From Alteromonas macleodii ATCC 27126 (GTDB lineage: Bacteria > Pseudomonadota > Gammaproteobacteria > Enterobacterales > Alteromonadaceae): 64,000 bases of DNA. The notes under the pieces were generated by a model. It was not told where the DNA came from. It did no database searches and worked only from the letters and a program-made list of their open reading frames with translations. Shown here piece by piece: positions 1 through 64,000 of this stretch. The position numbers were made by a program, and so were the translations under genes. The stretch spans positions 1,364,001 through 1,428,000 of the forward strand of contig NC_018632.1 of NCBI RefSeq assembly GCF_000172635.2. The letters run 5' to 3'. Within the stretch, counting starts at the first letter, position 1. Each line of letters opens with the position of its first letter.

Positions 1-2670
1 TTTTCCTCGAGAGAACAGCACCAATTCCCCGCAGCGCTCTCGTTTAGCGAGTTGATACGCGAAGTCTTGAATCTCTTCGAAACTCAAGCCTTTGATTCTT
101 TCAGCAAGCTTTGCATTTCTATTAAACTCTAAATCTTGCGTACCCAAACTTACCCATAAACGCTGTGACTTCATCGAAAGAGTAAGGTCTCTCTCTTCTA
201 ACTGCTTAATAAGGTTTTGTTGGATAGTCGGCCAATAAAAACGATAGAACTCTATTTCATTGAGTTGCTGGAACAAAAAGGCGGTCATTGCATCCAACAG
301 TTGCTTGGGGCTGCACTGAGGACTTTGAATATAAAAAGCCATTCCAGGGTGTTGATTGTGTGGTACGTAGCCTGTTCCCACAATATACCCAAGCTGCTGT
401 TCTGTTCTCAATGAATTGAAGAATGGTGCGGCCAGCATTTGTTCTAGGACCATACACAACGCTGTATCAGTAAGGCTAGGTGAGGGGGCTTGTAGATAAA
501 GTACAACAGCGGAGTCATCGTGATTACACAAAACCTCGTGATAGAGTGTTCCTCCCACGGGAAGTTTTGATACTGCACGAGAAAGTGGTGCTCCCCCCGT
601 ATTTTTACAATGGTTACGGAGTTCCGTAGAGAATCCCTTTGCCTCTTCACTTGCCCAGTTACCATGCATAAATGCTTCTACAAAATAATGTTCAAAAGCA
701 TTGTTTCGACAACTTAACATCTCTTGATAAGAGATATTTTCTATCACATCCAGCAGTTCCACAGGCGCTTGTGTATTGCGTTGAATCAGCACGCTCAACC
801 GTGAGAATAAACGGTTAGTCGGCTTGTTCAGCAGTGAGTTGTGGAGGCTTTGAATTTGAAGCGCTTTGTGATGTTCAAACACTCTTTCGTCGGGAGTGAA
901 CTCAAGAACAGCATCAAGAAGCTGGCTGGCTAATAAGGTTTGTTGATTAGTAAAACCACGTGTATGCAGCGTAAACCCTGCTTGATGCCCATAAATTCGA
1001 TAGTGAAGACCAGCAATTTCTGCTCGATAATATTTCGCTTGAAGGTGGTCATTCAGAGCTCCCAACCAAATTCTCTTTGCTGCGACTGAGGTCAGTGAGT
1101 CAGAAAAACGAGCAGTGTCGAAGGAAATATAAATATCTCCTTTAGGGCTATGAAACTGCTGATCCTGAGCGAACCAAAAACGATAGCCACCGTCGTCGAC
1201 TAATTTGTTAGGAATGTTAAACCCTGTTTCAGGTAGTATCAGGGTGTATTCACTTGCCAAATAAGGATTAGGCGGTGGAAGACGTAATGCAGAAATTCTT
1301 TTTGCTGACTCAAGAGAGCGCAATAGAGAGTCATCGATATTTTCGACACTATATTCAGCTTCATAAAATGCACATACTTGAGTAGTTTTTACGTCTTTCG
1401 ATATTACTTTTAAGCGAAGATTTTTCGGTGTAAAAAACGACAGGGCATGCTCAATAACGCTTCTGTCATAACTACCAATAGTGGAACGTAGCCTATTTAA
1501 TTCTTCCGGCTCAAATATAAATTGATGCTGTGCATACTCGGTCATGATCCCAAGTGGCTTCACATTTTCTTCGTACTCTAGTGCCAGCGCATTAAGCTGC
1601 GATTTCTCGTGAAAGCGCCATTCTTCAGTGGATGCTTCTTTTATTAATTCGATATAACTAAACAATGCCTCTAACACTTGCGCTTTATGTTTAAGGCCTT
1701 CCTGAGTGAGCTGAAAGCTCACGTTAAAGTCTTTAAATTTATCGCCCTCTATACCTGAACCGGCGATTAGATTTAGTGCCCAGTCTTTTTCTTTCAAATA
1801 GGCAAGTAGGCTTCCTTCGCCTTCATCACCAATCAAATGGCTGATGTAGTTCAGTGGTTTGGTTTTGTAGTCGTTCTGTAAAGCGGGTAGCGCAAACGTT
1901 ACTATCATCCGTCTAGCAGATTGCAGAGGATGTATATTGATCTGAATGCCTAGCTCATTTTCAGTATATAGTTCAGGCCAGTCGTCAGAGGCTAACTGTC
2001 CGCTTGGTAACGTACCAAAGCATTGATGCACTAATGCCTCGAGCTGTGGTATTGGCATAGGGCTGGCTACACACAGTCGCATGTTCTGAGCACAATAATA
2101 AGATTGGTGAAGTACCTTTAGGCGACGCTTCAGTTCTGCACATTCATGTTGGGAAAATGTATCGCTATTGCCCACCGAAAATTTTGCAAAAGGATGCTGG
2201 GGGTTACATGTTTCTTTATGTATTTGATAAAGACGTCGAAGGTCGTCCTTTTTCTTAAACTCAAACTCTGAATGAATATTCTTTATTTCATTGGTAAGTG
2301 CATCCTCTTCAAAGAGGGGCTGCCTTAGCATATCTGCAAACGCAGGCAACGTTTGCGCAATAGTGTCTCTACTGCAACTGAAATGATAATTAGCGTATTC
2401 AGTTCCCGTCCACGCGTTTATTGTGCCTCCGTGCTGTTCAATGAATCCATTAATCGCATTGGGCTTAGGTAAGTGACGGCTTCCCATGAAAAGCATGTGT
2501 TCAAGAAGGTGGGCTAACCCTTGGCAATCGCTTGGGTCATAAAAGTGTCCGGCTCTTACCGCCATTGAAACAAAAGATTCACTCGCTTCTGGCGTGTGAC
2601 ATAACATGGCACGCAACCCATTAGGTAAAGTAACGTGATGTGCGTTTTCTAAATTTATGGTGTTGTTCAC
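1..2670 (-). CDS. M16 (insulinase/pitrilysin-like) zinc protease, C-terminus cut by window edge
   Basis: This is an open frame of 890 codons on the minus strand from a GTG at 2670 to the window edge without a stop. The inverted zincin motif HLLEH is at residues 54-58, followed by MLFMGS, and a downstream acidic helix around residue 130 (NEIKNIHSEFE) supplies the third zinc ligand typical of M16. No signal peptide is visible, unlike periplasmic E. coli protease III, so it is probably cytosolic. Pitrilysin-like proteins run to about 900-960 residues, so only the last few tens of residues are missing. The GTG is chosen because the upstream ATG runs straight into TGA. The gene is divergent from sixA. 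Family is secure; the peptide substrate is unknown. Confidence 0.85.
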   Translation of the reverse strand, partial: MNNTINLENAHHVTLPNGLRAMLCHTPEASESFVSMAVRAGHFYDPSDCQGLAHLLEHMLFMGSRHLPKPNAINGFIEQHGGTINAWTGTEYANYHFSCSRDTIAQTLPAFADMLRQPLFEEDALTNEIKNIHSEFEFKKKDDLRRLYQIHKETCNPQHPFAKFSVGNSDTFSQHECAELKRRLKVLHQSYYCAQNMRLCVASPMPIPQLEALVHQCFGTLPSGQLASDDWPELYTENELGIQINIHPLQSARRMIVTFALPALQNDYKTKPLNYISHLIGDEGEGSLLAYLKEKDWALNLIAGSGIEGDKFKDFNVSFQLTQEGLKHKAQVLEALFSYIELIKEASTEEWRFHEKSQLNALALEYEENVKPLGIMTEYAQHQFIFEPEELNRLRSTIGSYDRSVIEHALSFFTPKNLRLKVISKDVKTTQVCAFYEAEYSVENIDDSLLRSLESAKRISALRLPPPNPYLASEYTLILPETGFNIPNKLVDDGGYRFWFAQDQQFHSPKGDIYISFDTARFSDSLTSVAAKRIWLGALNDHLQAKYYRAEIAGLHYRIYGHQAGFTLHTRGFTNQQTLLASQLLDAVLEFTPDERVFEHHKALQIQSLHNSLLNKPTNRLFSRLSVLIQRNTQAPVELLDVIENISYQEMLSCRNNAFEHYFVEAFMHGNWASEEAKGFSTELRNHCKNTGGAPLSRAVSKLPVGGTLYHEVLCNHDDSAVVLYLQAPSPSLTDTALCMVLEQMLAAPFFNSLRTEQQLGYIVGTGYVPHNQHPGMAFYIQSPQCSPKQLLDAMTAFLFQQLNEIEFYRFYWPTIQQNLIKQLEERDLTLSMKSQRLWVSLGTQDLEFNRNAKLAERIKGLSFEEIQDFAYQLAKRERCGELVLFSRGK

Positions 2671-2829
2671 ATTGTCTCGTTTTTGGTCAAGAGCACCTTA
2701 CTGCTGGAGCGTCTATAAAGAGAAACTTCACAAAACGTTAAATAATGTACGAAAATTCTCACTATTCGCCGTTTAGCGCTAGGCGTAGTATCAGCTCTCT
2801 GATATCGTTAGCATACTTTCATTAATACT

Positions 2830-3357
2830 ATGCGCAATGTTATGTCAGGTCAAAGTAGCAACGACGACATTTATCTTTTCATTATGCGTCACGGTGAAGC
2901 AGAAGCGCCCAGACTCGATGATAAAAGCAGGCAACTTACACCATTAGGTAGAGAGCAAGCCAAAACAGCAGCTTTATGGTTAAAAGATCAGTATTGCCAG
3001 AAAGGCATTGTGGACTTAGCGCTTGTGAGCCCTTATCGTCGAGCCAAACAGACCCATGATATGGTATCGCTTGATATCATTGCGAACAAAGTTGAAAATA
3101 ATGAAGATATTGTTCCGGAAGGCTCGCCAAGACTGGTGAGTGATTATATTGATGGACTTCTTCACGCCGCGGTCAATTCCAAAAAACCAATCAAAAAACT
3201 TCTTGTTGTTAGTCACATGCCGCTAGTTAGCTATCTCGTTGATGAACTGTGCCAGTCTTACACCACAAGTTTGTTTTCTACGGCCTCAATTGCTGTTATC
3301 AAGTACTCTTTAAAAGAGCACAAAGGCACGCTGGTAACGCATTATCAAGGACTGTAA
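2830..3357 (+). CDS. sixA: Phosphohistidine phosphatase SixA
   Basis: SixA removes phosphate from histidine phosphotransfer domains or PTS components. The 175-residue protein has the histidine phosphatase signature RHG at residues 20-22, followed by LTPLGREQA and ALVSPYRRAKQT, and the second catalytic histidine in VVSHMPL around residue 129. These are the hallmarks of the small SixA branch, which is about 160 residues in E. coli. The start could also be the ATG at 2842, which would trim four residues; no strong ribosome binding site separates the two. It is transcribed away from the M16 protease and followed by a small unknown gene. Confidence 0.88.
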   Translation: MRNVMSGQSSNDDIYLFIMRHGEAEAPRLDDKSRQLTPLGREQAKTAALWLKDQYCQKGIVDLALVSPYRRAKQTHDMVSLDIIANKVENNEDIVPEGSPRLVSDYIDGLLHAAVNSKKPIKKLLVVSHMPLVSYLVDELCQSYTTSLFSTASIAVIKYSLKEHKGTLVTHYQGL

Positions 3358-3478
3358 ACGCCTTGCTCCTTCTTAGCGATTAATTTCGGAAATTGAACAA
3401 TTAATCGTTAAGTATATTCCCACATGGTCGATAGACTCTTTGAGAGTGTCAAAGTTTATTCTATTGAAGGGTTGGGAA

Positions 3479-3673
3479 ATGGACAGCAAATCTATTCCTG
3501 AGCTCCTTAAACGTTCATTGCAATCGCATATGGCGGAGGCAGATTTACGTGAAGATAAGGAGACGCAGGATATTATTGCCAAATTATCTGAATTGTCAGA
3601 TAAGGTCGCTGCTGCGAAAGCTAGAGCGCTGGCAAATAGAGCACAGCGTCTAGCTGACGAATCAAAAAATTAG
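3479..3673 (+). CDS. Small hypothetical helical protein, 64 aa
   Basis: I do not recognise this protein. The start at 3479 (MDSKSIPELL) is chosen over an in-frame upstream start at 3440 because AAGGG lies about eight bases before it. The product is charged and almost wholly helical, with an Ala/Arg/Lys-rich second half (KVAAAKARALANRAQRLADE) that could form an amphipathic or coiled-coil helix. It has no signal peptide or transmembrane segment. It lies between sixA and the convergent yfjD. Codon use and the plausible ribosome binding site suggest a real gene, but no function can be proposed. Confidence 0.55.
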   Translation: MDSKSIPELLKRSLQSHMAEADLREDKETQDIIAKLSELSDKVAAAKARALANRAQRLADESKN

Positions 3674-3710
3674 CTGATAAGGCCGAAAGGCAGGTTAACC
3701 ACCAAAACGT

Positions 3711-5006
3711 TTAGTGGTCGTTATTCGACTCTTTAGGTGCAACATAGTATTCCGGCATGATTCTGACGGTTTTTATCATGCTTTCTGAAATGTCTACAAT
3801 TTCTAACGGATAACCCGCCAAACGCACGCTTACTTTGTTCTCAGGAATATCTTCAAGATACTCAAGTAATAAACCATTAAGGGTTTTAGGGCCTTCCGTA
3901 GGCAGGTTCCAATCCATTTCTCTGTTCAATTCTCGGACGTTGGCACTACCATCAACCAATACTGAACCATCCTGTTGTACGTGTGCTTCCTTACTGTGGT
4001 CTGGAACCATACTGGTGGTAAAGTCACCGATAATCTCTTCAAGAATATCTTCAAGAGTGACTAGACCCATAATGTCGCCATACTCATCAACAACCAGAGC
4101 AATGCGCTCTTTTTCGGCTTGAAACTTATACATCAGCGTGTGCAGCGGGGTAGATTCTGGTGTGTAGTAAATCTCACGAACTGCGCGAAGCAAGCTTGAT
4201 TTAGTGAACTGGTCTTTAGATAGAAGGCGCAGGGCGTCACGCACATGCACAAAGCCGACCGCATCGTCGACACTGTCTCGGTATAATAAAACACGGGTAT
4301 GTTGAGCATGGGTTAACGCTTTTTGAATTTTCTTCCAATCGTCGTTAATGTCGATAGCAAAAATTTCAGCACGTGGCACCATGATATCTTCGGCCGTTAC
4401 GCTTTCTAAGTCCAAAATACTCACCAACATATCTTGGTGTCGCTTAGGGATCATGGCACCAGCTTCAAAAACCACGGTTCTTAACTCTTCTCGACTTAAC
4501 GAGTCGTCACTTCCACTTGCAGGACTAATTCTTAGCAAAGCTAGAATGCCGTTTGTGATACCGTTAATCGCTGCCACAAAAGGGTACAGCAAGGTGAGTA
4601 GTGGAAGCAGAATAATGGAGCTCGGAAATGCCACTTTTTCTGGATACAGCGCAGCTAGTGTTTTCGGCGTTACTTCTGCAAAAATAAGTAGGACCAGCGT
4701 TAAGCCAAAGGTAGCAGCAAACAGCCCCCAATAGTCACCGAATAAACGAATACAAAGTATGGTTGCAAGCGAGGATGCTGCAATATTCACTAAGTTGTTT
4801 CCGATGAGAATAAGGCCGATAAGGCGATCAGGTCGTTCTAGAAGTTTAGCAACACGTATAGCTGAGCGGTTGCCTTCTCCTTGCAAATGCTTGAGTCGAT
4901 AACGATTAATCGACATCATGCCAGTTTCTGAACTAGAGAAATACGCAGATAGTAATATGAGTACGCCGAGCGCGATAAACAGCGTACTCGTTGATATGTC
5001 GTCCAA
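3711..5006 (-). CDS. yfjD: CNNM/CorB-type inner-membrane protein with CBS pair (YfjD)
   Basis: The 431-residue protein has an N-terminal DUF21/CNNM membrane domain (about residues 1-190; SAYFSSSETGMMSINRYRLKHL is characteristic), two CBS domains (about 200-330, with ITVEDI-like segments and DEYGDIMGLVTLEDILEEI), and a C-terminal CorC_HlyC domain (about 345-425). CorB/CorC proteins are linked to Mg2+ or Co2+ efflux and sense nucleotides through the CBS pair. It lies downstream of ypjD and divergent from ffh, the same neighbourhood as in E. coli, which supports the YfjD/CorB assignment. Length is close to E. coli YfjD. Transport direction and substrate are inferred from the family only. Confidence 0.85.
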   Translation of the reverse strand: MDDISTSTLFIALGVLILLSAYFSSSETGMMSINRYRLKHLQGEGNRSAIRVAKLLERPDRLIGLILIGNNLVNIAASSLATILCIRLFGDYWGLFAATFGLTLVLLIFAEVTPKTLAALYPEKVAFPSSIILLPLLTLLYPFVAAINGITNGILALLRISPASGSDDSLSREELRTVVFEAGAMIPKRHQDMLVSILDLESVTAEDIMVPRAEIFAIDINDDWKKIQKALTHAQHTRVLLYRDSVDDAVGFVHVRDALRLLSKDQFTKSSLLRAVREIYYTPESTPLHTLMYKFQAEKERIALVVDEYGDIMGLVTLEDILEEIIGDFTTSMVPDHSKEAHVQQDGSVLVDGSANVRELNREMDWNLPTEGPKTLNGLLLEYLEDIPENKVSVRLAGYPLEIVDISESMIKTVRIMPEYYVAPKESNNDH

Positions 5007-5181
5007 TTAATGGGTTCCTGTCTTAACTTAGGCTTCAAATGTATTGATTTGAGGTGCGAGTTTCAAGGGAAAATTGTTGATATGCCCCTAATTAACTAGA
5101 TAACACCAAAAAGTGACAAGCGCCGCCGAGCCGCCTAAAAAGCAAGCCCGGCAGCGAGCTCAGCAATAAATACAGGGAGTT

Positions 5182-5973
5182 TTAAAGAAGAAATTCGCGA
5201 ACTAGTTTGCTACCAAAATAGGCAAGGGACAGTAGCGTCACACCCAAGACTGTCATCACAATAACTTGTCGCCCGCGCCAACCTCGAAGTTTCTGGCCTA
5301 TTAAAAGAATGAGAAAAACAACGAGAGCGGCCGCTGATAGCACCGTTTTATGCGCGTAAGTTTTGTTAAACATATCTTCTAAGAAAACAAACCCGCTAAT
5401 TAGTGAGACGGTTAGTAAACAAGTTCCCGCAAGCAACAGCTTGAACAAAATGTTTTCTACAAGCATTAAAGGCGGTAGTGATGAATGTAGTAGCGCAGCA
5501 CCTTTTTGCTTTAACCGGTAGGTAATGTAGGACATTTGCAGTGCGTATAAGAATGCAATGACCAAAGTGCAGTAAGCAAACAATGACAAACTAATATGGA
5601 TAACTAAGCCCGGCTGCAGCTCTATGTGCATGATGTACGACACGGGAATAAACTGTGAGGCGAGTACCGTAAGACTTGCAAAGCCGAAAACAACAGGAAG
5701 TAAAATAAGATTAGGAATGGCGCGGGCAAATATAAGCATGGATACTGTAATTATCCACGACACTAATGAAAGCACGTTGGTTACACTCATGTCTTGCCCA
5801 GGCGCGACAATAATAACGTTGGTGAGAAAAGCGATATGTGCAATTGCCCCAACACTAGCGATGGATAGCCCTAATCGCTTATTTGGGCCGTCTTGGTGTA
5901 CGAATTTGCCAATAAGTACTGCCGCAGCTAATGCGTAGAGTAAAGCAGCAGATATGGCGAAAAGGGTGTTCAT
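5182..5973 (-). CDS. ypjD: Cytochrome c assembly-family membrane protein YpjD
   Basis: This 263-residue protein is almost entirely hydrophobic, with about eight predicted transmembrane helices, and belongs to the CcsA/CcmC-like family of haem-handling proteins. It starts with MNTLFAISAALLYALAAAVL and includes LSLFAYCTLVIAFLYALQMSY, typical of the YpjD branch. It is divergent from ffh and followed on the same strand by yfjD; this ffh/ypjD/yfjD cluster is conserved in gammaproteobacteria. YpjD has been linked to CorB-type ion transport and is also called CorE, but its biochemical role is unsettled. The 175 bases to yfjD contain no recognisable gene. Confidence 0.82.
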   Translation of the reverse strand: MNTLFAISAALLYALAAAVLIGKFVHQDGPNKRLGLSIASVGAIAHIAFLTNVIIVAPGQDMSVTNVLSLVSWIITVSMLIFARAIPNLILLPVVFGFASLTVLASQFIPVSYIMHIELQPGLVIHISLSLFAYCTLVIAFLYALQMSYITYRLKQKGAALLHSSLPPLMLVENILFKLLLAGTCLLTVSLISGFVFLEDMFNKTYAHKTVLSAAALVVFLILLIGQKLRGWRGRQVIVMTVLGVTLLSLAYFGSKLVREFLL

Positions 5974-6271
5974 GATGCGTCCTGTAATAGGTAGGTGACG
6001 TCTTCACCGACTGAGTCGGTATTGATACTGCAACTTGCAAGTAAATTCAACCATCTCCTTGATTTTGTTTGTTTCACACCCACTTTTAGTGTGGGTATAG
6101 GATCATGGAAGGACAATTTTTACTCCATATCGACTTCGAAATTCGTACATCAAATTTCGACAACCCTTGACGCAAAAGTTTAAAAATTTAACCGCAATTG
6201 TGGGTACGTTACCGTTCGCTTTTACGTTACAATGCGGGCATTACGTCTGAAATAAAAAGAAGTTTCATACT

Positions 6272-7711
6272 ATGTTTGAGAATTTATCAGAACGCTTAGG
6301 CCAGACATTACGAAATGTCAGCGGTAAAGGGCGTCTTACTGAAGACAATATTAAAGAAACGCTACGCGAAGTGCGTATGGCACTACTTGAAGCCGACGTT
6401 GCGCTACCCGTAGTAAAAGCGTTTGTTGCACAGGTAAAAGAACGTGCAGTTGGTACCGAAGTAACCAAAAGCCTCAAGCCTGGCCAAGTATTTATTAAAA
6501 TCGTTCAGTCTGAACTAGAGTCGGTGATGGGGGAGGCGAACGAAAAGCTTAACCTCGCAACTCAACCTCCGGCTGTTGTGCTTATGGCGGGCTTACAAGG
6601 TGCGGGTAAAACTACGTCTGTAGGTAAACTTGCGAAATACCTAACTGAGCGCGAGAAAAAGAAAGTGATGGTAGTGAGTGCCGACGTATACCGTCCGGCC
6701 GCTATCAAGCAGCTTGAAACACTCGCCGGTGAAGTGAACGTAGCTTTCCATCCGTCAACGATTTTACAAAAGCCCATTGATATCGTTAACGACGCTATTG
6801 TTGAAGCGAAGAAAAATTTCTTCGACGTTCTACTAGTAGATACCGCGGGTCGTTTGCATGTCGATAACGACATGATGGACGAAATTAAAGAGCTTCACGC
6901 TGCAGTTAAGCCAATTGAAACCCTGTTTGTGGTTGATGCCATGACCGGTCAGGATGCTGCGAATACGGCAAAGGCGTTTAACGACGCGCTACCGCTAACC
7001 GGTGTAATACTGACCAAAGCAGATGGTGACGCACGAGGTGGTGCTGCACTGTCGGTTCGTCACATCACGGGTAAACCTATTAAGTTTATCGGTATGGGCG
7101 AAAAGGTTGATGCACTTGAGCCTTTCCACCCTGAGCGTATTGCGTCTCGTATCTTGGGCATGGGCGACGTACTTAGCCTTATCGAAGAGGTTGAGCGTAA
7201 AGTCGATAAGTCGAAAGCGGAAAAGCTGGCCAAGAAGGTACAGAAAGGAAAAGGCTTCGACCTGCAAGACTTTAAAGATCAGCTTGAGCAAATGAAGAAC
7301 ATGGGCGGCATGATGGGAATGCTTGATAAGCTTCCTGGCATGGGCGGTATGTCTGATAAAATCAAAGATCAGGCAAACGACAAGCAGTTTAACCAAATGG
7401 AAGCCATCATTAATTCGATGACACCAGCTGAACGTGCGCGCCCAGATATGATTAAAGGGTCGCGTAAGCGCCGTATAGCAGCCGGTTCAGGTACGCAAAT
7501 TCAAGACGTAAACCGTTTACTTAAGCAGTTTACGCAAATGCAGAAAATGATGAAGAAGATGTCTGGCGGCGGCATGAAGAAGATGATGCGTCAGATGAAA
7601 GGCATGATGCCTCCGGGTGGCGGTTTTGGAGGCCCAGGTGGTCCAGGCGGCCCGGGTGGATTCGGCGGCCCTGGCGGGTTTGGCGGAGGCGGTGGCTTCC
7701 CACCACGTTAA
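6272..7711 (+). CDS. ffh: Signal recognition particle protein Ffh with Gly/Pro-rich tail
   Basis: Ffh binds 4.5S RNA and delivers nascent inner-membrane proteins to FtsY. The N domain covers about residues 1-100 and the GTPase domain about 100-300, with the P-loop GLQGAGKTT near 109, DTAGR near 190 and TKADGDARGG near 249. The methionine-rich M domain follows with SRKRRIAAGSG, the RNA-binding region. At 479 residues it exceeds E. coli Ffh (453) because MKGMMPPG is followed by a run of GGP/GGF repeats (DNA about 7613-7705). AAGAAG precedes the ATG. The 298-base gap to ypjD holds a possible -10 TACAAT near 6228 but no convincing -35. A terminator follows at 7741. Confidence 0.97.
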   Translation: MFENLSERLGQTLRNVSGKGRLTEDNIKETLREVRMALLEADVALPVVKAFVAQVKERAVGTEVTKSLKPGQVFIKIVQSELESVMGEANEKLNLATQPPAVVLMAGLQGAGKTTSVGKLAKYLTEREKKKVMVVSADVYRPAAIKQLETLAGEVNVAFHPSTILQKPIDIVNDAIVEAKKNFFDVLLVDTAGRLHVDNDMMDEIKELHAAVKPIETLFVVDAMTGQDAANTAKAFNDALPLTGVILTKADGDARGGAALSVRHITGKPIKFIGMGEKVDALEPFHPERIASRILGMGDVLSLIEEVERKVDKSKAEKLAKKVQKGKGFDLQDFKDQLEQMKNMGGMMGMLDKLPGMGGMSDKIKDQANDKQFNQMEAIINSMTPAERARPDMIKGSRKRRIAAGSGTQIQDVNRLLKQFTQMQKMMKKMSGGGMKKMMRQMKGMMPPGGGFGGPGGPGGPGGFGGPGGFGGGGGFPPR

Positions 7712-7740
7712 AAGACTATCGCATTACTTAAGAATGCTTA

Positions 7741-7780
7741 AAAACCTCAATCGCAGCAATGCATTGAGGTTTTTTTATTT
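7741..7780 (+). terminator. Rho-independent terminator after ffh
   Basis: The arms AAAACCTCAAT (7741-7751) and ATTGAGGTTTT (7763-7773) form an 11-bp stem with an 11-base loop, followed by a T-rich stretch. It lies 30 bases after the ffh stop codon. Confidence 0.85.
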
Positions 7781-7898
7781 TTTTGCATCCAGTTTCACTC
7801 ATCAATCGTTTGGCTTGTTGAACAGGACGTGAGCAGTACTTATCGCATCGCGCGTTTAAGTGACGTCTCTTCACGAATCAACAAGTACGGAGATGAAG

Positions 7899-9965
7899 AT
7901 GGAATTCAATAAAACATCACAGCAAAAATTAAAACTGTCACTGTTGGCGACGGCAATGGTTCTCGCGCTAAGTGCCTGCGACGGTGACGACGGAACAGAT
8001 GGTGTCGATGGGACTGATGGCGCGCCTGGCCAAGATGGTGCAACCGGTCAAGATGGAACCCCAGGCTTCGCGTCTGCGACATTCTTGGTCGCAAATAATG
8101 GCGATGACAACCGCAATACGGTTACTTCGATTGACCAAAACGCAAATGTTTTATCTACGGTAACCACTGGAGCGAATGAGGGGATTGTATTCACGCAAAG
8201 CGGAAGCTTGGTACAAGCTGGTGACAGTGATTTACCGTTATTAAGAACGCTTTGTAATTTTGAAGCTCAAGCCGACTACATGATGAGTACAGGGCATGAG
8301 ATAACGGGCGCAACTACGGGCCTTGTTAATCCGAAAGGTATTGCCTTTGCTGAAAATGCAGGTTTAGTTATGGTGGCTGACTTTAACGGTCAAAAGGTTA
8401 GCGTATTCGGTGGCCAAGCAGCAGGCAATGTTGCACCGATTGCAGAAATAATGACCTCAGCAAAACCATGGGATGTGGCCTATGACGAACAAAGCGATAG
8501 ATTGTTTGTTGCACTGACCGATGGGACACTCGCGGTTTACGATAATGTCGCTGGTTCTGATTTTGCGCCCACAGTTATGCGTTCAGTGGTGCCTTCAGAT
8601 GCAGACGGAAATCAAATATCGATTAATCTGCACGGTATCGCTTACGAGCCTATGTCTAATCGTATGGTATTGTCAGACGTTGGCGATGCTGCAATTGCTG
8701 ATGATGGTCAAATTTTTGTTTTAGAAAATGCCTCTACGGCTGATGGGGCTGTGGTACCAAGCAGAGTGATTGGTGGCGCATCTACCCAGCTTGGTAATCC
8801 AGTAGACATTGTTTTAACCGGTTCTGATCTTCGCGTGGCGGAAAAATCCAATGACGCCATTTTGGTGTTCTCAAACATATTCAACGGTGCTAGTGGCGAC
8901 GTTGCACCAACGCTATCAACGCCCTCAGTAAAACCAGAGTCGTTGGCCGAGTTAACTCAGCTGAACGAGATGAAAGACGCATCGGACGATGGCATAACTA
9001 CCATGCCTATTATGGGCCTTTCGGTATCAAGTAACCCTGCAAGCGAAGGTGCAACCACGGGGCAAGTAGCGCAATACAGCGCTGTACTTTCCAGTGAGCT
9101 AAGCACTTTTGACGCTGGTATGAGCATTGAGAGTGCCGCTTTCACGGCTAGCGGTGATGGCGTCATTACCTTCGATGATGTTGAAACCTCAACGGGTGGT
9201 TTACTCGTGATTAATCGCCTTAAAACCATGCGAGACGGTATGATGTATAGCGATAGTTTCGACCACATGATTGCGGGTAGCGATACAGGCTTGATTGCAC
9301 CTAAAGGGTTAGACATTGCTTCAGAAGCAGGTGTGGTATTTGTGGCAGATGTTAACGAAGCTACTCCTGCCGTTCGCGTATTTTCGCCTTGTGCATCAGG
9401 CAATGTTGCGCCTCTATTAACACTTGAAGCTGCCAACGGGGCGCGCCCTTGGGATGTGGATTACGACCCATCAACTGATAGCGCGTATCTGGCGTTAACT
9501 AACGGTTCGGTTGCCGTGTTTGAAGAAGTGATGCGCAAAATGGAAAGCGGTGAAACCGTAATTACGGGTGAAGATAGGCTGATTGTCCCTGCAAGTGGTG
9601 GGACAGCATTTGCCGCGCCAACCAACATCCATGGCATAGACTATGATAGCCAAAGCGATAGTTTGGTCATTTCTGATGTAGGCAGCGCAGCGGATGCTAC
9701 TGACGGTAAATTGTACGTGATTCCTGGCGCAGGCAGTGCCGATGGCATAACGGATGTATCCGTCAATATTGCAGGACCGAGCTCAATGTTGGGTAATCCG
9801 GTAGACTTGATGCTCAGCAATGGTCATGTATATGTTGCTGAAAAATCAAATGGCATGATCCTGCGCTTTGACAATATTCTAAATGCAGCCTCGGGTGATA
9901 TTACGCCCAGCTTTAGCATGATGTATCCCGCACCAGAGTCGGTAAATGTATTGTCAGTGAAGTAA
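7899..9965 (+). CDS. Lipoprotein with collagen-like stalk and duplicated beta-propeller-like repeats
   Basis: The start at 7899 is preferred over in-frame starts at 7860 and 7893 because GGAG at 7889-7892 sits six bases upstream. The N-terminus has a signal peptide ending in the lipobox LSAC. The mature cysteine is followed by a Gly-Asp/Thr/Gln stalk (DGTDGVDGTDGAPGQDG) that reads as collagen-like GXX triplets. The rest of the 688 residues comprises two homologous halves offset by about 323 residues. PKGIAF near 145 matches PKGLDI near 468; KPWDVAYD matches RPWDVDYD; LGNPVD and VAEKSN recur in both. The repeats resemble six-bladed NHL/SMP-30-type propellers. It is probably a surface-exposed outer-membrane lipoprotein; the ligand is unknown. 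Terminators flank it. Confidence 0.75.
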   Translation: MEFNKTSQQKLKLSLLATAMVLALSACDGDDGTDGVDGTDGAPGQDGATGQDGTPGFASATFLVANNGDDNRNTVTSIDQNANVLSTVTTGANEGIVFTQSGSLVQAGDSDLPLLRTLCNFEAQADYMMSTGHEITGATTGLVNPKGIAFAENAGLVMVADFNGQKVSVFGGQAAGNVAPIAEIMTSAKPWDVAYDEQSDRLFVALTDGTLAVYDNVAGSDFAPTVMRSVVPSDADGNQISINLHGIAYEPMSNRMVLSDVGDAAIADDGQIFVLENASTADGAVVPSRVIGGASTQLGNPVDIVLTGSDLRVAEKSNDAILVFSNIFNGASGDVAPTLSTPSVKPESLAELTQLNEMKDASDDGITTMPIMGLSVSSNPASEGATTGQVAQYSAVLSSELSTFDAGMSIESAAFTASGDGVITFDDVETSTGGLLVINRLKTMRDGMMYSDSFDHMIAGSDTGLIAPKGLDIASEAGVVFVADVNEATPAVRVFSPCASGNVAPLLTLEAANGARPWDVDYDPSTDSAYLALTNGSVAVFEEVMRKMESGETVITGEDRLIVPASGGTAFAAPTNIHGIDYDSQSDSLVISDVGSAADATDGKLYVIPGAGSADGITDVSVNIAGPSSMLGNPVDLMLSNGHVYVAEKSNGMILRFDNILNAASGDITPSFSMMYPAPESVNVLSVK

Positions 9966-10317
9966 AACAACTGATGAACAGCCTTGTAGAAACCGTTCAT
10001 CTTATCGCTGTTCTATGAAAGCTCAATGCTTTCGCTAAAGTGGCACGTACCTAATCAGTACGTGCCGCTTTATATTTATTTGGCGTTATTGGGATATTCA
10101 AAAGCTTTGCCAACTAACTTTTAAACAATAGCATGCTTTATAACCAACAAATCACCGCGCATCTGTGCAAATTCGTGAATTCATAATACACTGACGGGCT
10201 ACATCGTGCGCATGTGCTCGCTTTCTTTTCAGGTATGCAACTTTTACCCTATCAAAGCAGGTACAGTTTTGTGCTGTGTGAGCGTTCACGCGGCAGAGTT
10301 ATTGATACAGGAACACT
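9966..10317. other. Intergenic region before the DUF3584 operon
   Basis: This 352-base gap contains the lipoprotein terminator at 10037-10080 and no credible reading frame. The remaining 240 bases presumably hold the promoter of the condensin-like operon. GGAAC before the ATG at 10318 is a usable ribosome binding site, but no clear sigma70 hexamer pair stands out. Confidence 0.5.
10037..10080 (+). terminator. Terminator after the propeller lipoprotein gene
   Basis: The arms AAAGTGGCACGTAC (10037-10050) and GTACGTGCCGCTTT (10058-10071) pair through 14 positions with one G-U pair around a seven-base loop. The 3' flank is an A/T-rich TATATTTATTT. Confidence 0.75.
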
Positions 10318-13300
10318 ATGGCAGGCTTAAAACGTATTATTCTTATCGACACGCATTTACCAGGCGTGGTCGAGCTAAAGCTTGATGGACACACCAATAT
10401 TTGTGGTACCAATGCGTCGGGTAAAACCACGCTTCAACGACTTATTCCCGTTTTTTACGGCGAGTACCCAAGTCGCGTGGTACCGGCAACCCGTGACAGC
10501 TTTGAACGCTGGTATTTGCCTCGTTTATCTAGCTTTATTATTTATGAATACACGCGTGCTGAAGGTGACCTGTGCCAAGCAGTGTTAAGCTCAAACGGAA
10601 CCGGCGTCAATTATCGTTTAATCGGCAAGCCATTTGAAATCAGTGATTATTTGATAGAGCAAAAGAACGGCAAACACGCTAGTGTAAGCAGCGCCGAGCT
10701 TGCACGCGCCATGAAGCGTAACAACATATTGGTTACGAGCTTACTTAATACGAAAGACTTCCGTGCAATCATTCAAAACGACCACGGGGTGCTTAACCAG
10801 AGTAACAATGCCCGTGAGCTATTAGGCTACGCCAAAATCTTTAGCCTTTGCGAACCGTCGAAACACATGCGCCACATTGAGAAGTTGGCTAAAGCGGTTC
10901 ACTCTAAAGAAGGCAAGATGGAAACTATCAAGGCCATGATTGCCGCCATTTTAGAAGAGGATGGTGTTACGCCACCTACTTCAGGCCTAAGCCGCCACCG
11001 CGTCGATGACTGGATTAAAGAATGTCACTTAATTAAACAGTTCGACAAAATTCGCCCTGAATTTTCTAAACTCGAACAAGCTGACATGGCGCTAACCACA
11101 ACAGAGCAAGTGCTTGCTAACCTTAAGCATAGCTTCGAGCTTGATAAGACCTACTTGGCTGCGCGCGTTGAAACAACAAAGAATGAACTGGATGAGAATA
11201 GCTTCCAGCGCAAACAAACGGACAGCGAGTGGGGTGATACCCGCGATCACCTAAATCAGGTTATTTCATCTGCTCGTGCCGATGTTGAGAGGTTCACCAG
11301 TGAACTTGATACGGTAGAGCGTGAATTCGATAAATGGCAAGACCAAAATATTGAGCAGCTTAAAGAAGACGTGGCAAATCTAGCGCAGTGGCAAAATGAA
11401 AAGGCCATGGCCGACAGTCGCTATGTACTGCTTACTGAAAAACACCAAGATATTGAGTCGGCCTACAACAAGCGCTTGGCTGAGCTAGGTGAAAAGCTGT
11501 CAATTACTCTAGAAGAAATGTCAGCCGCACGCCAAGAAGCCGCAGAGAATAAAGCTGAGCAGCAGCAGAGCGAGCGTGAAGCATTAAGTCGCATTCAGAG
11601 CGACTACAATAGTCAGCTAAGCGCGCTTCAGAACGATTACCAAAATAGTTTGAATGAGCTAAAAGTTGCTGAAGCTGAACTAAAAGCTTCACTAAGTAAC
11701 GCAGGCTACAACGAGTTTGAACAATCTCAGCTAGATATTCTTGATGCGGCCATCAAAGAAGCATCTATCAATGAAGATGCAGCGCGCGGTGAGCTGCGAC
11801 AAGCGCAGCAGGCGCACAGTAAATCAGTTGAGTTTCGCAAAGAATGTTCAAATGCGTTAGATAAAGCACGTAACGCCTTTCAACAAGAAGAAAAAGCGGT
11901 TAACAAAATTAATGCGCTTCTTTACCCTGGCGAAGGCTCGCTACTTGAGTTCTTGCGCGCCAATGTCGATGACTGGGAGTTATCCTTAGGTAAAGTTGTT
12001 CGCCCTGAGCTACTAGAGCGCACTGATTTAGCGCCTGCTATGGCAAAGGATGCACAAGGCGACAGCCATACCTTTATGGGCGTTAAGTTAGCACTTACTG
12101 AACTTGATACCCCAGACTATGCCTTTACCGAGCAAGCGCTTAAGCAGCAACTGCAAGAAGCTGAAATTCGTCAAGCCGCTGCCCTTGCTGCGCAAAACGA
12201 ATGCGAACAGCGCTTGGCGAAAGCGAACGAAGATGTGCGCAACGCCGAGCTTGTGGTTACCCAAAAAGACAACGCCGTTAAAAGTGCCGAAGCCAGCCGT
12301 AAACGTGCACAGCAAGACCGCGATACGGTACTTAGCGAATATCAGCAGGCGCTTTCTGCACGTAAGCAAAAAGCCAAAACTAAGCTTGAAGCGAATCAGC
12401 AGTCGCAAAAGCAAGCGAAGGCGCAGTTTGAGCTTAGTCGTGACGAAATCAAAGATCAGCAGCGCGAAGCGGAAACCGAACACAAATTCCATTGGCAGCA
12501 GCTTATTGCTGACAGTGAAGCACGTATATCTCAGCTTGATAGCGACATGCGTAAGGCGAAAGACAATGCTGCCCAAGACCGCAAAGATATGCAGGATTGG
12601 CTAGAAAGCGAATTGAGCAATCGCGGTGTGGATGTTGATGAAATAGGTCAGCTTAAAAAGCAAATCAATAAGCTTAAAGAAGACATTACGCGCACTGAAA
12701 CCCACCGTCATAAAGTAGCCGACTACGAGCGTTGGTACACTAACGTGTTTACCAAGCAAAAAGTGGTATGGCAGGAAGGCTTGTCTAAGTCGCGTAAGTT
12801 ATTGGGCGAATCTGAGCGTAATTTAGCCAGCAAACAAGCAACCTATAAAGCTAACCGCGAACAGCTTCAAGAGCAGCACGGACAGCTTGAAACTACGCTT
12901 AAAACTGCCAGTGAGCACCTAGAACAGGTTAAAACCTTAAGTAAATCTCTTGCCAAGCTTACGCTTCAAGCAGGTGATGAAACGGCTGAAATTAAGCACG
13001 ACGATGTAAGTATTGGTCAGCGTATTTCAGAAGTGCAAAGCCAGCTTCAAGAGCGCGAAAACTTACTAAGCGATATTCGCGCCTATGTAGAAAGATTCGA
13101 CCAGCTTATTGCTGCGCAAGCGGGTACAGGGCTATCTGATACGTGGGAGCGCGCCCGTGAAGAGTGTGCAACGCTAAACGCCCACGGCGTGAAGAGCTTT
13201 GATCACCGCCGAATGGTGTCGCATTTAGCACAGCTTCTAAACGTGATTGTTCCGCAGAAGCTACAGGGCTTGCGTGAGCAAGGCCGTATCTTTGGTGCCG

Positions 13301-14039
13301 ATCTTTCGCAATACTACTTTGACTTGCCGATATCGACAAACGCATTGTGTCGCAAAGCCGCCGTATTACCCAAGAGGTCGACGGCGACCTTTCTCTTGAT
13401 GGTGTATCAGACTCGGCTGTTAAAATTCGCTCACGTATTAGTGAACTTGAATTCTGGCCCGAACTTGAGCAATTCAGAAAGCTCTATGAGCACTGGATGG
13501 AAGAGGGGGCTAACGAGTTACCAGAGGAAGAGTACGGTCAAAGTATGCGCCGGGTTCTTGATATTCTTGGCCGTGCAGCGCTTACGGGCGGCATTAGCAA
13601 GCTACTTGATATCGAGCTACACCTTCGTGAGGGTAAAAGTGACCTTGTTATTCGTACTGATCGCCAGCTTAACGAGTCATCAAGCCACGGTATGGCCTAC
13701 CTTATTCTGTGTAAATTCTTACTCGCTTTCACCCGTCTGCTGCGCGGCGATGCCGACGCCACAGTGCATTGGCCGATCGATGAACTAGGTACACTTCACC
13801 AAAACAACGTGAAGAAAATCTTTGAAGCGTGTCAAAACAATAACATTAGTGTAGTCGGCGCATTCCCTAACCCAGAGTCAGAAGTATTGACGTTGTTTGA
13901 AAACCGCTACTTGATAGATAAGGTAACCCGCCAACTGCAGGTGGTTCAGCCAAAAGCAAGCTCTATAGGGGCGCGCATTAAACAGAAAAAAGAAGCAGAA
14001 AAGAACGGTGAAGTAGCAGGTGAGGAGGCATCAGCATGA
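10318..14039 (+). pseudogene. SMC/MukB-like ATPase (DUF3584-type), interrupted by one frameshift
   Basis: The protein would be about 1240 residues. The N-terminal head has Walker A GTNASGKT (30-37) and the YLP motif (66-68), the GKT/YLP pair described for DUF3584. Long coiled coils (about 250-520 and 620-1000) flank a hinge-like globular part near 531-600. The C-terminal head has an ABC signature-like segment SSSHGMAYL and Walker B VHWPIDELGTL near 13766-13790. The frame from 10318 is coherent to about 13326. The true C-terminus then continues one base back, from GCC at 13326, to the TGA at 14037. Unaltered translation from 10318 would run on to 13788 as unrelated sequence without Walker B. 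This is either a one-base deletion or a sequencing error. The gene overlaps the next by ATGA, so it heads a coupled three-gene operon. Confidence 0.82.
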
Positions 14040-14671
14040 TGACAGAACAAGGCCGTGTACTAAGTGCACTTCTACAAGGCGCGTTTATTTGTCAGGTGAC
14101 CGATGAAGAGGCATGGCGTTTTCTTAAATCAAGAGACAACGCTGCGCAGTTAGAACCTCATTTAGCGTTATTAAATCGTACATTATCGACCACCGCTGAG
14201 GGTGACGTATTCTTTGCCAGCTTCCTCACCATTGGTGAGAACGAGCGCAAAGTGCTTACACAGCAGTTCCAAGATACAGCATCTAACCTAGTGCCACTGG
14301 TAGAGTGGTTGCTGCTGGTTCAGCAAGCCAATGAATCTGATATGCCCATTACCATGGGTAGCGCTATTCGACTAAACGAGCTGCAAACTACCATTGAAGA
14401 CACCCCCGCCTATGCTGAGCAGTTAGAGAAAATATCGCGCTATCGCATGTTTGGTTCTACCAGTGTGAATTTGGATGGTCAGCTAAAGCAGGTGTTTAAA
14501 CGCTTAATTGAAATGGGTTATCTGATTAAGCCAAACCCAGATAAACAGATTTATTTGGGCACTGGCAAAATTGAACACCTTTACGAAATGCTACGTTTCA
14601 TTGATGAAACCGAAGCGCTGAGTTTATCTGAGCAGGCGGAGGCCGCTATTTCGCAAGGTAGCTTGATATGA
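14036..14671 (+). CDS. MukE/MksE-like winged-helix subunit of the condensin-like operon
   Basis: This 211-residue protein overlaps the ATPase gene at ATGA, with GAGGAGG upstream as a strong ribosome binding site; ATG at 14036 or 14039 could initiate. It has no signal peptide. The body is helical, and the segment YRMFGSTSVNLDGQLKQVFK followed by LIEMGYLIKPNPDKQIYLG looks like a winged-helix with a C-terminal beta hairpin, as in MukE/MksE. Position (second of three coupled genes, between an SMC-like ATPase and a kleisin-like protein) and size support the subunit role. The assignment is mainly contextual because sequence similarity to MukE is not obvious by eye. Confidence 0.6.
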   Translation: MMTEQGRVLSALLQGAFICQVTDEEAWRFLKSRDNAAQLEPHLALLNRTLSTTAEGDVFFASFLTIGENERKVLTQQFQDTASNLVPLVEWLLLVQQANESDMPITMGSAIRLNELQTTIEDTPAYAEQLEKISRYRMFGSTSVNLDGQLKQVFKRLIEMGYLIKPNPDKQIYLGTGKIEHLYEMLRFIDETEALSLSEQAEAAISQGSLI

Positions 14672-15885
14672 GTCAGGTGTTAATTCAGGCAGGAACTAAA
14701 CTATTAAACGCATTGGGTCGTCACAGCGACCTTATCATGCAGGCGTACATTAATGGTTCAGTAAAAGAGCGCGATCACAGCCCTAAGGTATTAGACCAGC
14801 TTGTTCAACTAGGCGTATTGTGGCGCCCGGAAGCGCAAAGCGAACTGCGTTTGAAAAGCGCGGTGAGAACCCTTTTAGAGGGGAGCTTACAAGACGAACG
14901 CAACCGAACTATCAACGCCAATATTGGTGCGTCGCTGGCAAGCCTTAAAACCCTAACCGAGCACTATAAAGAAGCCCTTCACTACAACAAGTATAATGAA
15001 GCGGCAGCCCACATGGGGGATTTAACCGAGCATGTCTATCAACTTTCAGAATCATTGAGTAATAGCGTGCGTGTCATGTTTGGCCGCATTAACAATGAGT
15101 TTGGCTATGTGTCTTCGGTTGAAGCTAAAATTCGCGAAAATGAGTTAGCGCAAGGACAGGTAACAGACTTACTTGCTCAGCTTGAGTGTTTCCGCTTCGA
15201 TGAGCTAAGTGAACTGGCAGGTTCTAACCGCGAACTTCGTCACTTGCTGGTGGTGTCGCTACAGCAGCGCTTTGCCAAGGCCGCACAGGAGTTATCAGTA
15301 GTACAAGCACGCCTATTAGACTTGTTGGGTCGGTTTAGAGAGTTCCAAGGTCGCACACGCTTGCTTAAAGGCTTCTTGCTTCACATGGAGCAGCAGCCTG
15401 ATTTTGCGCCTGGCAACTACGCCAACCTGACTAACGTACCTGTGTTGTTTAATCAATCGGACACGATTATTGCTAACGCAGCACCAGACGTGAACAACGT
15501 TGAGCATGAAGCCGATTATCAAAATATTGTGGCGTCGTTAACCCACGTACACAAACGTCAAACTAAGCAGGAAGATACGAAGCCAGTCGATATTGATGTG
15601 ACTGAGCAATCAACTTTGTCGCTTGAAAAAGATCCATTGCAGCAAGCGGTAGAAGCGTATTTCTGTGAAGTCATCGATTCGGGCCAGCCTAAAACGGCGC
15701 TGGATTACTTCGAAGAACAGGCTTTAGACTTTGACCCTGAAGTGTGGATTTATCAGGTGATCGGGGGGTATCAAGCCCTAAACGATGAAGATAAGCAGTT
15801 TTTTGCATTAGAATCTCACGGTAATAACGATAAAGTCTATACGGGTAATTTCTACATAAACGATATCACCTTGGGCTTGCGTTAA
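14668..15885 (+). CDS. MukF/MksF kleisin-like subunit of the condensin-like operon
   Basis: The 405-residue protein overlaps the preceding gene by ATGA and ends the operon. It is strongly helical. An N-terminal winged-helix-like region (about 1-75, KVLDQLVQLGVLWRP) is followed by long helices (about 85-240, with LLDLLGRFREFQGRTRLLKG), a less ordered acidic linker (about 270-320), and a C-terminal domain ending IYQVIGGYQALNDEDKQFF. This layout of N-terminal wHTH, helical bundle, linker and C-terminal domain is that expected of MukF-type kleisins, which bridge SMC heads. It is cytosolic. The product may load or hold the ATPase on DNA. The call rests on architecture and operon position. Confidence 0.58.
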   Translation: MSQVLIQAGTKLLNALGRHSDLIMQAYINGSVKERDHSPKVLDQLVQLGVLWRPEAQSELRLKSAVRTLLEGSLQDERNRTINANIGASLASLKTLTEHYKEALHYNKYNEAAAHMGDLTEHVYQLSESLSNSVRVMFGRINNEFGYVSSVEAKIRENELAQGQVTDLLAQLECFRFDELSELAGSNRELRHLLVVSLQQRFAKAAQELSVVQARLLDLLGRFREFQGRTRLLKGFLLHMEQQPDFAPGNYANLTNVPVLFNQSDTIIANAAPDVNNVEHEADYQNIVASLTHVHKRQTKQEDTKPVDIDVTEQSTLSLEKDPLQQAVEAYFCEVIDSGQPKTALDYFEEQALDFDPEVWIYQVIGGYQALNDEDKQFFALESHGNNDKVYTGNFYINDITLGLR

Positions 15886-15921
15886 CGAAACTTCTTAATC
15901 TTACCCATTGCTTATCAAGGT

Positions 15922-15962
15922 AAGTCTGGCCCACGTTTATTAAGGGGGTGCCAGACTTTCTT
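15922..15962 (+). terminator. Terminator of the condensin-like operon
   Basis: The arms AAGTCTGGC (15922-15930) and GCCAGACTT (15950-15958) form a 9-bp stem, followed by TCTT. It sits 37 bases after the kleisin-like stop codon. Confidence 0.7.
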
Positions 15963-16347
15963 ACAACGTTAGTTGTTCAAATCTAAACATAAGCTACTGC
16001 CTTTTTTAACCCATGTTTACATCATCATCACACAAGATTTTGAGATGTATGACACTTGGAACCTGTCAAAAAACACCTATAATGCAATAGGTGTTTACAC
16101 TTATTTAACATTGTGAACTAAAAGCTTCATCGCTGCGTAATGTTACCGTCAATTCTGCGGTCTACATTGTTGGTCCAGTTAAGCCTTGGAACCAAAGTAA
16201 AGGTTTACAGGTCCTATTGCAGTTAATCAGCGGCTAAAGTGTTTTCGATGTTTAATAGCGCAATGTAGACACTGAAAATTATCGCTACTGCTAGGATGCA
16301 GAGCATGTTGTGGTACTGCCGCGTACAGTACGAAGAGGAAGAGTGTT
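15963..16347 (+). other. Structured non-coding leader or RNA between the SMC-like operon and the terB-like gene
   Basis: No protein frame is supported here. A sigma70-like promoter lies at 16056-16083, after which about 260 bases run to the terB-like gene. Within them, GTCTACATTG (16160-16169) and CAATGTAGAC (16261-16270) are perfect 10-base inverted repeats 91 bases apart. The enclosed part can form a smaller stem between TTGGTCC (about 16169-16176) and GGAACCAA. This could be a folded 5' leader of the downstream gene or an independent RNA; no internal terminator was found, which favours a leader. Confidence 0.4.
16056..16096 (+). promoter_or_regulatory. Promoter with palindromic operator over the -10
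   Basis: The -35 TTGGAA (16056-16061) is separated by 16 bases from a consensus -10 TATAAT (16078-16083). The -10 is buried in the perfect inverted repeat AAACACCTAT / ATAGGTGTTT (16071-16080 and 16087-16096, 6-base spacer). An inverted repeat over the -10 is the geometry of a repressor operator. The regulator is unknown. Confidence 0.55.
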
Positions 16348-16740
16348 ATGCAATTATCAGAACAACAAAGTTTTAACCAAGCCCTTATCAAGCTTTCAGT
16401 TTTACTTTATCAAGTCGATGGAATGGTCACGCTGTCTGAACAAGACTACCTGAATGCAATGGTCGAGTCTTTAGACTGGCAAAGTCCAATCTGCCGCGAA
16501 GCATTTCTTAACGATACTATCTACCAAACCCGAAAGGCCATTGACACCGGTGATGCCATTACGTTTTTACGCAGCTTAAAACATGACTTGTCGTTTGATG
16601 CTGAGAAAACACTAGAAGTGGCGATGGCGATCACAGGCGTTGATGGCGAGCGAAGCGAGGAAGAAACCGAACTTCTATCATTACTTACCCATAAATTACT
16701 CGCCAAAGCTTTAGTTTCGGGTAAAGATACACTGCAATAA
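16348..16740 (+). CDS. TerB-like small protein
   Basis: The 130-residue protein has two helical repeats carrying acidic motifs (VDGMVTLSEQDYLNAM near 24-39 and VDGERSEEETELLSLL near 97-112). Paired acidic helical motifs of this kind are characteristic of the TerB/DjlA-N fold, which binds metal in tellurite-resistance and envelope-associated proteins. AGAGGAAGAG upstream is a good ribosome binding site. It has no signal peptide. It is separated from the condensin-like operon by a terminator and a promoter, so it is probably a separate unit. The function of stand-alone TerB proteins is unknown. A second TerB-like gene lies at 42403. Confidence 0.65.
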   Translation: MQLSEQQSFNQALIKLSVLLYQVDGMVTLSEQDYLNAMVESLDWQSPICREAFLNDTIYQTRKAIDTGDAITFLRSLKHDLSFDAEKTLEVAMAITGVDGERSEEETELLSLLTHKLLAKALVSGKDTLQ

Positions 16741-16775
16741 TCGCTTTTTTATTGCCACAGACCTAAACGTTAACA

Positions 16776-18032
16776 ATGCCAAATTTTACCGTTAAAGCAG
16801 CACACGCATGTGCTGCTTCTCTCGCGCTGTTCTTATTGAGCGGCTGCCATTCGTCGCACAGTTCTCAGTTTAGCGCCAGTGCACAGGCCTTCCCGGTTGG
16901 TGTGCAGCCTTTCGATAATTACCTAAATGAAGTTGAACGTTACTTGCTTGAACATAGGGCATTTATTTCTGACGACAAAGCACAAGAAATGTCCATGAAT
17001 ATGCCATTTGAATGCGGCACACAATACCGCAATATTGGCGTCTTGTTAGTTCATGGATTAGGCGATTCACCTTACTTTTTTCGTGATGTCGCCAACGCCA
17101 TGTGCAGTGAGGGCATTCACGTTAGAACCATCTTGTTGCCGGGACACGGCTCGAAACCCGGAGACATGTTAAATGTTAGCTATCAGCAGTGGCAGACAGA
17201 AACTAATCATCACATACGACTATTTTCCGAAGAAGTAGACAACCTCTACATTGGTGGCTTTTCGACAGGCGCTAATTTAACCACAATAGCGAGTTTTTCG
17301 ATGGCTGAAGAGCTTGATATAAAAGGGCTAATGCATTTTTCACCAGCCTTTAAATCACGCTTCTTTGTGTCCCGGTTAGCGCCTTATATTGACTCATTAT
17401 TTCCCTGGCCTAATGTTGAAGAAGAAGATAACCCAAGCCGCTATAACTCCACTGCAATGCCAGGGTTCGCTGCCTATCAAGAAAGCGTAAATGTGCTTCA
17501 AGATTTATTCTCTAAATCGGAAAAAGAAAAGCGTGCGTTGAATTTACCTGTGCTTATGGTGGTGGCAGAAAAAGACAGTGTGGTTGACACAAAAAAAGTA
17601 GCTGAACAGTTTAGAGATAATTTTACTCATCCACACAAGTGTTTATTGTGGCAGGGTGAGGGTGAACCCGATGTACCTGAAAATACACTCGTCATGCAAA
17701 CCATGAAGGTTCCGGAGCAGCGGATTAGCGCAGCCTCCCATATGAGTACACTTTTTTCAGATAAGAACCCGCTATATGGTACTTCGAGTGACTTTCGCAT
17801 ATGTGATAACGGTCAAGGTAGTGACGCTGAAGCGCGCTGCAAAGCGGGCGAAGAAGTGTGGTATGGGCCGTGGGGATTTGAGCCCGATAACGTTGATGAA
17901 GAGTTAGCAACTAATAAGAAAGACAAGGTGTATGCAAGGCTAACCTACAACCCTTACTTTGATAGAATGGTCGATCAACTACTCGCCTTTACAGGTAAAG
18001 CCAAAGTCAAAGCGTTCTGTAAAACCTACTAG
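16776..18032 (+). CDS. Lipoprotein alpha/beta hydrolase (esterase/lipase-like)
   Basis: The 418-residue protein starts with a lipoprotein signal whose lipobox is LLSGC, near residue 24. An alpha/beta hydrolase core follows: VLLVHGLGDSPYFFRDVA (oxyanion loop), TILLPGHGSKPGDM, and the nucleophile elbow GGFSTGAN with catalytic serine. The acidic residue is likely in VVAEKDSVVD and the histidine in SAASHMSTLF. It resembles carboxylesterase/monoglyceride-lipase-like enzymes. A C-terminal region of about 80 residues beyond the core has two cysteines that could pair. It is probably anchored in the outer membrane facing the periplasm. The substrate is unknown. Confidence 0.78.
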   Translation: MPNFTVKAAHACAASLALFLLSGCHSSHSSQFSASAQAFPVGVQPFDNYLNEVERYLLEHRAFISDDKAQEMSMNMPFECGTQYRNIGVLLVHGLGDSPYFFRDVANAMCSEGIHVRTILLPGHGSKPGDMLNVSYQQWQTETNHHIRLFSEEVDNLYIGGFSTGANLTTIASFSMAEELDIKGLMHFSPAFKSRFFVSRLAPYIDSLFPWPNVEEEDNPSRYNSTAMPGFAAYQESVNVLQDLFSKSEKEKRALNLPVLMVVAEKDSVVDTKKVAEQFRDNFTHPHKCLLWQGEGEPDVPENTLVMQTMKVPEQRISAASHMSTLFSDKNPLYGTSSDFRICDNGQGSDAEARCKAGEEVWYGPWGFEPDNVDEELATNKKDKVYARLTYNPYFDRMVDQLLAFTGKAKVKAFCKTY

Positions 18033-18083
18033 GGCAGTAGGTTCTTAATCCATTTGAAAGCTCTAGCATCAGCCGTTTTTTAA

Positions 18084-18150
18084 TAAAAAAACGCCCAAGC
18101 CTCAACGCGGGTAGTAACACTTGTTGTTACAACACACGTAGCTTGGGCGT
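18084..18150 (-). terminator. Terminator of the RND efflux operon
   Basis: GCTTGGGCGT (18141-18150) pairs with ACGCCCAAGC (18091-18100), with an inner GTAACA/TGTTAC hairpin. On the minus strand the stem runs into TTTTTTTATT. It lies between the convergent hydrolase and RND genes and may also slow plus-strand transcription. Confidence 0.75.
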
Positions 18151-18238
18151 CTCTCTTAATTCTCAAAGCAAACCTAGCGCACAGTCGCCGTTTAGGTGCC
18201 GCTTAAATAGGCATAGCGCCTACTTAAGCGGGTAAATC

Positions 18239-21200
18239 CTAGGAATGCTGTGCGTTCGCTTCTTCCATTTCCCTTTCAAGTTTAGCACTTTCGTCTGCAC
18301 GAGGCTTGGTGAAGCGGGCAAGAGCGAGATATAACACTGGCGTGAGGTATAGAGTAAATACCACGGCTATACCCAATCCACCAAATACGACCCAGCCAAT
18401 AGCATTACGAGCTTCTGCGCCAGCGCCTGTGGACAGAATGAGCGGCAGGCCACCTAGGATAGTTGAAACCAGCGTCATCATAATCGGGCGTAATCGCACT
18501 CTACCAGCCTCAACGATAGCATCGTAAATATCATAACCCTTATCGCGAAGCTGGTCGGCAAATTCAATCAAAAGAATCGCGTTTTTGGCGAGAAGGCCTA
18601 TCAACATTACCAAGCCAATTTGCGAGTAAATATTAATGCTGGTGCCGGTTAAAAACAGAGCATAGACCGCGGCTGCAATACCAAAAGGAACGGTAAGCAT
18701 AACCACAACCGCACTGTTAACACTTTCAAACTGCGCAGCCAATACAAGCAGTACAATAACAAAAGCCAACACATAGGTAAGCGCTACTTGCTTAGACGTT
18801 TCTTCGTAAGTTTGTGCTTCGCCAAGAAACACAAGTCCGATACCGTTCGGTAATGATTCTGCCGCTAGATTGCGAATATTCTCTACTACATTACTAAGCG
18901 CTACGTCTTCGGGCAATTCCATTTCCAGCTTAATTGCGCGGCGCTGTGCCTGACGCTCTAATTCAGCGGCAACACCTTCTTCACTGATGAAAGCTACGCT
19001 AGAAAGAGGCACCAAGTTTCCGTCAGTACTTTTCACATATAAGCTAGTAAGCTCAGATGGATCTAATGTACTGCGATTATTAGTTTGCAGCATGATAGGG
19101 ATAGATTGGTCGCCCACATTCAAATCTGCGATATCATCGCCGTTCACTGCGGCGCGCAGGGTACTTGCTATATCGGTAAGCGGCACGCCCAGTTCTTCAG
19201 CACGGCGTCTGTCAATATTTACTCTCATCTGAGGTTGGGTAGGGTCGTAGCTGATTCTCGGTCTACCTAGTTCAGGTAGTGCATCTTCAATCTGACGAGA
19301 GAATGCTTGTGAAGCTTCGAAAATGTTTTCATAAGTGTCGCCAGTTAAAGCTATTTCAAGCCCGCCGCTTTGACCGCGAAGGTTCAAACTATTGCCGCCG
19401 AAGGCACTGCCTGGCGCACCAGGAATTTGCTGAAGCTTAGGGCGTATTTCATTTACTACTTCTTGCAGAGATTTGTCTCGGTCATCCCAATGCTTCAAAG
19501 GCGCTGTGATAAAGACGATGTTGGGATCCCACGAACCGACTACCGTGTAAATGGAGTCTATGGTGCCGTTATCCACATAGGGAAGCAGCAGTTCTTCCAT
19601 CTTTTCAGCTTGTCTGTCCATAAAGTTTAGGCCAGCACCGTCTGGACCTCGTGCAAAAATACGAATTGTGCCTCTGTCTTCGCTTGGCAGTAATTCATTA
19701 TCGATATTTTGCGATAAAATATAAGCGCCACCGCCTGCTGCTACGCTTAACACACCAACTACCCAGCCATATTTGAGCGCTTTTAGTAATGACGCCTGAT
19801 ACAGGCGCAAACAAGCGTTGCCAAAACGGCCAAAGGTATTGCTAAACAAACCGCTTTCTTTCGCTTCTTTCACTTTAAGTCGGGCGGTAAGTGCAGGAAC
19901 CAAGGAAAGGGCGACGAAAGATGAGATTATAACAGCGCCAGCTAATACGCCTCCAAACTCCCTGAATAAAAGCCCTGCAGTAGAAGGAAGGAATGCGATG
20001 GGAATAAATACTGAGGCGAGTACAGCGGTTGTTGCTACTACTGCGAAGAATACTTCTCGTGTGCCCACCACGGCAGCCGCACGGGCACCTAGGCCCATAC
20101 TTCTACGACGCTGTATATTTTCAGAAACCACAATAGCGTCGTCTACTATCATGCCCGTGGCCAATACAAGAGCGAGGAGGGTAAGAATATTAATGGAAAA
20201 GCCCATGCCCCAAATAATAGCCAGTGCACCCGCTAGCGAAACGGGTATCGACAGGGCTGGGACGATGGTGGCACGCCATGAACCAATAAACACTAAGAGT
20301 GTGACCACCACTAACGCCACGGTCAGGCTGAGAGAGACGACCACTTCTTTAACCGAGTCGCGGATAAACTCTGCATCATCGGACGTTACTACGATATGCA
20401 TATCAGTAAAACGCTTGTCGAGGTCTGCGACCATGGCCAGCACTTCATCTGAAATCTCAATAGTATTAGAGCTTGCTTGACGTATTACGCCAACGCCTAT
20501 GACTGGCGTTCCATCCAAACGAACTACGCTGGTGGTGTCGGCAGGGCCGAAGTACACACTGGCAACATCATTAATGCGAATGTCACCGCTTACAACAATG
20601 TTACCCACATCTTCTGCCGATACCGAAGTTGCATCAGCTCGCACGATTAACGCTTGTTCGGCAGATTGAATACTGCCAGCGGGTACATCAAAAGGCGCAA
20701 GCGATAGTGCATTAGCAATGTCACTCATCGATAGGCCAAAACTGGTTAATCGTAGAGGATCCACAGAAACGCGCAGCACACGCTCTCTTTCTCCATCTAA
20801 CATAACGTCGGCAACGCCAGGAATGCTTAAAAACAATGGTGCTACATCGGTGTCGACACGTTCGGTGAGCGTCTCCATGTCCAAGGTATCACTTGAAATA
20901 GCAAGGCTTACGACCGCCTGAGCGTCGCTGTCGGCCCGAATGATCGATACTTGTTCGACATCTTCCGGAAGCTGTCGCTGAATTCGACTGACCGACTCAC
21001 GTACTTCGTTAGCCGCGTCTTCCAAGTTAACGCCGGGGCGAAACTCAACCCGAACACGAGCCGAGTTTTCTTCACTTTGCGCATAGATGTCTTTGACGCC
21101 ACTCACACGCGCAACCGCACCTTCAAGGCGACCAGTTACTTCGGCATCTACTGTTTCAGGAGATGCGCCGGGAAATTCTGCTGTAACGGTTACCTGAGGT

Positions 21201-21355
21201 GTATCTACATCGGGCAGTTCGCGCACTTCAAGACCGCTCAATGCAGCAAACCCAGCGATAGCAATAAGTAGATTTAGTACAACAATAAGAACCGGGCGTC
21301 GAATAGATAGCGATGGTAAGTCGCTAACTGACGAAGATAGGTTTGCATCACTCAC
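18239..21355 (-). CDS. RND-family efflux permease (HAE1/AcrB type)
   Basis: The 1038-residue inner-membrane pump has the usual RND plan: TM1 (RRPVLIVVLNLLIAIAGF), a large periplasmic porter domain, TM2-6, a second porter domain and TM8-12. TM4 carries the proton-relay aspartates in GMIVDDAIVVSEN near residue 400. The GTG at 21355 is preferred over an upstream in-frame ATG at 21415. It has GGAGGG just before it, and its start overlaps the last eight bases of the adaptor gene (translational coupling). It is the second gene of an adaptor-permease operon without an outer-membrane factor, so it presumably uses a TolC encoded elsewhere. Substrate is not predictable. Confidence 0.9.
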   Translation of the reverse strand: MSDANLSSSVSDLPSLSIRRPVLIVVLNLLIAIAGFAALSGLEVRELPDVDTPQVTVTAEFPGASPETVDAEVTGRLEGAVARVSGVKDIYAQSEENSARVRVEFRPGVNLEDAANEVRESVSRIQRQLPEDVEQVSIIRADSDAQAVVSLAISSDTLDMETLTERVDTDVAPLFLSIPGVADVMLDGERERVLRVSVDPLRLTSFGLSMSDIANALSLAPFDVPAGSIQSAEQALIVRADATSVSAEDVGNIVVSGDIRINDVASVYFGPADTTSVVRLDGTPVIGVGVIRQASSNTIEISDEVLAMVADLDKRFTDMHIVVTSDDAEFIRDSVKEVVVSLSLTVALVVVTLLVFIGSWRATIVPALSIPVSLAGALAIIWGMGFSINILTLLALVLATGMIVDDAIVVSENIQRRRSMGLGARAAAVVGTREVFFAVVATTAVLASVFIPIAFLPSTAGLLFREFGGVLAGAVIISSFVALSLVPALTARLKVKEAKESGLFSNTFGRFGNACLRLYQASLLKALKYGWVVGVLSVAAGGGAYILSQNIDNELLPSEDRGTIRIFARGPDGAGLNFMDRQAEKMEELLLPYVDNGTIDSIYTVVGSWDPNIVFITAPLKHWDDRDKSLQEVVNEIRPKLQQIPGAPGSAFGGNSLNLRGQSGGLEIALTGDTYENIFEASQAFSRQIEDALPELGRPRISYDPTQPQMRVNIDRRRAEELGVPLTDIASTLRAAVNGDDIADLNVGDQSIPIMLQTNNRSTLDPSELTSLYVKSTDGNLVPLSSVAFISEEGVAAELERQAQRRAIKLEMELPEDVALSNVVENIRNLAAESLPNGIGLVFLGEAQTYEETSKQVALTYVLAFVIVLLVLAAQFESVNSAVVVMLTVPFGIAAAVYALFLTGTSINIYSQIGLVMLIGLLAKNAILLIEFADQLRDKGYDIYDAIVEAGRVRLRPIMMTLVSTILGGLPLILSTGAGAEARNAIGWVVFGGLGIAVVFTLYLTPVLYLALARFTKPRADESAKLEREMEEANAQHS

Positions 21356-22406
21356 CTTGAGGCCCTCCGGCCAGTTCGGTAGTAATCTCTTGTCCGGTAC
21401 GTAAGCGTTGTACACCTTCAGAAATTAGTGTGTCACCTTCTTCAATGTCGCCCGAAACAAGGATAGTTCCTCTAAGACGCTGATGAACACTCACGTCAAC
21501 ACGTTTAGCCTTACCGTCTTCGGCAAGCCATATGTAAGCGCCAGTAGCTCCCCACAAAAGTGCGGCTTCTGGAATCGCGGCAAAGCGATCGCCTTCAATG
21601 CTTAAATTAACCCGAAAGCTCATGCCAGGGCGAAATTGATCAGAAGAGTTGTCGAGTAATGCTCTAGCGCGAAGCGTTCTATCTGCCTCATTGATACGAG
21701 AATCAACCTGAGCTATTTCGGCTCTTACTAGTTTCTCTCTGTCACTCCATGGCTCAAGCGTTACGTTTGGCGCATTCAGTAAAACGGGCAATGCTGCTTC
21801 AGGCGCTCTGAAGTTAATAAAGAGTTTGCTTCTGTTATCCAGTGTAGTGATCACAGTCTGCTCGTTAATGCGATCGCCTACTTCAACGTCAGTTATGCCC
21901 ACAACACCGTCAAAAGGCGCTACGATGTGTCTGTCTTGTAAATCGGCTTGAGCTTCTTCCAATGCAACTTCTGCAAGGTCACGTTGAGTGCGTGCTAAGT
22001 CCAATTCACTGACCGGCACAGCGCCTTGCTTATAGCTTGATGCTAATCGTTCTACGGTGCGCTGTGCGTCTTCCAAAGTGAGTTTGGCGCGTTTTAATGC
22101 CGTTTGCTGACGTCTATCATCAAGACGAACAAGCACCTTTCCTTTTTCTACTGTTTGCCCAGGGACAAAGTTAATTTCTGTTACTTCATCAGCGACGGCA
22201 GGATACAACACAATTGAACGAACGGCTTCAGCACTACCTACTGCTTCCACTTTTCGCGTTTCGTTCATAAATTCAATGGGCTTGGTTACTACAAGCTTTG
22301 CTTGCCTGTCTCCCATAAACTGCGCATTTGCAGTTGGCACCATCATTAAAAAAAGAGCGCAAAGACCTGTCCATGTCTTCATTGCACCATAGAATGAATT
22401 TTTCAT
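21348..22406 (-). CDS. RND periplasmic adaptor (HlyD/MFP family)
   Basis: This 352-residue periplasmic adaptor has an N-terminal signal peptide ending ANAQ (about residue 29). It then has a lipoyl/barrel-sandwich half-domain (ADEVTEINFVPGQTVEKGKVLVRLDD), a short coiled-coil hairpin (about 100-160), the returning lipoyl half (IVAPFDGVVGITDVEVGD), and beta-barrel and membrane-proximal domains. It connects the permease at 18239-21355 to an outer-membrane channel. It lies directly upstream of the permease and overlaps it. No regulator gene adjoins it. The 131 bases to the ABC exporter contain no obvious terminator. Confidence 0.9.
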   Translation of the reverse strand: MKNSFYGAMKTWTGLCALFLMMVPTANAQFMGDRQAKLVVTKPIEFMNETRKVEAVGSAEAVRSIVLYPAVADEVTEINFVPGQTVEKGKVLVRLDDRRQQTALKRAKLTLEDAQRTVERLASSYKQGAVPVSELDLARTQRDLAEVALEEAQADLQDRHIVAPFDGVVGITDVEVGDRINEQTVITTLDNRSKLFINFRAPEAALPVLLNAPNVTLEPWSDREKLVRAEIAQVDSRINEADRTLRARALLDNSSDQFRPGMSFRVNLSIEGDRFAAIPEAALLWGATGAYIWLAEDGKAKRVDVSVHQRLRGTILVSGDIEEGDTLISEGVQRLRTGQEITTELAGGPQGE

Positions 22407-22537
22407 TTTAAACCCGTAGCGTTATTGGAACCTGTGCAGAAAAAGCTGCTGGCCCTTTATTTTTGTATTACCAAAACGTATGTTTTGTAGTCGATTGGTC
22501 GACCTCGTTGTTTGTACCGTATAGCACCACAGGCGGT

Positions 22538-24346
22538 TCAGCTAAGCAATTGCAGTTCGGCGTATTCCCTGTACAGGGTATCGCTTTTCATTAACGATGC
22601 ATGGTCGCCGCTTCCTACGACCCGACCTTTATCCATAACTAATATGCGATCGGCGTGCTGCACTGTCGCAAGTCGGTGAGCAATCACAATGCTGGTTTTG
22701 CCTACCATTAACCTATCTATCGCTTGTTGAACCATACGCTCACTCATCGCATCAAGCGCACTCGTCGCTTCATCGAGGAGTAAAATTGGGCGGTCGGCCA
22801 AAATAGCGCGAGCAATAGCAATACGTTGTTTTTGACCGCCAGAAAGTTTTACGCCTCGTTCGCCTAACTGTGTGTTGTAGCGCTCATCTAGGTTATCGAT
22901 AAATTCGTGGGCAAATGCCTGCTTCGCTGCATTTATCACGGCGTCGTCACTTGCATGTGGGCTGCCGTAGCGAATGTTTTCAAACACGGTATCAGCAAAG
23001 ACCACGGGCTCTTGGGTAACTATCGCAATATGTTGGCGCAGAACGTCTACAGGCATTTTGTTGATTGGCGCACCATTGAACAGTATTTGTCCGGCACTTG
23101 GGTCGTAGAAGCGCATTAATAATTGAAATAGCGTTGTTTTGCCTGCGCCACTTGCTCCTACCAGAGCAAGACGTTCTCCTGCTTGAATGTTAATGTTTAA
23201 ATTATCAAACAAAGGTTTGCTGTTGGGGTAAGCAAAGCTGACATTTTCCAATTCTATTTTTGGTGCCGCTTTGGAGATTATCGGTTTAGCGCTTGCTCCT
23301 TTTAATGCTGAGTACGTTGAAGAAGCAGAGGCTTCAGCTGTGTCACCATTCAAAGATCGAATAGAAGGCTCAGTGGTAAATAGCTCGTACAAACGCTCAC
23401 TTGCACCAACACCTCGCTGTACTTCACCAATGACTTCGCTGATTGTGGCCACACTGCCGCCAGCCATTACGGCATAGAAAAGGAAAGCGGAGAGTTCACC
23501 TACGGTCATAGTGCCGTCTAATACTTGTCTTGCCCCCACCCAAGCAATAAAGATGATGGCCGTCATACTGATACACATGATGCAGCCAATAAGTAGTGAG
23601 CGATAGTGAATACGCTTTTTAGCTACGTCCATGGCAAGCTCTACCTTTTTAGAGAAATGCATTCGTTCGGCATTTTCAGCGGTATAGGCCTGTACGGTCA
23701 TAATTTCATGGAGACTTTCATCAATTCGTGCACCCAAGTCTGCCACTTTGTCCTGGCTTTCTTTGGCATAACGGCGCACTTGAGGCGCCAGTACCTTGAT
23801 AGGAACCAGCACCGCGGGTACTGCAACAATTACACAGAAGGTAAGAAGGGGACTAGAAAACGTCATAAGCGCCAGTGCACCAACGAAAGTCACGACCGAG
23901 CGAAGGGTCATCGACAAACTCATTCCCACTACAGTCTGGATAATTGTAGTGTCGCTGGTAAATCGAGAAATGACCTCACCAGTTCTAAGTTCCGCAAAAA
24001 ATGAAGGCGGAAGAGACAGCAAGTGCGCATATACCTGGTTTCTGATATCAGCACTAACGCGCTCGCCAAGCCAAGTCATTAAGTAAAAGCGCGCATATGT
24101 CGCTAAACAGGCCACGATAGTAATGGCTAGCACTAATACTGTGGCTTTGTTTAACGTATCCGCTGCGTTTTCTATGAAGCCGCTGTCGATAGCGTACTTA
24201 ATGCCTTGCCCAAGTAAAAGCCATGCAACTGCGGCCGTGAAAAGTGCTATAACTGCACCTACAACGCGCGCTTTGTAGCGAAGTAAATGTGAGCCAATCC
24301 ACTGTAAGACTTGTTTGGTTGATACACTAGCGAGTGGTGTTGTCAA
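22538..24346 (-). CDS. ABC exporter with fused membrane and ATPase domains (MsbA-like)
   Basis: The 602-residue half-transporter has an ABC membrane domain of six helices (about 20-320) and an ATPase domain with Walker A GASGAGKTT, signature LSGGQKQRIAIARAI, Walker B ILLLDEATSALD and an H-loop in IAHRLATV. It would work as a homodimer exporting lipid, peptide or drug. A TTG start is used, preceded by GAGG at correct spacing. An inserted Ala/Ser-rich linker (around 335-365) precedes the ATPase domain. It lies upstream of the RND operon on the same strand, and both could belong to one export locus. MsbA itself is usually beside lpxK, which is absent here, so a paralogue is more likely. Confidence 0.87.
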   Translation of the reverse strand: MTTPLASVSTKQVLQWIGSHLLRYKARVVGAVIALFTAAVAWLLLGQGIKYAIDSGFIENAADTLNKATVLVLAITIVACLATYARFYLMTWLGERVSADIRNQVYAHLLSLPPSFFAELRTGEVISRFTSDTTIIQTVVGMSLSMTLRSVVTFVGALALMTFSSPLLTFCVIVAVPAVLVPIKVLAPQVRRYAKESQDKVADLGARIDESLHEIMTVQAYTAENAERMHFSKKVELAMDVAKKRIHYRSLLIGCIMCISMTAIIFIAWVGARQVLDGTMTVGELSAFLFYAVMAGGSVATISEVIGEVQRGVGASERLYELFTTEPSIRSLNGDTAEASASSTYSALKGASAKPIISKAAPKIELENVSFAYPNSKPLFDNLNINIQAGERLALVGASGAGKTTLFQLLMRFYDPSAGQILFNGAPINKMPVDVLRQHIAIVTQEPVVFADTVFENIRYGSPHASDDAVINAAKQAFAHEFIDNLDERYNTQLGERGVKLSGGQKQRIAIARAILADRPILLLDEATSALDAMSERMVQQAIDRLMVGKTSIVIAHRLATVQHADRILVMDKGRVVGSGDHASLMKSDTLYREYAELQLLS

Positions 24347-24537
24347 AATTACCTCTTCATGCGCATAACTAATTCATAGCGTTGATTTCGCTACGCTTAT
24401 TAAAATTCATTATTTGGATTATACGGCAAAGCATGTACATTGGACGTAAGCAATGCGATTACAGCGGCAGTATTTACGCTGGGATGAAAGTTAACGTCGC
24501 AGAAGCAAAGCAAAATAGTTAAAACGGGAAAATAACG

Positions 24538-25212
24538 ATGAGTGAAACACGTACTTTGTATTATGTTCATGATCCAATGTGCAGTTGGTGTTGGGCATTC
24601 GTTCCTACTTGGGAGCAAATACAGCGTGAGTTACCCAACGACATTGAGGTTGTCTACTTGCTTGGCGGGCTCGCACCGGATAGTGATTTACCTATGCCGG
24701 AACAAATGAAACTTACTATTGCAGGCTATTGGCAAACTATTCAAGATCGTGTGCCTGGAACACAATTCAACTATGATTTTTGGACAAAGTGTCAGCCTCG
24801 TCGTTCGACCTATCCTTCATGTCGAGCAGTTCTTGCAGCAAAAGCGCAGGCTAGAGATAGCGATGAAGCAAAAGCATTAGAGAAGGCAATGATCAAGGCA
24901 ATTCAAGAAGGGTATTACCTGAATGCGAAAAACCCGTCGGATTTTGATACCTTGATAGCATTTGCTGAAGAAATAGGGCTTGATGTCGAGCGCTTTGAAA
25001 TAGCACTCAATAGTGAAAGTACAATTGAGAAATTAAACGAAGAAATGCATATGGCGCGTAGTATAGGCGCCCAAGGCTTTCCCAGCTTAATACTCAAATC
25101 AAACAAATTTGCCGAGGCAGAAGAGACAAAATTACAAGCGCTTAAAAAGCCACAGTGGCAAAACGTTCCCTACGACTATAACGACGCAAGTGTAACCCTG
25201 CGTCATCTATAA
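24538..25212 (+). CDS. DsbA-family (FrnE-like) thioredoxin-fold oxidoreductase
   Basis: The 224-residue protein begins with YYVHDPMCSWCWAF, placing a CxxC redox motif (CSWC) at about residues 17-20 after the first beta strand, as in DsbA/FrnE/2-hydroxychromene-2-carboxylate isomerase-like proteins. A helical insertion follows, and the cis-proline loop is GAQGFPSLIL. There is no signal peptide, so it is cytosolic, like FrnE and unlike DsbA. It is divergent from the ABC exporter and convergent with a small lipoprotein gene. Its substrate is unknown; oxidative-stress thiol chemistry is a family-level guess. Confidence 0.82.
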   Translation: MSETRTLYYVHDPMCSWCWAFVPTWEQIQRELPNDIEVVYLLGGLAPDSDLPMPEQMKLTIAGYWQTIQDRVPGTQFNYDFWTKCQPRRSTYPSCRAVLAAKAQARDSDEAKALEKAMIKAIQEGYYLNAKNPSDFDTLIAFAEEIGLDVERFEIALNSESTIEKLNEEMHMARSIGAQGFPSLILKSNKFAEAEETKLQALKKPQWQNVPYDYNDASVTLRHL

Positions 25213-25237
25213 TCGTTATTGAAAGAAGCAAGTACTT

Positions 25238-25732
25238 TTAAACTGTACCTTCCTTGCATTGTTCAAGGCGTAAATCTCCCACCGATTTTGGGTATTCAAC
25301 ACGGGTTGTAACGATGTCAGAAACAGGGACGCCAGAATCCGTTTCTTGGAGCCATACTTTCATATCGTGATGGTCACGAGATTGGTTGAGCGAGTAACGC
25401 TTGCCGCCTTCTAAGTTTACATCTAGCCTAACTATCGCCTCGCGAGTGGTACCATCAGGCAGGTCAGTGTTTACGACACTGGCTTGAACAAATAGAACAT
25501 GCTCTCCCGGCTCAACATCCCGAAGAACTAACGCACCGTTAGGGCGTTGGTTAAAACACATCAACTTTACGTACTCTCGCTTATTGTCAAAGGCTTCTCC
25601 GCGGTTAGCGAAAAAGTCTATACGAGCTTCATTGGGTTGGACTTCTGCTTGTTGTGTGACCATATCTGTAGCGGATGAACACGCGAAAAGTGGAGCAATT
25701 GATGTAGCGAGTATGAGTGATGATAATTTCAT
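25238..25732 (-). CDS. Small hypothetical lipoprotein
   Basis: The 164-residue protein starts MKLSSLILATSIAPLFACSS, a lipoprotein signal with lipobox LFAC (cysteine at 18). The mature part looks all-beta: LVLRDVEPGEHVLFVQASV and VRLDVNLEGGKRYSLNQ suggest an immunoglobulin-like or PEGA-like sandwich, as in proteins that describe themselves as keeping a periplasmic ligand. I do not recognise a family. It is convergent with the DsbA-like gene, only 25 bases away. Confidence 0.65.
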   Translation of the reverse strand: MKLSSLILATSIAPLFACSSATDMVTQQAEVQPNEARIDFFANRGEAFDNKREYVKLMCFNQRPNGALVLRDVEPGEHVLFVQASVVNTDLPDGTTREAIVRLDVNLEGGKRYSLNQSRDHHDMKVWLQETDSGVPVSDIVTTRVEYPKSVGDLRLEQCKEGTV

Positions 25733-26011
25733 TCGAATAATCCTTCTTCGTGATCCATTTACTGAAGCCTTTGATTAACAAATGCGCCAGAGAAAAACTA
25801 AAATCCAGTTAACTGCCATCCTTTAAACTGCATATGGCTTAAGTTTTTTATCCACACTAAATCCTAGTGCTACGTTAACAATACACCACCAGATGATATT
25901 TTAAAGAAATTTACGAAAGATCATGCATGTGTATTTGCGTTCTTAGGCCATCACCTATTTACGGGAGCGATATTGAACTAAACAAAGGATAAATCAGGTT
26001 TTTACTTGCAT

Positions 26012-26033
26012 TGAGTGGTGATATCCGTATAAT
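26012..26033 (+). promoter_or_regulatory. Promoter of rpsP-rimM-trmD-rplS
   Basis: TATAAT (26028-26033) is a consensus -10. The best -35 candidate is weak: TTGCAT at 26006-26011, 16 bases upstream. The transcript would start near 26040, leaving a leader of about 80 bases. Confidence 0.55.
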
Positions 26034-26039
26034 TCGGCG

Positions 26040-26081
26040 GCCTTCTAATTGGTGTCTAATTTTTAGACGTTGGTTGAAGGC
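26040..26081 (+). promoter_or_regulatory. Hairpin in the rpsP leader
   Basis: Outer arms GCCTTC (26040-26045) and GAAGGC (26076-26081) and inner arms GTCTAA (26054-26059) and TTAGAC (26063-26068) give a stem, internal loop, stem at the very 5' end of the predicted mRNA. It has no terminator-like U run. It may stabilise the mRNA or be a protein-binding leader for autogenous control. Confidence 0.4.
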
Positions 26082-26120
26082 TTAAGTTAACGGTAACGCT
26101 ACAACGAGTTTGAGGCATTT

Positions 26121-26372
26121 ATGGTTACTATTCGTTTACAGCGTGGTGGCGCGAAAAAGCGTCCATTTTATCAACTAGTGGTGGCTGATAGCCGTCGTGC
26201 AAGAAACGGTCGTTTCATTGAAAACATCGGTTTCTTCAACCCAACTGCACAAGGTCAAGCGGAACGTCTTCGCGTAGATCTAGAGCGTGTTGAATACTGG
26301 GTTGGTGTAGGCGCGAGCTTATCAGATCGCGTTTCTAGCTTGGTAAAAGAAGCGAAAAAATCTGCAGCGTAA
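26121..26372 (+). CDS. rpsP: 30S ribosomal protein S16
   Basis: The 83-residue protein begins [18 protein letters not shown] and continues with [22 protein letters not shown], which is diagnostic for S16, an assembly protein of the 30S body. Length matches E. coli S16 (82). It is first in the classical rpsP-rimM-trmD-rplS operon, 23 bases before rimM. The promoter has a TATAAT -10 at 26028, and the leader can fold into a hairpin. Confidence 0.98.
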
Positions 26373-26395
26373 GCTGTTATTAACTGGTGGTATAG

Positions 26396-26917
26396 ATGAG
26401 TCTAGCGTCTGACAAAGTGATTGTTGGCAAAATTGGCGCACCGTACGGTGTTAAAGGTTGGGTCAAAATCAACAGCTATACAGAAACGCCAGAAGGTATT
26501 TTTGATTACGCGCCATGGTTTCTTGGCGATGAAAAGGAATACCAAATTGACCAGTGGCGACCGCACGGTAAAAGCCTCGTTGCAAAAATTGTGGGCGTTG
26601 ATAGTCGAGATGATGCTGAGCGCATCAAAAACTTGGATATCAACATAAATGCTTCACAGCTGCCTGATTTAGGCGACGAAGGGGTTTATTGGCGTGAGCT
26701 CACCGGCATGAAAGTAGTAACAACGCAAGGTTACGACTTGGGTGTGGTGAAAGAAGTGTTTAATACAGGTGCTAACGACGTGATTCACGTTAAAGCGAAT
26801 GTAGGCGATGCTTTTGGTCAAAAAGAAAGACTATTACCTTTTGTATTCGACGAAGTCGTACAAGAGGTGGATAAGGAAGCGAAGGTCATTAAAGTTGACT
26901 GGGACCCGGGGTTTTAA
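26396..26917 (+). CDS. rimM: Ribosome maturation factor RimM
   Basis: RimM helps mature the 30S head near S19. The 173-residue protein has the N-terminal beta-barrel signature VGKIGAPYGVKGWVKI (about 10-25) and a C-terminal PRC-barrel domain (about 95-170; YWRELTGMKVVTTQGYDLG and LLPFVFDEVVQEVD). It is second in the rpsP operon, and its TAA is immediately followed by the GTG of trmD, which implies translational coupling. Confidence 0.96.
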   Translation: MSLASDKVIVGKIGAPYGVKGWVKINSYTETPEGIFDYAPWFLGDEKEYQIDQWRPHGKSLVAKIVGVDSRDDAERIKNLDININASQLPDLGDEGVYWRELTGMKVVTTQGYDLGVVKEVFNTGANDVIHVKANVGDAFGQKERLLPFVFDEVVQEVDKEAKVIKVDWDPGF

Positions 26918-27679
26918 GTGACACCGGAAAAGTGGTTCGGCGTTGTTAGCCTGTTTCCAGATATGTTTGCCCCTTTTACCCAACAGGGTGTTATAGGTCG
27001 AGCAGTTAAGTCTGGAACGTTATCGGTTGACACCTTCAACCCCCGTGACTTTACACATGATCGCCATCGTACAGTAGACGATCGCCCCTACGGAGGCGGA
27101 CCCGGTATGCTGATGATGGTAAAACCGCTAACCGACGCAATACAAGCTGCCAAGAAAGTTGGTGGCGAAAAAAGTAAGGTGATCTACTTATCACCACAAG
27201 GGAAACCCCTTGACCAAGCAGGCGTACAGCGCCTTGCTAACATTGACCGCACAATTTTAATTTGCGGCCGATATGAAGGCATCGACGAGCGAGTAATCGA
27301 AAGCCATGTAGATGAAGAAGTCTCTATTGGTGATTACGTGTTAAGCGGCGGTGAACTGCCAGCAATGGTCCTTATGGACGCGGTTGCTCGATTAGTTCCT
27401 GGCGTGTTGGGGCATAAAGCCTCAGCAGTTGAAGATTCTTTCACTGACGGTCTTTTGGATTGTCCGCACTATACGCGGCCCGAAATACTCGATGGTCAAA
27501 AGGTACCTGACGTGTTGTTAAGTGGGGACCATGAAAAAATTAGGCAGTGGCGATTGATGCAATCATTAGGTAGAACCTGGCAGCGTCGCCCTGAATTGTT
27601 AAATCACCTAGCTCTGACTGAGGAGCAGCAGCGTTTGCTTGAATTATTCCAAGCGCAACTGCAGCAAGATGACAGTTAA
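26918..27679 (+). CDS. trmD: tRNA (guanine-N1-)-methyltransferase TrmD
   Basis: TrmD makes m1G37 in tRNAs that read CNN and some other codons, preventing frameshifting. The 253-residue protein has the SPOUT trefoil-knot motifs [34 protein letters not shown] and [14 protein letters not shown], with the catalytic region [16 protein letters not shown]. The GTG start directly abuts the rimM stop. Length and order match E. coli. Confidence 0.97.
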
Positions 27680-27694
27680 CTAGGACGAGAGGAT

Positions 27695-28057
27695 ATGATG
27701 AGCAAAGTCAGTCAAGATATCATCAAAAAAATCGAAGAAGCACAGCTAAAGACTGATGTTCCTGCGTTTGGTCCAGGTGACACAGTAGTTGTTAAAGTTC
27801 GCGTTACCGAAGGTGACAAAGAGCGTCTTCAGGCTTATGAAGGTGTTGTTATCGCTAAACGTAACCGTGGTCTGCACTCGTCTTTTACCGTGCGTAAAAT
27901 TTCTAGCGGCGAAGGCGTTGAGCGTGTGTTCCAAACACACAGCCCGGCAGTTTCTTCAATTGAAGTGAAACGTCGCGGTGCGGTTCGTCGTGCTAAGCTT
28001 TACTATCTACGTGAGCGTTCAGGTAAATCTGCACGTATCAAAGAGAAGCTTAACTAA
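27695..28057 (+). CDS. rplS: 50S ribosomal protein L19
   Basis: The 120-residue protein has L19 hallmarks: [45 protein letters not shown] and the C-terminal [21 protein letters not shown]19 lies at the 30S-50S interface. ATG at 27695 or the next codon can start; GAGAGGAT is the ribosome binding site. It is the last gene of the operon, followed by a strong terminator at 28091. Confidence 0.98.
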
Positions 28058-28090
28058 GATTACTAATCCTTGCGTTATTGTTAACTTCGA

Positions 28091-28118
28091 AAAAGCCCGC
28101 TTTAAGCGGGCTTTTTTG
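28091..28118 (+). terminator. Terminator of the rpsP-rplS operon
   Basis: AAAAGCCCGC (28091-28100) and GCGGGCTTTT (28106-28115) form a perfect 10-bp stem with a five-base loop, followed by a T run. Confidence 0.92.
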
Positions 28119-28186
28119 TGCCTGCAATTCGATCCATTCAATCTGTTTTTTAATACAAACATTAAGGTTTCTTAATAGAGAGAAGG

Positions 28187-28816
28187 ATGAGTACAGAATA
28201 CTTTATCGTGTTAGGCGTTGTTGGCGTCGCATTTTTTGCTGTATCGGGAGCATTGCTGGGGCATGACAAAAGTATCAATGGGTTTGGCATCGTCGTTGTC
28301 GGCGTGATGACAGCCCTTGGCGGAGGTACTTTAAGAGACCTCCTATTAGGAAAACCTATTTTCTGGGTAGAAACCTCAGAGTATCTACTAGCAACCTATT
28401 CAGCTATATTCGCGACAGTCTTATTCATTCGCTATATGCCTTCTCCTTCCAATTTTTACTTTATACTTATCGACACCATAGGGCTTGCTATTTTTAATGT
28501 CATAGGCATCGAGAAAGCACTTATTAGTGGAACCGGAATGATTGTCGCCCTAACGATGGGTATGACAACCGGTATCTTCGGGGGCTTGATGCGCGATGTG
28601 GTTTGCAGAGAAGTACCTTACGTTATGCGTGGAGATGTTTACGCGAGTGCATGTTTTGCCGGTGGTCTCACTTACGCCGCCTTATTTGCCCTAGACATCC
28701 CTTACATTTGGTGCATTTTAGGTTCTATCTCTGTAACAGTTTTAATGAGAATTGCATCGTTGCATTGGGGGGTTAAAGTCGATCTTTTTAGGAAGAGAAC
28801 ACCAAGGCCTAACTAA
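28187..28816 (+). CDS. TRIC-type cation channel / UPF0126 membrane protein (YicG-like)
   Basis: The 209-residue protein has about seven hydrophobic helices and an internal repeat typical of UPF0126. The motif ALGGGTLRDLLLGKPIFWV occurs in the first half and is echoed by TGIFGGLMRDVVCREVPYVM in the second. Each half has a Gly-rich helix break followed by RD. Bacterial homologues of TRIC channels, which conduct K+ and other monovalent cations, share this duplicated three-helix plan. AGAGAGAAGG precedes the ATG. The gene is monocistronic, after the rplS terminator. Physiological role is not known. Confidence 0.8.
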   Translation: MSTEYFIVLGVVGVAFFAVSGALLGHDKSINGFGIVVVGVMTALGGGTLRDLLLGKPIFWVETSEYLLATYSAIFATVLFIRYMPSPSNFYFILIDTIGLAIFNVIGIEKALISGTGMIVALTMGMTTGIFGGLMRDVVCREVPYVMRGDVYASACFAGGLTYAALFALDIPYIWCILGSISVTVLMRIASLHWGVKVDLFRKRTPRPN

Positions 28817-28869
28817 CAGTGTAGAGTCCAACATCGATATGCCCATGAAAAGACTTATTAGCAAATATC

Positions 28870-28897
28870 GGTGAAGCGTCTTAAGTGACGCTTCACC
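28870..28897. terminator. Hairpin between convergent genes
   Basis: GGTGAAGCGTC (28870-28880) and GACGCTTCACC (28887-28897) form a perfect 11-bp stem with a six-base loop. It lies between the channel and crotonase stop codons. There is no strong U run on either side, so termination is inferred from position. Confidence 0.5.
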
Positions 28898-28913
28898 ATA
28901 GCGCCGGTTATTG

Positions 28914-29630
28914 TTATGCCATGAGTGATAGCGATTCTATTAACGGTTTGTTCTCGTTATCGATAGTGTGGATGATATGTTTGTGTAGACGCTTTTTGTG
29001 TTCGCCAAAAATGCCACGCTTTTTATCAAAGGTCTTAGCGTAGTTCAGCGCACCTTCCATCAAGCTCTCTTGTGTATCGTACGCCTTTTCTACCACGTGA
29101 TCTTGCTCTAATTCTTTACCAGATACACGCCTTCCGGAAAGCTTCATTTCATTAAATCTGTAATACGGCATCGCTTTTTTAACAAACTCAATCATACCGG
29201 GCAGAAAGGGGATTGATAAATCTACTTCAGGGAAACAGAAGAAGCCTTTGTCTGCGCGCATAAATCTGAAGTCGCAAGCGCACGCCAAAATTGCTCCGTT
29301 TCCGAAGGCGTGTCCGTTGATTGCAGCAATAACGGGAAGAGGGAACAGAAGCAGCGCTTTAAACACGTCATCCATACCGTACATAAATTGCTTTATTTCC
29401 TCAGTGCGAGCTGCTTTCATTGCTGGCATTAGCCAGTCTGTGTCTATACCTAGACTAAAGCATTTCTCATCATTTGATGTGATCACTAGCGCTTTACAGC
29501 TTTCATTACTTTTAATGGTATTTAACGCTGAAAGCATCTCCTTTGCGAAGAGAGGATTGTGGCGGTTCTCTCCATTTTGCATGGTTAGAATGGCGACGTC
29601 GCCAGTGTAGGTTAGGGCTAAATTTTGCAT
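28914..29630 (-). CDS. Enoyl-CoA hydratase/isomerase (crotonase) family protein
   Basis: The start at 29630 (MQNLALTYTGDVAIL) is chosen because crotonases begin with this beta strand; the frame could be extended 16 residues upstream. The 238-residue protein has LVITSNDEKCFSLGID and PVIAAINGHAFGNGAILACACDFRFM, which carry the two oxyanion-hole backbone positions. Where hydratases have catalytic glutamates, this protein has aliphatic or Asp residues (CFPEVDLSIPFLPGM), resembling delta3,delta2-enoyl-CoA isomerases more than hydratases. Substrate is unknown. It stands alone, convergent with the channel gene. Confidence 0.78.
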   Translation of the reverse strand: MQNLALTYTGDVAILTMQNGENRHNPLFAKEMLSALNTIKSNESCKALVITSNDEKCFSLGIDTDWLMPAMKAARTEEIKQFMYGMDDVFKALLLFPLPVIAAINGHAFGNGAILACACDFRFMRADKGFFCFPEVDLSIPFLPGMIEFVKKAMPYYRFNEMKLSGRRVSGKELEQDHVVEKAYDTQESLMEGALNYAKTFDKKRGIFGEHKKRLHKHIIHTIDNENKPLIESLSLMA

Positions 29631-29678
29631 TGTGTTCTCATTATTATTCCGTGTCGCAATGATACAAAATCCTGACAA

Positions 29679-30058
29679 TAAATGAGAAATTTAGCTTATT
29701 TATGTTGGTCAATTACGCCATTAAATTCGTGGAGCATTTAAAAACGTAAGGGCGGGATGTCACTACAAAGCGTTTGACTAATGAGGTAATTCGGAACAAG
29801 CCTCACTGTCGATTAAAAATTGTGCTATCCCTATGCACTATTGCCATTCAGTCATGCTCATTCGCTTCGAATCTACCCTAGATTAAAGTATTATTCGTTA
29901 TTACTTGCGCTATTACGCTTGAGTTGCTAAAAAGTCAATGACGTTAAAGAAATATAGAAAAAGCTGGTTGTACAATAAAGTTTACATGCAGATTGCACAC
30001 TCTTTTGGCGTTTAATTTTTCGTTTTTTATTTGTAGTTAAGAGAGTAAGAGAGCTCCC
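29679..30058 (+). other. Regulatory region upstream of aroF
   Basis: No gene is seen in these 380 bases. The right end carries a strong TyrR-box match (29969-29986). The start codon of aroF is preceded by AAGAGAG. The region is A/T-rich and also holds the start region of the divergent crotonase gene. Confidence 0.5.
29969..29986 (+). promoter_or_regulatory. TyrR box upstream of aroF
   Basis: TGTACA-ATAAAG-TTTACA matches the TyrR consensus TGTAAA-N6-TTTACA at 11 of 12 fixed positions. TACAAT inside it (29971-29976) could be the -10 of the aroF promoter, so TyrR with tyrosine would block polymerase. A TyrR gene is not in the window. Confidence 0.72.
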
Positions 30059-31147
30059 ATGATCAAGGACACCGTAAATAATGTTCACGTAAGTACCGAA
30101 GATGTACTTATAACCCCTGAAGCGCTTAGTGCTGAATTGCCTGTGTCAGACAAAGCGTTAGCGGCTATCTCTGAGTCTAGAAAGATTGTTTCAGATATCA
30201 TTCATCGTCGCGACCATAGATTGCTTGTAGTGTGTGGACCATGTTCTATACACGACGTTGAAGCCGCGAAAGAGTACGCACTTAAGCTTAAAGAGCTTCA
30301 TGAATCATGCAAAGACACACTATTTATCGTTATGCGTGTGTACTTCGAAAAGCCGCGTACCACAACAGGTTGGAAAGGTTTAATTAACGACCCGCATATC
30401 GACGGTACATTTGATATTGAAACAGGTCTTCGTAAGGCAAGAGAGTTGTTAATTTGGCTTGCAGAATTAGAGCTGCCTGTTGCAACAGAAGCACTGGATC
30501 CAATTAGTCCACAATATCTTGCTGAGCTATTTAGCTGGGCTGCTATCGGTGCGCGTACCTCTGAATCGCAAACCCACCGTGAAATGGCCAGCGGCCTGTC
30601 TATGCCTGTAGGATTCAAAAATGGTACAGATGGAAGCCTAGATATTGCCATAAACGCCCTTAAATCGGCGGCATCGGGTCACCGCTTTATGGGAATCAAT
30701 AAGCAAGGCCAGGTAAGTATTATCGGGACCAGCGGTAATCCAGATGGCCACATTATTTTGCGCGGTGGAAAGCAGCCTAACTACGACTCGGTTTGCGTAT
30801 CAGAGTGCGAGATTGAGCTGCAGGATGCTGGTTTAACAGCGGGCTTAGTAGTAGATTGCAGCCATGCAAACTCTTCAAAAGATTATCGCCGTCAGCCATT
30901 GGTTGCACAGAACGTGGTCAATCAAATTCTAGAAGGCAATCAGTCTATCATTGGCGTTATGTTGGAAAGTCACTTGAAACCGGGTAATCAAAAAGCTGAA
31001 GGTAAAAAGCCAGAAGAACTTGAGTATGGTGTTTCAATCACAGACGGATGTATTGATTGGGAAACAACAGAGAACTTAATATCTCAAACCAGAGATAAGT
31101 TAATAACTGTGTTACCCTTACGCCAAAATAAGCGCACGGTGGCATAA
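30059..31147 (+). CDS. aroF: Class I DAHP synthase (3-deoxy-7-phosphoheptulonate synthase)
   Basis: The enzyme condenses phosphoenolpyruvate with erythrose 4-phosphate, the first step of aromatic biosynthesis. The 362-residue protein has RRDHRLLVVCGPCSIHD, VMRVYFEKPRTTTGWKGLINDP and LDPISPQY of type I-alpha enzymes, and metal ligands in CGPCS, ESQTH, MLESHL and SITDGCIDW. It is the first gene of a probable operon with tyrA, 75 bases downstream. The TyrR box upstream and the partnership with tyrA indicate the tyrosine-sensitive isoenzyme AroF rather than AroG or AroH. Confidence 0.93.
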   Translation: MIKDTVNNVHVSTEDVLITPEALSAELPVSDKALAAISESRKIVSDIIHRRDHRLLVVCGPCSIHDVEAAKEYALKLKELHESCKDTLFIVMRVYFEKPRTTTGWKGLINDPHIDGTFDIETGLRKARELLIWLAELELPVATEALDPISPQYLAELFSWAAIGARTSESQTHREMASGLSMPVGFKNGTDGSLDIAINALKSAASGHRFMGINKQGQVSIIGTSGNPDGHIILRGGKQPNYDSVCVSECEIELQDAGLTAGLVVDCSHANSSKDYRRQPLVAQNVVNQILEGNQSIIGVMLESHLKPGNQKAEGKKPEELEYGVSITDGCIDWETTENLISQTRDKLITVLPLRQNKRTVA

Positions 31148-31222
31148 ATCCAAGCAACGCCTAAAGTGGCAAGAAAAATTTGCCAATAAGCCCCGTGCCA
31201 TTTGATTCAAGGATAAGACAGA

Positions 31223-32377
31223 ATGGCCGATTTATCGCAGCACTTAAAAAAGTTAGATACGCTGCGTGAAGGTATCGACGAGCTGGATACCCAGCTTGTC
31301 GAATTACTCGCAAAACGCAATCAAATTACAACCCAGGTCGGTCAAATTAAGGCTGAAGCTGGTATGCCCGTTTATGTACCAGAGCGTGAAAGAGCGTTGA
31401 TCGCATCCCGCCGTGCTCAGGCAGAAGCACTTGGGGTGTCGCCCGATCTCACCGAAGACTTATTACGTCGAGTAATGCGAGAGTCTTATCACACGCAAAA
31501 CAACAAATATCGCTGTGTGAAACCTGATGTCGACAACGTTGTTGTAATTGGTGGAGCAGGGGCACTTGGCCGTGTGTTTGTGAGCTTGTTCGAACGAAGT
31601 AATTACAACGTTTCAGTTGTTGAAAAAGACGACTGGGAAAGTGGTAGAGCAACATCGTTATTAAGCTGTGCTTCACTGGTTGTTGTTGCAGTGCCTATTA
31701 ATCTAACCGAAGCCGTGATTAGCAAGCTTACTATGCTGCCAGAGGATTGCGTGCTTGCAGATATAACCAGTATTAAAGCTAAGCCACTTGAGGCGATGCT
31801 TGCCGCACACAATGGTCCGGTTGTTGGACTGCACCCCATGTTTGGTCCTGACGCGCCTGGCATGATTAAACAGGTAGTGGTAGTGTGCGACGGACGTGGC
31901 AGTGAGAAATACAGTTGGCTCATTGAGCAAATGCGAATTTGGGGTGCTACCATTCACGACTCCAGCGCGCAAGAACATGACCAAGCCATGGTTTATATTC
32001 AGGTAATGCGTCACTTCAACACGTTTGTGTACGGGCAACACTTAAAAGGTGAAGATCCTAATCTGGAATCACTCACCATGTTTAGCTCACCTATTTATCG
32101 TTTAGAACTCGCAATGGTAGGCAGGTTATTCGCTCAGTCACCACAACTTTATGCCGATATTATTTTCAATAACCCTGATAACTTTGCACTTCTACGTCGC
32201 TTTTACGAACGTTTTGGGATTGCATTGTCATTACTTGAGAATGGCGACAAAAAAGGCTTTGTAGAACAGTTCATGAAGGTCGGCGCGTGGTTCGGAGATT
32301 ATGCGAAGAAGTGTTTAGTAGACAGCAAACAGATGTTGTTAAAAGCGGATGATGGTCAGCTTTTAAGAGACAAGTAG
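31223..32377 (+). CDS. tyrA: T-protein: chorismate mutase/prephenate dehydrogenase
   Basis: This bifunctional 384-residue enzyme makes 4-hydroxyphenylpyruvate from chorismate. Residues about 1-90 are an AroQ chorismate mutase ([23 protein letters not shown]). Residues about 100-370 are prephenate dehydrogenase with the Rossmann motif [13 protein letters not shown] and [12 protein letters not shown]. It follows aroF in the tyrosine operon. No terminator separates it from the pepsin-type protease gene 45 bases downstream, so that cluster may be co-transcribed. Confidence 0.96.
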
Positions 32378-32422
32378 TTTTGACCGACTGTTTATAGCGA
32401 TAGCTAATTTAAGGTAGCCAAC

Positions 32423-33715
32423 GTGACTCGCTCTCTTCGTTTGCCAATTACCAATACTTTCGCTGATGGCGGCTATTGTGTGAGAGCACATATAGGCGCG
32501 CATCAGCAGACCGTTCATCTTATTTTAGATACGGGAAGCTCAACCTTAGTGCTAGGCGACATTCATTATCATGTTGAACGTGATGGTGATGTGAGGTTCA
32601 CCTACTACTCTCAATCAATTAAATATGCTGCAGGAAGTTGGCATGGCCCTGTTGTTAAGACCACGGTGCGCCTGGGCATTTTCGGTCACAGCATTTCGTT
32701 GCCGCAAACTTATGTAGCAATAGCGAAAGAATCGCAAGAGACAAAAGAATCTTGCTTTAAAAAAGCTGACGGAATTATGGGGTTAGCTTATCAACCGCTA
32801 AATCACGCCTATCGTTGCACTGACAAAATTACGTGTGAAATGAGCGAGCAAGCGATTTTTGAAAAAGCGTTGGCCGAGCCTAACGAGTCAGCAATTATTA
32901 ACCTAAAGACAGCTGATTACGTTGCGACCACACTCCCTAGCTACTTTTCTGAGTTAGAGCAGCGTCAAATTAACGCCGATAAATTCGCTTTTTGGCTACA
33001 TCGCTCAAGCGTCTATAACGTAGATGGAAATTGTCTTCGCGCTGCGCTTGCACATAGAAAAAATCATGGCCTTTTTGTAATAGGTGAGCCTATTTTTCAT
33101 CGAGACTTATACGCTCCTCCTATTAGGTCTGTGAAGGTACTCCACGATAAGTATTATAACGTCACGTTAAAAGCCGTAAAATGTGGAGAAAACGAAGGCA
33201 TTAAAGCGCCAGCTTTGGATAAATCGGACGAAGCACGCTGGTGTTCAAATGCGATAGTAGATTCAGGAGCAACGGTGATTGGTTTGCCAGAATCTTTGTA
33301 TAACGAAGTGATCGAGCAGATTTTTTCCTGTGTTGATAACGCGAAAACATTGCTTGAGCCCTTCGCTGCTTTCTCTTTAGAGGAGCAAGGAATAGACTTG
33401 GAAAAGCTAGATTTGGCACAATGGCCTGAACTAACGTTTGTTCTTGAAGGCGATGAGGGTGAAGATGTTTTACTCTCGCTACCACCTGAAGCCTACTGGC
33501 AGGAGCACGCCCCCACATTTAACCAAGCGTCCTTTAAAATATTCCCATTAAAACACTGGCCGAATCAAAGCATCCTCGGTCTTCCGCTGATCTCTCAATA
33601 CTATACAATTTTTGACAGAGGACAGGGCACTAATGGTGTTGTATCGTTTGCACGAAAAGTGACATTGAGTGATACGGTTGACGCGCTTAAACATGTTTTT
33701 GATAAAAACAGCTAA
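32423..33715 (+). CDS. Pepsin-like (A1 family) aspartic peptidase
   Basis: This 430-residue protein has both halves of a pepsin fold: LILDTGSSTLVLGD with catalytic Asp36 and AIVDSGATVIGLPESLY with catalytic Asp280. The flap segment YAAGSWHG is followed by TTVRLG, as in pepsins. Such A1 peptidases are common in eukaryotes and rare in bacteria; bacterial relatives are known from Shewanella (shewasins). The GTG start has AAGG upstream. There is no signal peptide or propeptide, so the enzyme appears to be cytosolic and made in active form. It is 28 bases upstream of the peptide-methyltransferase-like gene and may process a peptide made there. Target is unknown. Confidence 0.85.
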   Translation: MTRSLRLPITNTFADGGYCVRAHIGAHQQTVHLILDTGSSTLVLGDIHYHVERDGDVRFTYYSQSIKYAAGSWHGPVVKTTVRLGIFGHSISLPQTYVAIAKESQETKESCFKKADGIMGLAYQPLNHAYRCTDKITCEMSEQAIFEKALAEPNESAIINLKTADYVATTLPSYFSELEQRQINADKFAFWLHRSSVYNVDGNCLRAALAHRKNHGLFVIGEPIFHRDLYAPPIRSVKVLHDKYYNVTLKAVKCGENEGIKAPALDKSDEARWCSNAIVDSGATVIGLPESLYNEVIEQIFSCVDNAKTLLEPFAAFSLEEQGIDLEKLDLAQWPELTFVLEGDEGEDVLLSLPPEAYWQEHAPTFNQASFKIFPLKHWPNQSILGLPLISQYYTIFDRGQGTNGVVSFARKVTLSDTVDALKHVFDKNS

Positions 33716-33743
33716 AACCTAATAATAAGAAAGGAACAGTTAC

Positions 33744-34514
33744 ATGCAACAAGGCAGCCTAGTATGTGTCGGAACCGGGATGATGGTTGGAGCGCATTTA
33801 TCGCCTATTTGTCAAAGTCATATTGAGCAAGCCGACGTCGTTTTCGTATGTGTAGCTGAGCACTACATGGAGGCATGGATCACCTCTTTGAACAAAAACA
33901 CAGTAAACCTACAAACTTTCTATGGTGAAGGCAAAGATCGCCACGATACCTATGCTCAAATGACTAGCGCAATGCTAGAGCGTGTGGAGAAAGGCGAAAA
34001 AGTAGTTGGCGCTTTTTATGGACACCCTGGGGTTTTTGCAAAGGTGCCTCATGACGCTATCGCAATCGCTAAAAGTCGAGGGTTTGATGCTTACATGTTG
34101 CCGGGGATCTCAGCTGAATCGTGCCTATACGCCGATTTGGGCATAGACCCAGGTGCTCTAGGTTGCCAACACTACGAGGCAAACCAGTTTCTACTATATA
34201 AACGAGAAGTAGATACGGCTGCGTATTTAGTTTTATGGCAGGTTGGGGTTGCAGGAGATTTCTCAAGTGCCGTTTTTACCTCCAGCTCTCTTCAACGAAA
34301 AAAGCTTACTGATAAACTGTTATCTATTTACCAAGCGAATGACAGCGCTATTTTATATGAAGCTGCAACCTTGCCCATCGATGAGTTCAGAGCTACGACG
34401 ATTGCTATTGGTGAACTGCATAATCACGAAATTAACCAGCACTCTACACTTGTCATACCACCAGTTAGTAAACCAGTGATAGATGATGTCGATTACTCCA
34501 AAGGTACTAACTAG
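33744..34514 (+). CDS. Tetrapyrrole-methylase-fold SAM methyltransferase, borosin (peptide N-methyltransferase) type
   Basis: The 256-residue protein opens with GSLVCVGTGMMVGAHLSPI, the SAM-binding start of the tetrapyrrole-methylase fold. YGEGKDRHDTYAQM, FYGHPGVFAKVPH and LPGISAESCLYADLGIDPG follow. The last three resemble, from memory, stand-alone backbone-N-methyltransferases of split borosins (Shewanella SonM) rather than CobA/CysG or RsmI. Those enzymes methylate amide nitrogens of a separate precursor peptide. GAAAGGAAC precedes the ATG. Its TAG shares a base with the GTG of the downstream acetyltransferase. No corrin or haem genes are near, which supports a peptide role. Confidence in the fold is high and in borosin function moderate. 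Confidence 0.72.
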   Translation: MQQGSLVCVGTGMMVGAHLSPICQSHIEQADVVFVCVAEHYMEAWITSLNKNTVNLQTFYGEGKDRHDTYAQMTSAMLERVEKGEKVVGAFYGHPGVFAKVPHDAIAIAKSRGFDAYMLPGISAESCLYADLGIDPGALGCQHYEANQFLLYKREVDTAAYLVLWQVGVAGDFSSAVFTSSSLQRKKLTDKLLSIYQANDSAILYEAATLPIDEFRATTIAIGELHNHEINQHSTLVIPPVSKPVIDDVDYSKGTN

Positions 34515-35017
34515 TGCAGTTCGCTACACCTCGTTTTACCAGCGCTTTACTTTGCCAGCAGTGGAAAGAGGAAACAGCAAGCTTGTACCAAAATAGAAAA
34601 GTTATGCGATTAATAGGTGAGCCCCTTTCTGAGAAGGAAAGTGAAGTAGTCGCTAGTACTTTCATTGAAGCAAACAAAAGGCCTTGGCCAGCACAGAAGG
34701 TCTGGTCGATAACGTGTAATCAAACGCAGGCATTTTGTGGAATTCAGATGCTTTGTAAAAGCGTTTTACAAGACACTGCAGAGATTGGAATTATATTAGC
34801 GCCTTCAATGAACGGAAAAGGCGCGGCACGAGAAGCGATGGGCGCGCTAGTCGAATTTGGCTTGGAAAATCTAAATCTTCACCAAATTGTTGCCCAATTT
34901 GAAAAGCGTCACCTCGCTACAAAACGTCTAGTTACCCAATTAAACTTCAAACAGTCAAAGGACAGCCGTTTTCAGCCAAGTAAAACCAACTTGGTCACAT
35001 ATACCTTTAATCGCTAG
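34514..35017 (+). CDS. GNAT-family acetyltransferase
   Basis: The 167-residue protein shows the N-acetyltransferase pattern: MRLIGEPLSEKE near the N-terminus, FCGIQMLCKSVLQDTAEIGIIL as central strands, GKGAAREAMGALVEFGLENL as the acetyl-CoA pyrophosphate-binding region, and ATKRLVTQLNF near the end, as in RimJ/RimL-type enzymes. The GTG start overlaps the methyltransferase stop by one base, so the two are translationally coupled. In this context it may acetylate the modified peptide or confer self-protection; that is inference. Confidence 0.75.
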   Translation: MQFATPRFTSALLCQQWKEETASLYQNRKVMRLIGEPLSEKESEVVASTFIEANKRPWPAQKVWSITCNQTQAFCGIQMLCKSVLQDTAEIGIILAPSMNGKGAAREAMGALVEFGLENLNLHQIVAQFEKRHLATKRLVTQLNFKQSKDSRFQPSKTNLVTYTFNR

Positions 35018-35091
35018 AATATTTGGTTACATCATACCTAATAAACCAGTAAGTATTTCTGTTTTCAAAGGTAATTGATGCAAATAGTAAC

Positions 35092-35100
35092 TGGTATAAT
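35092..35100 (+). promoter_or_regulatory. Extended -10 promoter before the 70-residue protein
   Basis: TGGTATAAT (35092-35100) is an extended -10 (TGN plus TATAAT). No good -35 lies 17 bases upstream, as is usual for extended -10 promoters. A leader of about 80 bases precedes the ATG at 35189. Confidence 0.6.
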
Positions 35101-35188
35101 ATGTCTAAAATTCTATATATTTGATTAACAACTCATCAAATAGTTGCTAACCTATTAAACATTAATAACTATAAAGTAGAACAAACTC

Positions 35189-35401
35189 ATGAAAGCGCTA
35201 AAAGAACTTCTCGCTATTGCACAAGATGCATCTAAGCAACGTGACACTGATGTAATTGCACAATTTAAAGCTGACCACGCAGACGAACTTTCTCAAGAGA
35301 AAGAAAAAATGTGGTGTCTTTTGATGCCAGAAGATGAAGAGCAAGACGCGCCTGGTGATGTACAAGAGAGTGAAGAAAAGAACCAAGTGTCACTTCACTA
35401 A
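35189..35401 (+). CDS. Small acidic protein, candidate precursor peptide
   Basis: The 70-residue protein has an N-terminal amphipathic helical part (MKALKELLAIAQDASKQRD, then VIAQFKADHADELSQEKEK). It continues with a short hydrophobic patch MWCLLMP (about 41-47) and a strongly acidic tail ending NQVSLH. It has no signal peptide. Its own extended -10 promoter suggests high expression. A helical leader plus a distinct C-terminal segment is the general plan of split borosin precursors, and it lies 171 bases past the methyltransferase-acetyltransferase pair. No family is recognised with certainty; an unrelated regulatory small protein is equally possible. The diguanylate cyclase gene starts 18 bases later. 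Confidence 0.6.
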   Translation: MKALKELLAIAQDASKQRDTDVIAQFKADHADELSQEKEKMWCLLMPEDEEQDAPGDVQESEEKNQVSLH

Positions 35402-35418
35402 CCCTGATAGTTTAAATT

Positions 35419-37179
35419 GTGGTTAGGTTTTTAATAGGGGCGTTACTTTGCCCCTTTTTCATATTTCCGCTTTCTGCTGACGAAATTGATCAGCAGTTGG
35501 TGCGCGCTGATGCACTTCGCAGTCAAGACGTGGAGGCGTTTCGTACGTCATTGTCGGCTCTCAGTAATAAATCAGCCTCCTTTTCACCGGCCCAAGTCCA
35601 ATACTTTAACTATCTCAATGCTTATAGCTTATCGTATTCAGGAAAACTCATAGAGGCAGTTCCACTTTATGAAAGTGTGTTTCAAAGTGCTTCAGATAAA
35701 TCGTTACAACTACGAGCCAAAAATTCAATTCTCAACAACTACGCGTTAGTTCGGGATTTTCCCAAAGCACTTCAGCAAATTCCTGATATTGTTCCTCTAC
35801 TTTCGTTAGCGAAAGATAAAGATAAGCACCTTTCAATTTTGACGATTGCGCTTTTTTATAATCAGTTGGAAGAGTTTGAGCAGAGTTTGCAGTACAGTGC
35901 TCGCGTAATTGGACAAGAGCTTTCTTCCCGCAATGCGTGTCTGGCTCACAATCTGCGTAGTGAGTCGCTGCACAATTTAGGACGACTTGACCGAGAAACG
36001 CTAAATACAACTATTGAGGTATGTAATGCGAGTAAAGAGCCAATCGCTCTGAATCTAGCAAAATTATGGCTTGCTCAACTGATGTTAGCATCGCCAGACA
36101 GTATCGCAGGGGCGTTAGACGCCTTACTTGCTATCCAAGCAGATGTTGAAAGTACTAACTATCCACGATTAACGTCAGAGTACTATACAGCGCTAGCACA
36201 AGCCTATTTTGCCAATAAGCTCTTTCATAACGCACAGGAGAGTGCGCTTAAAGGCGCGGAGCTTGCAAAAGGCATGGGATATTCAAAACCCAGAAAAACG
36301 GCATATTATATACTGTACCAGTCGGCAATAGAGAAAGGGGATAATGCACAAGCATTAGATGCATTTATTCAATACGCTGAGGCTGATAAAGCGTACCTTG
36401 ATGAGTACAACGTTAAGCAAATGGCGATTCAACAGGCTAAGTTCGATAACCTCGAGAAGAATATCGAAATTCAGCTACTGGACAAAGAGAATAGCCTACT
36501 GAAAGCACAAGCAGCCCTTTCCCGAGAAGAAAAGCAAAATCACAGGCTGTTGATAACATTGCTTGCTTCCACCACGATACTTGTCCTTATGTGGGCAATA
36601 ATAAATCGTAAGTTACATGCAGCACTTAGGGAAAAGGCGCAAACTGACTCGTTAACAAAAGTGGCGAACCGTCACTATTTTACTGAGTTGGCATCGAAAG
36701 CGCTTGATCGAATGTCAGAGCAGCAGGACGTATTATCTTTTGTAATTTTTGACCTTGATCACTTTAAGTCAGTTAACGATAGCTACGGTCATCCAACAGG
36801 CGATTGGGTATTAAAGGCAGTAGTTAACGCGGTGAGGAAACACTGCAGAAAAGAAGATGTTTTCGGGCGCTTAGGTGGTGAGGAGTTCGGCCTACTATTA
36901 CCAGGGTGTAATGAGAAAAAAGCAAAAGAAATAGCGGAATGTATGCGCAATAGTATCCGTCAAATTGATACAGCTGAAAGCGGTTTTACCTTCGATATTT
37001 CAGCAAGCTTTGGTATCTCCAGCACTGCGTCATCAAAGTATCAATTCGAGGCGCTGTATGCCAATGCCGATGAAGCTTTGTATGGCAGTAAAAAGCATGG
37101 CCGCAACAGAGTTTCTGTCTTTCAGGTTAATGGTGAAAGTGACGTTGGTAATGTAGGGCAAGCCTTTCAGCCTGCCTAA
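35419..37179 (+). CDS. Membrane-bound diguanylate cyclase with periplasmic TPR-like sensor
   Basis: The 586-residue protein starts at a GTG. It has a signal peptide (about 1-20) and an all-helical TPR-like periplasmic region (about 20-340). A transmembrane helix follows (ITLLASTTILVLMWAIIN, about 375-393), then a cytoplasmic GGDEF domain (about 410-570). The active site is GGEEF, a functional variant, and FDLDHFKSVNDSYGH is intact. It would synthesise c-di-GMP in response to a periplasmic signal. An RxxD inhibitory site is not evident. It probably shares the promoter of the upstream 70-residue protein. Confidence 0.87.
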   Translation: MVRFLIGALLCPFFIFPLSADEIDQQLVRADALRSQDVEAFRTSLSALSNKSASFSPAQVQYFNYLNAYSLSYSGKLIEAVPLYESVFQSASDKSLQLRAKNSILNNYALVRDFPKALQQIPDIVPLLSLAKDKDKHLSILTIALFYNQLEEFEQSLQYSARVIGQELSSRNACLAHNLRSESLHNLGRLDRETLNTTIEVCNASKEPIALNLAKLWLAQLMLASPDSIAGALDALLAIQADVESTNYPRLTSEYYTALAQAYFANKLFHNAQESALKGAELAKGMGYSKPRKTAYYILYQSAIEKGDNAQALDAFIQYAEADKAYLDEYNVKQMAIQQAKFDNLEKNIEIQLLDKENSLLKAQAALSREEKQNHRLLITLLASTTILVLMWAIINRKLHAALREKAQTDSLTKVANRHYFTELASKALDRMSEQQDVLSFVIFDLDHFKSVNDSYGHPTGDWVLKAVVNAVRKHCRKEDVFGRLGGEEFGLLLPGCNEKKAKEIAECMRNSIRQIDTAESGFTFDISASFGISSTASSKYQFEALYANADEALYGSKKHGRNRVSVFQVNGESDVGNVGQAFQPA

Positions 37180-37221
37180 ACATTACAACGAAAGAAAGTA
37201 AACACTGGGGCGTGTGCTGGC

Positions 37222-38403
37222 TTAATCAGCCAGCGCACTCGCCGCGGCCACTTTGGTCGGGCTAATTTCTTCGCTTGGATAGCAGCCCAATACTTTGATG
37301 TAGCGGGTAATACCACGCAATGCATCAAGGGCATTTTGTACAGGGCCATCTTCTACGTTGCCTTCTACATCAATGTAGAACATTTCTTCCCACGGATTAC
37401 CTGGAATAGGACGCGATTCAAGCTTCGTCATATTGATGCTGTTCTCTCGTAGCACCAACAAGGCCTCTACAAGTGCACCTGGCTTTTGGATGGTAGACAT
37501 AACAAGTGTTGTCTTAGCTGGAACTTGAAGTGGAACCACTACTGGGTTGCGCGCAACAACGATAAAACGGCTATGGTTTTCTTTTTGGTTTGCTAAGTTA
37601 CTCTTTATAGCCATTAGGCCGTACAAGTTACCACCCGCTTCGCTGCCTATTGCGGCTACGTCATCGCGTTTAAGCTCACTAACTGTCAACATGGCAGACG
37701 AGGTGCTGTCCATGGTTTTCACTTCTACGTTCCCTAGTTCTGCTAAGAAATGGCTACACTGAGTGAACACTTGAGGGTGAGCGTAAAGCGTTTTGATTTT
37801 ATCGATACTGGTGTTGGTTCCCACTAACAATGTATGGCGGATAGGGTGGGTGAGTTCACCAATAATACTAAGTTGGGTATGCTGTAGCTGGTCATATACT
37901 TCATTGATACTGCCAGACGTCGTGTTCTCAATAGGCAATACCGCGTAATCGGCTTCTGTACTTTCAACTTTGTGAATAATTTCAGCAAAGCTCTGACAGC
38001 CAATTTCCAGCAATTCGCCTGGGCGACGAGAGAAGTACTTTTGCGTTGCTAGATAAGAGTAAGAGCCCTTATCGCCCAAGAATGCCACTCGGTTTAAAGG
38101 CAATGTACTGCCAGGGTTAGCGCGTTCAGCAAGCATAGCCTGCTGGTTTAAAACAGAGTCTTCAATAATAACGTGGAAAATTTGCGTCACATAATGAGGG
38201 TCTAAGCCAATGTTTTGGCCTTCTTTTATTAGGCGCACCAATAGCTGTTCTTCTCGCTTTTGATCTCTCACAGGAATGTGATGCTTTATTTTCGTCTCAG
38301 CCACTTCGTTGGTTAACTTTCTGCGTTCTGAGAGTAAAGTAAGTAATTCACTGTCTAAAGCGGTAATCCGCTCTCTAACAGTATCTAATGCATTGTCTGA
38401 CAT
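37222..38403 (-). CDS. pheA: P-protein: chorismate mutase/prephenate dehydratase
   Basis: This bifunctional 393-residue enzyme makes phenylpyruvate. Residues about 1-95 are chorismate mutase (LDSELLTLLSERRKLTNEVAETK), and about 105-285 prephenate dehydratase (VAFLGDKGSYSYLATQKYF, TADYAVLPIENTTSGS). The C-terminus is an ACT regulatory domain (KPGALVEALLVLRENSINMTKLESRPI, ending NPWEEMFYIDVEG) that binds phenylalanine. The ATG at 38403 is chosen. The frame extends upstream through the attenuator hairpin, but that extension is not expected to be translated. It is controlled by the pheL attenuator and a promoter at 38557-38585. Confidence 0.95.
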   Translation of the reverse strand: MSDNALDTVRERITALDSELLTLLSERRKLTNEVAETKIKHHIPVRDQKREEQLLVRLIKEGQNIGLDPHYVTQIFHVIIEDSVLNQQAMLAERANPGSTLPLNRVAFLGDKGSYSYLATQKYFSRRPGELLEIGCQSFAEIIHKVESTEADYAVLPIENTTSGSINEVYDQLQHTQLSIIGELTHPIRHTLLVGTNTSIDKIKTLYAHPQVFTQCSHFLAELGNVEVKTMDSTSSAMLTVSELKRDDVAAIGSEAGGNLYGLMAIKSNLANQKENHSRFIVVARNPVVVPLQVPAKTTLVMSTIQKPGALVEALLVLRENSINMTKLESRPIPGNPWEEMFYIDVEGNVEDGPVQNALDALRGITRYIKVLGCYPSEEISPTKVAAASALAD

Positions 38404-38439
38404 ATCATTCCCGTGCGTATCGTATAAGAAAATTCTGTT

Positions 38440-38466
38440 AAAAAAAAACCTCCCAGTTGGGAGGTT
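38440..38466 (-). terminator. Attenuator terminator upstream of pheA
   Basis: On the minus strand, AACCTCCC and GGGAGGTT (38459-38466 with 38447-38454) pair around AACT and run into nine U residues. It lies between the Phe leader peptide and pheA. A GGGAGG right after the leader stop (about 38484-38489) can pair instead with CCTCCC of the terminator arm, giving an antiterminator. Confidence 0.9.
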
Positions 38467-38489
38467 TTCATGCATGTAGCCGCGCCTCC

Positions 38490-38549
38490 CTAGTTAAAGG
38501 ATATAAACGCAAAAAAGAAAAGTGCTACGTGCATAATATTCTGTTTCAT
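38490..38549 (-). CDS. pheL: Phe-rich leader peptide PheL
   Basis: The 19-codon frame MKQNIMHVALFFFAFISFN has five Phe codons in its second half and stops just before the antiterminator segment. The peptide FFFAFISF closely recalls the E. coli PheL pattern. When charged tRNA-Phe is scarce, ribosomes stalled on the Phe codons would allow the antiterminator to form. The predicted transcript starts within a base or two of this ATG, so either the peptide is leaderless or the second ATG at residue 6 is used. No ribosome binding site is visible for either. Confidence 0.8.
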   Translation of the reverse strand: MKQNIMHVALFFFAFISFN

Positions 38550-38556
38550 AGGTTTG

Positions 38557-38597
38557 AATGTATGTTGAACGCCTATGTGTGTCAACCCATTTTTACA
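38557..38597 (-). promoter_or_regulatory. pheA promoter with overlapping TyrR-box-like sequence
   Basis: A perfect -35 TTGACA (38580-38585) and -10 TACATT (38557-38562) are separated by 17 bases. The -35 forms the right half of TGTAAA-AATGGG-TTGACA (38580-38597), an 11-of-12 match to the TyrR box, so a TyrR-like protein could repress this promoter. Chance overlap is possible because TTGACA itself supplies five matches. Confidence 0.65.
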
Positions 38598-38652
38598 AAT
38601 TGAATAGTTGTTTTTAATGTGGGGGACTTGAAAAAGTAATTAAAATGCGCTG

Positions 38653-38720
38653 TTGGCTTTATAAAAAGCCAAACGGTTAGGGCATGAAGCGTTGGCAGGT
38701 GCCGTAAATATACACCTGCC
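38653..38720 (-). other. Two hairpins downstream of the double-receiver gene
   Basis: TTGGCTTT/AAAGCCAA (38653-38660 with 38665-38672) and GGCAGGTG/CACCTGCC (38694-38701 with 38713-38720) are perfect inverted repeats after the stop of the receiver gene. Neither has a U run; they could be 3' ends or spacers before the pheA promoter. Confidence 0.35.
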
Positions 38721-38758
38721 GGTGGGTAATTTGAGAACGCCGTTTAATATTTTAGCGC

Positions 38759-39559
38759 TTAGTTACCTAATAGTGCTGAAAGCATTTGTCTTACTTCGTT
38801 GGGCTCAAAAGGCTTATCGCATAGCGCGTTCACACCTGTTTGCTGAATATTAGCCATATGTGCACTGTCAGCTGACTCTGACGTTACCATGATAATCGGT
38901 ATATGTGTGGTTTCTGGATTAAAGCGGATAAATTCCGATAGTTCCCTGCCATCCATTTCGGGCATATTGTAGTCGGTAACCACGAGGTCAAAAGGTTCAT
39001 CTTTTATATAAGTTAGCGCCATTGCGCCATTCTCTGCTTCTTTTATGCGTTGAAGCCCCATGCCTTCTAGTACGCGTCGAATATGATTACGCGCTAATTT
39101 ACTGTCATCAACAAGTAGTACGCGAACATCGTGTACGTCAAATAGTTCTAATTCTAGTTCATCGTGATTGATTAAATCTAAGCTTGCGTTTAACGCACGA
39201 GACAAATGAAGGGGTTCAAATGGTTTAGGAAGAATTGCCGCAACACCCGCCTGCTTAAACTCTTCTAGTTTGCTCAAACGATTTTCACTGGAAACCAACA
39301 TGAAGGGAATTGTTTTAAATGCGTCGTCTTCTTTAATGAATTTAAGTAGTTCTAGTGCGGTTCCATCTTCGTAGTACATCGCGCTTACGATTAGGTCAGC
39401 ACCGTGCGCTTTTACCGCTGAACGAGCTTCGGAAAGGGTACTGACGGGGTCAATTTCCTTTACGTGTTCTTTTAACAACAAAGTGGTGATGATCTTTCTT
39501 TGTGTGTCAGAAGGCTCAACTAAAATAATGTGTAGATCAGAAATTGACAGCTTTTCCAT
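38759..39559 (-). CDS. Double receiver-domain response regulator
   Basis: The 266-residue protein has two receiver domains and no output domain. The first (about 8-125) has lost the phosphorylated aspartate: the usual hhhhD position reads LIVSAMYYEDG. The second (about 145-262) is canonical, with VLLVDDSK, phosphoacceptor Asp in VVTDYNMPEMDG and a lysine in CDKPFEPNE. Stand-alone receivers commonly act in phosphorelay or on flagellar and stress targets. The gene is transcribed after an SUI1-family gene. Only the second domain should accept phosphate; the first may be a docking module. Confidence 0.85.
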   Translation of the reverse strand: MEKLSISDLHIILVEPSDTQRKIITTLLLKEHVKEIDPVSTLSEARSAVKAHGADLIVSAMYYEDGTALELLKFIKEDDAFKTIPFMLVSSENRLSKLEEFKQAGVAAILPKPFEPLHLSRALNASLDLINHDELELELFDVHDVRVLLVDDSKLARNHIRRVLEGMGLQRIKEAENGAMALTYIKDEPFDLVVTDYNMPEMDGRELSEFIRFNPETTHIPIIMVTSESADSAHMANIQQTGVNALCDKPFEPNEVRQMLSALLGN

Positions 39560-39622
39560 TTCAGACTCTTTTTGTTATATGTTTATGAAAAAGTGAGAGC
39601 TCGCTAGCTGGCTAGCGTTACA

Positions 39623-39955
39623 TTAGCCCCCAGCAAGCTTAACTTTATACCCTTTATCGGTAAGTAGTGTGCGGAGCTTTTCCCTGTCATCAGTTTGTAC
39701 TTCAATGACACCGTCTTTCACTGCGCCGCCGCAACCACATTTTTTCTTTAGCTCAGAGCCTAGTTTTTTCAGCTCATCAGACGCGAGGTCTAATCCCTTA
39801 ATCAGAGACACCCCTTTTCCTTTGCGACCTTTAGTTTCCCTGTGAATACGAACAACGCCGTCAGAAGACACCGAACGCGCTTGCTCTTTTGGCTCAGGCT
39901 TTATTTTGCCGCTTTCAGTACTATAGACCAAAAGGGCGTCTTGCCAGTCTTGCAT
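39623..39955 (-). CDS. SUI1/eIF1-family translation factor (YciH-like)
   Basis: The 110-residue protein has the eIF1/SUI1 core: RKGKGVSLIKGLDL, LKKLGSELKKKCGCGGAVKDGVIEVQ and a C-terminal strand YKVKLAGG. YciH proteins in E. coli bind the 30S subunit and may discriminate initiation codons under stress. Length matches YciH (108). It sits upstream of the receiver gene on the same strand and divergent from the STAS gene. Confidence 0.88.
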   Translation of the reverse strand: MQDWQDALLVYSTESGKIKPEPKEQARSVSSDGVVRIHRETKGRKGKGVSLIKGLDLASDELKKLGSELKKKCGCGGAVKDGVIEVQTDDREKLRTLLTDKGYKVKLAGG

Positions 39956-40126
39956 ACATACCTCAATAAATTGCGTCTTTCCATCTAAATGGCGATAAAA
40001 AAAGCATTACCATACGAAAGTTTAAGATGACTTTCATGGCGATGTGTAAAAGTTCAACTAGTATAAGAATAGCAAAGTTAAAAGCATGTGATGAAGCATT
40101 TCTGCTTACATTTTTAAGGAGCGAAT

Positions 40127-40432
40127 ATGGAAATAACGTCGAGCTATCAAAATCAAGGGAAAGTACTAGTGGTAGATGTAGGCACTAAGTTTGACTTCAG
40201 TAAGGTAGAAGACTTCAGAAACGCCTATGGCGAACTGGGCGCCGATGTCTCTCACATCACCGTAGATTTATCGCGTACTGAATACATGGATAGCTCTGCC
40301 TTAGGTATGTTGTTAAACATGCAAAAGACACTCGCTGAAAGAGAATTAACCTACAGTATCGAAAATGCCCGTCCTCAGGTTGCTAAAATCCTGAAAATAT
40401 CTCGATTCGATAAAAAGTTCGACATTAAGTAA
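40127..40432 (+). CDS. STAS-domain anti-sigma factor antagonist (HsbA/SpoIIAA-like)
   Basis: The 101-residue protein is a single STAS domain with the phosphorylatable serine motif MDSSALGMLL (about 53-62) and preceding strand ITVDLSRTEY. In partner-switching systems it would bind an anti-sigma kinase and be phosphorylated on that serine. AAGGAGCGAAT precedes the ATG. It is upstream of a receiver-PP2C gene and an anti-sigma-like ATPase gene, the same components as the Pseudomonas HsbA/HsbR module. Confidence 0.88.
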   Translation: MEITSSYQNQGKVLVVDVGTKFDFSKVEDFRNAYGELGADVSHITVDLSRTEYMDSSALGMLLNMQKTLAERELTYSIENARPQVAKILKISRFDKKFDIK

Positions 40433-40475
40433 GAAAAGCAAGTCGCTAAATTAACATTTTATCGAAGAGACATAC

Positions 40476-41702
40476 GTGAAGATCCTCATTGTTGACGACG
40501 AGGCTATCAACCGTACATTGCTTACTAACATGCTTTATAACGCAGGCTATAAAGAGTGTATCGAAGCGGTGGATGGTGTTGAAGCTATCAAAAAATTTAC
40601 GCACGAAAAACCCGACTTGGTTTTGTTGGATGTTGTGATGCCTGGGCTCAGTGGTTTTGACGTTGCACCCAAAATACGCAAGCTTGCGAAAGGGCCGTAT
40701 CTACCTATTCTTTTTATCACCGCATTAGAAGATAAAGAAAGCTTAGTGAGGTGTCTGGAAGTTGGCGGGAACGACTTTGCCACAAAGCCCTTCGACCGAC
40801 ACATTCTAATTGCCAAAATTCGAGCCCACTTAAAAATACGTGCTTTGAGTGAACACATAGAACAGCAAAATAAAGCACTTCGATTATTCAATCAAAGAGT
40901 GGCGAGAGAGCACGCCATTGTGGAACATATTTTTAGCCACGCTATTGTCAATCGACCCGAGGTAATGGCGCATTTCGACTGCTTCCTAAAGCCAGCTGAA
41001 ACCTTTAATGGCGACCTCTTTCTATGCGAATCAAGCCCTAGTGGTGGTATTTATTTTGTGGTGGGAGATTTTACAGGTCATGGTTTGGCGTCAGCAATTG
41101 GTGCGTTGCCTGTAACCCGAGCCTTTCAGGAACTCAGCCAGCAAGGGGTATCTATTTCTGAGATTATTTCAGAATTAAATCGAATTTTAATTAAGTTTCT
41201 ACCAAGTGACATGTTTATGGCCGCAGTGGTGGGCGAAATTAACGCGGGGGGCAATAGAATCAACTTATGGCAGGGTGGAATGCCGGCTGTCATTGTTCCT
41301 GCGAAAACTGATTTAGCGCTGCGCTGCATCCCCTCACGTCACATGGCATTAGGGATCCTAGACGAGCATGAACTCAACACCGATTGCGATACCATTCAAT
41401 TAGGATGCAATGAACAGCTTGTAATTTGTAGCGACGGGCTAATTGAGAGTACTACTCAAGAGGGAGAAATGCTTCTTGAGGAAGGCTTGGTAAGAATAGT
41501 AAAAGAGCAAATGCAGACGCATGGGAAAATAGAATCCAATTCACTTTTTCTTAAGGCGAAAGAGCATTGCGCAGCCTCTTCATTTCACGATGATGTCACG
41601 CTAGTCGTGTTTACCTCTCAACCATTAAAACGCCCGTATCACCAAACATGGATTTTGGATTGCCATCGGTGCATGAAGTTGCGCTTGACGCACAACATTT
41701 GA
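40476..41702 (+). CDS. Receiver-PP2C phosphatase (SpoIIE-type) response regulator
   Basis: The 408-residue protein has an N-terminal receiver (about 1-120; IVDDEAINR, phosphoacceptor Asp in LVLLDVVMPGLSG), a short linker, and a PP2C/SpoIIE domain (about 170-385; VVGDFTGHGLASAIG, CSDGLIE, DDVTLVVF). It would dephosphorylate the STAS partner at 40127 when activated. It overlaps the next gene by 55 bases in another frame. The last 20 or so residues after DDVTLVVF look unrelated, so this may be a longer receiver-PP2C-ATPase protein split by a frameshift. In Pseudomonas HsbR the three domains are fused. Confidence 0.85.
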   Translation: MKILIVDDEAINRTLLTNMLYNAGYKECIEAVDGVEAIKKFTHEKPDLVLLDVVMPGLSGFDVAPKIRKLAKGPYLPILFITALEDKESLVRCLEVGGNDFATKPFDRHILIAKIRAHLKIRALSEHIEQQNKALRLFNQRVAREHAIVEHIFSHAIVNRPEVMAHFDCFLKPAETFNGDLFLCESSPSGGIYFVVGDFTGHGLASAIGALPVTRAFQELSQQGVSISEIISELNRILIKFLPSDMFMAAVVGEINAGGNRINLWQGGMPAVIVPAKTDLALRCIPSRHMALGILDEHELNTDCDTIQLGCNEQLVICSDGLIESTTQEGEMLLEEGLVRIVKEQMQTHGKIESNSLFLKAKEHCAASSFHDDVTLVVFTSQPLKRPYHQTWILDCHRCMKLRLTHNI

Positions 41703-42151
41703 AACAGCCTGACATTCTCCAACGCGTGCTACAGCTTGCGGGGCAATGTGAGGGCATTCAAGCGGTGCGTTCGATAATTTATACCGTGTTGTCGGAACTG
41801 TTTAATAATGCGTTAGAGCATGGGATCTTGAAACTCGACTCAAAACTCAAAGCTGATAGTACAGGGTTCCATCAATATTACGAAAACCGCGAGGCTTCTC
41901 TAAAAGCGCTTAGTCACGGGCGAATTAATATTAGGATAGAGTCTTTACCCCTTAAAGGTAAGGTGCTGATAGCGGTTGAAGATAGTGGTGAAGGCTTTGA
42001 GTGGAATAAGGCAAGTACGGTAGGCCGGCGTCATTCCGTTCATGACGAAAGCTTTGGGCGTGGGCTCCCTTTGCTTCACGCGCTGTGCGAACGAGTGTGG
42101 TTCGAAAATGGCGGGAGTAAAGTGATTTGCTTACTTGATACTAAAATTTAG
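41648..42151 (+). CDS. HATPase_c anti-sigma kinase-like domain (RsbW/HsbR C-terminal type)
   Basis: The 167-residue protein has the GHKL ATP-binding motifs: N-box LSELFNNALEHG, G1 VAVEDSGEGFE-like segment (IAVEDSGEGFEW), and G2 SFGRGLPLLHALCE. It would phosphorylate the STAS protein or bind a sigma factor. The ATG lies inside the preceding gene, and no ribosome binding site is visible. Frame 2 is open from 41594, so a one-base indel between about 41600 and 41647 would fuse it to the PP2C protein. Either overlapping genes or a frameshifted fusion could be true. Confidence 0.8.
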   Translation: MDFGLPSVHEVALDAQHLKQPDILQRVLQLAGQCEGIQAVRSIIYTVLSELFNNALEHGILKLDSKLKADSTGFHQYYENREASLKALSHGRINIRIESLPLKGKVLIAVEDSGEGFEWNKASTVGRRHSVHDESFGRGLPLLHALCERVWFENGGSKVICLLDTKI

Positions 42152-42402
42152 GCGCCTTTAGAAAATATATTTACGAGCAAAATGTTCATATTCATGTTTC
42201 TCTGAGGGCTTTTAAACTCTCACTTTACAGCTCTAGTCGTTGAGTACAGTTTACATAGACTTGCTTACTTAGTCATCGCTGTAAATCTGTCCATCTAATC
42301 CAGCAATTAATCGAATTTAGCTTTTACCGAGTAAAAGTTTTATCGATACTCAAATTTCATTAACCGCGGGCGTTTCTGCGGTGACACAAGAAGTAGGGCC
42401 CC

Positions 42403-42843
42403 ATGCTGAAATCATTTCTTAAACTTTTCGAAGACACGCATAAGCGCACAGAGCCAACGTATACCGTTGAATTGGCGACTGCTGCATTACTTAGTGAAAT
42501 TGTAAACGCTGATAATGAAGTAACGGATAGCGAGAGAAGTGAATACGAGAAACAGCTCAGAAAGCATGTAAACATAGATGAGGAAGCGATGTCGTTGTTG
42601 CTTGAAAGAGGGCAAGAGACGGCTGACGATTCAATTGACTTAGTGCGTTTTACTCAAGTACTAAATAAACACTGCAGCGCTGATGAGAAAAGAGATGTGA
42701 TAAAGAGCCTCTGGGCTATTGCATACGCGGATGAATCTTTAGCGCCTCTTGAAGAGAGTACTATTCGTCAAATAGCTGATTTATTGTACGTTCCCCATAG
42801 CCAATACATTAAAACTAAACTTGAAGTAGTTGAAAGAACATAG
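42403..42843 (+). CDS. TerB-family protein
   Basis: The 146-residue protein has two TerB-type helical repeats with acidic metal-site-like motifs (VNADNEVTDSERSEYEKQL near 31-49 and AYADESLAPLEESTIRQI near 106-123) and reads LLSEIVNAD at the start of the first. It is cytosolic. It differs from the other TerB-like protein in the window (at 16348). It is preceded by a 251-base gap with no gene and followed by a GGDEF-EAL gene. Function is unknown; a structural or stress role is a family-level guess. Confidence 0.72.
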   Translation: MLKSFLKLFEDTHKRTEPTYTVELATAALLSEIVNADNEVTDSERSEYEKQLRKHVNIDEEAMSLLLERGQETADDSIDLVRFTQVLNKHCSADEKRDVIKSLWAIAYADESLAPLEESTIRQIADLLYVPHSQYIKTKLEVVERT

Positions 42844-43024
42844 CGTTCATCATCACTCAGTTAGTCTTTTTTGTATTAGCTAAAAAAATGGATTCAAATT
42901 TAGCGACCTGTACCTTACTATTGTGAACAAATAATAATAAAAGCTTAGCGGTGACAGTGCTGTTTCAGAGCCTATGGCATCACTTGCTTACAACAGCTTG
43001 CAGTACTGAAGTAAGGGTAGTTGA

Positions 43025-45096
43025 GTGTTTAGAACGTTGAAAATCCCAATTGGGCTTGTCATTGCATTGACGATGTCGGTGCTGGCGCTCTCTGTGGTAA
43101 TTGTTAATAAATTAGAACACAACGCTTCTGTGGTGGATGTGGTTAAGGGCAATACCGCGACGTTAAGTAACGCTTTGTCGCTGCAGTTATCGGTTGTCAT
43201 GGAGCGAAGTCCCGGTGATAACGCATTATTTTCCTCTCTTTTCAACCGATAAAAGAACACGATAATCTTATTTCCGCCACGCTATATGACAACGACTATC
43301 AAGTCATTTCCACTATTCAACCTGATTCCTTAAGCCAGCTTTCCAATCAATCTGTTCCACTTGATCCTGCAGAAATTCCATTTGGTGTTACGCAATACGA
43401 CAATGTTATCACTGCCCATCAAATTGTAGGTAGTAGCCTATACCCACTTGGACATGTTGTTCTTTATGTGGATATTGAAGACACCATGGCGGCAAGTTCA
43501 GCCCGCCAGCTCATTAAGCAAGTGCCTATCGTTATCGCGGTTTGGCTGCTTTGCACTGGCACTTGTGTCTTTATTTTATACCGTTTGATTTCTCCTATTG
43601 GGTCGCTGAGGCAGTTTACTCAAGAAGTATTTGAGTCAAAAGATTATGCGCTGCGCAGTTCACTTAATACATCTAATGAAATTGGACAGTTATCGAATAA
43701 CATTAATAGTTTATTGGATACCATTGAAGTTGAGTTACTCATCAACTTTGAGCAAAAGCAAACATTGGTTGATCAACAAGAAACCATGTCTCGTCTGGCA
43801 AACTTCGATAGCTTAACCGGTCTTCCCAATCGACAGTTTGTTCTCGATAACTTAAGACTTGAGCTAGCCAGAGCCAAAAGAAATGATGAAGACTTACTGC
43901 TCCTGTTTTTTGATTTAGATGGGTTTAAGGGCATCAATGATTCTTTAGGACATGAAACCGGAGATCTCATTCTCATAGAGGTTGCTGACAGAGTTCAGTG
44001 TTTGCTGCGCGACGGCGATTTATTCGCGCGACTGGGAGGGGATGAGTTCTTAGTACTGCCCGATAGAGATGTGACTACTGACCAAGCGCAAAGCTTGGCA
44101 ACGCGACTTATTACCGCATTTGATGAGCCTTTTGAACTGCGTGGCTTATCACTAACGGTAGGTTTAAGCGTTGGAATCGCTACGGCTTCCGATGCGGGCT
44201 ACGACCTAAGCGAGCTGATGAGCAATGCAGACCTTGCAATGTATCGTTCAAAAGCGCGAGGGCGGGGCAGCTACACACTGTTTACACCTGATATGGTTGA
44301 GTCGCACAAGCGTAAACTCCACTTAGCTAACGGTATTGAGCAAGGAATCAGCAACGATGAGTTTGTTGTTTATTACCAGGTTAAAGTTAACAACGAAGGG
44401 AACGTAATCGGCGTAGAAGCGCTTATTCGTTGGCAACATCCTGAATTTGGCTTGGTCATGCCGAACGAGTTTATCCCCATTGCTGAGCAGGGCGGTAAGA
44501 TCACTGCAATTACCCGTTGGGTAATTAAGCGCGTTTGTATTGATATGCCAGATTTAAAACAATGGGCCACGTCTCCGTTTAGAGCCTCAATCAATTTATC
44601 TGGACATGATTTGCGAAGCTCGCAGCTGTTTGACTACATCTACAATACTTTCAAGCTCTATGACATCAACCCAGAAAACATTGAATTTGAAGTGACAGAA
44701 AGTGCGTATCTAGAAAACTTTACTCTTTCAAACAAGTTCTTCAGACGCATCGGAAATATGGGGTGCGCCATAGCTCTAGATGATTTTGGAACGGGTTACT
44801 CCTCGTTAAGTTACCTGACGCAAATCAATATCGACACGCTAAAAGTTGACCGACAGTTTGTAATGGAAATTCAAACTTCAGAACGAAGCCGTCTTGTGAC
44901 TGGGGCAATTATTGATTTGGCGAAAAGACTGTCACTCTCGGTATGTGCTGAGGGCATAGAAAACCTTGAACAGTGGAATTATCTTAGAGAGCATGGATGT
45001 GACAATGTGCAAGGATTTATGTTTAGCAAGCCCATCCCCTTATCGGAGCTCACTTGCTCTCCCTCCCATTATAGCGATAGTAGTTTCTCTGTATAG
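43025..45096 (+). pseudogene. Membrane GGDEF-EAL c-di-GMP enzyme, interrupted by one frameshift
   Basis: Residues from 43025 (GTG, FRTLKIPIGLVIALTMSVLA) form a first transmembrane helix and a periplasmic segment, but the frame stops at 43252. Reading one base earlier from the CTTTTC run at 43238-43243 continues as SSLFQPIKEHDNLISATLYDN into the main frame. That frame has a second helix (VPIVIAVWLLCTGTCVFI), a HAMP-like linker, GGDEF (LGGDEFLVLP near 44030) and an EAL domain with EALIRWQHP and DDFGTGYSS. The whole protein would be about 690 residues. One T missing from a T5 run explains the break. The downstream part alone may still be translated from an internal start at 43468. Confidence 0.85.
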
Positions 45097-45111
45097 CAAG
45101 GTATCGATAAA

Positions 45112-45153
45112 ACCACTTTGACATACAGTGTTTCAAAGTGGTGTTTCTTTTTT
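45112..45153 (+). terminator. Terminator after the GGDEF-EAL gene
   Basis: ACCACTTTGA (45112-45121) and TCAAAGTGGT (45133-45142) form a 10-bp stem, followed by GTTTCTTTTTT. Confidence 0.8.
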
Positions 45154-45394
45154 GCAACATTTAACCTGTATGCTGAGTGGTTGATAGTACACTTATTTGC
45201 ATATGCTGCTGTTTTTAATGTGCTTTTTCTTTTTGGTCTGAAAATCGCATAAGCAGTTTGAATGCAATTATGATAGTGGTTAATTGAAGACTAGTGGTAG
45301 TATCCATGAGCTTTAATAGCAGCATAACCTGATAACACAGGGCTGGTATCAAAGCGGATTGAGAAGGATTTTAAAAGCGTTTAGCGGAGGATTC

Positions 45395-45676
45395 ATGATG
45401 AAACGTCTCGAAAAAGTTTTCTTAGCACTTTGTGCTGTTGCTGCAGTACAAGCCATTTCAGTAGCGGACGCGTACGCAAGTCCAGCGCGCTCGTTGATGC
45501 AGGAATTAGACACAGATAAAGATGGTCTGATATCACTTAAAGAAGCGGTTCGACACACAGGTCTACTGCGTAACTTTGGGCTGATTGATGACAACGAAGA
45601 TGGCAAACTTTCCGAAGCCGAATTGGCAAAAAGCAAGTTGACGCCAGGCAATGAAAAGCTCACAGCAAGTGAGTAG
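45395..45676 (+). CDS. Secreted EF-hand calcium-binding protein
   Basis: ATG at 45395 or 45398 is chosen, not the TTG at 45359, because GCGGAGG lies four to eight bases before them. The 93-residue protein has a signal peptide ending AYA-SPAR (about residue 27). It then has two EF-hand loops, DTDKDGLISLKEA and DDNEDGKLSEAE, each with acidic residues at positions 1, 3 and 5, Gly at 6 and Glu/Asp at 12. It should bind Ca2+ in the periplasm or outside. It lies upstream of the glrK kinase gene, on the same strand. Sensor or chaperone roles are speculative. Confidence 0.82.
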   Translation: MMKRLEKVFLALCAVAAVQAISVADAYASPARSLMQELDTDKDGLISLKEAVRHTGLLRNFGLIDDNEDGKLSEAELAKSKLTPGNEKLTASE

Positions 45677-45736
45677 ATAAAATAATATATTTAAGAGGGT
45701 AAGGTTCTGATAAACAAGGTTTCGTTTGGTGAACGC

Positions 45737-47134
45737 TTGGTACAACTTGGTTCACTAAGGCAGTTGACGCTAGGTAGTTTTGTACTGGCCCTTATCCCTC
45801 TTATAGCCTTACTTTGGCAAAGTCAAAGCGACTTAGCCAAAGTGGGTCAAATGACAACACTTGAAACACGGTTTGTTGTCGATGTTGTTAGCGACATGCA
45901 AAGACTCGATAACGCGGTCGTTGACGTAGAGCGCAGCATTCGCCAATTTGCTGTGTTGAGAAATGATAGGGTGGCCTCTCTTTCTGATAACGCCATCGAT
46001 CAATTTGCCGTGGCCGCTGACAATCTATGTCAGGCTCTCTCGGTACCAACTACCTGCACACGACTTTCAGAACAGCTAAATCAATTAGCCGAATATCGAG
46101 CGATTGAAGACCAGCTTTTACTTAATGCATACCTTGCGTCAGTGGGCGATAGCGTCGACCAGCTTCGCGACGATGTAGAAGCCGCTATTACTGAACGTGT
46201 CAAAGTCCAGCAAGATGATTTAAATGCCATGCAAGCAAAACAAGCTTGGTCTACAGCTATGCTTGTAAGCGTTTCGTTATTGCTAATACTGATGGGGAGT
46301 CAACTTATTGTGAACCCCGTTAACAACTTAAAAAAGATTATAAGGATCATGGCCCACAGCGATGGTCAGCTTCCACCCCTTTCAAGACAAGCGCCAAAAG
46401 AACTGATTGATGTAGAGAAAGATTTACATTGGCTTTATGATCGACTACAGCAGTTGGAGCATATTAGAACCGCCTTGCTGCGACACGCTGCTCACGAGCT
46501 TAAAACTCCGCTTGCCAGCATTAAAGAAGGCTGCAGCTTGTTGTCTGAAAACGTGGTGGGCGAGTTGAATAACAGTCAACGCGAAGTACTTTCGCTACTT
46601 ACTGCTAGCACGCAAAGGCTCAACACGCTGGTGGAAAAGTTGCTCGACTACAACCTGCTGTTGCAACAAGCTCAGCCAAAAATGGTACAAAGTGACGTTA
46701 GTAAGTTAGTTTCTGCTTGTTTAGAAGATTACGCGCTCGCCATTCAGGATAGAGAAGTGGAAGTAAAGATAACTGCGTCCGAGGTGCGTATAGACGAGGA
46801 GCTGTTTAGAAGAATACTTGATAACTTGGTGTCCAATGCGGTCGCGCATGGCGCAGTGGGAAGACCGATAAATATTAGCCTTTATAACGAAAACGATAAT
46901 CTTGTACTGGATGTTGCCAATCGCGGTAAGCGTATTGCTCCAGAGTCAGTACATACTTTATTTGAACCTTTTATCCGAGGAACCGAGCCGAGAAACGACA
47001 ATGTCATTGGGACGGGTTTAGGGTTATCAATTGTTGCCGATTGCGCTCGACTGATGCATGGTGATGTGCGTGTTGTAGATGTAGACTATGCCGATGTTTG
47101 CTTTAGAGTGACCATTGGGCAACAGGAAAAATAA
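45737..47134 (+). CDS. glrK: Sensor histidine kinase GlrK (QseE)
   Basis: GlrK senses envelope conditions and phosphorylates GlrR. The 465-residue protein has TM1 (LGSFVLALIPLIALLW), a periplasmic domain (about 35-170), TM2 (AMLVSVSLLLILMGSQLIV), a HAMP linker, the H-box HAAHELKTPLASI with phosphorylated His near 255, an N-box LVSNAVAHG and G-box GTGLGLSIVADC. No ATG is in frame near the start: TTG at 45737 or CTG at 45707 are candidates. GAGGGTAAGG just upstream fits the CTG better, and the extended segment reads INKVSFGERL. It starts the glrK-qseG-glrR operon. Confidence 0.88.
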   Translation: MVQLGSLRQLTLGSFVLALIPLIALLWQSQSDLAKVGQMTTLETRFVVDVVSDMQRLDNAVVDVERSIRQFAVLRNDRVASLSDNAIDQFAVAADNLCQALSVPTTCTRLSEQLNQLAEYRAIEDQLLLNAYLASVGDSVDQLRDDVEAAITERVKVQQDDLNAMQAKQAWSTAMLVSVSLLLILMGSQLIVNPVNNLKKIIRIMAHSDGQLPPLSRQAPKELIDVEKDLHWLYDRLQQLEHIRTALLRHAAHELKTPLASIKEGCSLLSENVVGELNNSQREVLSLLTASTQRLNTLVEKLLDYNLLLQQAQPKMVQSDVSKLVSACLEDYALAIQDREVEVKITASEVRIDEELFRRILDNLVSNAVAHGAVGRPINISLYNENDNLVLDVANRGKRIAPESVHTLFEPFIRGTEPRNDNVIGTGLGLSIVADCARLMHGDVRVVDVDYADVCFRVTIGQQEK

Positions 47135-47135
47135 A

Positions 47136-47720
47136 ATGAGAATAAGTGGTTTAATTGTCGCCTTACTGGTGCTGACAGGATGTCAGAGTTTAACCAGGAA
47201 CAACGACAACGCAGGTGAGCCAGAAAAGGTGACGCCTGTAGCTAAAATAGAACGTGGCCTTTGTTTATTTGTTGAGCCTCCACAGGGGTTCGAGCACAAT
47301 TGCGATGCAACCTATTGGCTTAACGCGTGGATTGACGCGGCCAACCAACCTTGGTTAGAGCGTAAGCAAGCATTAAAAGCGTTAGGTGATACAGCATCTG
47401 ACACGCTTCACGCCTACGTTTTAACACTACCAACAGATACACCTTATCAAGACAGGTTGCGCGCGCAGCTTGCCCTAAATGATATTGCTGGAACATTTAC
47501 ACCCACTGCGCAAGAAGTGGTGACTGTTATTGCTGCGTCGCACAACAATCAGATTATGCAGCTTGAATCTGCCATGGTGGTGTTGGAGCAAGAAAATACT
47601 TCTCGTGGCGAGAAAGTAAAAGCACTTGAAATTGAAGCAGTTAACCTGCGCAAAAAACTAGAAGAATTGTTGCAGATTGAAGCAACACTGATGGATAAAA
47701 ACAGGAGTACACAACAGTGA
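47136..47720 (+). CDS. qseG: QseG-like outer-membrane lipoprotein
   Basis: The ATG at 47136 follows CAGGAAAA and lies one base after the kinase stop codon; the frame opens earlier at 47115. The 194-residue protein has a lipoprotein signal with LVLTGC (cysteine near 16), a mature part with a paired-Cys region (GLCLFVEPPQGFEHNCDATYW), and a coiled-coil C-terminus (about 145-190). In enterobacteria QseG/YfhG is an outer-membrane lipoprotein that restrains the GlrK sensor. The gene order glrK-qseG-glrR supports the assignment, although sequence divergence is large. Confidence 0.75.
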   Translation: MRISGLIVALLVLTGCQSLTRNNDNAGEPEKVTPVAKIERGLCLFVEPPQGFEHNCDATYWLNAWIDAANQPWLERKQALKALGDTASDTLHAYVLTLPTDTPYQDRLRAQLALNDIAGTFTPTAQEVVTVIAASHNNQIMQLESAMVVLEQENTSRGEKVKALEIEAVNLRKKLEELLQIEATLMDKNRSTQQ

Positions 47721-49057
47721 GCGAAAAGGCGAGTAGTAACCCTAACTTATTGTTGGTAGATGACGATAAGAGCTTATTGCGCTTATTAACCATTCGTCTG
47801 GAAGGCGAAGGTTATGAGGTGACCGCAGTGGAAGACGGTCAATCAGCGTTAAGAAAGCTTCAAAACGACAACTACGATGTAGTATTAAGTGACTTGCGTA
47901 TGCCGGGCTTAGATGGTCTGAGTTTGTTTGAAGAAATTATGGGAATTAGAAAAGATATTCCTGTAATTCTGATGACGGCTCACGGCACCATTGCTGATGC
48001 GGTAGCAGCCACTCAGCGTGGTGTATTTGGGTTTTTGCCTAAACCTGTCGATCACGACGAATTACGCGCGCTGCTGCAAAAAGCACTTAGCCAGTCTCAA
48101 GCTGCACAGCCTGGGGATTGGGCAAAGGACATCATTACCCGTTCTCCAGAAATGCTAAATGTACTAGACCAGGCGTTCCGCATAGCTCAGCGTGAAGTAT
48201 CTGTGCTTATTAGCGGCGCGAGCGGTACAGGTAAAGAACTGCTTGCTAATGCCATTCATAAAGCCAGTAACCGCAGCGACAAACCATTTGTAGCTATTAA
48301 CTGTGGAGCATTACCTGAAAACTTGCTTGAGTCTGAGCTATTTGGTCATGCCAAAGGTGCGTTTACCGGTGCTGTAGCTGCTCACCCTGGTCTGTTTAGA
48401 GAAGCCGACGGCGGTACCTTGTTCTTGGATGAGATTGGCGATATGCCGATGACGCTGCAGGTAAAACTGCTGCGTGCATTACAAGAGCGCCAAATTCGTC
48501 CAGTAGGTAGCAGCAAGCACGTAGACATCGATGTGCGTATCATTTCTGCAACGCACAAAGACTTGCACAAAGAAATGGAAGAAGGCACCTTCCGCGAAGA
48601 TTTATATTACCGTCTAAACGTGGTGAACCTAAAACTTCCGTCGCTAAAATCGCGAAGTGAAGATATTCCACTTCTGGCTCGCTCGCTGCTGCAGCAAAGC
48701 GCACAGCGTCATGGCGTGAATGTAAGCCAATTTTCTGATGACGCTATGCAACAGCTGGTAACCTCATCTTGGCCAGGTAACGTACGTCAGCTTGTGAATG
48801 TGGTCGAGCAGTGTGTTGCGTTAACGCAAACGCCTGTGATTCCGCTTCACTTAGTAGAGCAGGCCTTGTCTGCCACTAAACAAAGCTGGCCAACGCTTAC
48901 AGAGGCTAGAGACGCGTTTGAACAGCAATACTTGCACAAGCTTCTTAAAATGACTGACGGCAACGTAACGCGCGCGGCAGAGCTTGCTGGTAGAAATAGA
49001 ACTGATATGCACAAGCTTATGAAAAAGCACGAGCTAGACGCAGCTGATTTCAGATAG
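47717..49057 (+). CDS. glrR: Sigma54-dependent response regulator GlrR (QseF)
   Basis: The 446-residue NtrC-family activator has a receiver (about 8-125; LLVDDDKS, phosphoacceptor Asp in VVLSDLRMPGLDG). The AAA+ domain follows (about 145-375): Walker A GASGTGKELLANAI, GAFTGA loop for sigma54 contact, and Walker B GGTLFLDEIGDMP. A Fis-type HTH is at the C-terminus (GNVTRAAELAGRNRTDMHKLM). The intact GAFTGA means it should activate sigma54 promoters. The GTG start overlaps the qseG stop. In E. coli GlrR drives glmY and rpoE. Confidence 0.95.
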   Translation: MSEKASSNPNLLLVDDDKSLLRLLTIRLEGEGYEVTAVEDGQSALRKLQNDNYDVVLSDLRMPGLDGLSLFEEIMGIRKDIPVILMTAHGTIADAVAATQRGVFGFLPKPVDHDELRALLQKALSQSQAAQPGDWAKDIITRSPEMLNVLDQAFRIAQREVSVLISGASGTGKELLANAIHKASNRSDKPFVAINCGALPENLLESELFGHAKGAFTGAVAAHPGLFREADGGTLFLDEIGDMPMTLQVKLLRALQERQIRPVGSSKHVDIDVRIISATHKDLHKEMEEGTFREDLYYRLNVVNLKLPSLKSRSEDIPLLARSLLQQSAQRHGVNVSQFSDDAMQQLVTSSWPGNVRQLVNVVEQCVALTQTPVIPLHLVEQALSATKQSWPTLTEARDAFEQQYLHKLLKMTDGNVTRAAELAGRNRTDMHKLMKKHELDAADFR

Positions 49058-49082
49058 ACATAGTCGAGCTTGAAGAGTTATT

Positions 49083-49116
49083 AAACGCATCACTTTTTAG
49101 TGATGCGTTTTTGTTT
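49083..49116 (+). terminator. Terminator of glrK-qseG-glrR
   Basis: AAACGCATCACT (49083-49094) and AGTGATGCGTTT (49099-49110) form a perfect 12-bp stem around TTTT, followed by TTG and more T residues. Confidence 0.9.
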
Positions 49117-49143
49117 TGCGATACGAAAAGCGTAGGGCTGGAG

Positions 49144-49629
49144 TTATGCTGGAAGGTGCTCTGAAAAAATAATGGTTTCAACTGTGCGGGCGTGGTTTTT
49201 TAAGCTTTCTATCTCAACATCTAAAAAGTCACGTGGTTCATCAAACAGTAGGCATAACGTACCCAATTCATAGCCATCTTTGTTGCGCAAGATAGCACCT
49301 GCGTAAGCTCTTATGTAAGGGCTGCCAGTAACCAGCGGGTTATTAGCGAATAGCTTATCGGCTTTAGCGTCGGGAACAATCAAGTATTCTTCTTCGGCTA
49401 TCGCGTAGGTGCAAAACGAGATATTACGCGGTGTTTCGGTAGCATCCATACACTGGCGAGACTTAAACCATTGGCGATCTTCTGCAACAAGGCTTACCAA
49501 GCAGGTTTTAGCATTAAATTCTTCTTGTACAGCTTTGGTGAGCTCGTCAAGTTGTTCGCTTGGGGAAGTATCTAAAATATCTAACGATTCAAGCGCAGCA
49601 ATACGCGCTTTCTCATATTCATGGTTCAT
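49144..49629 (-). CDS. Stand-alone GAF-domain protein
   Basis: The 161-residue protein is a single GAF domain: RIAALESLDILDTSPSEQLDEL at the start, TCLVSLVAEDRQWFKSR and ISFCTYAI in the ligand-pocket core, and YAGAILRNKDGYELGTLCL near the end. This sequence pattern is the GAF domain often placed upstream of histidine kinase or GGDEF output, but no output domain follows here. It may bind a small molecule or partner. It is convergent with glrR across a terminator. Confidence 0.8.
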   Translation of the reverse strand: MNHEYEKARIAALESLDILDTSPSEQLDELTKAVQEEFNAKTCLVSLVAEDRQWFKSRQCMDATETPRNISFCTYAIAEEEYLIVPDAKADKLFANNPLVTGSPYIRAYAGAILRNKDGYELGTLCLLFDEPRDFLDVEIESLKNHARTVETIIFSEHLPA

Positions 49630-49753
49630 TGAGGCTATTTCACGGTAAATAATGGTGTAGTACCAAAATAGATAAGAGCAGTAGTTTACCGCTGAATTAG
49701 AAAAACGCTATCTATTAAAAAATATTGATAGGCTCAATGTCAGTTGCTCGTCA

Positions 49754-50662
49754 TCAAAACAGTGAATTCTGCTCTGGTTGAGTTTTAATAGACAGGTTAT
49801 TTAGCGCGAGTGATGGAGTAGTGTTGTTATACAAATCGATAAACTGCTGCGCTAACCAGGGAGCATCTTTGTTGTCTGGGCGGTGACAAAAAAAGTAAAC
49901 GTCTTTTCCTTCACTTTGCCAAATCTTCACTTTTTTCACCCAAGGCAATAAACAGCGTTGGTTGTCATCATCTATATCGTTACCGACAAAGCGGACAATG
50001 GGAGTATGGCCTGTAGCGATAACATTTACTGGTACACGAGGCTTTTTCTCTCGCACTTCCTCTAGCATCGCACGTCTATTTGTTCCCCCTGAGTCTAAAG
50101 AGCCAGTGAAAAGCGCTCGGGTGTCCATAATGATTCTGTTCGCACCGTGGCGGATCAAAAGTTGATTAAGCGCCTTTTCCTCATCACCCTTTGCAAAAAA
50201 TGCCAGGTGGCGCACCTCAACCGCTATGTTTAATTCTTGAGGTAACGCCGCTAAAAAAGTATCCAAAATGGATAGCTTTTCTGGCCCAAAAGAAGCGGGC
50301 AGTTGCAGCATCATGACTCCTAGCTTTTCTTTTAACGGGCTTAATAAAGCAAGCTGTTGGGCAACCTCTTCATCACAATGCTGTAATTGATGTACATGAG
50401 TAATGTTCTGGTGAAACTTGAAAGTAAATCTGAAGTGGCAGGGTACTGAATCGCACCATCTCGCTACAGCGTCTTGGTGGGGAAGAGAGTAAAATGTGGT
50501 ATTCCCTTCAACCGTATTACACTCCTTAGCATACAGCGACAATCCATTATCAGACTTGGGATAATTAGCAAACCACGTGCTTGGCCAATGGCTGTGTTGC
50601 CACATTGGCAATCCAATATAGAGATTTCCTTGTGATATGGCTGATTTGTGCATATTTGTCAT
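49754..50662 (-). CDS. DUF72 family TIM-barrel-like protein (YecE-like)
   Basis: The 302-residue protein has the DUF72 pattern YIGLPMWQHSHW near the N-terminus, NTVEGNTTFYSLP, FRFTFKFHQNITH and MMLQLPASFGP, then AVEVRHLAFF, and ends near VYFFCHRPDNKDAPWLA. DUF72 proteins resemble xylose-isomerase-like TIM barrels; their reaction is unknown. It is divergent from aspS, a neighbourhood frequently seen for yecE. An alternative start at the fourth codon is possible. Confidence 0.83.
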   Translation of the reverse strand: MTNMHKSAISQGNLYIGLPMWQHSHWPSTWFANYPKSDNGLSLYAKECNTVEGNTTFYSLPHQDAVARWCDSVPCHFRFTFKFHQNITHVHQLQHCDEEVAQQLALLSPLKEKLGVMMLQLPASFGPEKLSILDTFLAALPQELNIAVEVRHLAFFAKGDEEKALNQLLIRHGANRIIMDTRALFTGSLDSGGTNRRAMLEEVREKKPRVPVNVIATGHTPIVRFVGNDIDDDNQRCLLPWVKKVKIWQSEGKDVYFFCHRPDNKDAPWLAQQFIDLYNNTTPSLALNNLSIKTQPEQNSLF

Positions 50663-50852
50663 TGGGCTTTATCAAGCATTTGTTTATACTATGCGGCCTT
50701 TAAATCATTACATTATGCATGTTGTGGGCGGGCCAGCTAATTGGCCAGCAAGTTTACGTGATTTTTGGCAAAGTCTTAAGCCCAAAAGTAAGCGGTTTTG
50801 AACGCCAATTCATTGCATGCGAAGCAAGAAAAAACATCAGGGGTCAAGGACC

Positions 50853-52613
50853 ATGCGCACAGATTACTGTGGGAATATCGATTCATCATACATTGGACAA
50901 GAAGTTACCCTTTGCGGGTGGGTTAATAAGCGTCGCGATTTAGGCGGTGTAATTTTCATCGACTTACGCGACCGCGAAGGTATCGTACAAGTGGTGTTCG
51001 ACCCAGATTTACCAGACGTGCTATCGGTAGCTAACACCTTGCGTAGCGAATTCTGCGTGAAGCTAACGGGTAAAGTGCGTGCGCGCCCTGAAGGTCAAGT
51101 TAACAAAGACATGCGCACAGGTGAGATTGAGATCCTAGGCACAGGCCTTGAAGTGATCAACAAGTCTGACGTACTTCCACTAGACTGGAACCAAGAAAAC
51201 TCAGAAGAACAGCGCCTTCGCTATCGTTATCTAGACCTTCGCCGTCCCGTAATGAGCCAGCGCTTACAGTTCCGTGCAAAAGTTACTGGAGCTGTACGTC
51301 GTTTCCTAGAAGAAGAAGGTTTCCTTGATATTGAAACGCCTATTCTTACTAAGGCAACGCCAGAAGGTGCACGTGACTACCTAGTGCCAAGCCGCACACA
51401 CAAAGGTGAGTTCTTTGCACTTCCGCAATCGCCACAGCTTTTCAAACAGCTTCTGATGATGTCGGGCATGGATCGTTACTATCAAATCGTTAAGTGCTTC
51501 CGCGATGAAGACTTACGTGCCGACCGTCAGCCAGAATTTACCCAAATCGATATTGAGACCACGTTCTTAGATGCCGATGGCGTAATGTCTATTACCGAGC
51601 GTATGATCCGCGACTTGTTCAACAAAATGCTAAACGTTGACCTTGGTGACTTCCCGCGCATGACGTATAAAGAAGCCATGACGCGCTTTGGTAGTGACAA
51701 GCCAGACCTACGTAACCCGCTAGAGTTAACAGACGTTGCAGACTTGCTTGCTAACGTTGACTTTAAAGTATTCAGCGGCCCGGCAAACGACCCTAAAGGT
51801 CGCGTTGCGGCAATTCGCGTACCCGGTGGGGCGTCGCTTTCGCGTAAGCAAATTGACGAATACACCAAATTTGTAGGTATTTACGGCGCGAAAGGCCTGG
51901 CTTGGATTAAAGTTAACGATGCTGGTGCTGGTCTTGAAGGTCTACAGTCGCCAATCCTTAAATTCCTAACTGAAGACATCACTAACGCCATGCTAGAGCG
52001 CACTGGCGCACAAAGTGGCGATATTCTATTGTTCGGTGCAGACAGCTACACTGTGGTTACCGAAGCGATGGGCGCACTTCGTCTTAAGCTTGGTGAAGAC
52101 TTTGAGCTTCTTGAAGGCGAGTGGAAACCACTTTGGGTTGTTGACTTCCCAATGTTCGAAGAGTTTGACGGTCAGCTACACGCTATTCACCACCCGTTTA
52201 CCGCGCCGCGTGGTTTAACGCCAGAAGAACTTAAAGCTAACCCAGCTGAAGCCTTATCTGATGCTTACGATATGGTATTGAACGGTGTTGAATTAGGCGG
52301 TGGTTCTGTACGTATTCACAATGAAGACATGCAGTCTACGGTATTCAACATTCTTGGCATTGACGATGAAGAAGCGAAGAACAAGTTTGGCTTCTTGCTT
52401 GACGCGCTGCGCTTTGGTGCGCCGCCGCATGCAGGTCTTGCGTTTGGTCTAGACCGTTTGGTAATGCTAATGACGGGCGCAACCTCTATTCGTGATGTTA
52501 TGGCATTCCCTAAAACGACCACAGCGGCATGTCCGTTAACATCGGCGCCTAGCCCTGCGAACCCACAGCAGCTTGAAGAGCTTGCTATTGCAACGGTGAA
52601 AAAGCAATCGTAA
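50853..52613 (+). CDS. aspS: Aspartate-tRNA ligase
   Basis: The 586-residue enzyme starts [10 protein letters not shown] at 50853, with AAGGA upstream; an in-frame ATG at 50817 would add an unsupported extension. It has an N-terminal OB fold for the anticodon, the class II motif 2 ([16 protein letters not shown]), a GAD insertion domain and motif 3 ([15 protein letters not shown]). Length matches E. coli AspRS (590). It heads aspS-nudB-ruvC-ruvA-ruvB; nudB starts three bases after the aspS stop codon. Confidence 0.97.
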
Positions 52614-52616
52614 TTT

Positions 52617-53057
52617 ATGGCGTATAAGAAGCCTGAATCTGCACTGGTAGTGTTGTACGACCAACACTACCGAGTGCTGCTTTTGCAACGACAAGACGAC
52701 CCCACCTTTTGGCAGTCGGTAACCGGCGCGTTAGAAGAGGGGGAGTTACCCTTAGAAACGGCATATCGTGAAGTGTGTGAAGAAATTGGCATCGATGCCA
52801 AAGCACACGGCTTTGTGGTCAACGACCACGATAAGCAAAACCAATATGAAATTCGTAGCCGCTGGCTACATCGTTATCCTCCTGGTACTGTGCACAACAC
52901 AGAACACGTATTTTCCCTTCAAATAAACAGCGATTTACCCCTTGTTTTAACAGAGCACTTACAGTACGAATGGGTGTCGAAAGACGAAGCACTCGCGCGT
53001 TTATGGTCTCCCTCTAATAAAGAAGCGGTATCTTTGTTTGTACCGAGTGTGCCTTAA
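52617..53057 (+). CDS. nudB: Dihydroneopterin triphosphate diphosphatase NudB
   Basis: The 146-residue protein has the Nudix box [23 protein letters not shown], the metal and hydrolysis site. NudB removes pyrophosphate from dihydroneopterin triphosphate in folate synthesis. Its position between aspS and ruvC is the conserved gammaproteobacterial arrangement. Its TAA overlaps the ATG of ruvC. Confidence 0.93.
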
Positions 53058-53575
53058 TGGTTATACTGGGTATAGATCCAGGTTCTCGGATCACAGGCTA
53101 CGGTTTAATTGCACGCAAGCAAGGTAAACTGGTGTATGTAGCAAGCGGATGCATTCGCGTTGGAACGGCAGATTTACCCTCTCGTCTTGCTAATATTTTT
53201 ACCGGTGTTGGCGATATTATTCGTCAATATAAACCCGACCAGTTTGCTATTGAGCAGGTATTTATGGCGAAAAACCCTGATTCAGCGCTGAAGCTTGGTC
53301 AGGCCAGAGGTGCCGCGATTGTGGCAGCCACCCAAGCGCAACTTCCTGTTGCTGAATACAGCGCAAGGCAAATTAAGCAGTCGGTAGTTGGAAAAGGTGG
53401 CGCAGATAAAACGCAAGTTCAGCACATGGTAAAACACCTGCTGAATTTAAGCGGCACGCCACAGGCCGATGCTGCCGATGCATTAGCCGTTGCCTTGTGT
53501 CATGCACACACTGAACAGAGCCTGATAAACATGGCAGGGCAAGCCCGAAAAACCGTTCGTGGTCGTTTGCGCTAA
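53057..53575 (+). CDS. ruvC: Holliday junction resolvase RuvC
   Basis: RuvC cleaves Holliday junctions. The 172-residue protein has the RNase H-like core: catalytic Asp in [14 protein letters not shown] (Asp7), Glu in [17 protein letters not shown], and two acidic residues in [15 protein letters not shown]. Length matches E. coli RuvC. It overlaps nudB by one base. No LexA box was seen before it. Confidence 0.97.
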
Positions 53576-53611
53576 TACTGCTCGAAGCTCACGCTTTTAC
53601 AGAGATAATTC

Positions 53612-54232
53612 ATGATTGGACGAATTCGCGGTACGTTGGCTGAGAAACAGCCTCCAGAAATTCTTGTAGATGTAGCCGGTGTTGGCTACGAAATTCACAT
53701 GCCTATGACCAGTTTCTACCAGCTTCCCGCGGTGGGTGAAGAAGTGGTGGTGTACACACACTTTGTGGTTCGTGAAGACGCCCAATTGCTGTTTGGTTTT
53801 GCTGATAAAATGGAAAGAGGGCTTTTCCGAGAATTGATCAAAGCCAATGGTGTAGGTCCAAAATTAGGCCTTGCTATTTTATCTGGAATGTCGGCAAGCC
53901 AGTTCTTGGCAAGTGTACAAAATGAAGATGTTTCTGCACTCGTCAGCTTACCGGGTATAGGTAAGAAAACCGCAGAGCGTTTAGTGGTAGAGCTTAAAGA
54001 CCGCCTAGCAAAATTTGGTAAGGCGCAGAGTATTGCTGTACCGCCCCCAAGTGGCGACTTGCTATCCACCAACACTATTGTTGCTGTAAACGACGCTCGG
54101 GAAGAAGCGCAAAGCGCGCTTATTGCACTGGGCTATAAACCTGCTCAAGCGAGCAAGCTAGTCGACAGCGTATATAAAGAGGGCATGGAAAGTGAGGCCC
54201 TTATTCGCGAATCATTAAAAGCGGCCATATAA
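53612..54232 (+). CDS. ruvA: Holliday junction DNA helicase subunit RuvA
   Basis: RuvA binds the four-way junction and recruits RuvB. The 206-residue protein starts MIGRIRGTL and has the OB domain (about 1-65), the helix-hairpin-helix pair [16 protein letters not shown] and [19 protein letters not shown], and the C-terminal RuvB-binding domain (about 155-206). It is 36 bases after ruvC. Confidence 0.97.
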
Positions 54233-54300
54233 TGGCGCTCAACGAAGACAGCGGTTCTTAGTCTGCCTGTCTTCACGTCACCGTTTAAAGTAGAACTATC

Positions 54301-55305
54301 ATGATTGAAGCCGACAGACTGATTACGCCTGAAGCCAGCACCGAAGACGAGGTCATCGACCGCGCCATTCGCCCTAAAATGCTGGAAGACTATACGGGGC
54401 AGCCTCACGTATGTGAGCAAATGGAAATTTTTATTCAAGCTGCGCGTAATCGCGACGATGCGCTAGACCATCTACTTATTTTCGGTCCGCCAGGACTGGG
54501 TAAAACCACGCTTGCGAACATTGTGGCAAATGAAATGGGCGTGAACATTAAAACCACGTCAGGCCCTGTGCTTGAGAAAGCTGGCGACTTGGCTGCACTG
54601 CTTACCAACCTTGAGCGCAATGATGTATTGTTCATAGACGAAATACATCGCTTAAGCCCAGTGGTAGAGGAAATTCTCTATCCTGCCATGGAAGACTATC
54701 AGCTTGATATTATGATAGGCGAGGGGCCTGCCGCCCGTTCAATTAAGCTAGACCTTCCTCCTTTTACGCTGGTAGGCGCTACCACCCGCGCAGGCTCGCT
54801 AACGTCGCCATTACGCGACCGTTTCGGCATTGTTCAACGCCTTGAGTTTTACAACGTAAAAGACCTTACCAGTATTGTGGCAAGAAGTGCGAGCTATCTG
54901 AATTTAGACATGAACGATGAAGGTGCGCAAGAAGTGGCTCGTCGTTCGCGTGGCACACCGCGTATTGCCAATCGTTTGTTACGCCGTGTTCGAGACTACG
55001 CAGAAATTAAAGCAGACGGCACGGTGGGGGCCGATACGGCATCGAAGGCACTGGATATGCTTGACGTTGATAAAGAAGGTTTCGATTACATGGATCGTAA
55101 ATTGCTTACTGCTATTATCGAAAAGTTTGATGGTGGGCCAGTAGGCTTAGACAATTTGGCAGCAGCCATTGGTGAAGAAAAAGAAACCATAGAAGACGTT
55201 ATTGAACCCTTCCTTATTCAGCAGGGCTTTTTACAGCGCACGCCTCGAGGCCGTATTGTGTCGCAGCGCGCTTATCTTCATTTTGGCTTCGCTCCGTCTG
55301 AATAA
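54301..55305 (+). CDS. ruvB: Holliday junction branch-migration ATPase RuvB
   Basis: RuvB is the hexameric AAA+ motor of branch migration. The 334-residue protein has Walker [13 protein letters not shown] near 60, Walker [10 protein letters not shown], sensor 1 VGATTRAG, an arginine finger in [10 protein letters not shown], and a C-terminal winged helix ([14 protein letters not shown]). Length matches E. coli RuvB (336). A terminator follows at 55347. Confidence 0.98.
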
Positions 55306-55346
55306 TTTACCGCCCCTTTGTAAGAAGGTACAGATTCGTTTTAAAG

Positions 55347-55373
55347 GCCTAGCAGGATTGCTGGGCTTTTTTT
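55347..55373 (+). terminator. Terminator after ruvB
   Basis: GCCTAGCA (55347-55354) pairs with TGCTGGGC (55359-55366), including one G-U pair, around GGAT and followed by seven T residues. Confidence 0.82.
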
Positions 55374-55536
55374 GGCAACACAGAAAATACAGAAGCCGTT
55401 TCAAACGCTACAAGTAAATGCTCGTATGGGGGAAGCTGTAAGTTCAGAGCATTGAGATTGGATGGCGAATTATTGCATAGCGCAAGTTAAGCATGGGCCG
55501 CCAATATTTTGGTTTGTACCGATGCTAAATTACAGG

Positions 55537-55671
55537 CAAAAAAAAAGCCCGCTCATTGAGCGGGCTAAAACAACAAGTGTTGAAGGAAATAAATCCAGGG
55601 AACTCATGTCTAACAGGAGAATAACTCTTGCATGACCGTGCTAAGCACCATCACGCTCTGTACGACTGATG
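55537..55671 (-). ncRNA. Candidate trans-acting small RNA between ruvB and ybgC
   Basis: On the minus strand a promoter with -35 TTGTAG (55700-55705), 16-base spacer and consensus -10 TATAAT (55678-55683) would start transcription near 55671. About 135 bases later a strong terminator (AGCCCGCTC/GAGCGGGCT, 55546-55554 with 55558-55566) is followed by nine U residues. No gene of reasonable size lies on this strand here. Short internal frames of about 10-13 codons exist. Promoter, short body and strong terminator in a long intergenic gap form the usual signature of an Hfq-type sRNA. I do not recognise the family. The rest of the 587-base gap (55306-55892) contains no gene. Confidence 0.68.
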
Positions 55672-55677
55672 CTGTGC

Positions 55678-55705
55678 ATTATAGGGAGAGCAGAAAAAAC
55701 TACAA
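55678..55705 (-). promoter_or_regulatory. Promoter of the candidate small RNA
   Basis: TATAAT (55678-55683) with TTGTAG (55700-55705), 16-base spacing, on the minus strand. Confidence 0.65.
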
Positions 55706-55892
55706 TTGAGTAAAATTGTTGTTTTGAATTAGAAAAACTAATGTGTTAACTGGGTGTTTAATATTGGTTTACTTTTGATTAAATGTTAGCTTTGGTGGGG
55801 CTTGTGGAGTGTTTTTGTTCTGCATTTTGTCGCGCTAATTAGTTATTTTAACTCCGCTTTGGATTATTAAATTTTTAGGTGAAGGAATAGTT

Positions 55893-56291
55893 ATGCATTT
55901 ACACCAGGTAAGAGTGTATTACGAAGATACCGACGCAGGCGGTATCGTCTATTATGCGAATTACCTAAAGTTTATGGAGCGAGCCCGTACAGAGTGGCTT
56001 CGCGAGCTAGGTTTTGAACAAGACACGCTGATGGAACAATCCATCGCTTTCGTCGTCAAACACGTTGAAATGCATAACTATGCGCCTGCACGGTTCAATC
56101 AACTGTTGAGTATTGAAACTCGCGTTGTAGAATTGAAAGGCGCTAGTATGACGTTTCAACAAATTATTAAAAATGAACAAGGCGTTACATTGGTATCGGG
56201 AGATATCAAGGTTGCCTGCGTCGATTTGGCCGTTATGAAGCCAAAAAGATTACCACGTACTTTGTTAGGGGAAATTTCGCGTGTCATCTGA
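55893..56291 (+). CDS. ybgC: Tol-Pal-associated acyl-CoA thioesterase YbgC
   Basis: The 132-residue hot-dog thioesterase starts with [26 protein letters not shown], the 4-hydroxybenzoyl-CoA thioesterase-type active-site segment. E. coli YbgC acts on short acyl-CoA or acyl-ACP and is encoded with Tol-Pal. GTGAAGGA precedes the ATG. Its TAA lies inside tolQ (an 11-base overlap), so translation is coupled. Confidence 0.93.
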
Positions 56292-56970
56292 TCTCACTTT
56301 TATTGGCTTGTTTTTACAAGCGAGTTTTATTGTTCAACTAGTTATGCTTTTGTTGCTAAGCGTGTCGATAGCGTCGTGGACGTTTATCTTCCAACGTAGC
56401 AAAGCGTTGTCGGCGGCACGCAACGAAATGCGTCAGTTTGAAGATAAGTTCTGGTCAGGCGCTGACCTTAACCGTCTTTATCAAGAGCTTTCTGCCAGAA
56501 CTAACCTCACAGGCATGGGCAGCATCTTTTGCTCAGGCTTTAAAGAGTTTGTTCGCCTGCGCAAGTCTAACACCGCTACCAACGGCATAGTTGATGGTAC
56601 ATACCGTGCCATGCGCGTTTCTATGTCTCGTCAAGTCGAAGAATTAGAAAGTCGTCTACCCTTTTTAGCCACGGCGGGCTCAATTAGTCCTTACATCGGT
56701 CTATTTGGAACTGTGTGGGGGATCATGAATGCCTTCATCGCACTAGGTGAAGTGCAGCAAGCTACCCTTGCAATGGTAGCGCCGGGTATTGCAGAAGCAC
56801 TTATTGCAACTGCTATCGGCCTGTTTGCCGCTATTCCTGCGGTTATTGCCTACAACCGTTTCAGCCATCAGGTTGAGAAGCTAGAAAATAGCTACGGCAA
56901 CTTCATGGAAGAGTTCTCTGCAATCCTTCATCGCCAAGCCGTTGCTGCGCAAGCACAACAACAAGCCTAA
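56281..56970 (+). CDS. tolQ: Tol-Pal motor protein TolQ
   Basis: TolQ forms with TolR the proton channel of the Tol motor. The 229-residue protein has three transmembrane helices: [42 protein letters not shown] and [21 protein letters not shown]. Conserved Thr and Gly residues of the ExbB/MotA family are present. Its GTG start overlaps ybgC. Confidence 0.96.
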
Positions 56971-56999
56971 GCGTTTACATTCCAAACGGAGGACTTGTT

Positions 57000-57419
57000 A
57001 TGTATGTAAGAAAACGCCGCAGGCCGGTATCAGAGATAAACGTAGTGCCCTACATCGACGTGATGTTGGTGTTGCTTATTATCTTTATGGTAACGGCGCC
57101 GCTTATTTCTCAAGGGGTAAAGGTAGATTTGCCTAAAGCAAGTGCCAACCCGATAGAGCAAGAAGATACACCACCTATTATTGCGTCAGTGGATGTTAAA
57201 GGTCGCTACTTCCTTAATGTAGGCGAAGACCAGGAATCGCCAATTAGCGAAGAAGAGCTTGGCGCTATTGTAAAAGCACAATTGACCAAAGAGCCCAATA
57301 CGCCCGTAGTGGTAAAAGGCGATGGACAAGTAGCGTATAACGAAGTGATACAGCTAATGGTGTTATTACAGCAGGCGGGTGTGCCTTCAGTAGGGTTAAT
57401 GACGGATCCGGTTGAGTAA
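57000..57419 (+). CDS. tolR: Tol-Pal motor protein TolR
   Basis: The 139-residue protein has the ExbD/TolR pattern SEINVVPYIDVMLVLLIIFM. The proton-carrying aspartate of the single transmembrane helix is Asp in YIDVML (about residue 20). A periplasmic domain follows. GGAGGACTTGTT lies before the ATG. Confidence 0.96.
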   Translation: MYVRKRRRPVSEINVVPYIDVMLVLLIIFMVTAPLISQGVKVDLPKASANPIEQEDTPPIIASVDVKGRYFLNVGEDQESPISEEELGAIVKAQLTKEPNTPVVVKGDGQVAYNEVIQLMVLLQQAGVPSVGLMTDPVE

Positions 57420-57426
57420 TATAGAT

Positions 57427-58320
57427 ATGTCTAAACCTGAAGTGTCGAAAAGCACGTCAACCGCTAGCCACTCAAACAACGCGAGTAACGGTGTAAGTGG
57501 TGATAAAAAGAACGGCAAAAGTGCCAAGCAAGCCAACAGTATAAGCCCAGAACAAGTAGGCTTGTACAAGTCCATTGGTTTGCATCTTTTTATTGCTGCG
57601 CTGTTGCTAATTAGCGTCAGTTTCTCTCCTGACCCGTTGCCAAGTATGCCGTCGAATGCGCCTGTGATAGAAGCGACGTTTATTGATGCGCAAGCGATTG
57701 CGGATCAAAAAAGGGAGCAGGCACAAGCTGAAGCTCAAGCAAGAGCCGAAGAGCAAGAAAGGCAAAGAAAAGCAGAAGCCGCGGCAGAGAAAAAACGCCG
57801 GCAGCAGCTAGCAGCCAAGCGTGCGAAAGAGAAGCGTGAAGCAGAAGCGGCTGAAGCGAAACGTCAGAAAGACTTGGAGCGCTTAGCGGCGCAGAAGGAA
57901 CAAGAGCGTAAGGAGCGCGAAGCAAAAGCGAAAGCTGAGGCTGAGCGAAAGAAAAAAGAAGCAGCTGAACGCGCTGAAATGGAAAGGATCATGCAAGAGC
58001 AGCTTGCAAAAGAACAAGCTGCTCAGCAAGAACGTAGGCGAAAACAGGTACTTACTGAAGTAGAGCGTTATACCGCGCTTATTCAGCAAACCATAAAGCG
58101 CAATTTGTATTCGGACGACAGCTATCAAGGCAAAACCTGTCGATTGAATATTCGGTTAGCAACGACAGGGTTTGTTACGAGTATTCGTGTACTCGGCGGC
58201 AATGATGCGCTGTGTAGAGCGGCAGAAAGCGCGGTTCGCAGGGCCGAAAAGTTACCGGTATCTGATGCGCCAGACGTTTACGAGCAGTTAAAAGACATTA
58301 CTTTAAAAGTGGAATTATAG
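57427..58320 (+). CDS. tolA: Tol-Pal bridging protein TolA
   Basis: TolA links the TolQR motor to Pal and TolB across the periplasm. The 297-residue protein has an N-terminal transmembrane helix ([16 protein letters not shown], about residues 45-60). A long Lys/Glu/Ala-rich helix follows (about 85-215) with repeated [19 protein letters not shown] motifs. The globular C-terminal domain is about 220-297 ([14 protein letters not shown] and [13 protein letters not shown]). The ATG at 57427 is preferred to a TTG at 57412. E. coli TolA is longer (421). Confidence 0.92.
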
Positions 58321-58324
58321 TGGT

Positions 58325-59680
58325 ATGAAAAAACTAGGTTTATGGATAGCGCTTATTACGATGGCATTCAGTGCCAAAGTGTTTGCATCCTTAGAAATTG
58401 TGATAACCGAGGGCGTAGATAGTGCACGTCCAATCGGGGTTGTGCCATTTAAATGGAAAGGTCAGGGCAGTATGCCTGGCGATATTTCTAAAGTGGTGAT
58501 GGCCGACTTAATGCGTAGTGGTAAGTTTAATCCGGTATCTGTCGACAAAATGCCACAGTATCCGGAGACAGCGGAACAAGTGTCTTTCACTGCATGGGCA
58601 ACCTTAGGTGTGGACACGGTTTTAGTAGGAAGTATTGAGCCACAAGGAGGCGACCGTTACCTTGTATCCTATGAGTTGATTGATGTACTTAAAGGGCAAG
58701 TTGACAATGGGCAAGCTAAAGTACTCAAAGACGGGAATTTGGTATCGAGTAATGATCACGTACTAGCTGCCCGTCAGGCAGTGATCAACGGCCGAGATTT
58801 TCGCCAGTATGCGCATCGAATTAGCGACATTGTGTATGAAAAATTGACCGGTGTTCGCGGTGCATTTTTAACGAAAATTGCTTACGTCATTGTTCGCGAC
58901 CGTGACACGGTAGAAAAACCTTACCAATTAGTCATTGCAGACTACGATGGTGAGAACGAAACGCGCTTGTTGTCTTCGCCAGAGCCGCTTATGTCGCCAG
59001 TGTGGTCGCCTGATGGCGAGAAGCTTGCCTACGTTAGTTTTGAAAATCGTAGACCGCAAATATTCATTCAGAATATCTACACCAGCGAGCGTACGCGCAT
59101 TACTGATTTCCCTGGAATAAATAGTAGCCCGGTGTTTTCACCAGATGGCAAGCAACTTGCAATGGTTTTATCGAAAGATGGAAACCCTGAACTCTATGTG
59201 ATGGACTTAGCGACAAAAAATCTTCGCCGAGTAACACGAAATAGAGCGATTGATACGGAGCCCGCGTGGCTACCAGACGGCAGTGGGTTAATATTTAGCT
59301 CGGAACGGGGTGGTAAACCCCAGATATATAGCGTAAATTTAAATTCTGGGAAAGTAAGGCGAGTTACCTTTGTAGGTGAACAGAACCTTGGCGGTACGAT
59401 TTCCCCAGACGGCAAGCAAATGATTATGGTAAACCAAACTAATGGGAACTATCACATTGCGAAGCAGTCTTTGGATGGTGGATCACCTCAAGTACTGACA
59501 CGGACGTACTTAGATGAATCACCAAGCGTAGCGCCGAATGGAAGCATGATTATATACAGCACCCTTCACGAGGGAACCCAAGTGTTGTCACTGGTTTCTT
59601 TAGATGGGCGTTTTAAAGCTAGGTTACCAGCAGCCAATGGGCAAGTTAAATCGCCAAGTTGGTCACCATTTTTGTTCTAA
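58325..59680 (+). CDS. tolB: Tol-Pal protein TolB
   Basis: The 451-residue periplasmic protein has a signal peptide ending VFA (about residue 21), an N-terminal domain (about 22-175) and a six-bladed beta propeller with repeats such as [32 protein letters not shown] and [16 protein letters not shown]. It binds Pal and TolA. Length is slightly longer than E. coli TolB (430). It follows tolA by a few bases. Confidence 0.97.
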
Positions 59681-59720
59681 CAATTTAACGACTAAACAAT
59701 AAAATTTAAGGATTAGTAGG

Positions 59721-60287
59721 ATGCAAATGAATAAAGTGATGAAGAGCTTCATTATCGCATTGCCAGTAGTGACAATGATGGCATGTTCTTCAGGCCCTAG
59801 CGAAGAAGAATTGGCAGCAGAGCGTAACCGCCTTGCACAAGAACAAGCGGCTGCAGAAGCGGAAGCACGTGAAGCAGAAGCACAGCGCGTTAAAGCAGAA
59901 GCTGCACAGCGTATGAAGCGTCAAGAAGAAATGGTTCAGCAAGAAATGGAAGCGCTGAAGAACGAACAAACCGTTTACTTTGACTTTGACCGCTCAAGCA
60001 TCAAGCCAGAGTTCCAGCGTATTTTAGACAAGCACGCGGCGTTCTTGGTGAAAAACCCAAGCACTAAAGTGACTATTGAAGGTCACACTGACAGCCGTGG
60101 TACGCCTGAGTACAACATCGCGCTAGGCGAACGTCGTGCACAGTCTGTTGAAACTTACCTACTTAATGCTGGCGTAAGCAGCAGCCAAGTAACAGTAGTT
60201 TCATACGGCGAAGAAAAACCAGCAGTGATGGGGTCTACTGAGTATGCATTTGCTCAAAACCGTCGCGGAGTGGTTGTTTACCGCTAA
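59721..60287 (+). CDS. pal: Peptidoglycan-associated lipoprotein Pal
   Basis: Pal anchors the outer membrane to peptidoglycan. The 188-residue protein has a lipoprotein signal with TMMACSS, an Ala/Glu-rich helical linker (about 27-75) rich in EAE and AQR motifs, and an OmpA-like domain (VYFDFDRSSIKPEF and IEGHTDSRGTPEYNIALGERRAQ). A second ATG two codons downstream is an alternative start. Its TAA overlaps the next ATG. The alanine-rich linker is longer than in E. coli. Confidence 0.96.
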   Translation: MQMNKVMKSFIIALPVVTMMACSSGPSEEELAAERNRLAQEQAAAEAEAREAEAQRVKAEAAQRMKRQEEMVQQEMEALKNEQTVYFDFDRSSIKPEFQRILDKHAAFLVKNPSTKVTIEGHTDSRGTPEYNIALGERRAQSVETYLLNAGVSSSQVTVVSYGEEKPAVMGSTEYAFAQNRRGVVVYR

Positions 60288-61081
60288 TGACTATTCTAAC
60301 GAATAAGACATTAAAAATGGGCGTCACTTTATGTGCCGCCCTTGCTGTTTCTACCGCATTTGCGCAAGCGCCTGTGGTAGACGCCAATGGCGGCAGTGAA
60401 TTAGAGCAGCGTATTGTTGTGCTAGAGCGTATTGTTAAGAGCCGAACCGAAATGCAACACAGGCTTCAAACGCAACTAGACAACATGCAAATGGAAGTCG
60501 ACCAGCTGCGTGGTGCGGTTGAAGTTAATACCAATGAACTTCAAAAAGTACTTGAGCGTCAGCGTGAGCTTTACCTTGAAATAGATAAACGGGTGGAGGC
60601 ACTTAAGCAAAGCGGCGCGCTACAAGGTAGTGCCATGCCTAGTGCAGGTGTTGATTCGGGCTCTGTGAGCTCTCCAACAGCATCTACTCCAACGCAAGCT
60701 CCGCAAGCAGGTGAAGATGAAGCCTACGAAAATGCGGTGAATTTGATCCTTAAGTCTCGTGAGTACGATAAAGCCATTCCTGCGTTTCAATCGTTCATTT
60801 CACGCTTTCCCAACAGTGGTTACGCACCAAATGCGCACTATTGGTTAGGGCAACTGTTGTTTAATAAGCAGCAGTGGAGCGAAGCAAGTGAGCAATTTAA
60901 TATTGTAGCTAATCGCTTTACCGATTCTTCCAAGCGTCCTGATGCCTTATTAAAACTAGGTGTCATTGCCGAGCGAACGGGAGACAGTTCAACAGCGCGT
61001 CAGCTGTTCCAACAAGTTGTAAATGATTACCCTGATTCTTCGGCAAAACGCCTCGCTGAATCTCGGTTAAATAACTTGTAA
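60287..61081 (+). CDS. cpoB: Cell division coordinator CpoB (YbgF)
   Basis: CpoB coordinates PBP1B and Tol during constriction. The 264-residue periplasmic protein has a signal peptide ending AFAQ (about residue 27), an N-terminal trimerising coiled coil (about 38-110), a Ser/Pro/Thr-rich linker (about 118-145) and C-terminal TPR repeats (AYENAVNLILKSREYDKAI and YAPNAHYWLGQLLF). It is the last gene of the Tol-Pal operon and overlaps pal. Confidence 0.95.
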   Translation: MTILTNKTLKMGVTLCAALAVSTAFAQAPVVDANGGSELEQRIVVLERIVKSRTEMQHRLQTQLDNMQMEVDQLRGAVEVNTNELQKVLERQRELYLEIDKRVEALKQSGALQGSAMPSAGVDSGSVSSPTASTPTQAPQAGEDEAYENAVNLILKSREYDKAIPAFQSFISRFPNSGYAPNAHYWLGQLLFNKQQWSEASEQFNIVANRFTDSSKRPDALLKLGVIAERTGDSSTARQLFQQVVNDYPDSSAKRLAESRLNNL

Positions 61082-61086
61082 TGAAC

Positions 61087-61114
61087 AAAGCCTCTTTTAA
61101 AGAGGCTTTTTTAT
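61087..61114 (+). terminator. Terminator of the Tol-Pal operon
   Basis: AAAGCCTCTT (61087-61096) and AAGAGGCTTT (61100-61109) form a 10-bp stem with a three-base loop, followed by TTTT. Confidence 0.88.
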
Positions 61115-61304
61115 GAGTTAGAGAAAAGTTTTTTTCAAAAAATTCCATTTAGAGTGCATAAAACTTCTGCACCAAATTTCACTGTATTTCGTAGAAACCT
61201 GACTAAACTCAATTAGTACTGGTATAAATACTCAGCGATTTGTTTTCATTTTGACCGTTTAGTCGTAATTTGACAGAAAAATGAAAATAAAAGGACGTTA
61301 TGGG

Positions 61305-61341
61305 TTGCGTCGAATAAAAATCTGAGTATTATATGCCGCCG
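61305..61341 (+). promoter_or_regulatory. Promoter of the tRNA-Lys genes
   Basis: -35 TTGCGT (61305-61310) and -10 TATTAT (61327-61332) are separated by 16 bases. The GC-rich discriminator GCCGCCG (61335-61341) fits stringently controlled stable-RNA promoters. Confidence 0.55.
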
Positions 61342-61373
61342 TTGCCAAGACACAGGCAACAACAGGAAAGAAA

Positions 61374-61449
61374 GGGTCGTTAGCTCAGTTGGTAGAGCAG
61401 TTGACTTTTAATCAATTGGTCGCTGGTTCGAATCCAGCACGACCCACCA
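61374..61449 (+). tRNA. tRNA-Lys (UUU)
   Basis: The 76-base cloverleaf starts GGGTCGTTAGCTCAG and ends with encoded CCA. The acceptor stem is GGGTCGT/ACGACCC, the anticodon loop CTTTTAA with anticodon TTT at 61407-61409, and the T arm GGTTCGAATCC. It is the first of two identical copies. Confidence 0.98.
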
Positions 61450-61473
61450 CTTTCTCTCCTAGCATCAAATGAT

Positions 61474-61549
61474 GGGTCGTTAGCTCAGTTGGTAGAGCAG
61501 TTGACTTTTAATCAATTGGTCGCTGGTTCGAATCCAGCACGACCCACCA
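61474..61549 (+). tRNA. tRNA-Lys (UUU), second copy
   Basis: Base-for-base identical to the copy at 61374-61449, with the anticodon TTT at 61507-61509 and encoded CCA. A 24-base spacer separates the two, so they are probably processed from one transcript. Confidence 0.98.
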
Positions 61550-61755
61550 TCAAGTCTCAAACTCAAATATTCCTTTTTTAAATAATCTCCTCAGTACAAA
61601 ACACCAATGCTTATTGCGTTTTAAAACGCTACTCGTCTCATTTGCACTTTGATCTGGTTTACCTAACCCCATGTAGTAGAACAGGTAAGCATAACTACGA
61701 CTATTTAATTACCCTTATGTTGATTAGGTAGTGTGTAATTTTTATGACAGTTGGG

Positions 61756-61761
61756 TATAAT
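61756..61761 (+). promoter_or_regulatory. -10 element of nadA
   Basis: TATAAT (61756-61761) is a perfect -10, about 30 bases before the nadA ATG. No good -35 is seen at 16-18 bases, so the promoter is tentative. Confidence 0.4.
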
Positions 61762-61793
61762 CCGCACCCTTGTCGCAACAGAGATGTAGGTTA

Positions 61794-62849
61794 ATGTCAG
61801 TAGCATTTCGAGTGGATCAGGTAGAGTACCCGTTCCCAGCAAAACCACAGCCATTGTCAGAAGCACGTAAAGCTGAATTAAAGGCTGAGATCAAAGCTTT
61901 ACTTAAAGCCCGTAACGCTGTGCTTGTCGCACACTATTACACCGACCATGAAATTCAGGCACTCGCTGAAGAGACTGGTGGCTGCGTGGCAGACTCATTG
62001 GAAATGGCGCGCTTCGGAAGAGATGCACAAGAACAAACCTTAATTGTTGCTGGCGTTCGCTTCATGGGTGAAACGGCAAAAATTCTTAGCCCTGAAAAAA
62101 CCGTACTAATGCCAACACTTGAAGCAACGTGTTCGCTTGATATTGGTTGCCCGGTAAAAGAGTTTAGCGAATTCTGTGATCAGCACCCTGACCACACTGT
62201 AGTGGTTTACGCGAATACATCAGCGGCAGTAAAAGCGCGCGCTGACTGGGTAGTAACGTCAAGCATCGCGCTTGAAATCGTTGAGCACTTAGACAGCCAG
62301 GGCAAGAAAATCATTTGGGGCCCTGACCGACACTTAGGCTCGTACATTGCCAAGCAAACGGGTGCCGACATGCTAATGTGGCAGGGCGAGTGTATCGTTC
62401 ACGACGAGTTCTCTGCACAGAAACTAGCAGACATGAAAGCACTGTACCCAAATGCCGCGATACTGGTTCACCCTGAATCACCCGCAAGCGTGGTAGAAAT
62501 GGCAGATGCAGTTGGCTCAACCAGTCAATTGATAAAAGCCTCGCAAACCATGGATAACGACACCTTTATTGTTGCTACCGATAAAGGCATCTTTTACAAG
62601 ATGCAACAACTTACTCCAGAGAAGACGTTTATAGAGGCTCCAACGGGCGGTAACGGCGCTACGTGTAAAAGCTGTGCTCACTGTCCTTGGATGGCAATGA
62701 ACGGCTTAGAAGCGATTAAGGCGTCTTTAACGGGCGAAACTGATGGGCATGAAATCTTTGTTGATGATGAATTGCGTAAAGGTGCACTTATTCCACTTGA
62801 TCGCATGCTTAACTTCTCAGCCGAGTTAAAAGCGAAAGGCGGGCTATAA
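61794..62849 (+). CDS. nadA: Quinolinate synthase NadA
   Basis: NadA condenses iminoaspartate with dihydroxyacetone phosphate to quinolinate for NAD synthesis and carries a 4Fe-4S cluster. The start at 61794 ([11 protein letters not shown]) is preferred to an upstream in-frame start at 61770. The 351-residue protein has [49 protein letters not shown] and the C-terminal [17 protein letters not shown]. The cluster ligands are three Cys, in [14 protein letters not shown], WQGEC- and CAHC-type segments. Confidence 0.96.
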
Positions 62850-62893
62850 GCGCACGTTTTATAAGCACTTGCTGAATATTTTCCAGCAAGTTC

Positions 62894-62931
62894 TTGATTA
62901 AGCGCGCGGCTTTACCTACTATACGCGCGCT
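62894..62931 (+). promoter_or_regulatory. Promoter of tRNA-Ser
   Basis: -35 TTGATT (62894-62899), 17-base spacer, -10 TACTAT (62917-62922). The discriminator is GC-rich. AGCGCGC (62901-62907) and GCGCGCT (62925-62931) are a perfect inverted repeat that brackets the -10. Confidence 0.6.
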
Positions 62932-62971
62932 CAAGGGTTTTCGTCGTTGAAATCTTCTTGATACAAAATTT

Positions 62972-63062
62972 GGAGAGATGGCTGAGTGGCTGAAGGCGCA
63001 CGCCTGGAAAGTGTGTATACGTTTATAGCGTATCGAGGGTTCGAATCCCTCTCTCTCCGCCA
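62972..63062 (+). tRNA. tRNA-Ser (GGA)
   Basis: The 91-base gene has the long variable arm of a class II tRNA. The acceptor stem is GGAGAGA with TCTCTCC, the anticodon GGA is at 63006-63008 in loop CTGGAAA, the T arm is GGTTCGAATCC, and CCA is encoded. Confidence 0.96.
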
Positions 63063-63071
63063 AATACTGAG

Positions 63072-63097
63072 AACCGGCTTTAGGCCGGTTTTTTTGT
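63072..63097 (+). terminator. Terminator after tRNA-Ser
   Basis: AACCGGC (63072-63078) and GCCGGTT (63084-63090) form a 7-bp stem with a short loop, followed by a run of T. Confidence 0.85.
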
Positions 63098-63144
63098 GCC
63101 TGCCGATCAGCGCTGGATGATGCGCGGATACTTTTCGCTTACGT

Positions 63145-63178
63145 AAAAAGAAACCCGCTATGAAGCGGGTTTCTTTTT
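63145..63178. terminator. Bidirectional terminator before the 144-residue gene
   Basis: AAAAAGAAACCCGC (63145-63158) and GCGGGTTTCTTTTT (63165-63178) form a 14-bp stem with a six-base loop. A and T tracts flank it on both sides, so it can terminate the minus-strand gene at 63250 and read-through from the tRNA side. Confidence 0.85.
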
Positions 63179-63249
63179 AAACGCGATTGTTGCGACGCTG
63201 GTATGCTAAAGCTAATGGCTTTTCACCTGTGATGTCGCGCCGCTGCTAA

Positions 63250-63684
63250 TTACTTCGCAATTTGCTGGTGAAGCTTGATTAGGTCAGGAAGCTTTTTCGC
63301 GTAAATCGCTTTCTTTGTACCTGGGTGAAGTAATTGGCTCACGAACGTGCGTAGGAAGCCAAGTACAAACGTTTGAACGCGATCAGCGTCTGCATCACTT
63401 GGGTTAGCAATAAGCTTGTCTGTCTCCGCTTGTACTTTATGTACAATCGGGTCCATGGTGTCTTTTCCAGAAACTAGGTCATTACCAGTCACAACGCCTT
63501 TGCCAAGCAAGTCTCTAACTGCTGAGTATAAATCAGCAGAAACAGCGTTAGACTGTCCCCAGTTCGCAATGTTGAATTCTTCAGCAATCTTATCTAGATC
63601 AGCAGTTGGGTCGTTCGACTTCAATAGGCTGTCGATAAGTTTATGGGCTTCAGTTTGTTTTACGGGTGTTGATAATTCTGACAT
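63250..63684 (-). CDS. Hypothetical helical protein, 144 aa
   Basis: I do not recognise this protein. It is soluble and helical: MSELSTPVKQTEAHKLIDSLL at the start, then DPTADLDKIAEEFNIANWGQ, and a C-terminal half with LGFLRTFVSQLLHPGTKKAIYA. No signal peptide or membrane helix is seen. The 5' region (63685-63906) holds no other gene. A strong bidirectional terminator follows the stop codon. Possible roles cannot be inferred from the sequence. Confidence 0.6.
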   Translation of the reverse strand: MSELSTPVKQTEAHKLIDSLLKSNDPTADLDKIAEEFNIANWGQSNAVSADLYSAVRDLLGKGVVTGNDLVSGKDTMDPIVHKVQAETDKLIANPSDADADRVQTFVLGFLRTFVSQLLHPGTKKAIYAKKLPDLIKLHQQIAK

Positions 63685-63920
63685 GGTTACATTTAATGAT
63701 TATGTGGGTGAGCGCGTTATAAATATTCTGCCAGACAATGTCAACCCGTTTGCCGCTAATAGAGGCAAGAACGGGAGAGGAGCTTGCTAAGTCATGATGT
63801 AAACATGGCGAACCAAGCTCCGAAATAGCACCGAAATAGCAAAGAAATATTACTGAAAGAGTAGCAAAATAGAGAAAAGGCACCTGCTGCCAAGCACCCT
63901 TTATCAAATGAGTAAACGGG

Positions 63921-64000
63921 CTACGCGGAGATCCTATTCTCTTTGTCTACTTTTTCTATCTTGCCTGTTCGACGTGCTGGAAAAGGCAACTTAATTGGAC
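63921..64000 (-). CDS. C-terminal end of an unidentified gene cut by the window edge
   Basis: On the minus strand one frame from the right edge reads PIKLPFPARRTGKIEKVDKE and stops at TAG (63921-63923). Only 26 codons are present, so the product cannot be named. A weak hairpin in the next 40 bases (about 63885-63905) before an AT-rich stretch could be its terminator. This may be a real 3' end or a chance frame. Confidence 0.35.
   Translation of the reverse strand, partial: PIKLPFPARRTGKIEKVDKENRISA

What the first reader, a model, noticed from the sequence alone, without database searches (positions are those of the whole stretch)
32423..35401. Candidate split-borosin RiPP locus: pepsin-type protease, peptide N-methyltransferase, GNAT and small acidic protein
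Seen: an A1 aspartic protease without signal peptide, a tetrapyrrole-methylase-fold enzyme with VGTGMM, YGHPGVF and LPGISAES motifs, a GNAT enzyme overlapping it by one base, and a 70-residue protein behind its own extended -10 promoter. Known: split borosin methyltransferases (for example Shewanella SonM) act on a separate precursor with a helical binding domain and resemble this enzyme. Inferred: methylation, acetylation and cleavage of a small peptide by one locus. Pairing a pepsin-like protease and a GNAT with a borosin-type enzyme is, as far as I know, not described.
Basis: partly seen in the sequence, partly recalled or inferred. Interest (0 to 1): 0.88.

Follow-up and report, generated by a model that had tools for sequence, protein, structure and literature searches.

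The report
Borosin operon with bacterial pepsin
A marine bacterium carries a conserved gene set that probably makes a chemically capped small peptide with its own pepsin-like protease and may use it to control a signalling enzyme, which would give the puzzling bacterial pepsins a job.

Summary
Observation confirmed; split-borosin reading supported. The enzyme at 33744-34514 is a borosin alpha-N-methyltransferase (MT): best solved relative SonM, 224 bits; best NCBIfam model YabN, 35 bits. In the genus all 10 pepsin genes found stand beside such an MT; in Shewanella 39 of 40, including loci identified as shewasins A and D, studied bacterial pepsins. In a named scan 55 of 80 pepsin loci hold the MT, 55 of 55 on the same strand. 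Stand-alone pepsins exist too (Kangiella genus 0 of 11). Most likely mechanism: core N-methylated, precursor trimmed by the cytosolic pepsin, acetylated by the GNAT, product sensed by the cyclase. Pathway membership is strongly supported by neighbourhood; every chemical step and the signalling are inferred. Key borosin papers could not be read, so parts of the neighbourhood may already be in print.

The parts
32423..33715 (+). A1 pepsin-like aspartic protease (shewasin relative), 430 aa, no signal peptide, GTG start
   Evidence: PF00026 E 2.5e-18; DTGS 36, DSGA 280, no hydrophobic segment; beside a borosin MT in 10 of 10 genus copies
33744..34514 (+). split-borosin peptide alpha-N-methyltransferase, 256 aa
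   Evidence: SonM 224 bits, dbOphMA 184 bits; Y60, R66, Y70, Y92 invariant in the 15 homologues aligned of 60 held; R66/Y92 at SonM R67/Y93
34514..35017 (+). GNAT acetyltransferase, 167 aa, one-base overlap with the MT stop
   Evidence: PF13302 E 6.7e-16; one sister locus (L035) encodes MT and GNAT in one ORF
   Evidence: TGGTATTAT in L033; a match to a consensus, function untested
35125..35153 (+). second promoter-like element TTAACA-N17-TAACCT with TG extension, 44 nt before the precursor start
   Evidence: TGnTAnnnT roughly 44-64 nt upstream in 11 of 12 type-A loci, window included; function untested
35189..35401 (+). borosin precursor, 70 aa: leader about 1-39, hydrophobic core KMWCLLMP (40-47), acidic tail
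   Evidence: K-x-W-C-x-x-x-P in 13 of 13 type-A precursors, this one included; third-position bias; 19 database homologues, the 11 aligned nearly fixed over residues 1-50
35419..37179 (+). membrane sensor diguanylate cyclase, 586 aa: signal-like segment 1-19, TM 377-395, GGEEF with RxxD I-site; sensor of the TPR family by its homologues
   Evidence: GGDEF E 1.8e-43; segments and motif; homologue downstream on the same strand in 36 of 36 genus loci of types A and B

Best explanation
This is a split-borosin RiPP operon with its own protease, acetyltransferase and signal-output gene. Steps: (1) the 70-residue precursor is made, perhaps from its own promoter; (2) its leader binds the methyltransferase, which N-methylates the backbone of the hydrophobic core around KMWCLLMP; (3) the cytosolic pepsin (shewasin type) cuts the leader and/or acidic tail off; (4) the GNAT acetylates the new N-terminus or a lysine; (5) the peptide reaches the periplasmic sensor domain of the co-encoded cyclase and changes c-di-GMP output. 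Shown here: homology of each part, real coding of the precursor, and repeated co-occurrence on one strand across many genera. Inferred: every chemical step, their order, and step 5. My split confidences: MT plus 70-residue protein is a borosin pair 0.93; pepsin and GNAT are dedicated parts of the pathway 0.8; cyclase senses the product 0.5.
For: MT to SonM 224 bits; best NCBIfam models 35 bits or less. K-x-W-C-x-x-x-P in 13 of 13 type-A precursors. A profile of 37 precursors of the class (of 49; mostly short-leader ones left out, the window not in it) has SonA as its first seven PDB hits, best E 7e-4, residues 1-56 on the SonA binding domain. Pepsin with MT in the fetched region: genus 10 of 10; rest of family 31 of 33, up to 7.7 kb apart; Shewanella 39 of 40, the other at a contig end; named scan 55 of 80, of which best MT on the same strand 55 of 55, within 2.6 kb 47, cyclase 54, GNAT 50. 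These sets overlap and must not be added. Natural MT-GNAT fusion. In the genus pepsin occurs in 10 of 12 type-A and 0 of 24 type-B loci. Sensors downstream in the genus: GGDEF in 36 of 36 type A/B; a protein of 929-1106 residues in 23 of 24 SonA-like loci, the other cut by its contig end, five of 23 scanned and all five TPR-type hybrid histidine kinases; sensor halves homologous, E 5.6e-21. Shewasin D is mainly cytosolic and both shewasins prefer hydrophobic sites with Asp or Pro at P4' (PMC4814920, passages).
Against: No methylation, cleavage or acetylation was observed. Stand-alone pepsins of the same family exist (25 of 80 named loci without MT, at least 3 of them contig ends; Kangiella genus 0 of 11), so the protease family has at least one other role, and on the tree MT-linked pepsins are not one clade. 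Shewasins work best at about pH 3.5-4.5, odd for a cytosolic maturase. The window's leader is short (about 39 residues against 53 in SonA); a profile that included it found SonA only at E 0.43, and profile-profile comparison with SonA-like precursors gave nothing. The sensor domain is periplasmic by sequence, yet I saw no exporter gene recurring in the gene lists (I did not search for one). The window's own sensor has no TPR hit in Pfam. Two type-A loci (L039, L047) lack the pepsin. No structure model could be had.
Confidence: 0.72

Rival explanations
1. Turnover switch: the methylated precursor itself, uncut, is the regulator of the cyclase, and the pepsin destroys it (for example on cytoplasmic acidification) rather than maturing it.
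For: Acid optimum and a proposed latent cytoplasmic form of shewasin D (PMC4814920, passages); pepsin missing from 2 of 12 type-A loci and from 24 of 24 type-B loci, which keep MT and cyclase and a precursor-like ORF.
Against: RiPP pathways normally need leader removal (established knowledge); N-methylation should protect the core from the protease (inference).
Confidence: 0.18
2. The operon makes an antimicrobial or toxic borosin; the cyclase only times its production.
For: Omphalotin A, a fungal borosin, is nematicidal (PMC11285071, passage).
Against: A homologous kind of sensor with swapped output domains follows the precursor in the genus loci (36 of 36 type A/B, 23 of 24 SonA-like), which points to signalling; I saw no recurring exporter or immunity gene, but did not search for one.
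Confidence: 0.1
3. Pepsin and GNAT are passengers placed by chance beside a MT-precursor-cyclase unit.
For: Stand-alone pepsins exist; gene order varies between genera.
Against: Same-strand association in 55 of 55 named loci with both, spread over Alteromonadaceae, Colwelliaceae, Shewanellaceae, Pleioneaceae and Lysobacteraceae; the MT-linked label changes 8 times on the pepsin tree against 21.6 in shuffles (which near-copies alone can lower); MT-GNAT fusion.
Confidence: 0.04
4. The enzyme is an ordinary tetrapyrrole, RsmI or diphthine-type methyltransferase.
For: Same fold family PF00590.
Against: NCBIfam best YabN 35 bits (cut-off 525), CobA type 17.5 bits (cut-off 185) against 224 bits to SonM; active-site residues invariant.
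Confidence: 0.01

Closest known systems
Split borosin SonM-SonA of Shewanella oneidensis (type IV)
   Same: Separate alpha-N-methyltransferase and short adjacent precursor; active-site residues; SonA-like leader in the wider precursor class
   Different: MT falls outside the group of SonM and the genus's own SonA-like loci; core is W-C-x-x-x-P plus acidic tail; pepsin and GNAT added; output gene is a cyclase, while the genus's SonA-like loci have a hybrid histidine kinase where scanned
Shewasins A and D and other bacterial A1 pepsins
   Same: A1 family, DTG/DSGA motifs, no signal peptide; loci identified as those of shewasin A and D lie in the same kind of operon
   Different: The two papers seen contain none of the words operon, methyltransferase, acetyltransferase or GGDEF (word searches in PMC4814920 and PMC2761423)
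Omphalotin-type fused borosins (OphMA)
   Same: Methyltransferase domain 171-184 bits for OphMA and dbOphMA
   Different: There the core is fused to the enzyme; here the precursor is separate
Sensor diguanylate cyclases with periplasmic TPR domain
   Same: Signal-like segment, one TM, GGEEF with I-site; TPR in 17 of 34 homologues
   Different: Co-encoded with a RiPP precursor and its methyltransferase

Membership tests
Split borosin | stand-alone alpha-N-methyltransferase homologous to SonM/OphMA | tested here: met
   224 bits SonM, 184 dbOphMA
Split borosin | conserved active-site residues | tested here: met
   Y60, R66, Y70, Y92 invariant in 15 of 15 aligned; R66/Y92 = SonM R67/Y93; the catalytic role of these positions in OphMA is recalled
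Split borosin | short adjacent precursor gene | tested here: met
   70 aa, conserved and coding
Split borosin | borosin binding domain in precursor leader | tested here: inconclusive
   class profile without the window hits SonA E 7e-4; first profile with the window only E 0.43; hhalign no support; window leader is shorter; structure job was interrupted
Split borosin | backbone N-methylation of the core | not testable with these tools
   needs mass spectrometry
Borosin type IV (SonM group) | MT groups with SonM | tested here: not met
   SonM and 8 genus SonA-like rows form one side of a branch (SH-aLRT 84, long branches) apart from 56 pepsin-class rows; quick tree
Borosin types V-X | their published definitions | not tested
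   defining papers not held
A1 pepsin / shewasin | two D-T/S-G motifs, second followed by Ala | tested here: met
   DTGS 36, DSGA 280; Ala noted for marine homologues in PMC4814920 (passage)
A1 pepsin / shewasin | pepstatin-sensitive acid protease | not testable with these tools
   needs enzyme assay
GNAT | GNAT domain above curated cut-off | tested here: met
   PF13302 59.7 bits, cut-off 25.4
TPR-sensor diguanylate cyclase | GGDEF domain with intact signature and I-site | tested here: met
   E 1.8e-43; RKEDVFGRLGGEEF at 477
TPR-sensor diguanylate cyclase | TPR sensor | tested here: inconclusive
   no TPR hit in the window protein itself; TPR_12 in 17 of 34 scanned homologues; profile aligns to the TPR sensor of SonA-like loci
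Corrin / YabN-type methylases | score above family cut-off | tested here: not met
   seven NCBIfam models at E up to 0.1, best 35 bits against cut-off 525

The most novel reading that the evidence does not exclude
Borosin peptides of marine gammaproteobacteria are signals: a conserved TPR sensor module, with interchangeable outputs (diguanylate cyclase or hybrid histidine kinase), is the dedicated receptor of an N-methylated ribosomal peptide, and the bacterial pepsins known as shewasins are the maturation proteases of one branch of this system, the first aspartic proteases in a RiPP pathway.
Probability: 0.4. Interest if true: 0.9.

Novelty: new variant of a known kind. Interest (0 to 1): 0.77.

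Why it matters
Shewasins A and D have been purified and profiled for cleavage specificity, but I know of no natural substrate; if this is right, their substrate is the small protein encoded beside them, which can be tested in a test tube. It would add aspartic proteases to the proteases that mature RiPPs: a 2023 review of such proteases contains none of the words aspartic, aspartyl or pepsin (PMC10885120, word search). It would also give bacterial borosins, whose function is open as far as I know, a role in c-di-GMP and phosphorelay signalling.

Tried and rejected
Ordinary tetrapyrrole-type methylase: rejected by scores. SonA homology by hhalign of A5 against A6: no support; a larger precursor profile then gave SonA at E 7e-4. 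Pfam and NCBIfam on 37 precursors: scattered weak hits only, best E 0.0025, no family in more than 4 of 37. Rfam over 30000-38600 at gathering scores: nothing. Structure prediction of sensor and precursor: both jobs were interrupted, no model. Literature: Imani 2022, Cho 2022 and Crone 2023 not held; no paper linking pepsin and borosin appeared in the listings, several of which show only the best 10-15 of more papers. Cleavage-site prediction from the published shewasin preferences was considered and left out because the numeric matrix was not available.

Rows dropped or chosen before counts: of 61 strong genus MT matches, 60 were analysed and the 61st later as L334 (no pepsin hit, its downstream gene not examined); two matches of 20 bits were ignored. 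Of 43 family genomes with pepsin hits, 4 with fragments of 19-29 bits (G206, G271, G349, G355) were not fetched and 6 were genus members already counted. In L153, L154 and L291 the counted pepsin is only a fragment. From the named scan 90 relatives were confirmed but only 80 kept by the tool. The pepsin tree left out L196, whose frame the script missed. The MT tree used 12 of 12 type A, 13 of 24 type B, 8 of 24 SonA-like loci plus SonM, and 44 other rows. A3 holds 15 of 60 genus MTs, A7 37 of 49 precursors, A8 34 cyclases, A10 11 of 23 kinases. Precursors outside the genus were picked with a pattern built from earlier ones, so the 43 of 55 named loci with a precursor are not independent of the motif; 12 gave none. 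The GNAT of L037 is split over two ORFs.
Full report
What is there. The window lies at 1364001-1428000 of a 4.65 Mb single-contig genome. Between a chorismate mutase-prephenate dehydrogenase gene (tyrA, 31223-32377) and a gene on the minus strand that reads like pheA (37222-38475; name from the sequence, not scanned) sit five genes on the plus strand: a pepsin, a methyltransferase, a GNAT, a 70-residue protein and a GGDEF protein.

The methyltransferase. Against solved structures its first hits are SonM (224 bits, E 1.6e-65), then dbOphMA (184 bits) and OphMA (up to 175 bits). Seven NCBIfam models of YabN, siroheme and corrin type reach 12.6 to 35 bits with cut-offs of 163 to 603. Residues Y60, R66, Y70 and Y92 are invariant in the 15 homologues aligned; R66 and Y92 stand at SonM R67 and Y93. 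PMC8429565 has a section headed by R67 as critical for clamp and core conformations and mentions Y93 (passages).

The precursor. The 12 type-A loci of the genus, window included, gave 13 precursors, all with K-x-W-C-x-x-x-P followed by an acidic tail. Of 19 database homologues, 11 full-length ones were aligned with the window: residues 1-50 are nearly fixed while the tail drifts; P0001 (97% identical) was left out and 7 are partial or differ at one end. Base changes against L033 fall on third codon positions (25 of 35). In other genera the leader is mostly longer and reads, in Shewanella, like MSNIIQLLERMGQDAxLQ; the core is usually xCxxxPAEDDE. A profile of 37 of 49 such precursors, without the window's and most short-leader ones, finds SonA as its first seven PDB hits (E 7e-4 to 2.3e-3), aligned over the borosin binding domain. 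An earlier 19-row profile that included the window gave SonA only E 0.43, and hhalign gave no support, so the binding-domain claim is moderate, and open for the window's own short leader.

How far the set goes. In the genus 52 of 59 genomes hold a borosin methyltransferase. The 61 strong matches fall into three classes by downstream gene and precursor: type A (12 loci, K-x-W-C precursors), type B (24 loci, precursors with xEPxxP-like cores) and SonA-like (25 loci). Pepsin stands in 10 of 12 type A, 0 of 24 type B and 0 of 25 SonA-like loci; a separate profile search found exactly those 10 copies in 59 genomes. A GNAT is present in 12 of 12 type-A loci: ten by similarity (one of them fused to the methyltransferase, one split over two ORFs), two upstream of the pepsin by Pfam. 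Elsewhere in the family 31 of 33 pepsin loci fetched have MT and cyclase, 30 a GNAT hit. In Shewanella the pepsin occurs in 40 of 129 species and stands with the MT in 39; the fortieth is at a contig end. In the named scan 55 of 80 loci have the MT, 55 of 55 on the pepsin's strand, 47 within 2.6 kb, 54 with cyclase and 50 with GNAT. These sets overlap in species and are not to be summed. On the pepsin tree the window lies in a 10-row clade that is entirely MT-linked (100/97); the MT-linked label as a whole is not one clade and changes 8 times against 21.6 in shuffles.

Shewasins. The two pepsins are 55.5% identical, as stated for shewasins A and D (55%; PMC4814920, passage), and the L304 protein has its catalytic aspartate at residue 37 (counted from the start methionine in the translation), as in the published D37A mutant. 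Both loci carry the GNAT, the MT, precursor genes (three in tandem in L304) and the cyclase. So the characterised bacterial pepsins appear to be parts of borosin operons. The two papers on bacterial pepsins that I searched do not use the words operon, methyltransferase, acetyltransferase or GGDEF.

The output gene. In the genus a GGDEF protein follows on the same strand in 36 of 36 type A and B loci. In SonA-like loci a protein of 929-1106 residues follows in 23 of 24 examined, the other being cut by its contig end; the five of these 23 that I scanned are hybrid histidine kinases with TPR or TPR-like sensors. The sensor halves of both kinds align over 427 columns including coil and membrane segment (E 5.6e-21), although repeats can inflate such scores; the window's own sensor has no Pfam TPR hit, 17 of 34 homologues do. 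The same genome's second borosin locus (3201349) is of the kinase kind. One sensor module with two outputs beside one kind of peptide pathway is the best argument for signalling, but it is an argument from neighbourhood only.

Mechanism and limits. The published specificity of shewasins (hydrophobic around the cut, Asp or Pro at P4', no Pro at P1) and their cytosolic place (passages) fit a hydrophobic core followed by proline and acid residues, in general terms. The acid pH optimum and the absence of pepsin from type B and SonA-like loci speak against a general need for it; the turnover rival stays open. Acetylation rests on the GNAT's presence and the fusion alone. The MT class differs from the SonM group on a quick tree, so I do not file it as type IV. 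Whether it equals one of types V-X could not be checked, because the papers that define them were not held; a legend in PMC11395268 shows that a GGDEF domain has already been noted in at least one borosin architecture.

Papers seen: PMC8429565, passages and sections 6 and 7; PMC11395268, passages and sections 3 and 28; PMC4814920, passages; PMC2761423, word search only; PMC10885120, word searches and passages; PMC11285071, passages. Imani 2022, Cho 2022 and Crone 2023: nothing beyond their entries in reference lists.

Verdict. Observation confirmed; split-borosin reading supported; the combination with a dedicated pepsin, GNAT and sensor cyclase is a new variant of a known kind as far as the searchable library goes, and it gives the shewasins a directly testable substrate.

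Noticed in passing
L078 (own genome C1:3194000-3210000): Second borosin locus of the same genome: MT, SonA-like 68-residue precursor and a 1070-residue TPR hybrid histidine kinase in a row.
   Followed up: partly
   Followed up: partly
L304, 2.7-3.4 kb downstream of the pepsin: Three tandem precursor genes with different core ends in the locus identified as that of shewasin D.
   Followed up: no
L047, L041: L047 carries two precursor plus cyclase cassettes after one MT and no pepsin; L041 has a cyclase remnant between MT and precursor.
   Followed up: no
L043 and L047, upstream of the cluster: A large membrane protein gene directly upstream on the same strand; in L043 it is a methyl-accepting chemotaxis protein (HAMP, MCPsignal), in L047 it only looks alike.
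   Followed up: partly
L187 and L276: A second borosin methyltransferase on the opposite strand just upstream of the pepsin (L187 is Aliikangiella marina).
   Followed up: no
L153, L154, L291: Pepsin reduced to fragments while MT, GNAT and cyclase hits remain: apparent loss of the protease from the operon.
   Followed up: no
window 30059-38475: The operon sits between the DAHP synthase/tyrA pair and a pheA-like gene; several sister genomes hold their type A operon beside the same genes.
   Followed up: partly
window 43468-45096 and 45737-47134: A GGDEF-EAL protein and a sensor histidine kinase; the cyclase profile has 52 matches in this genome.
   Followed up: no
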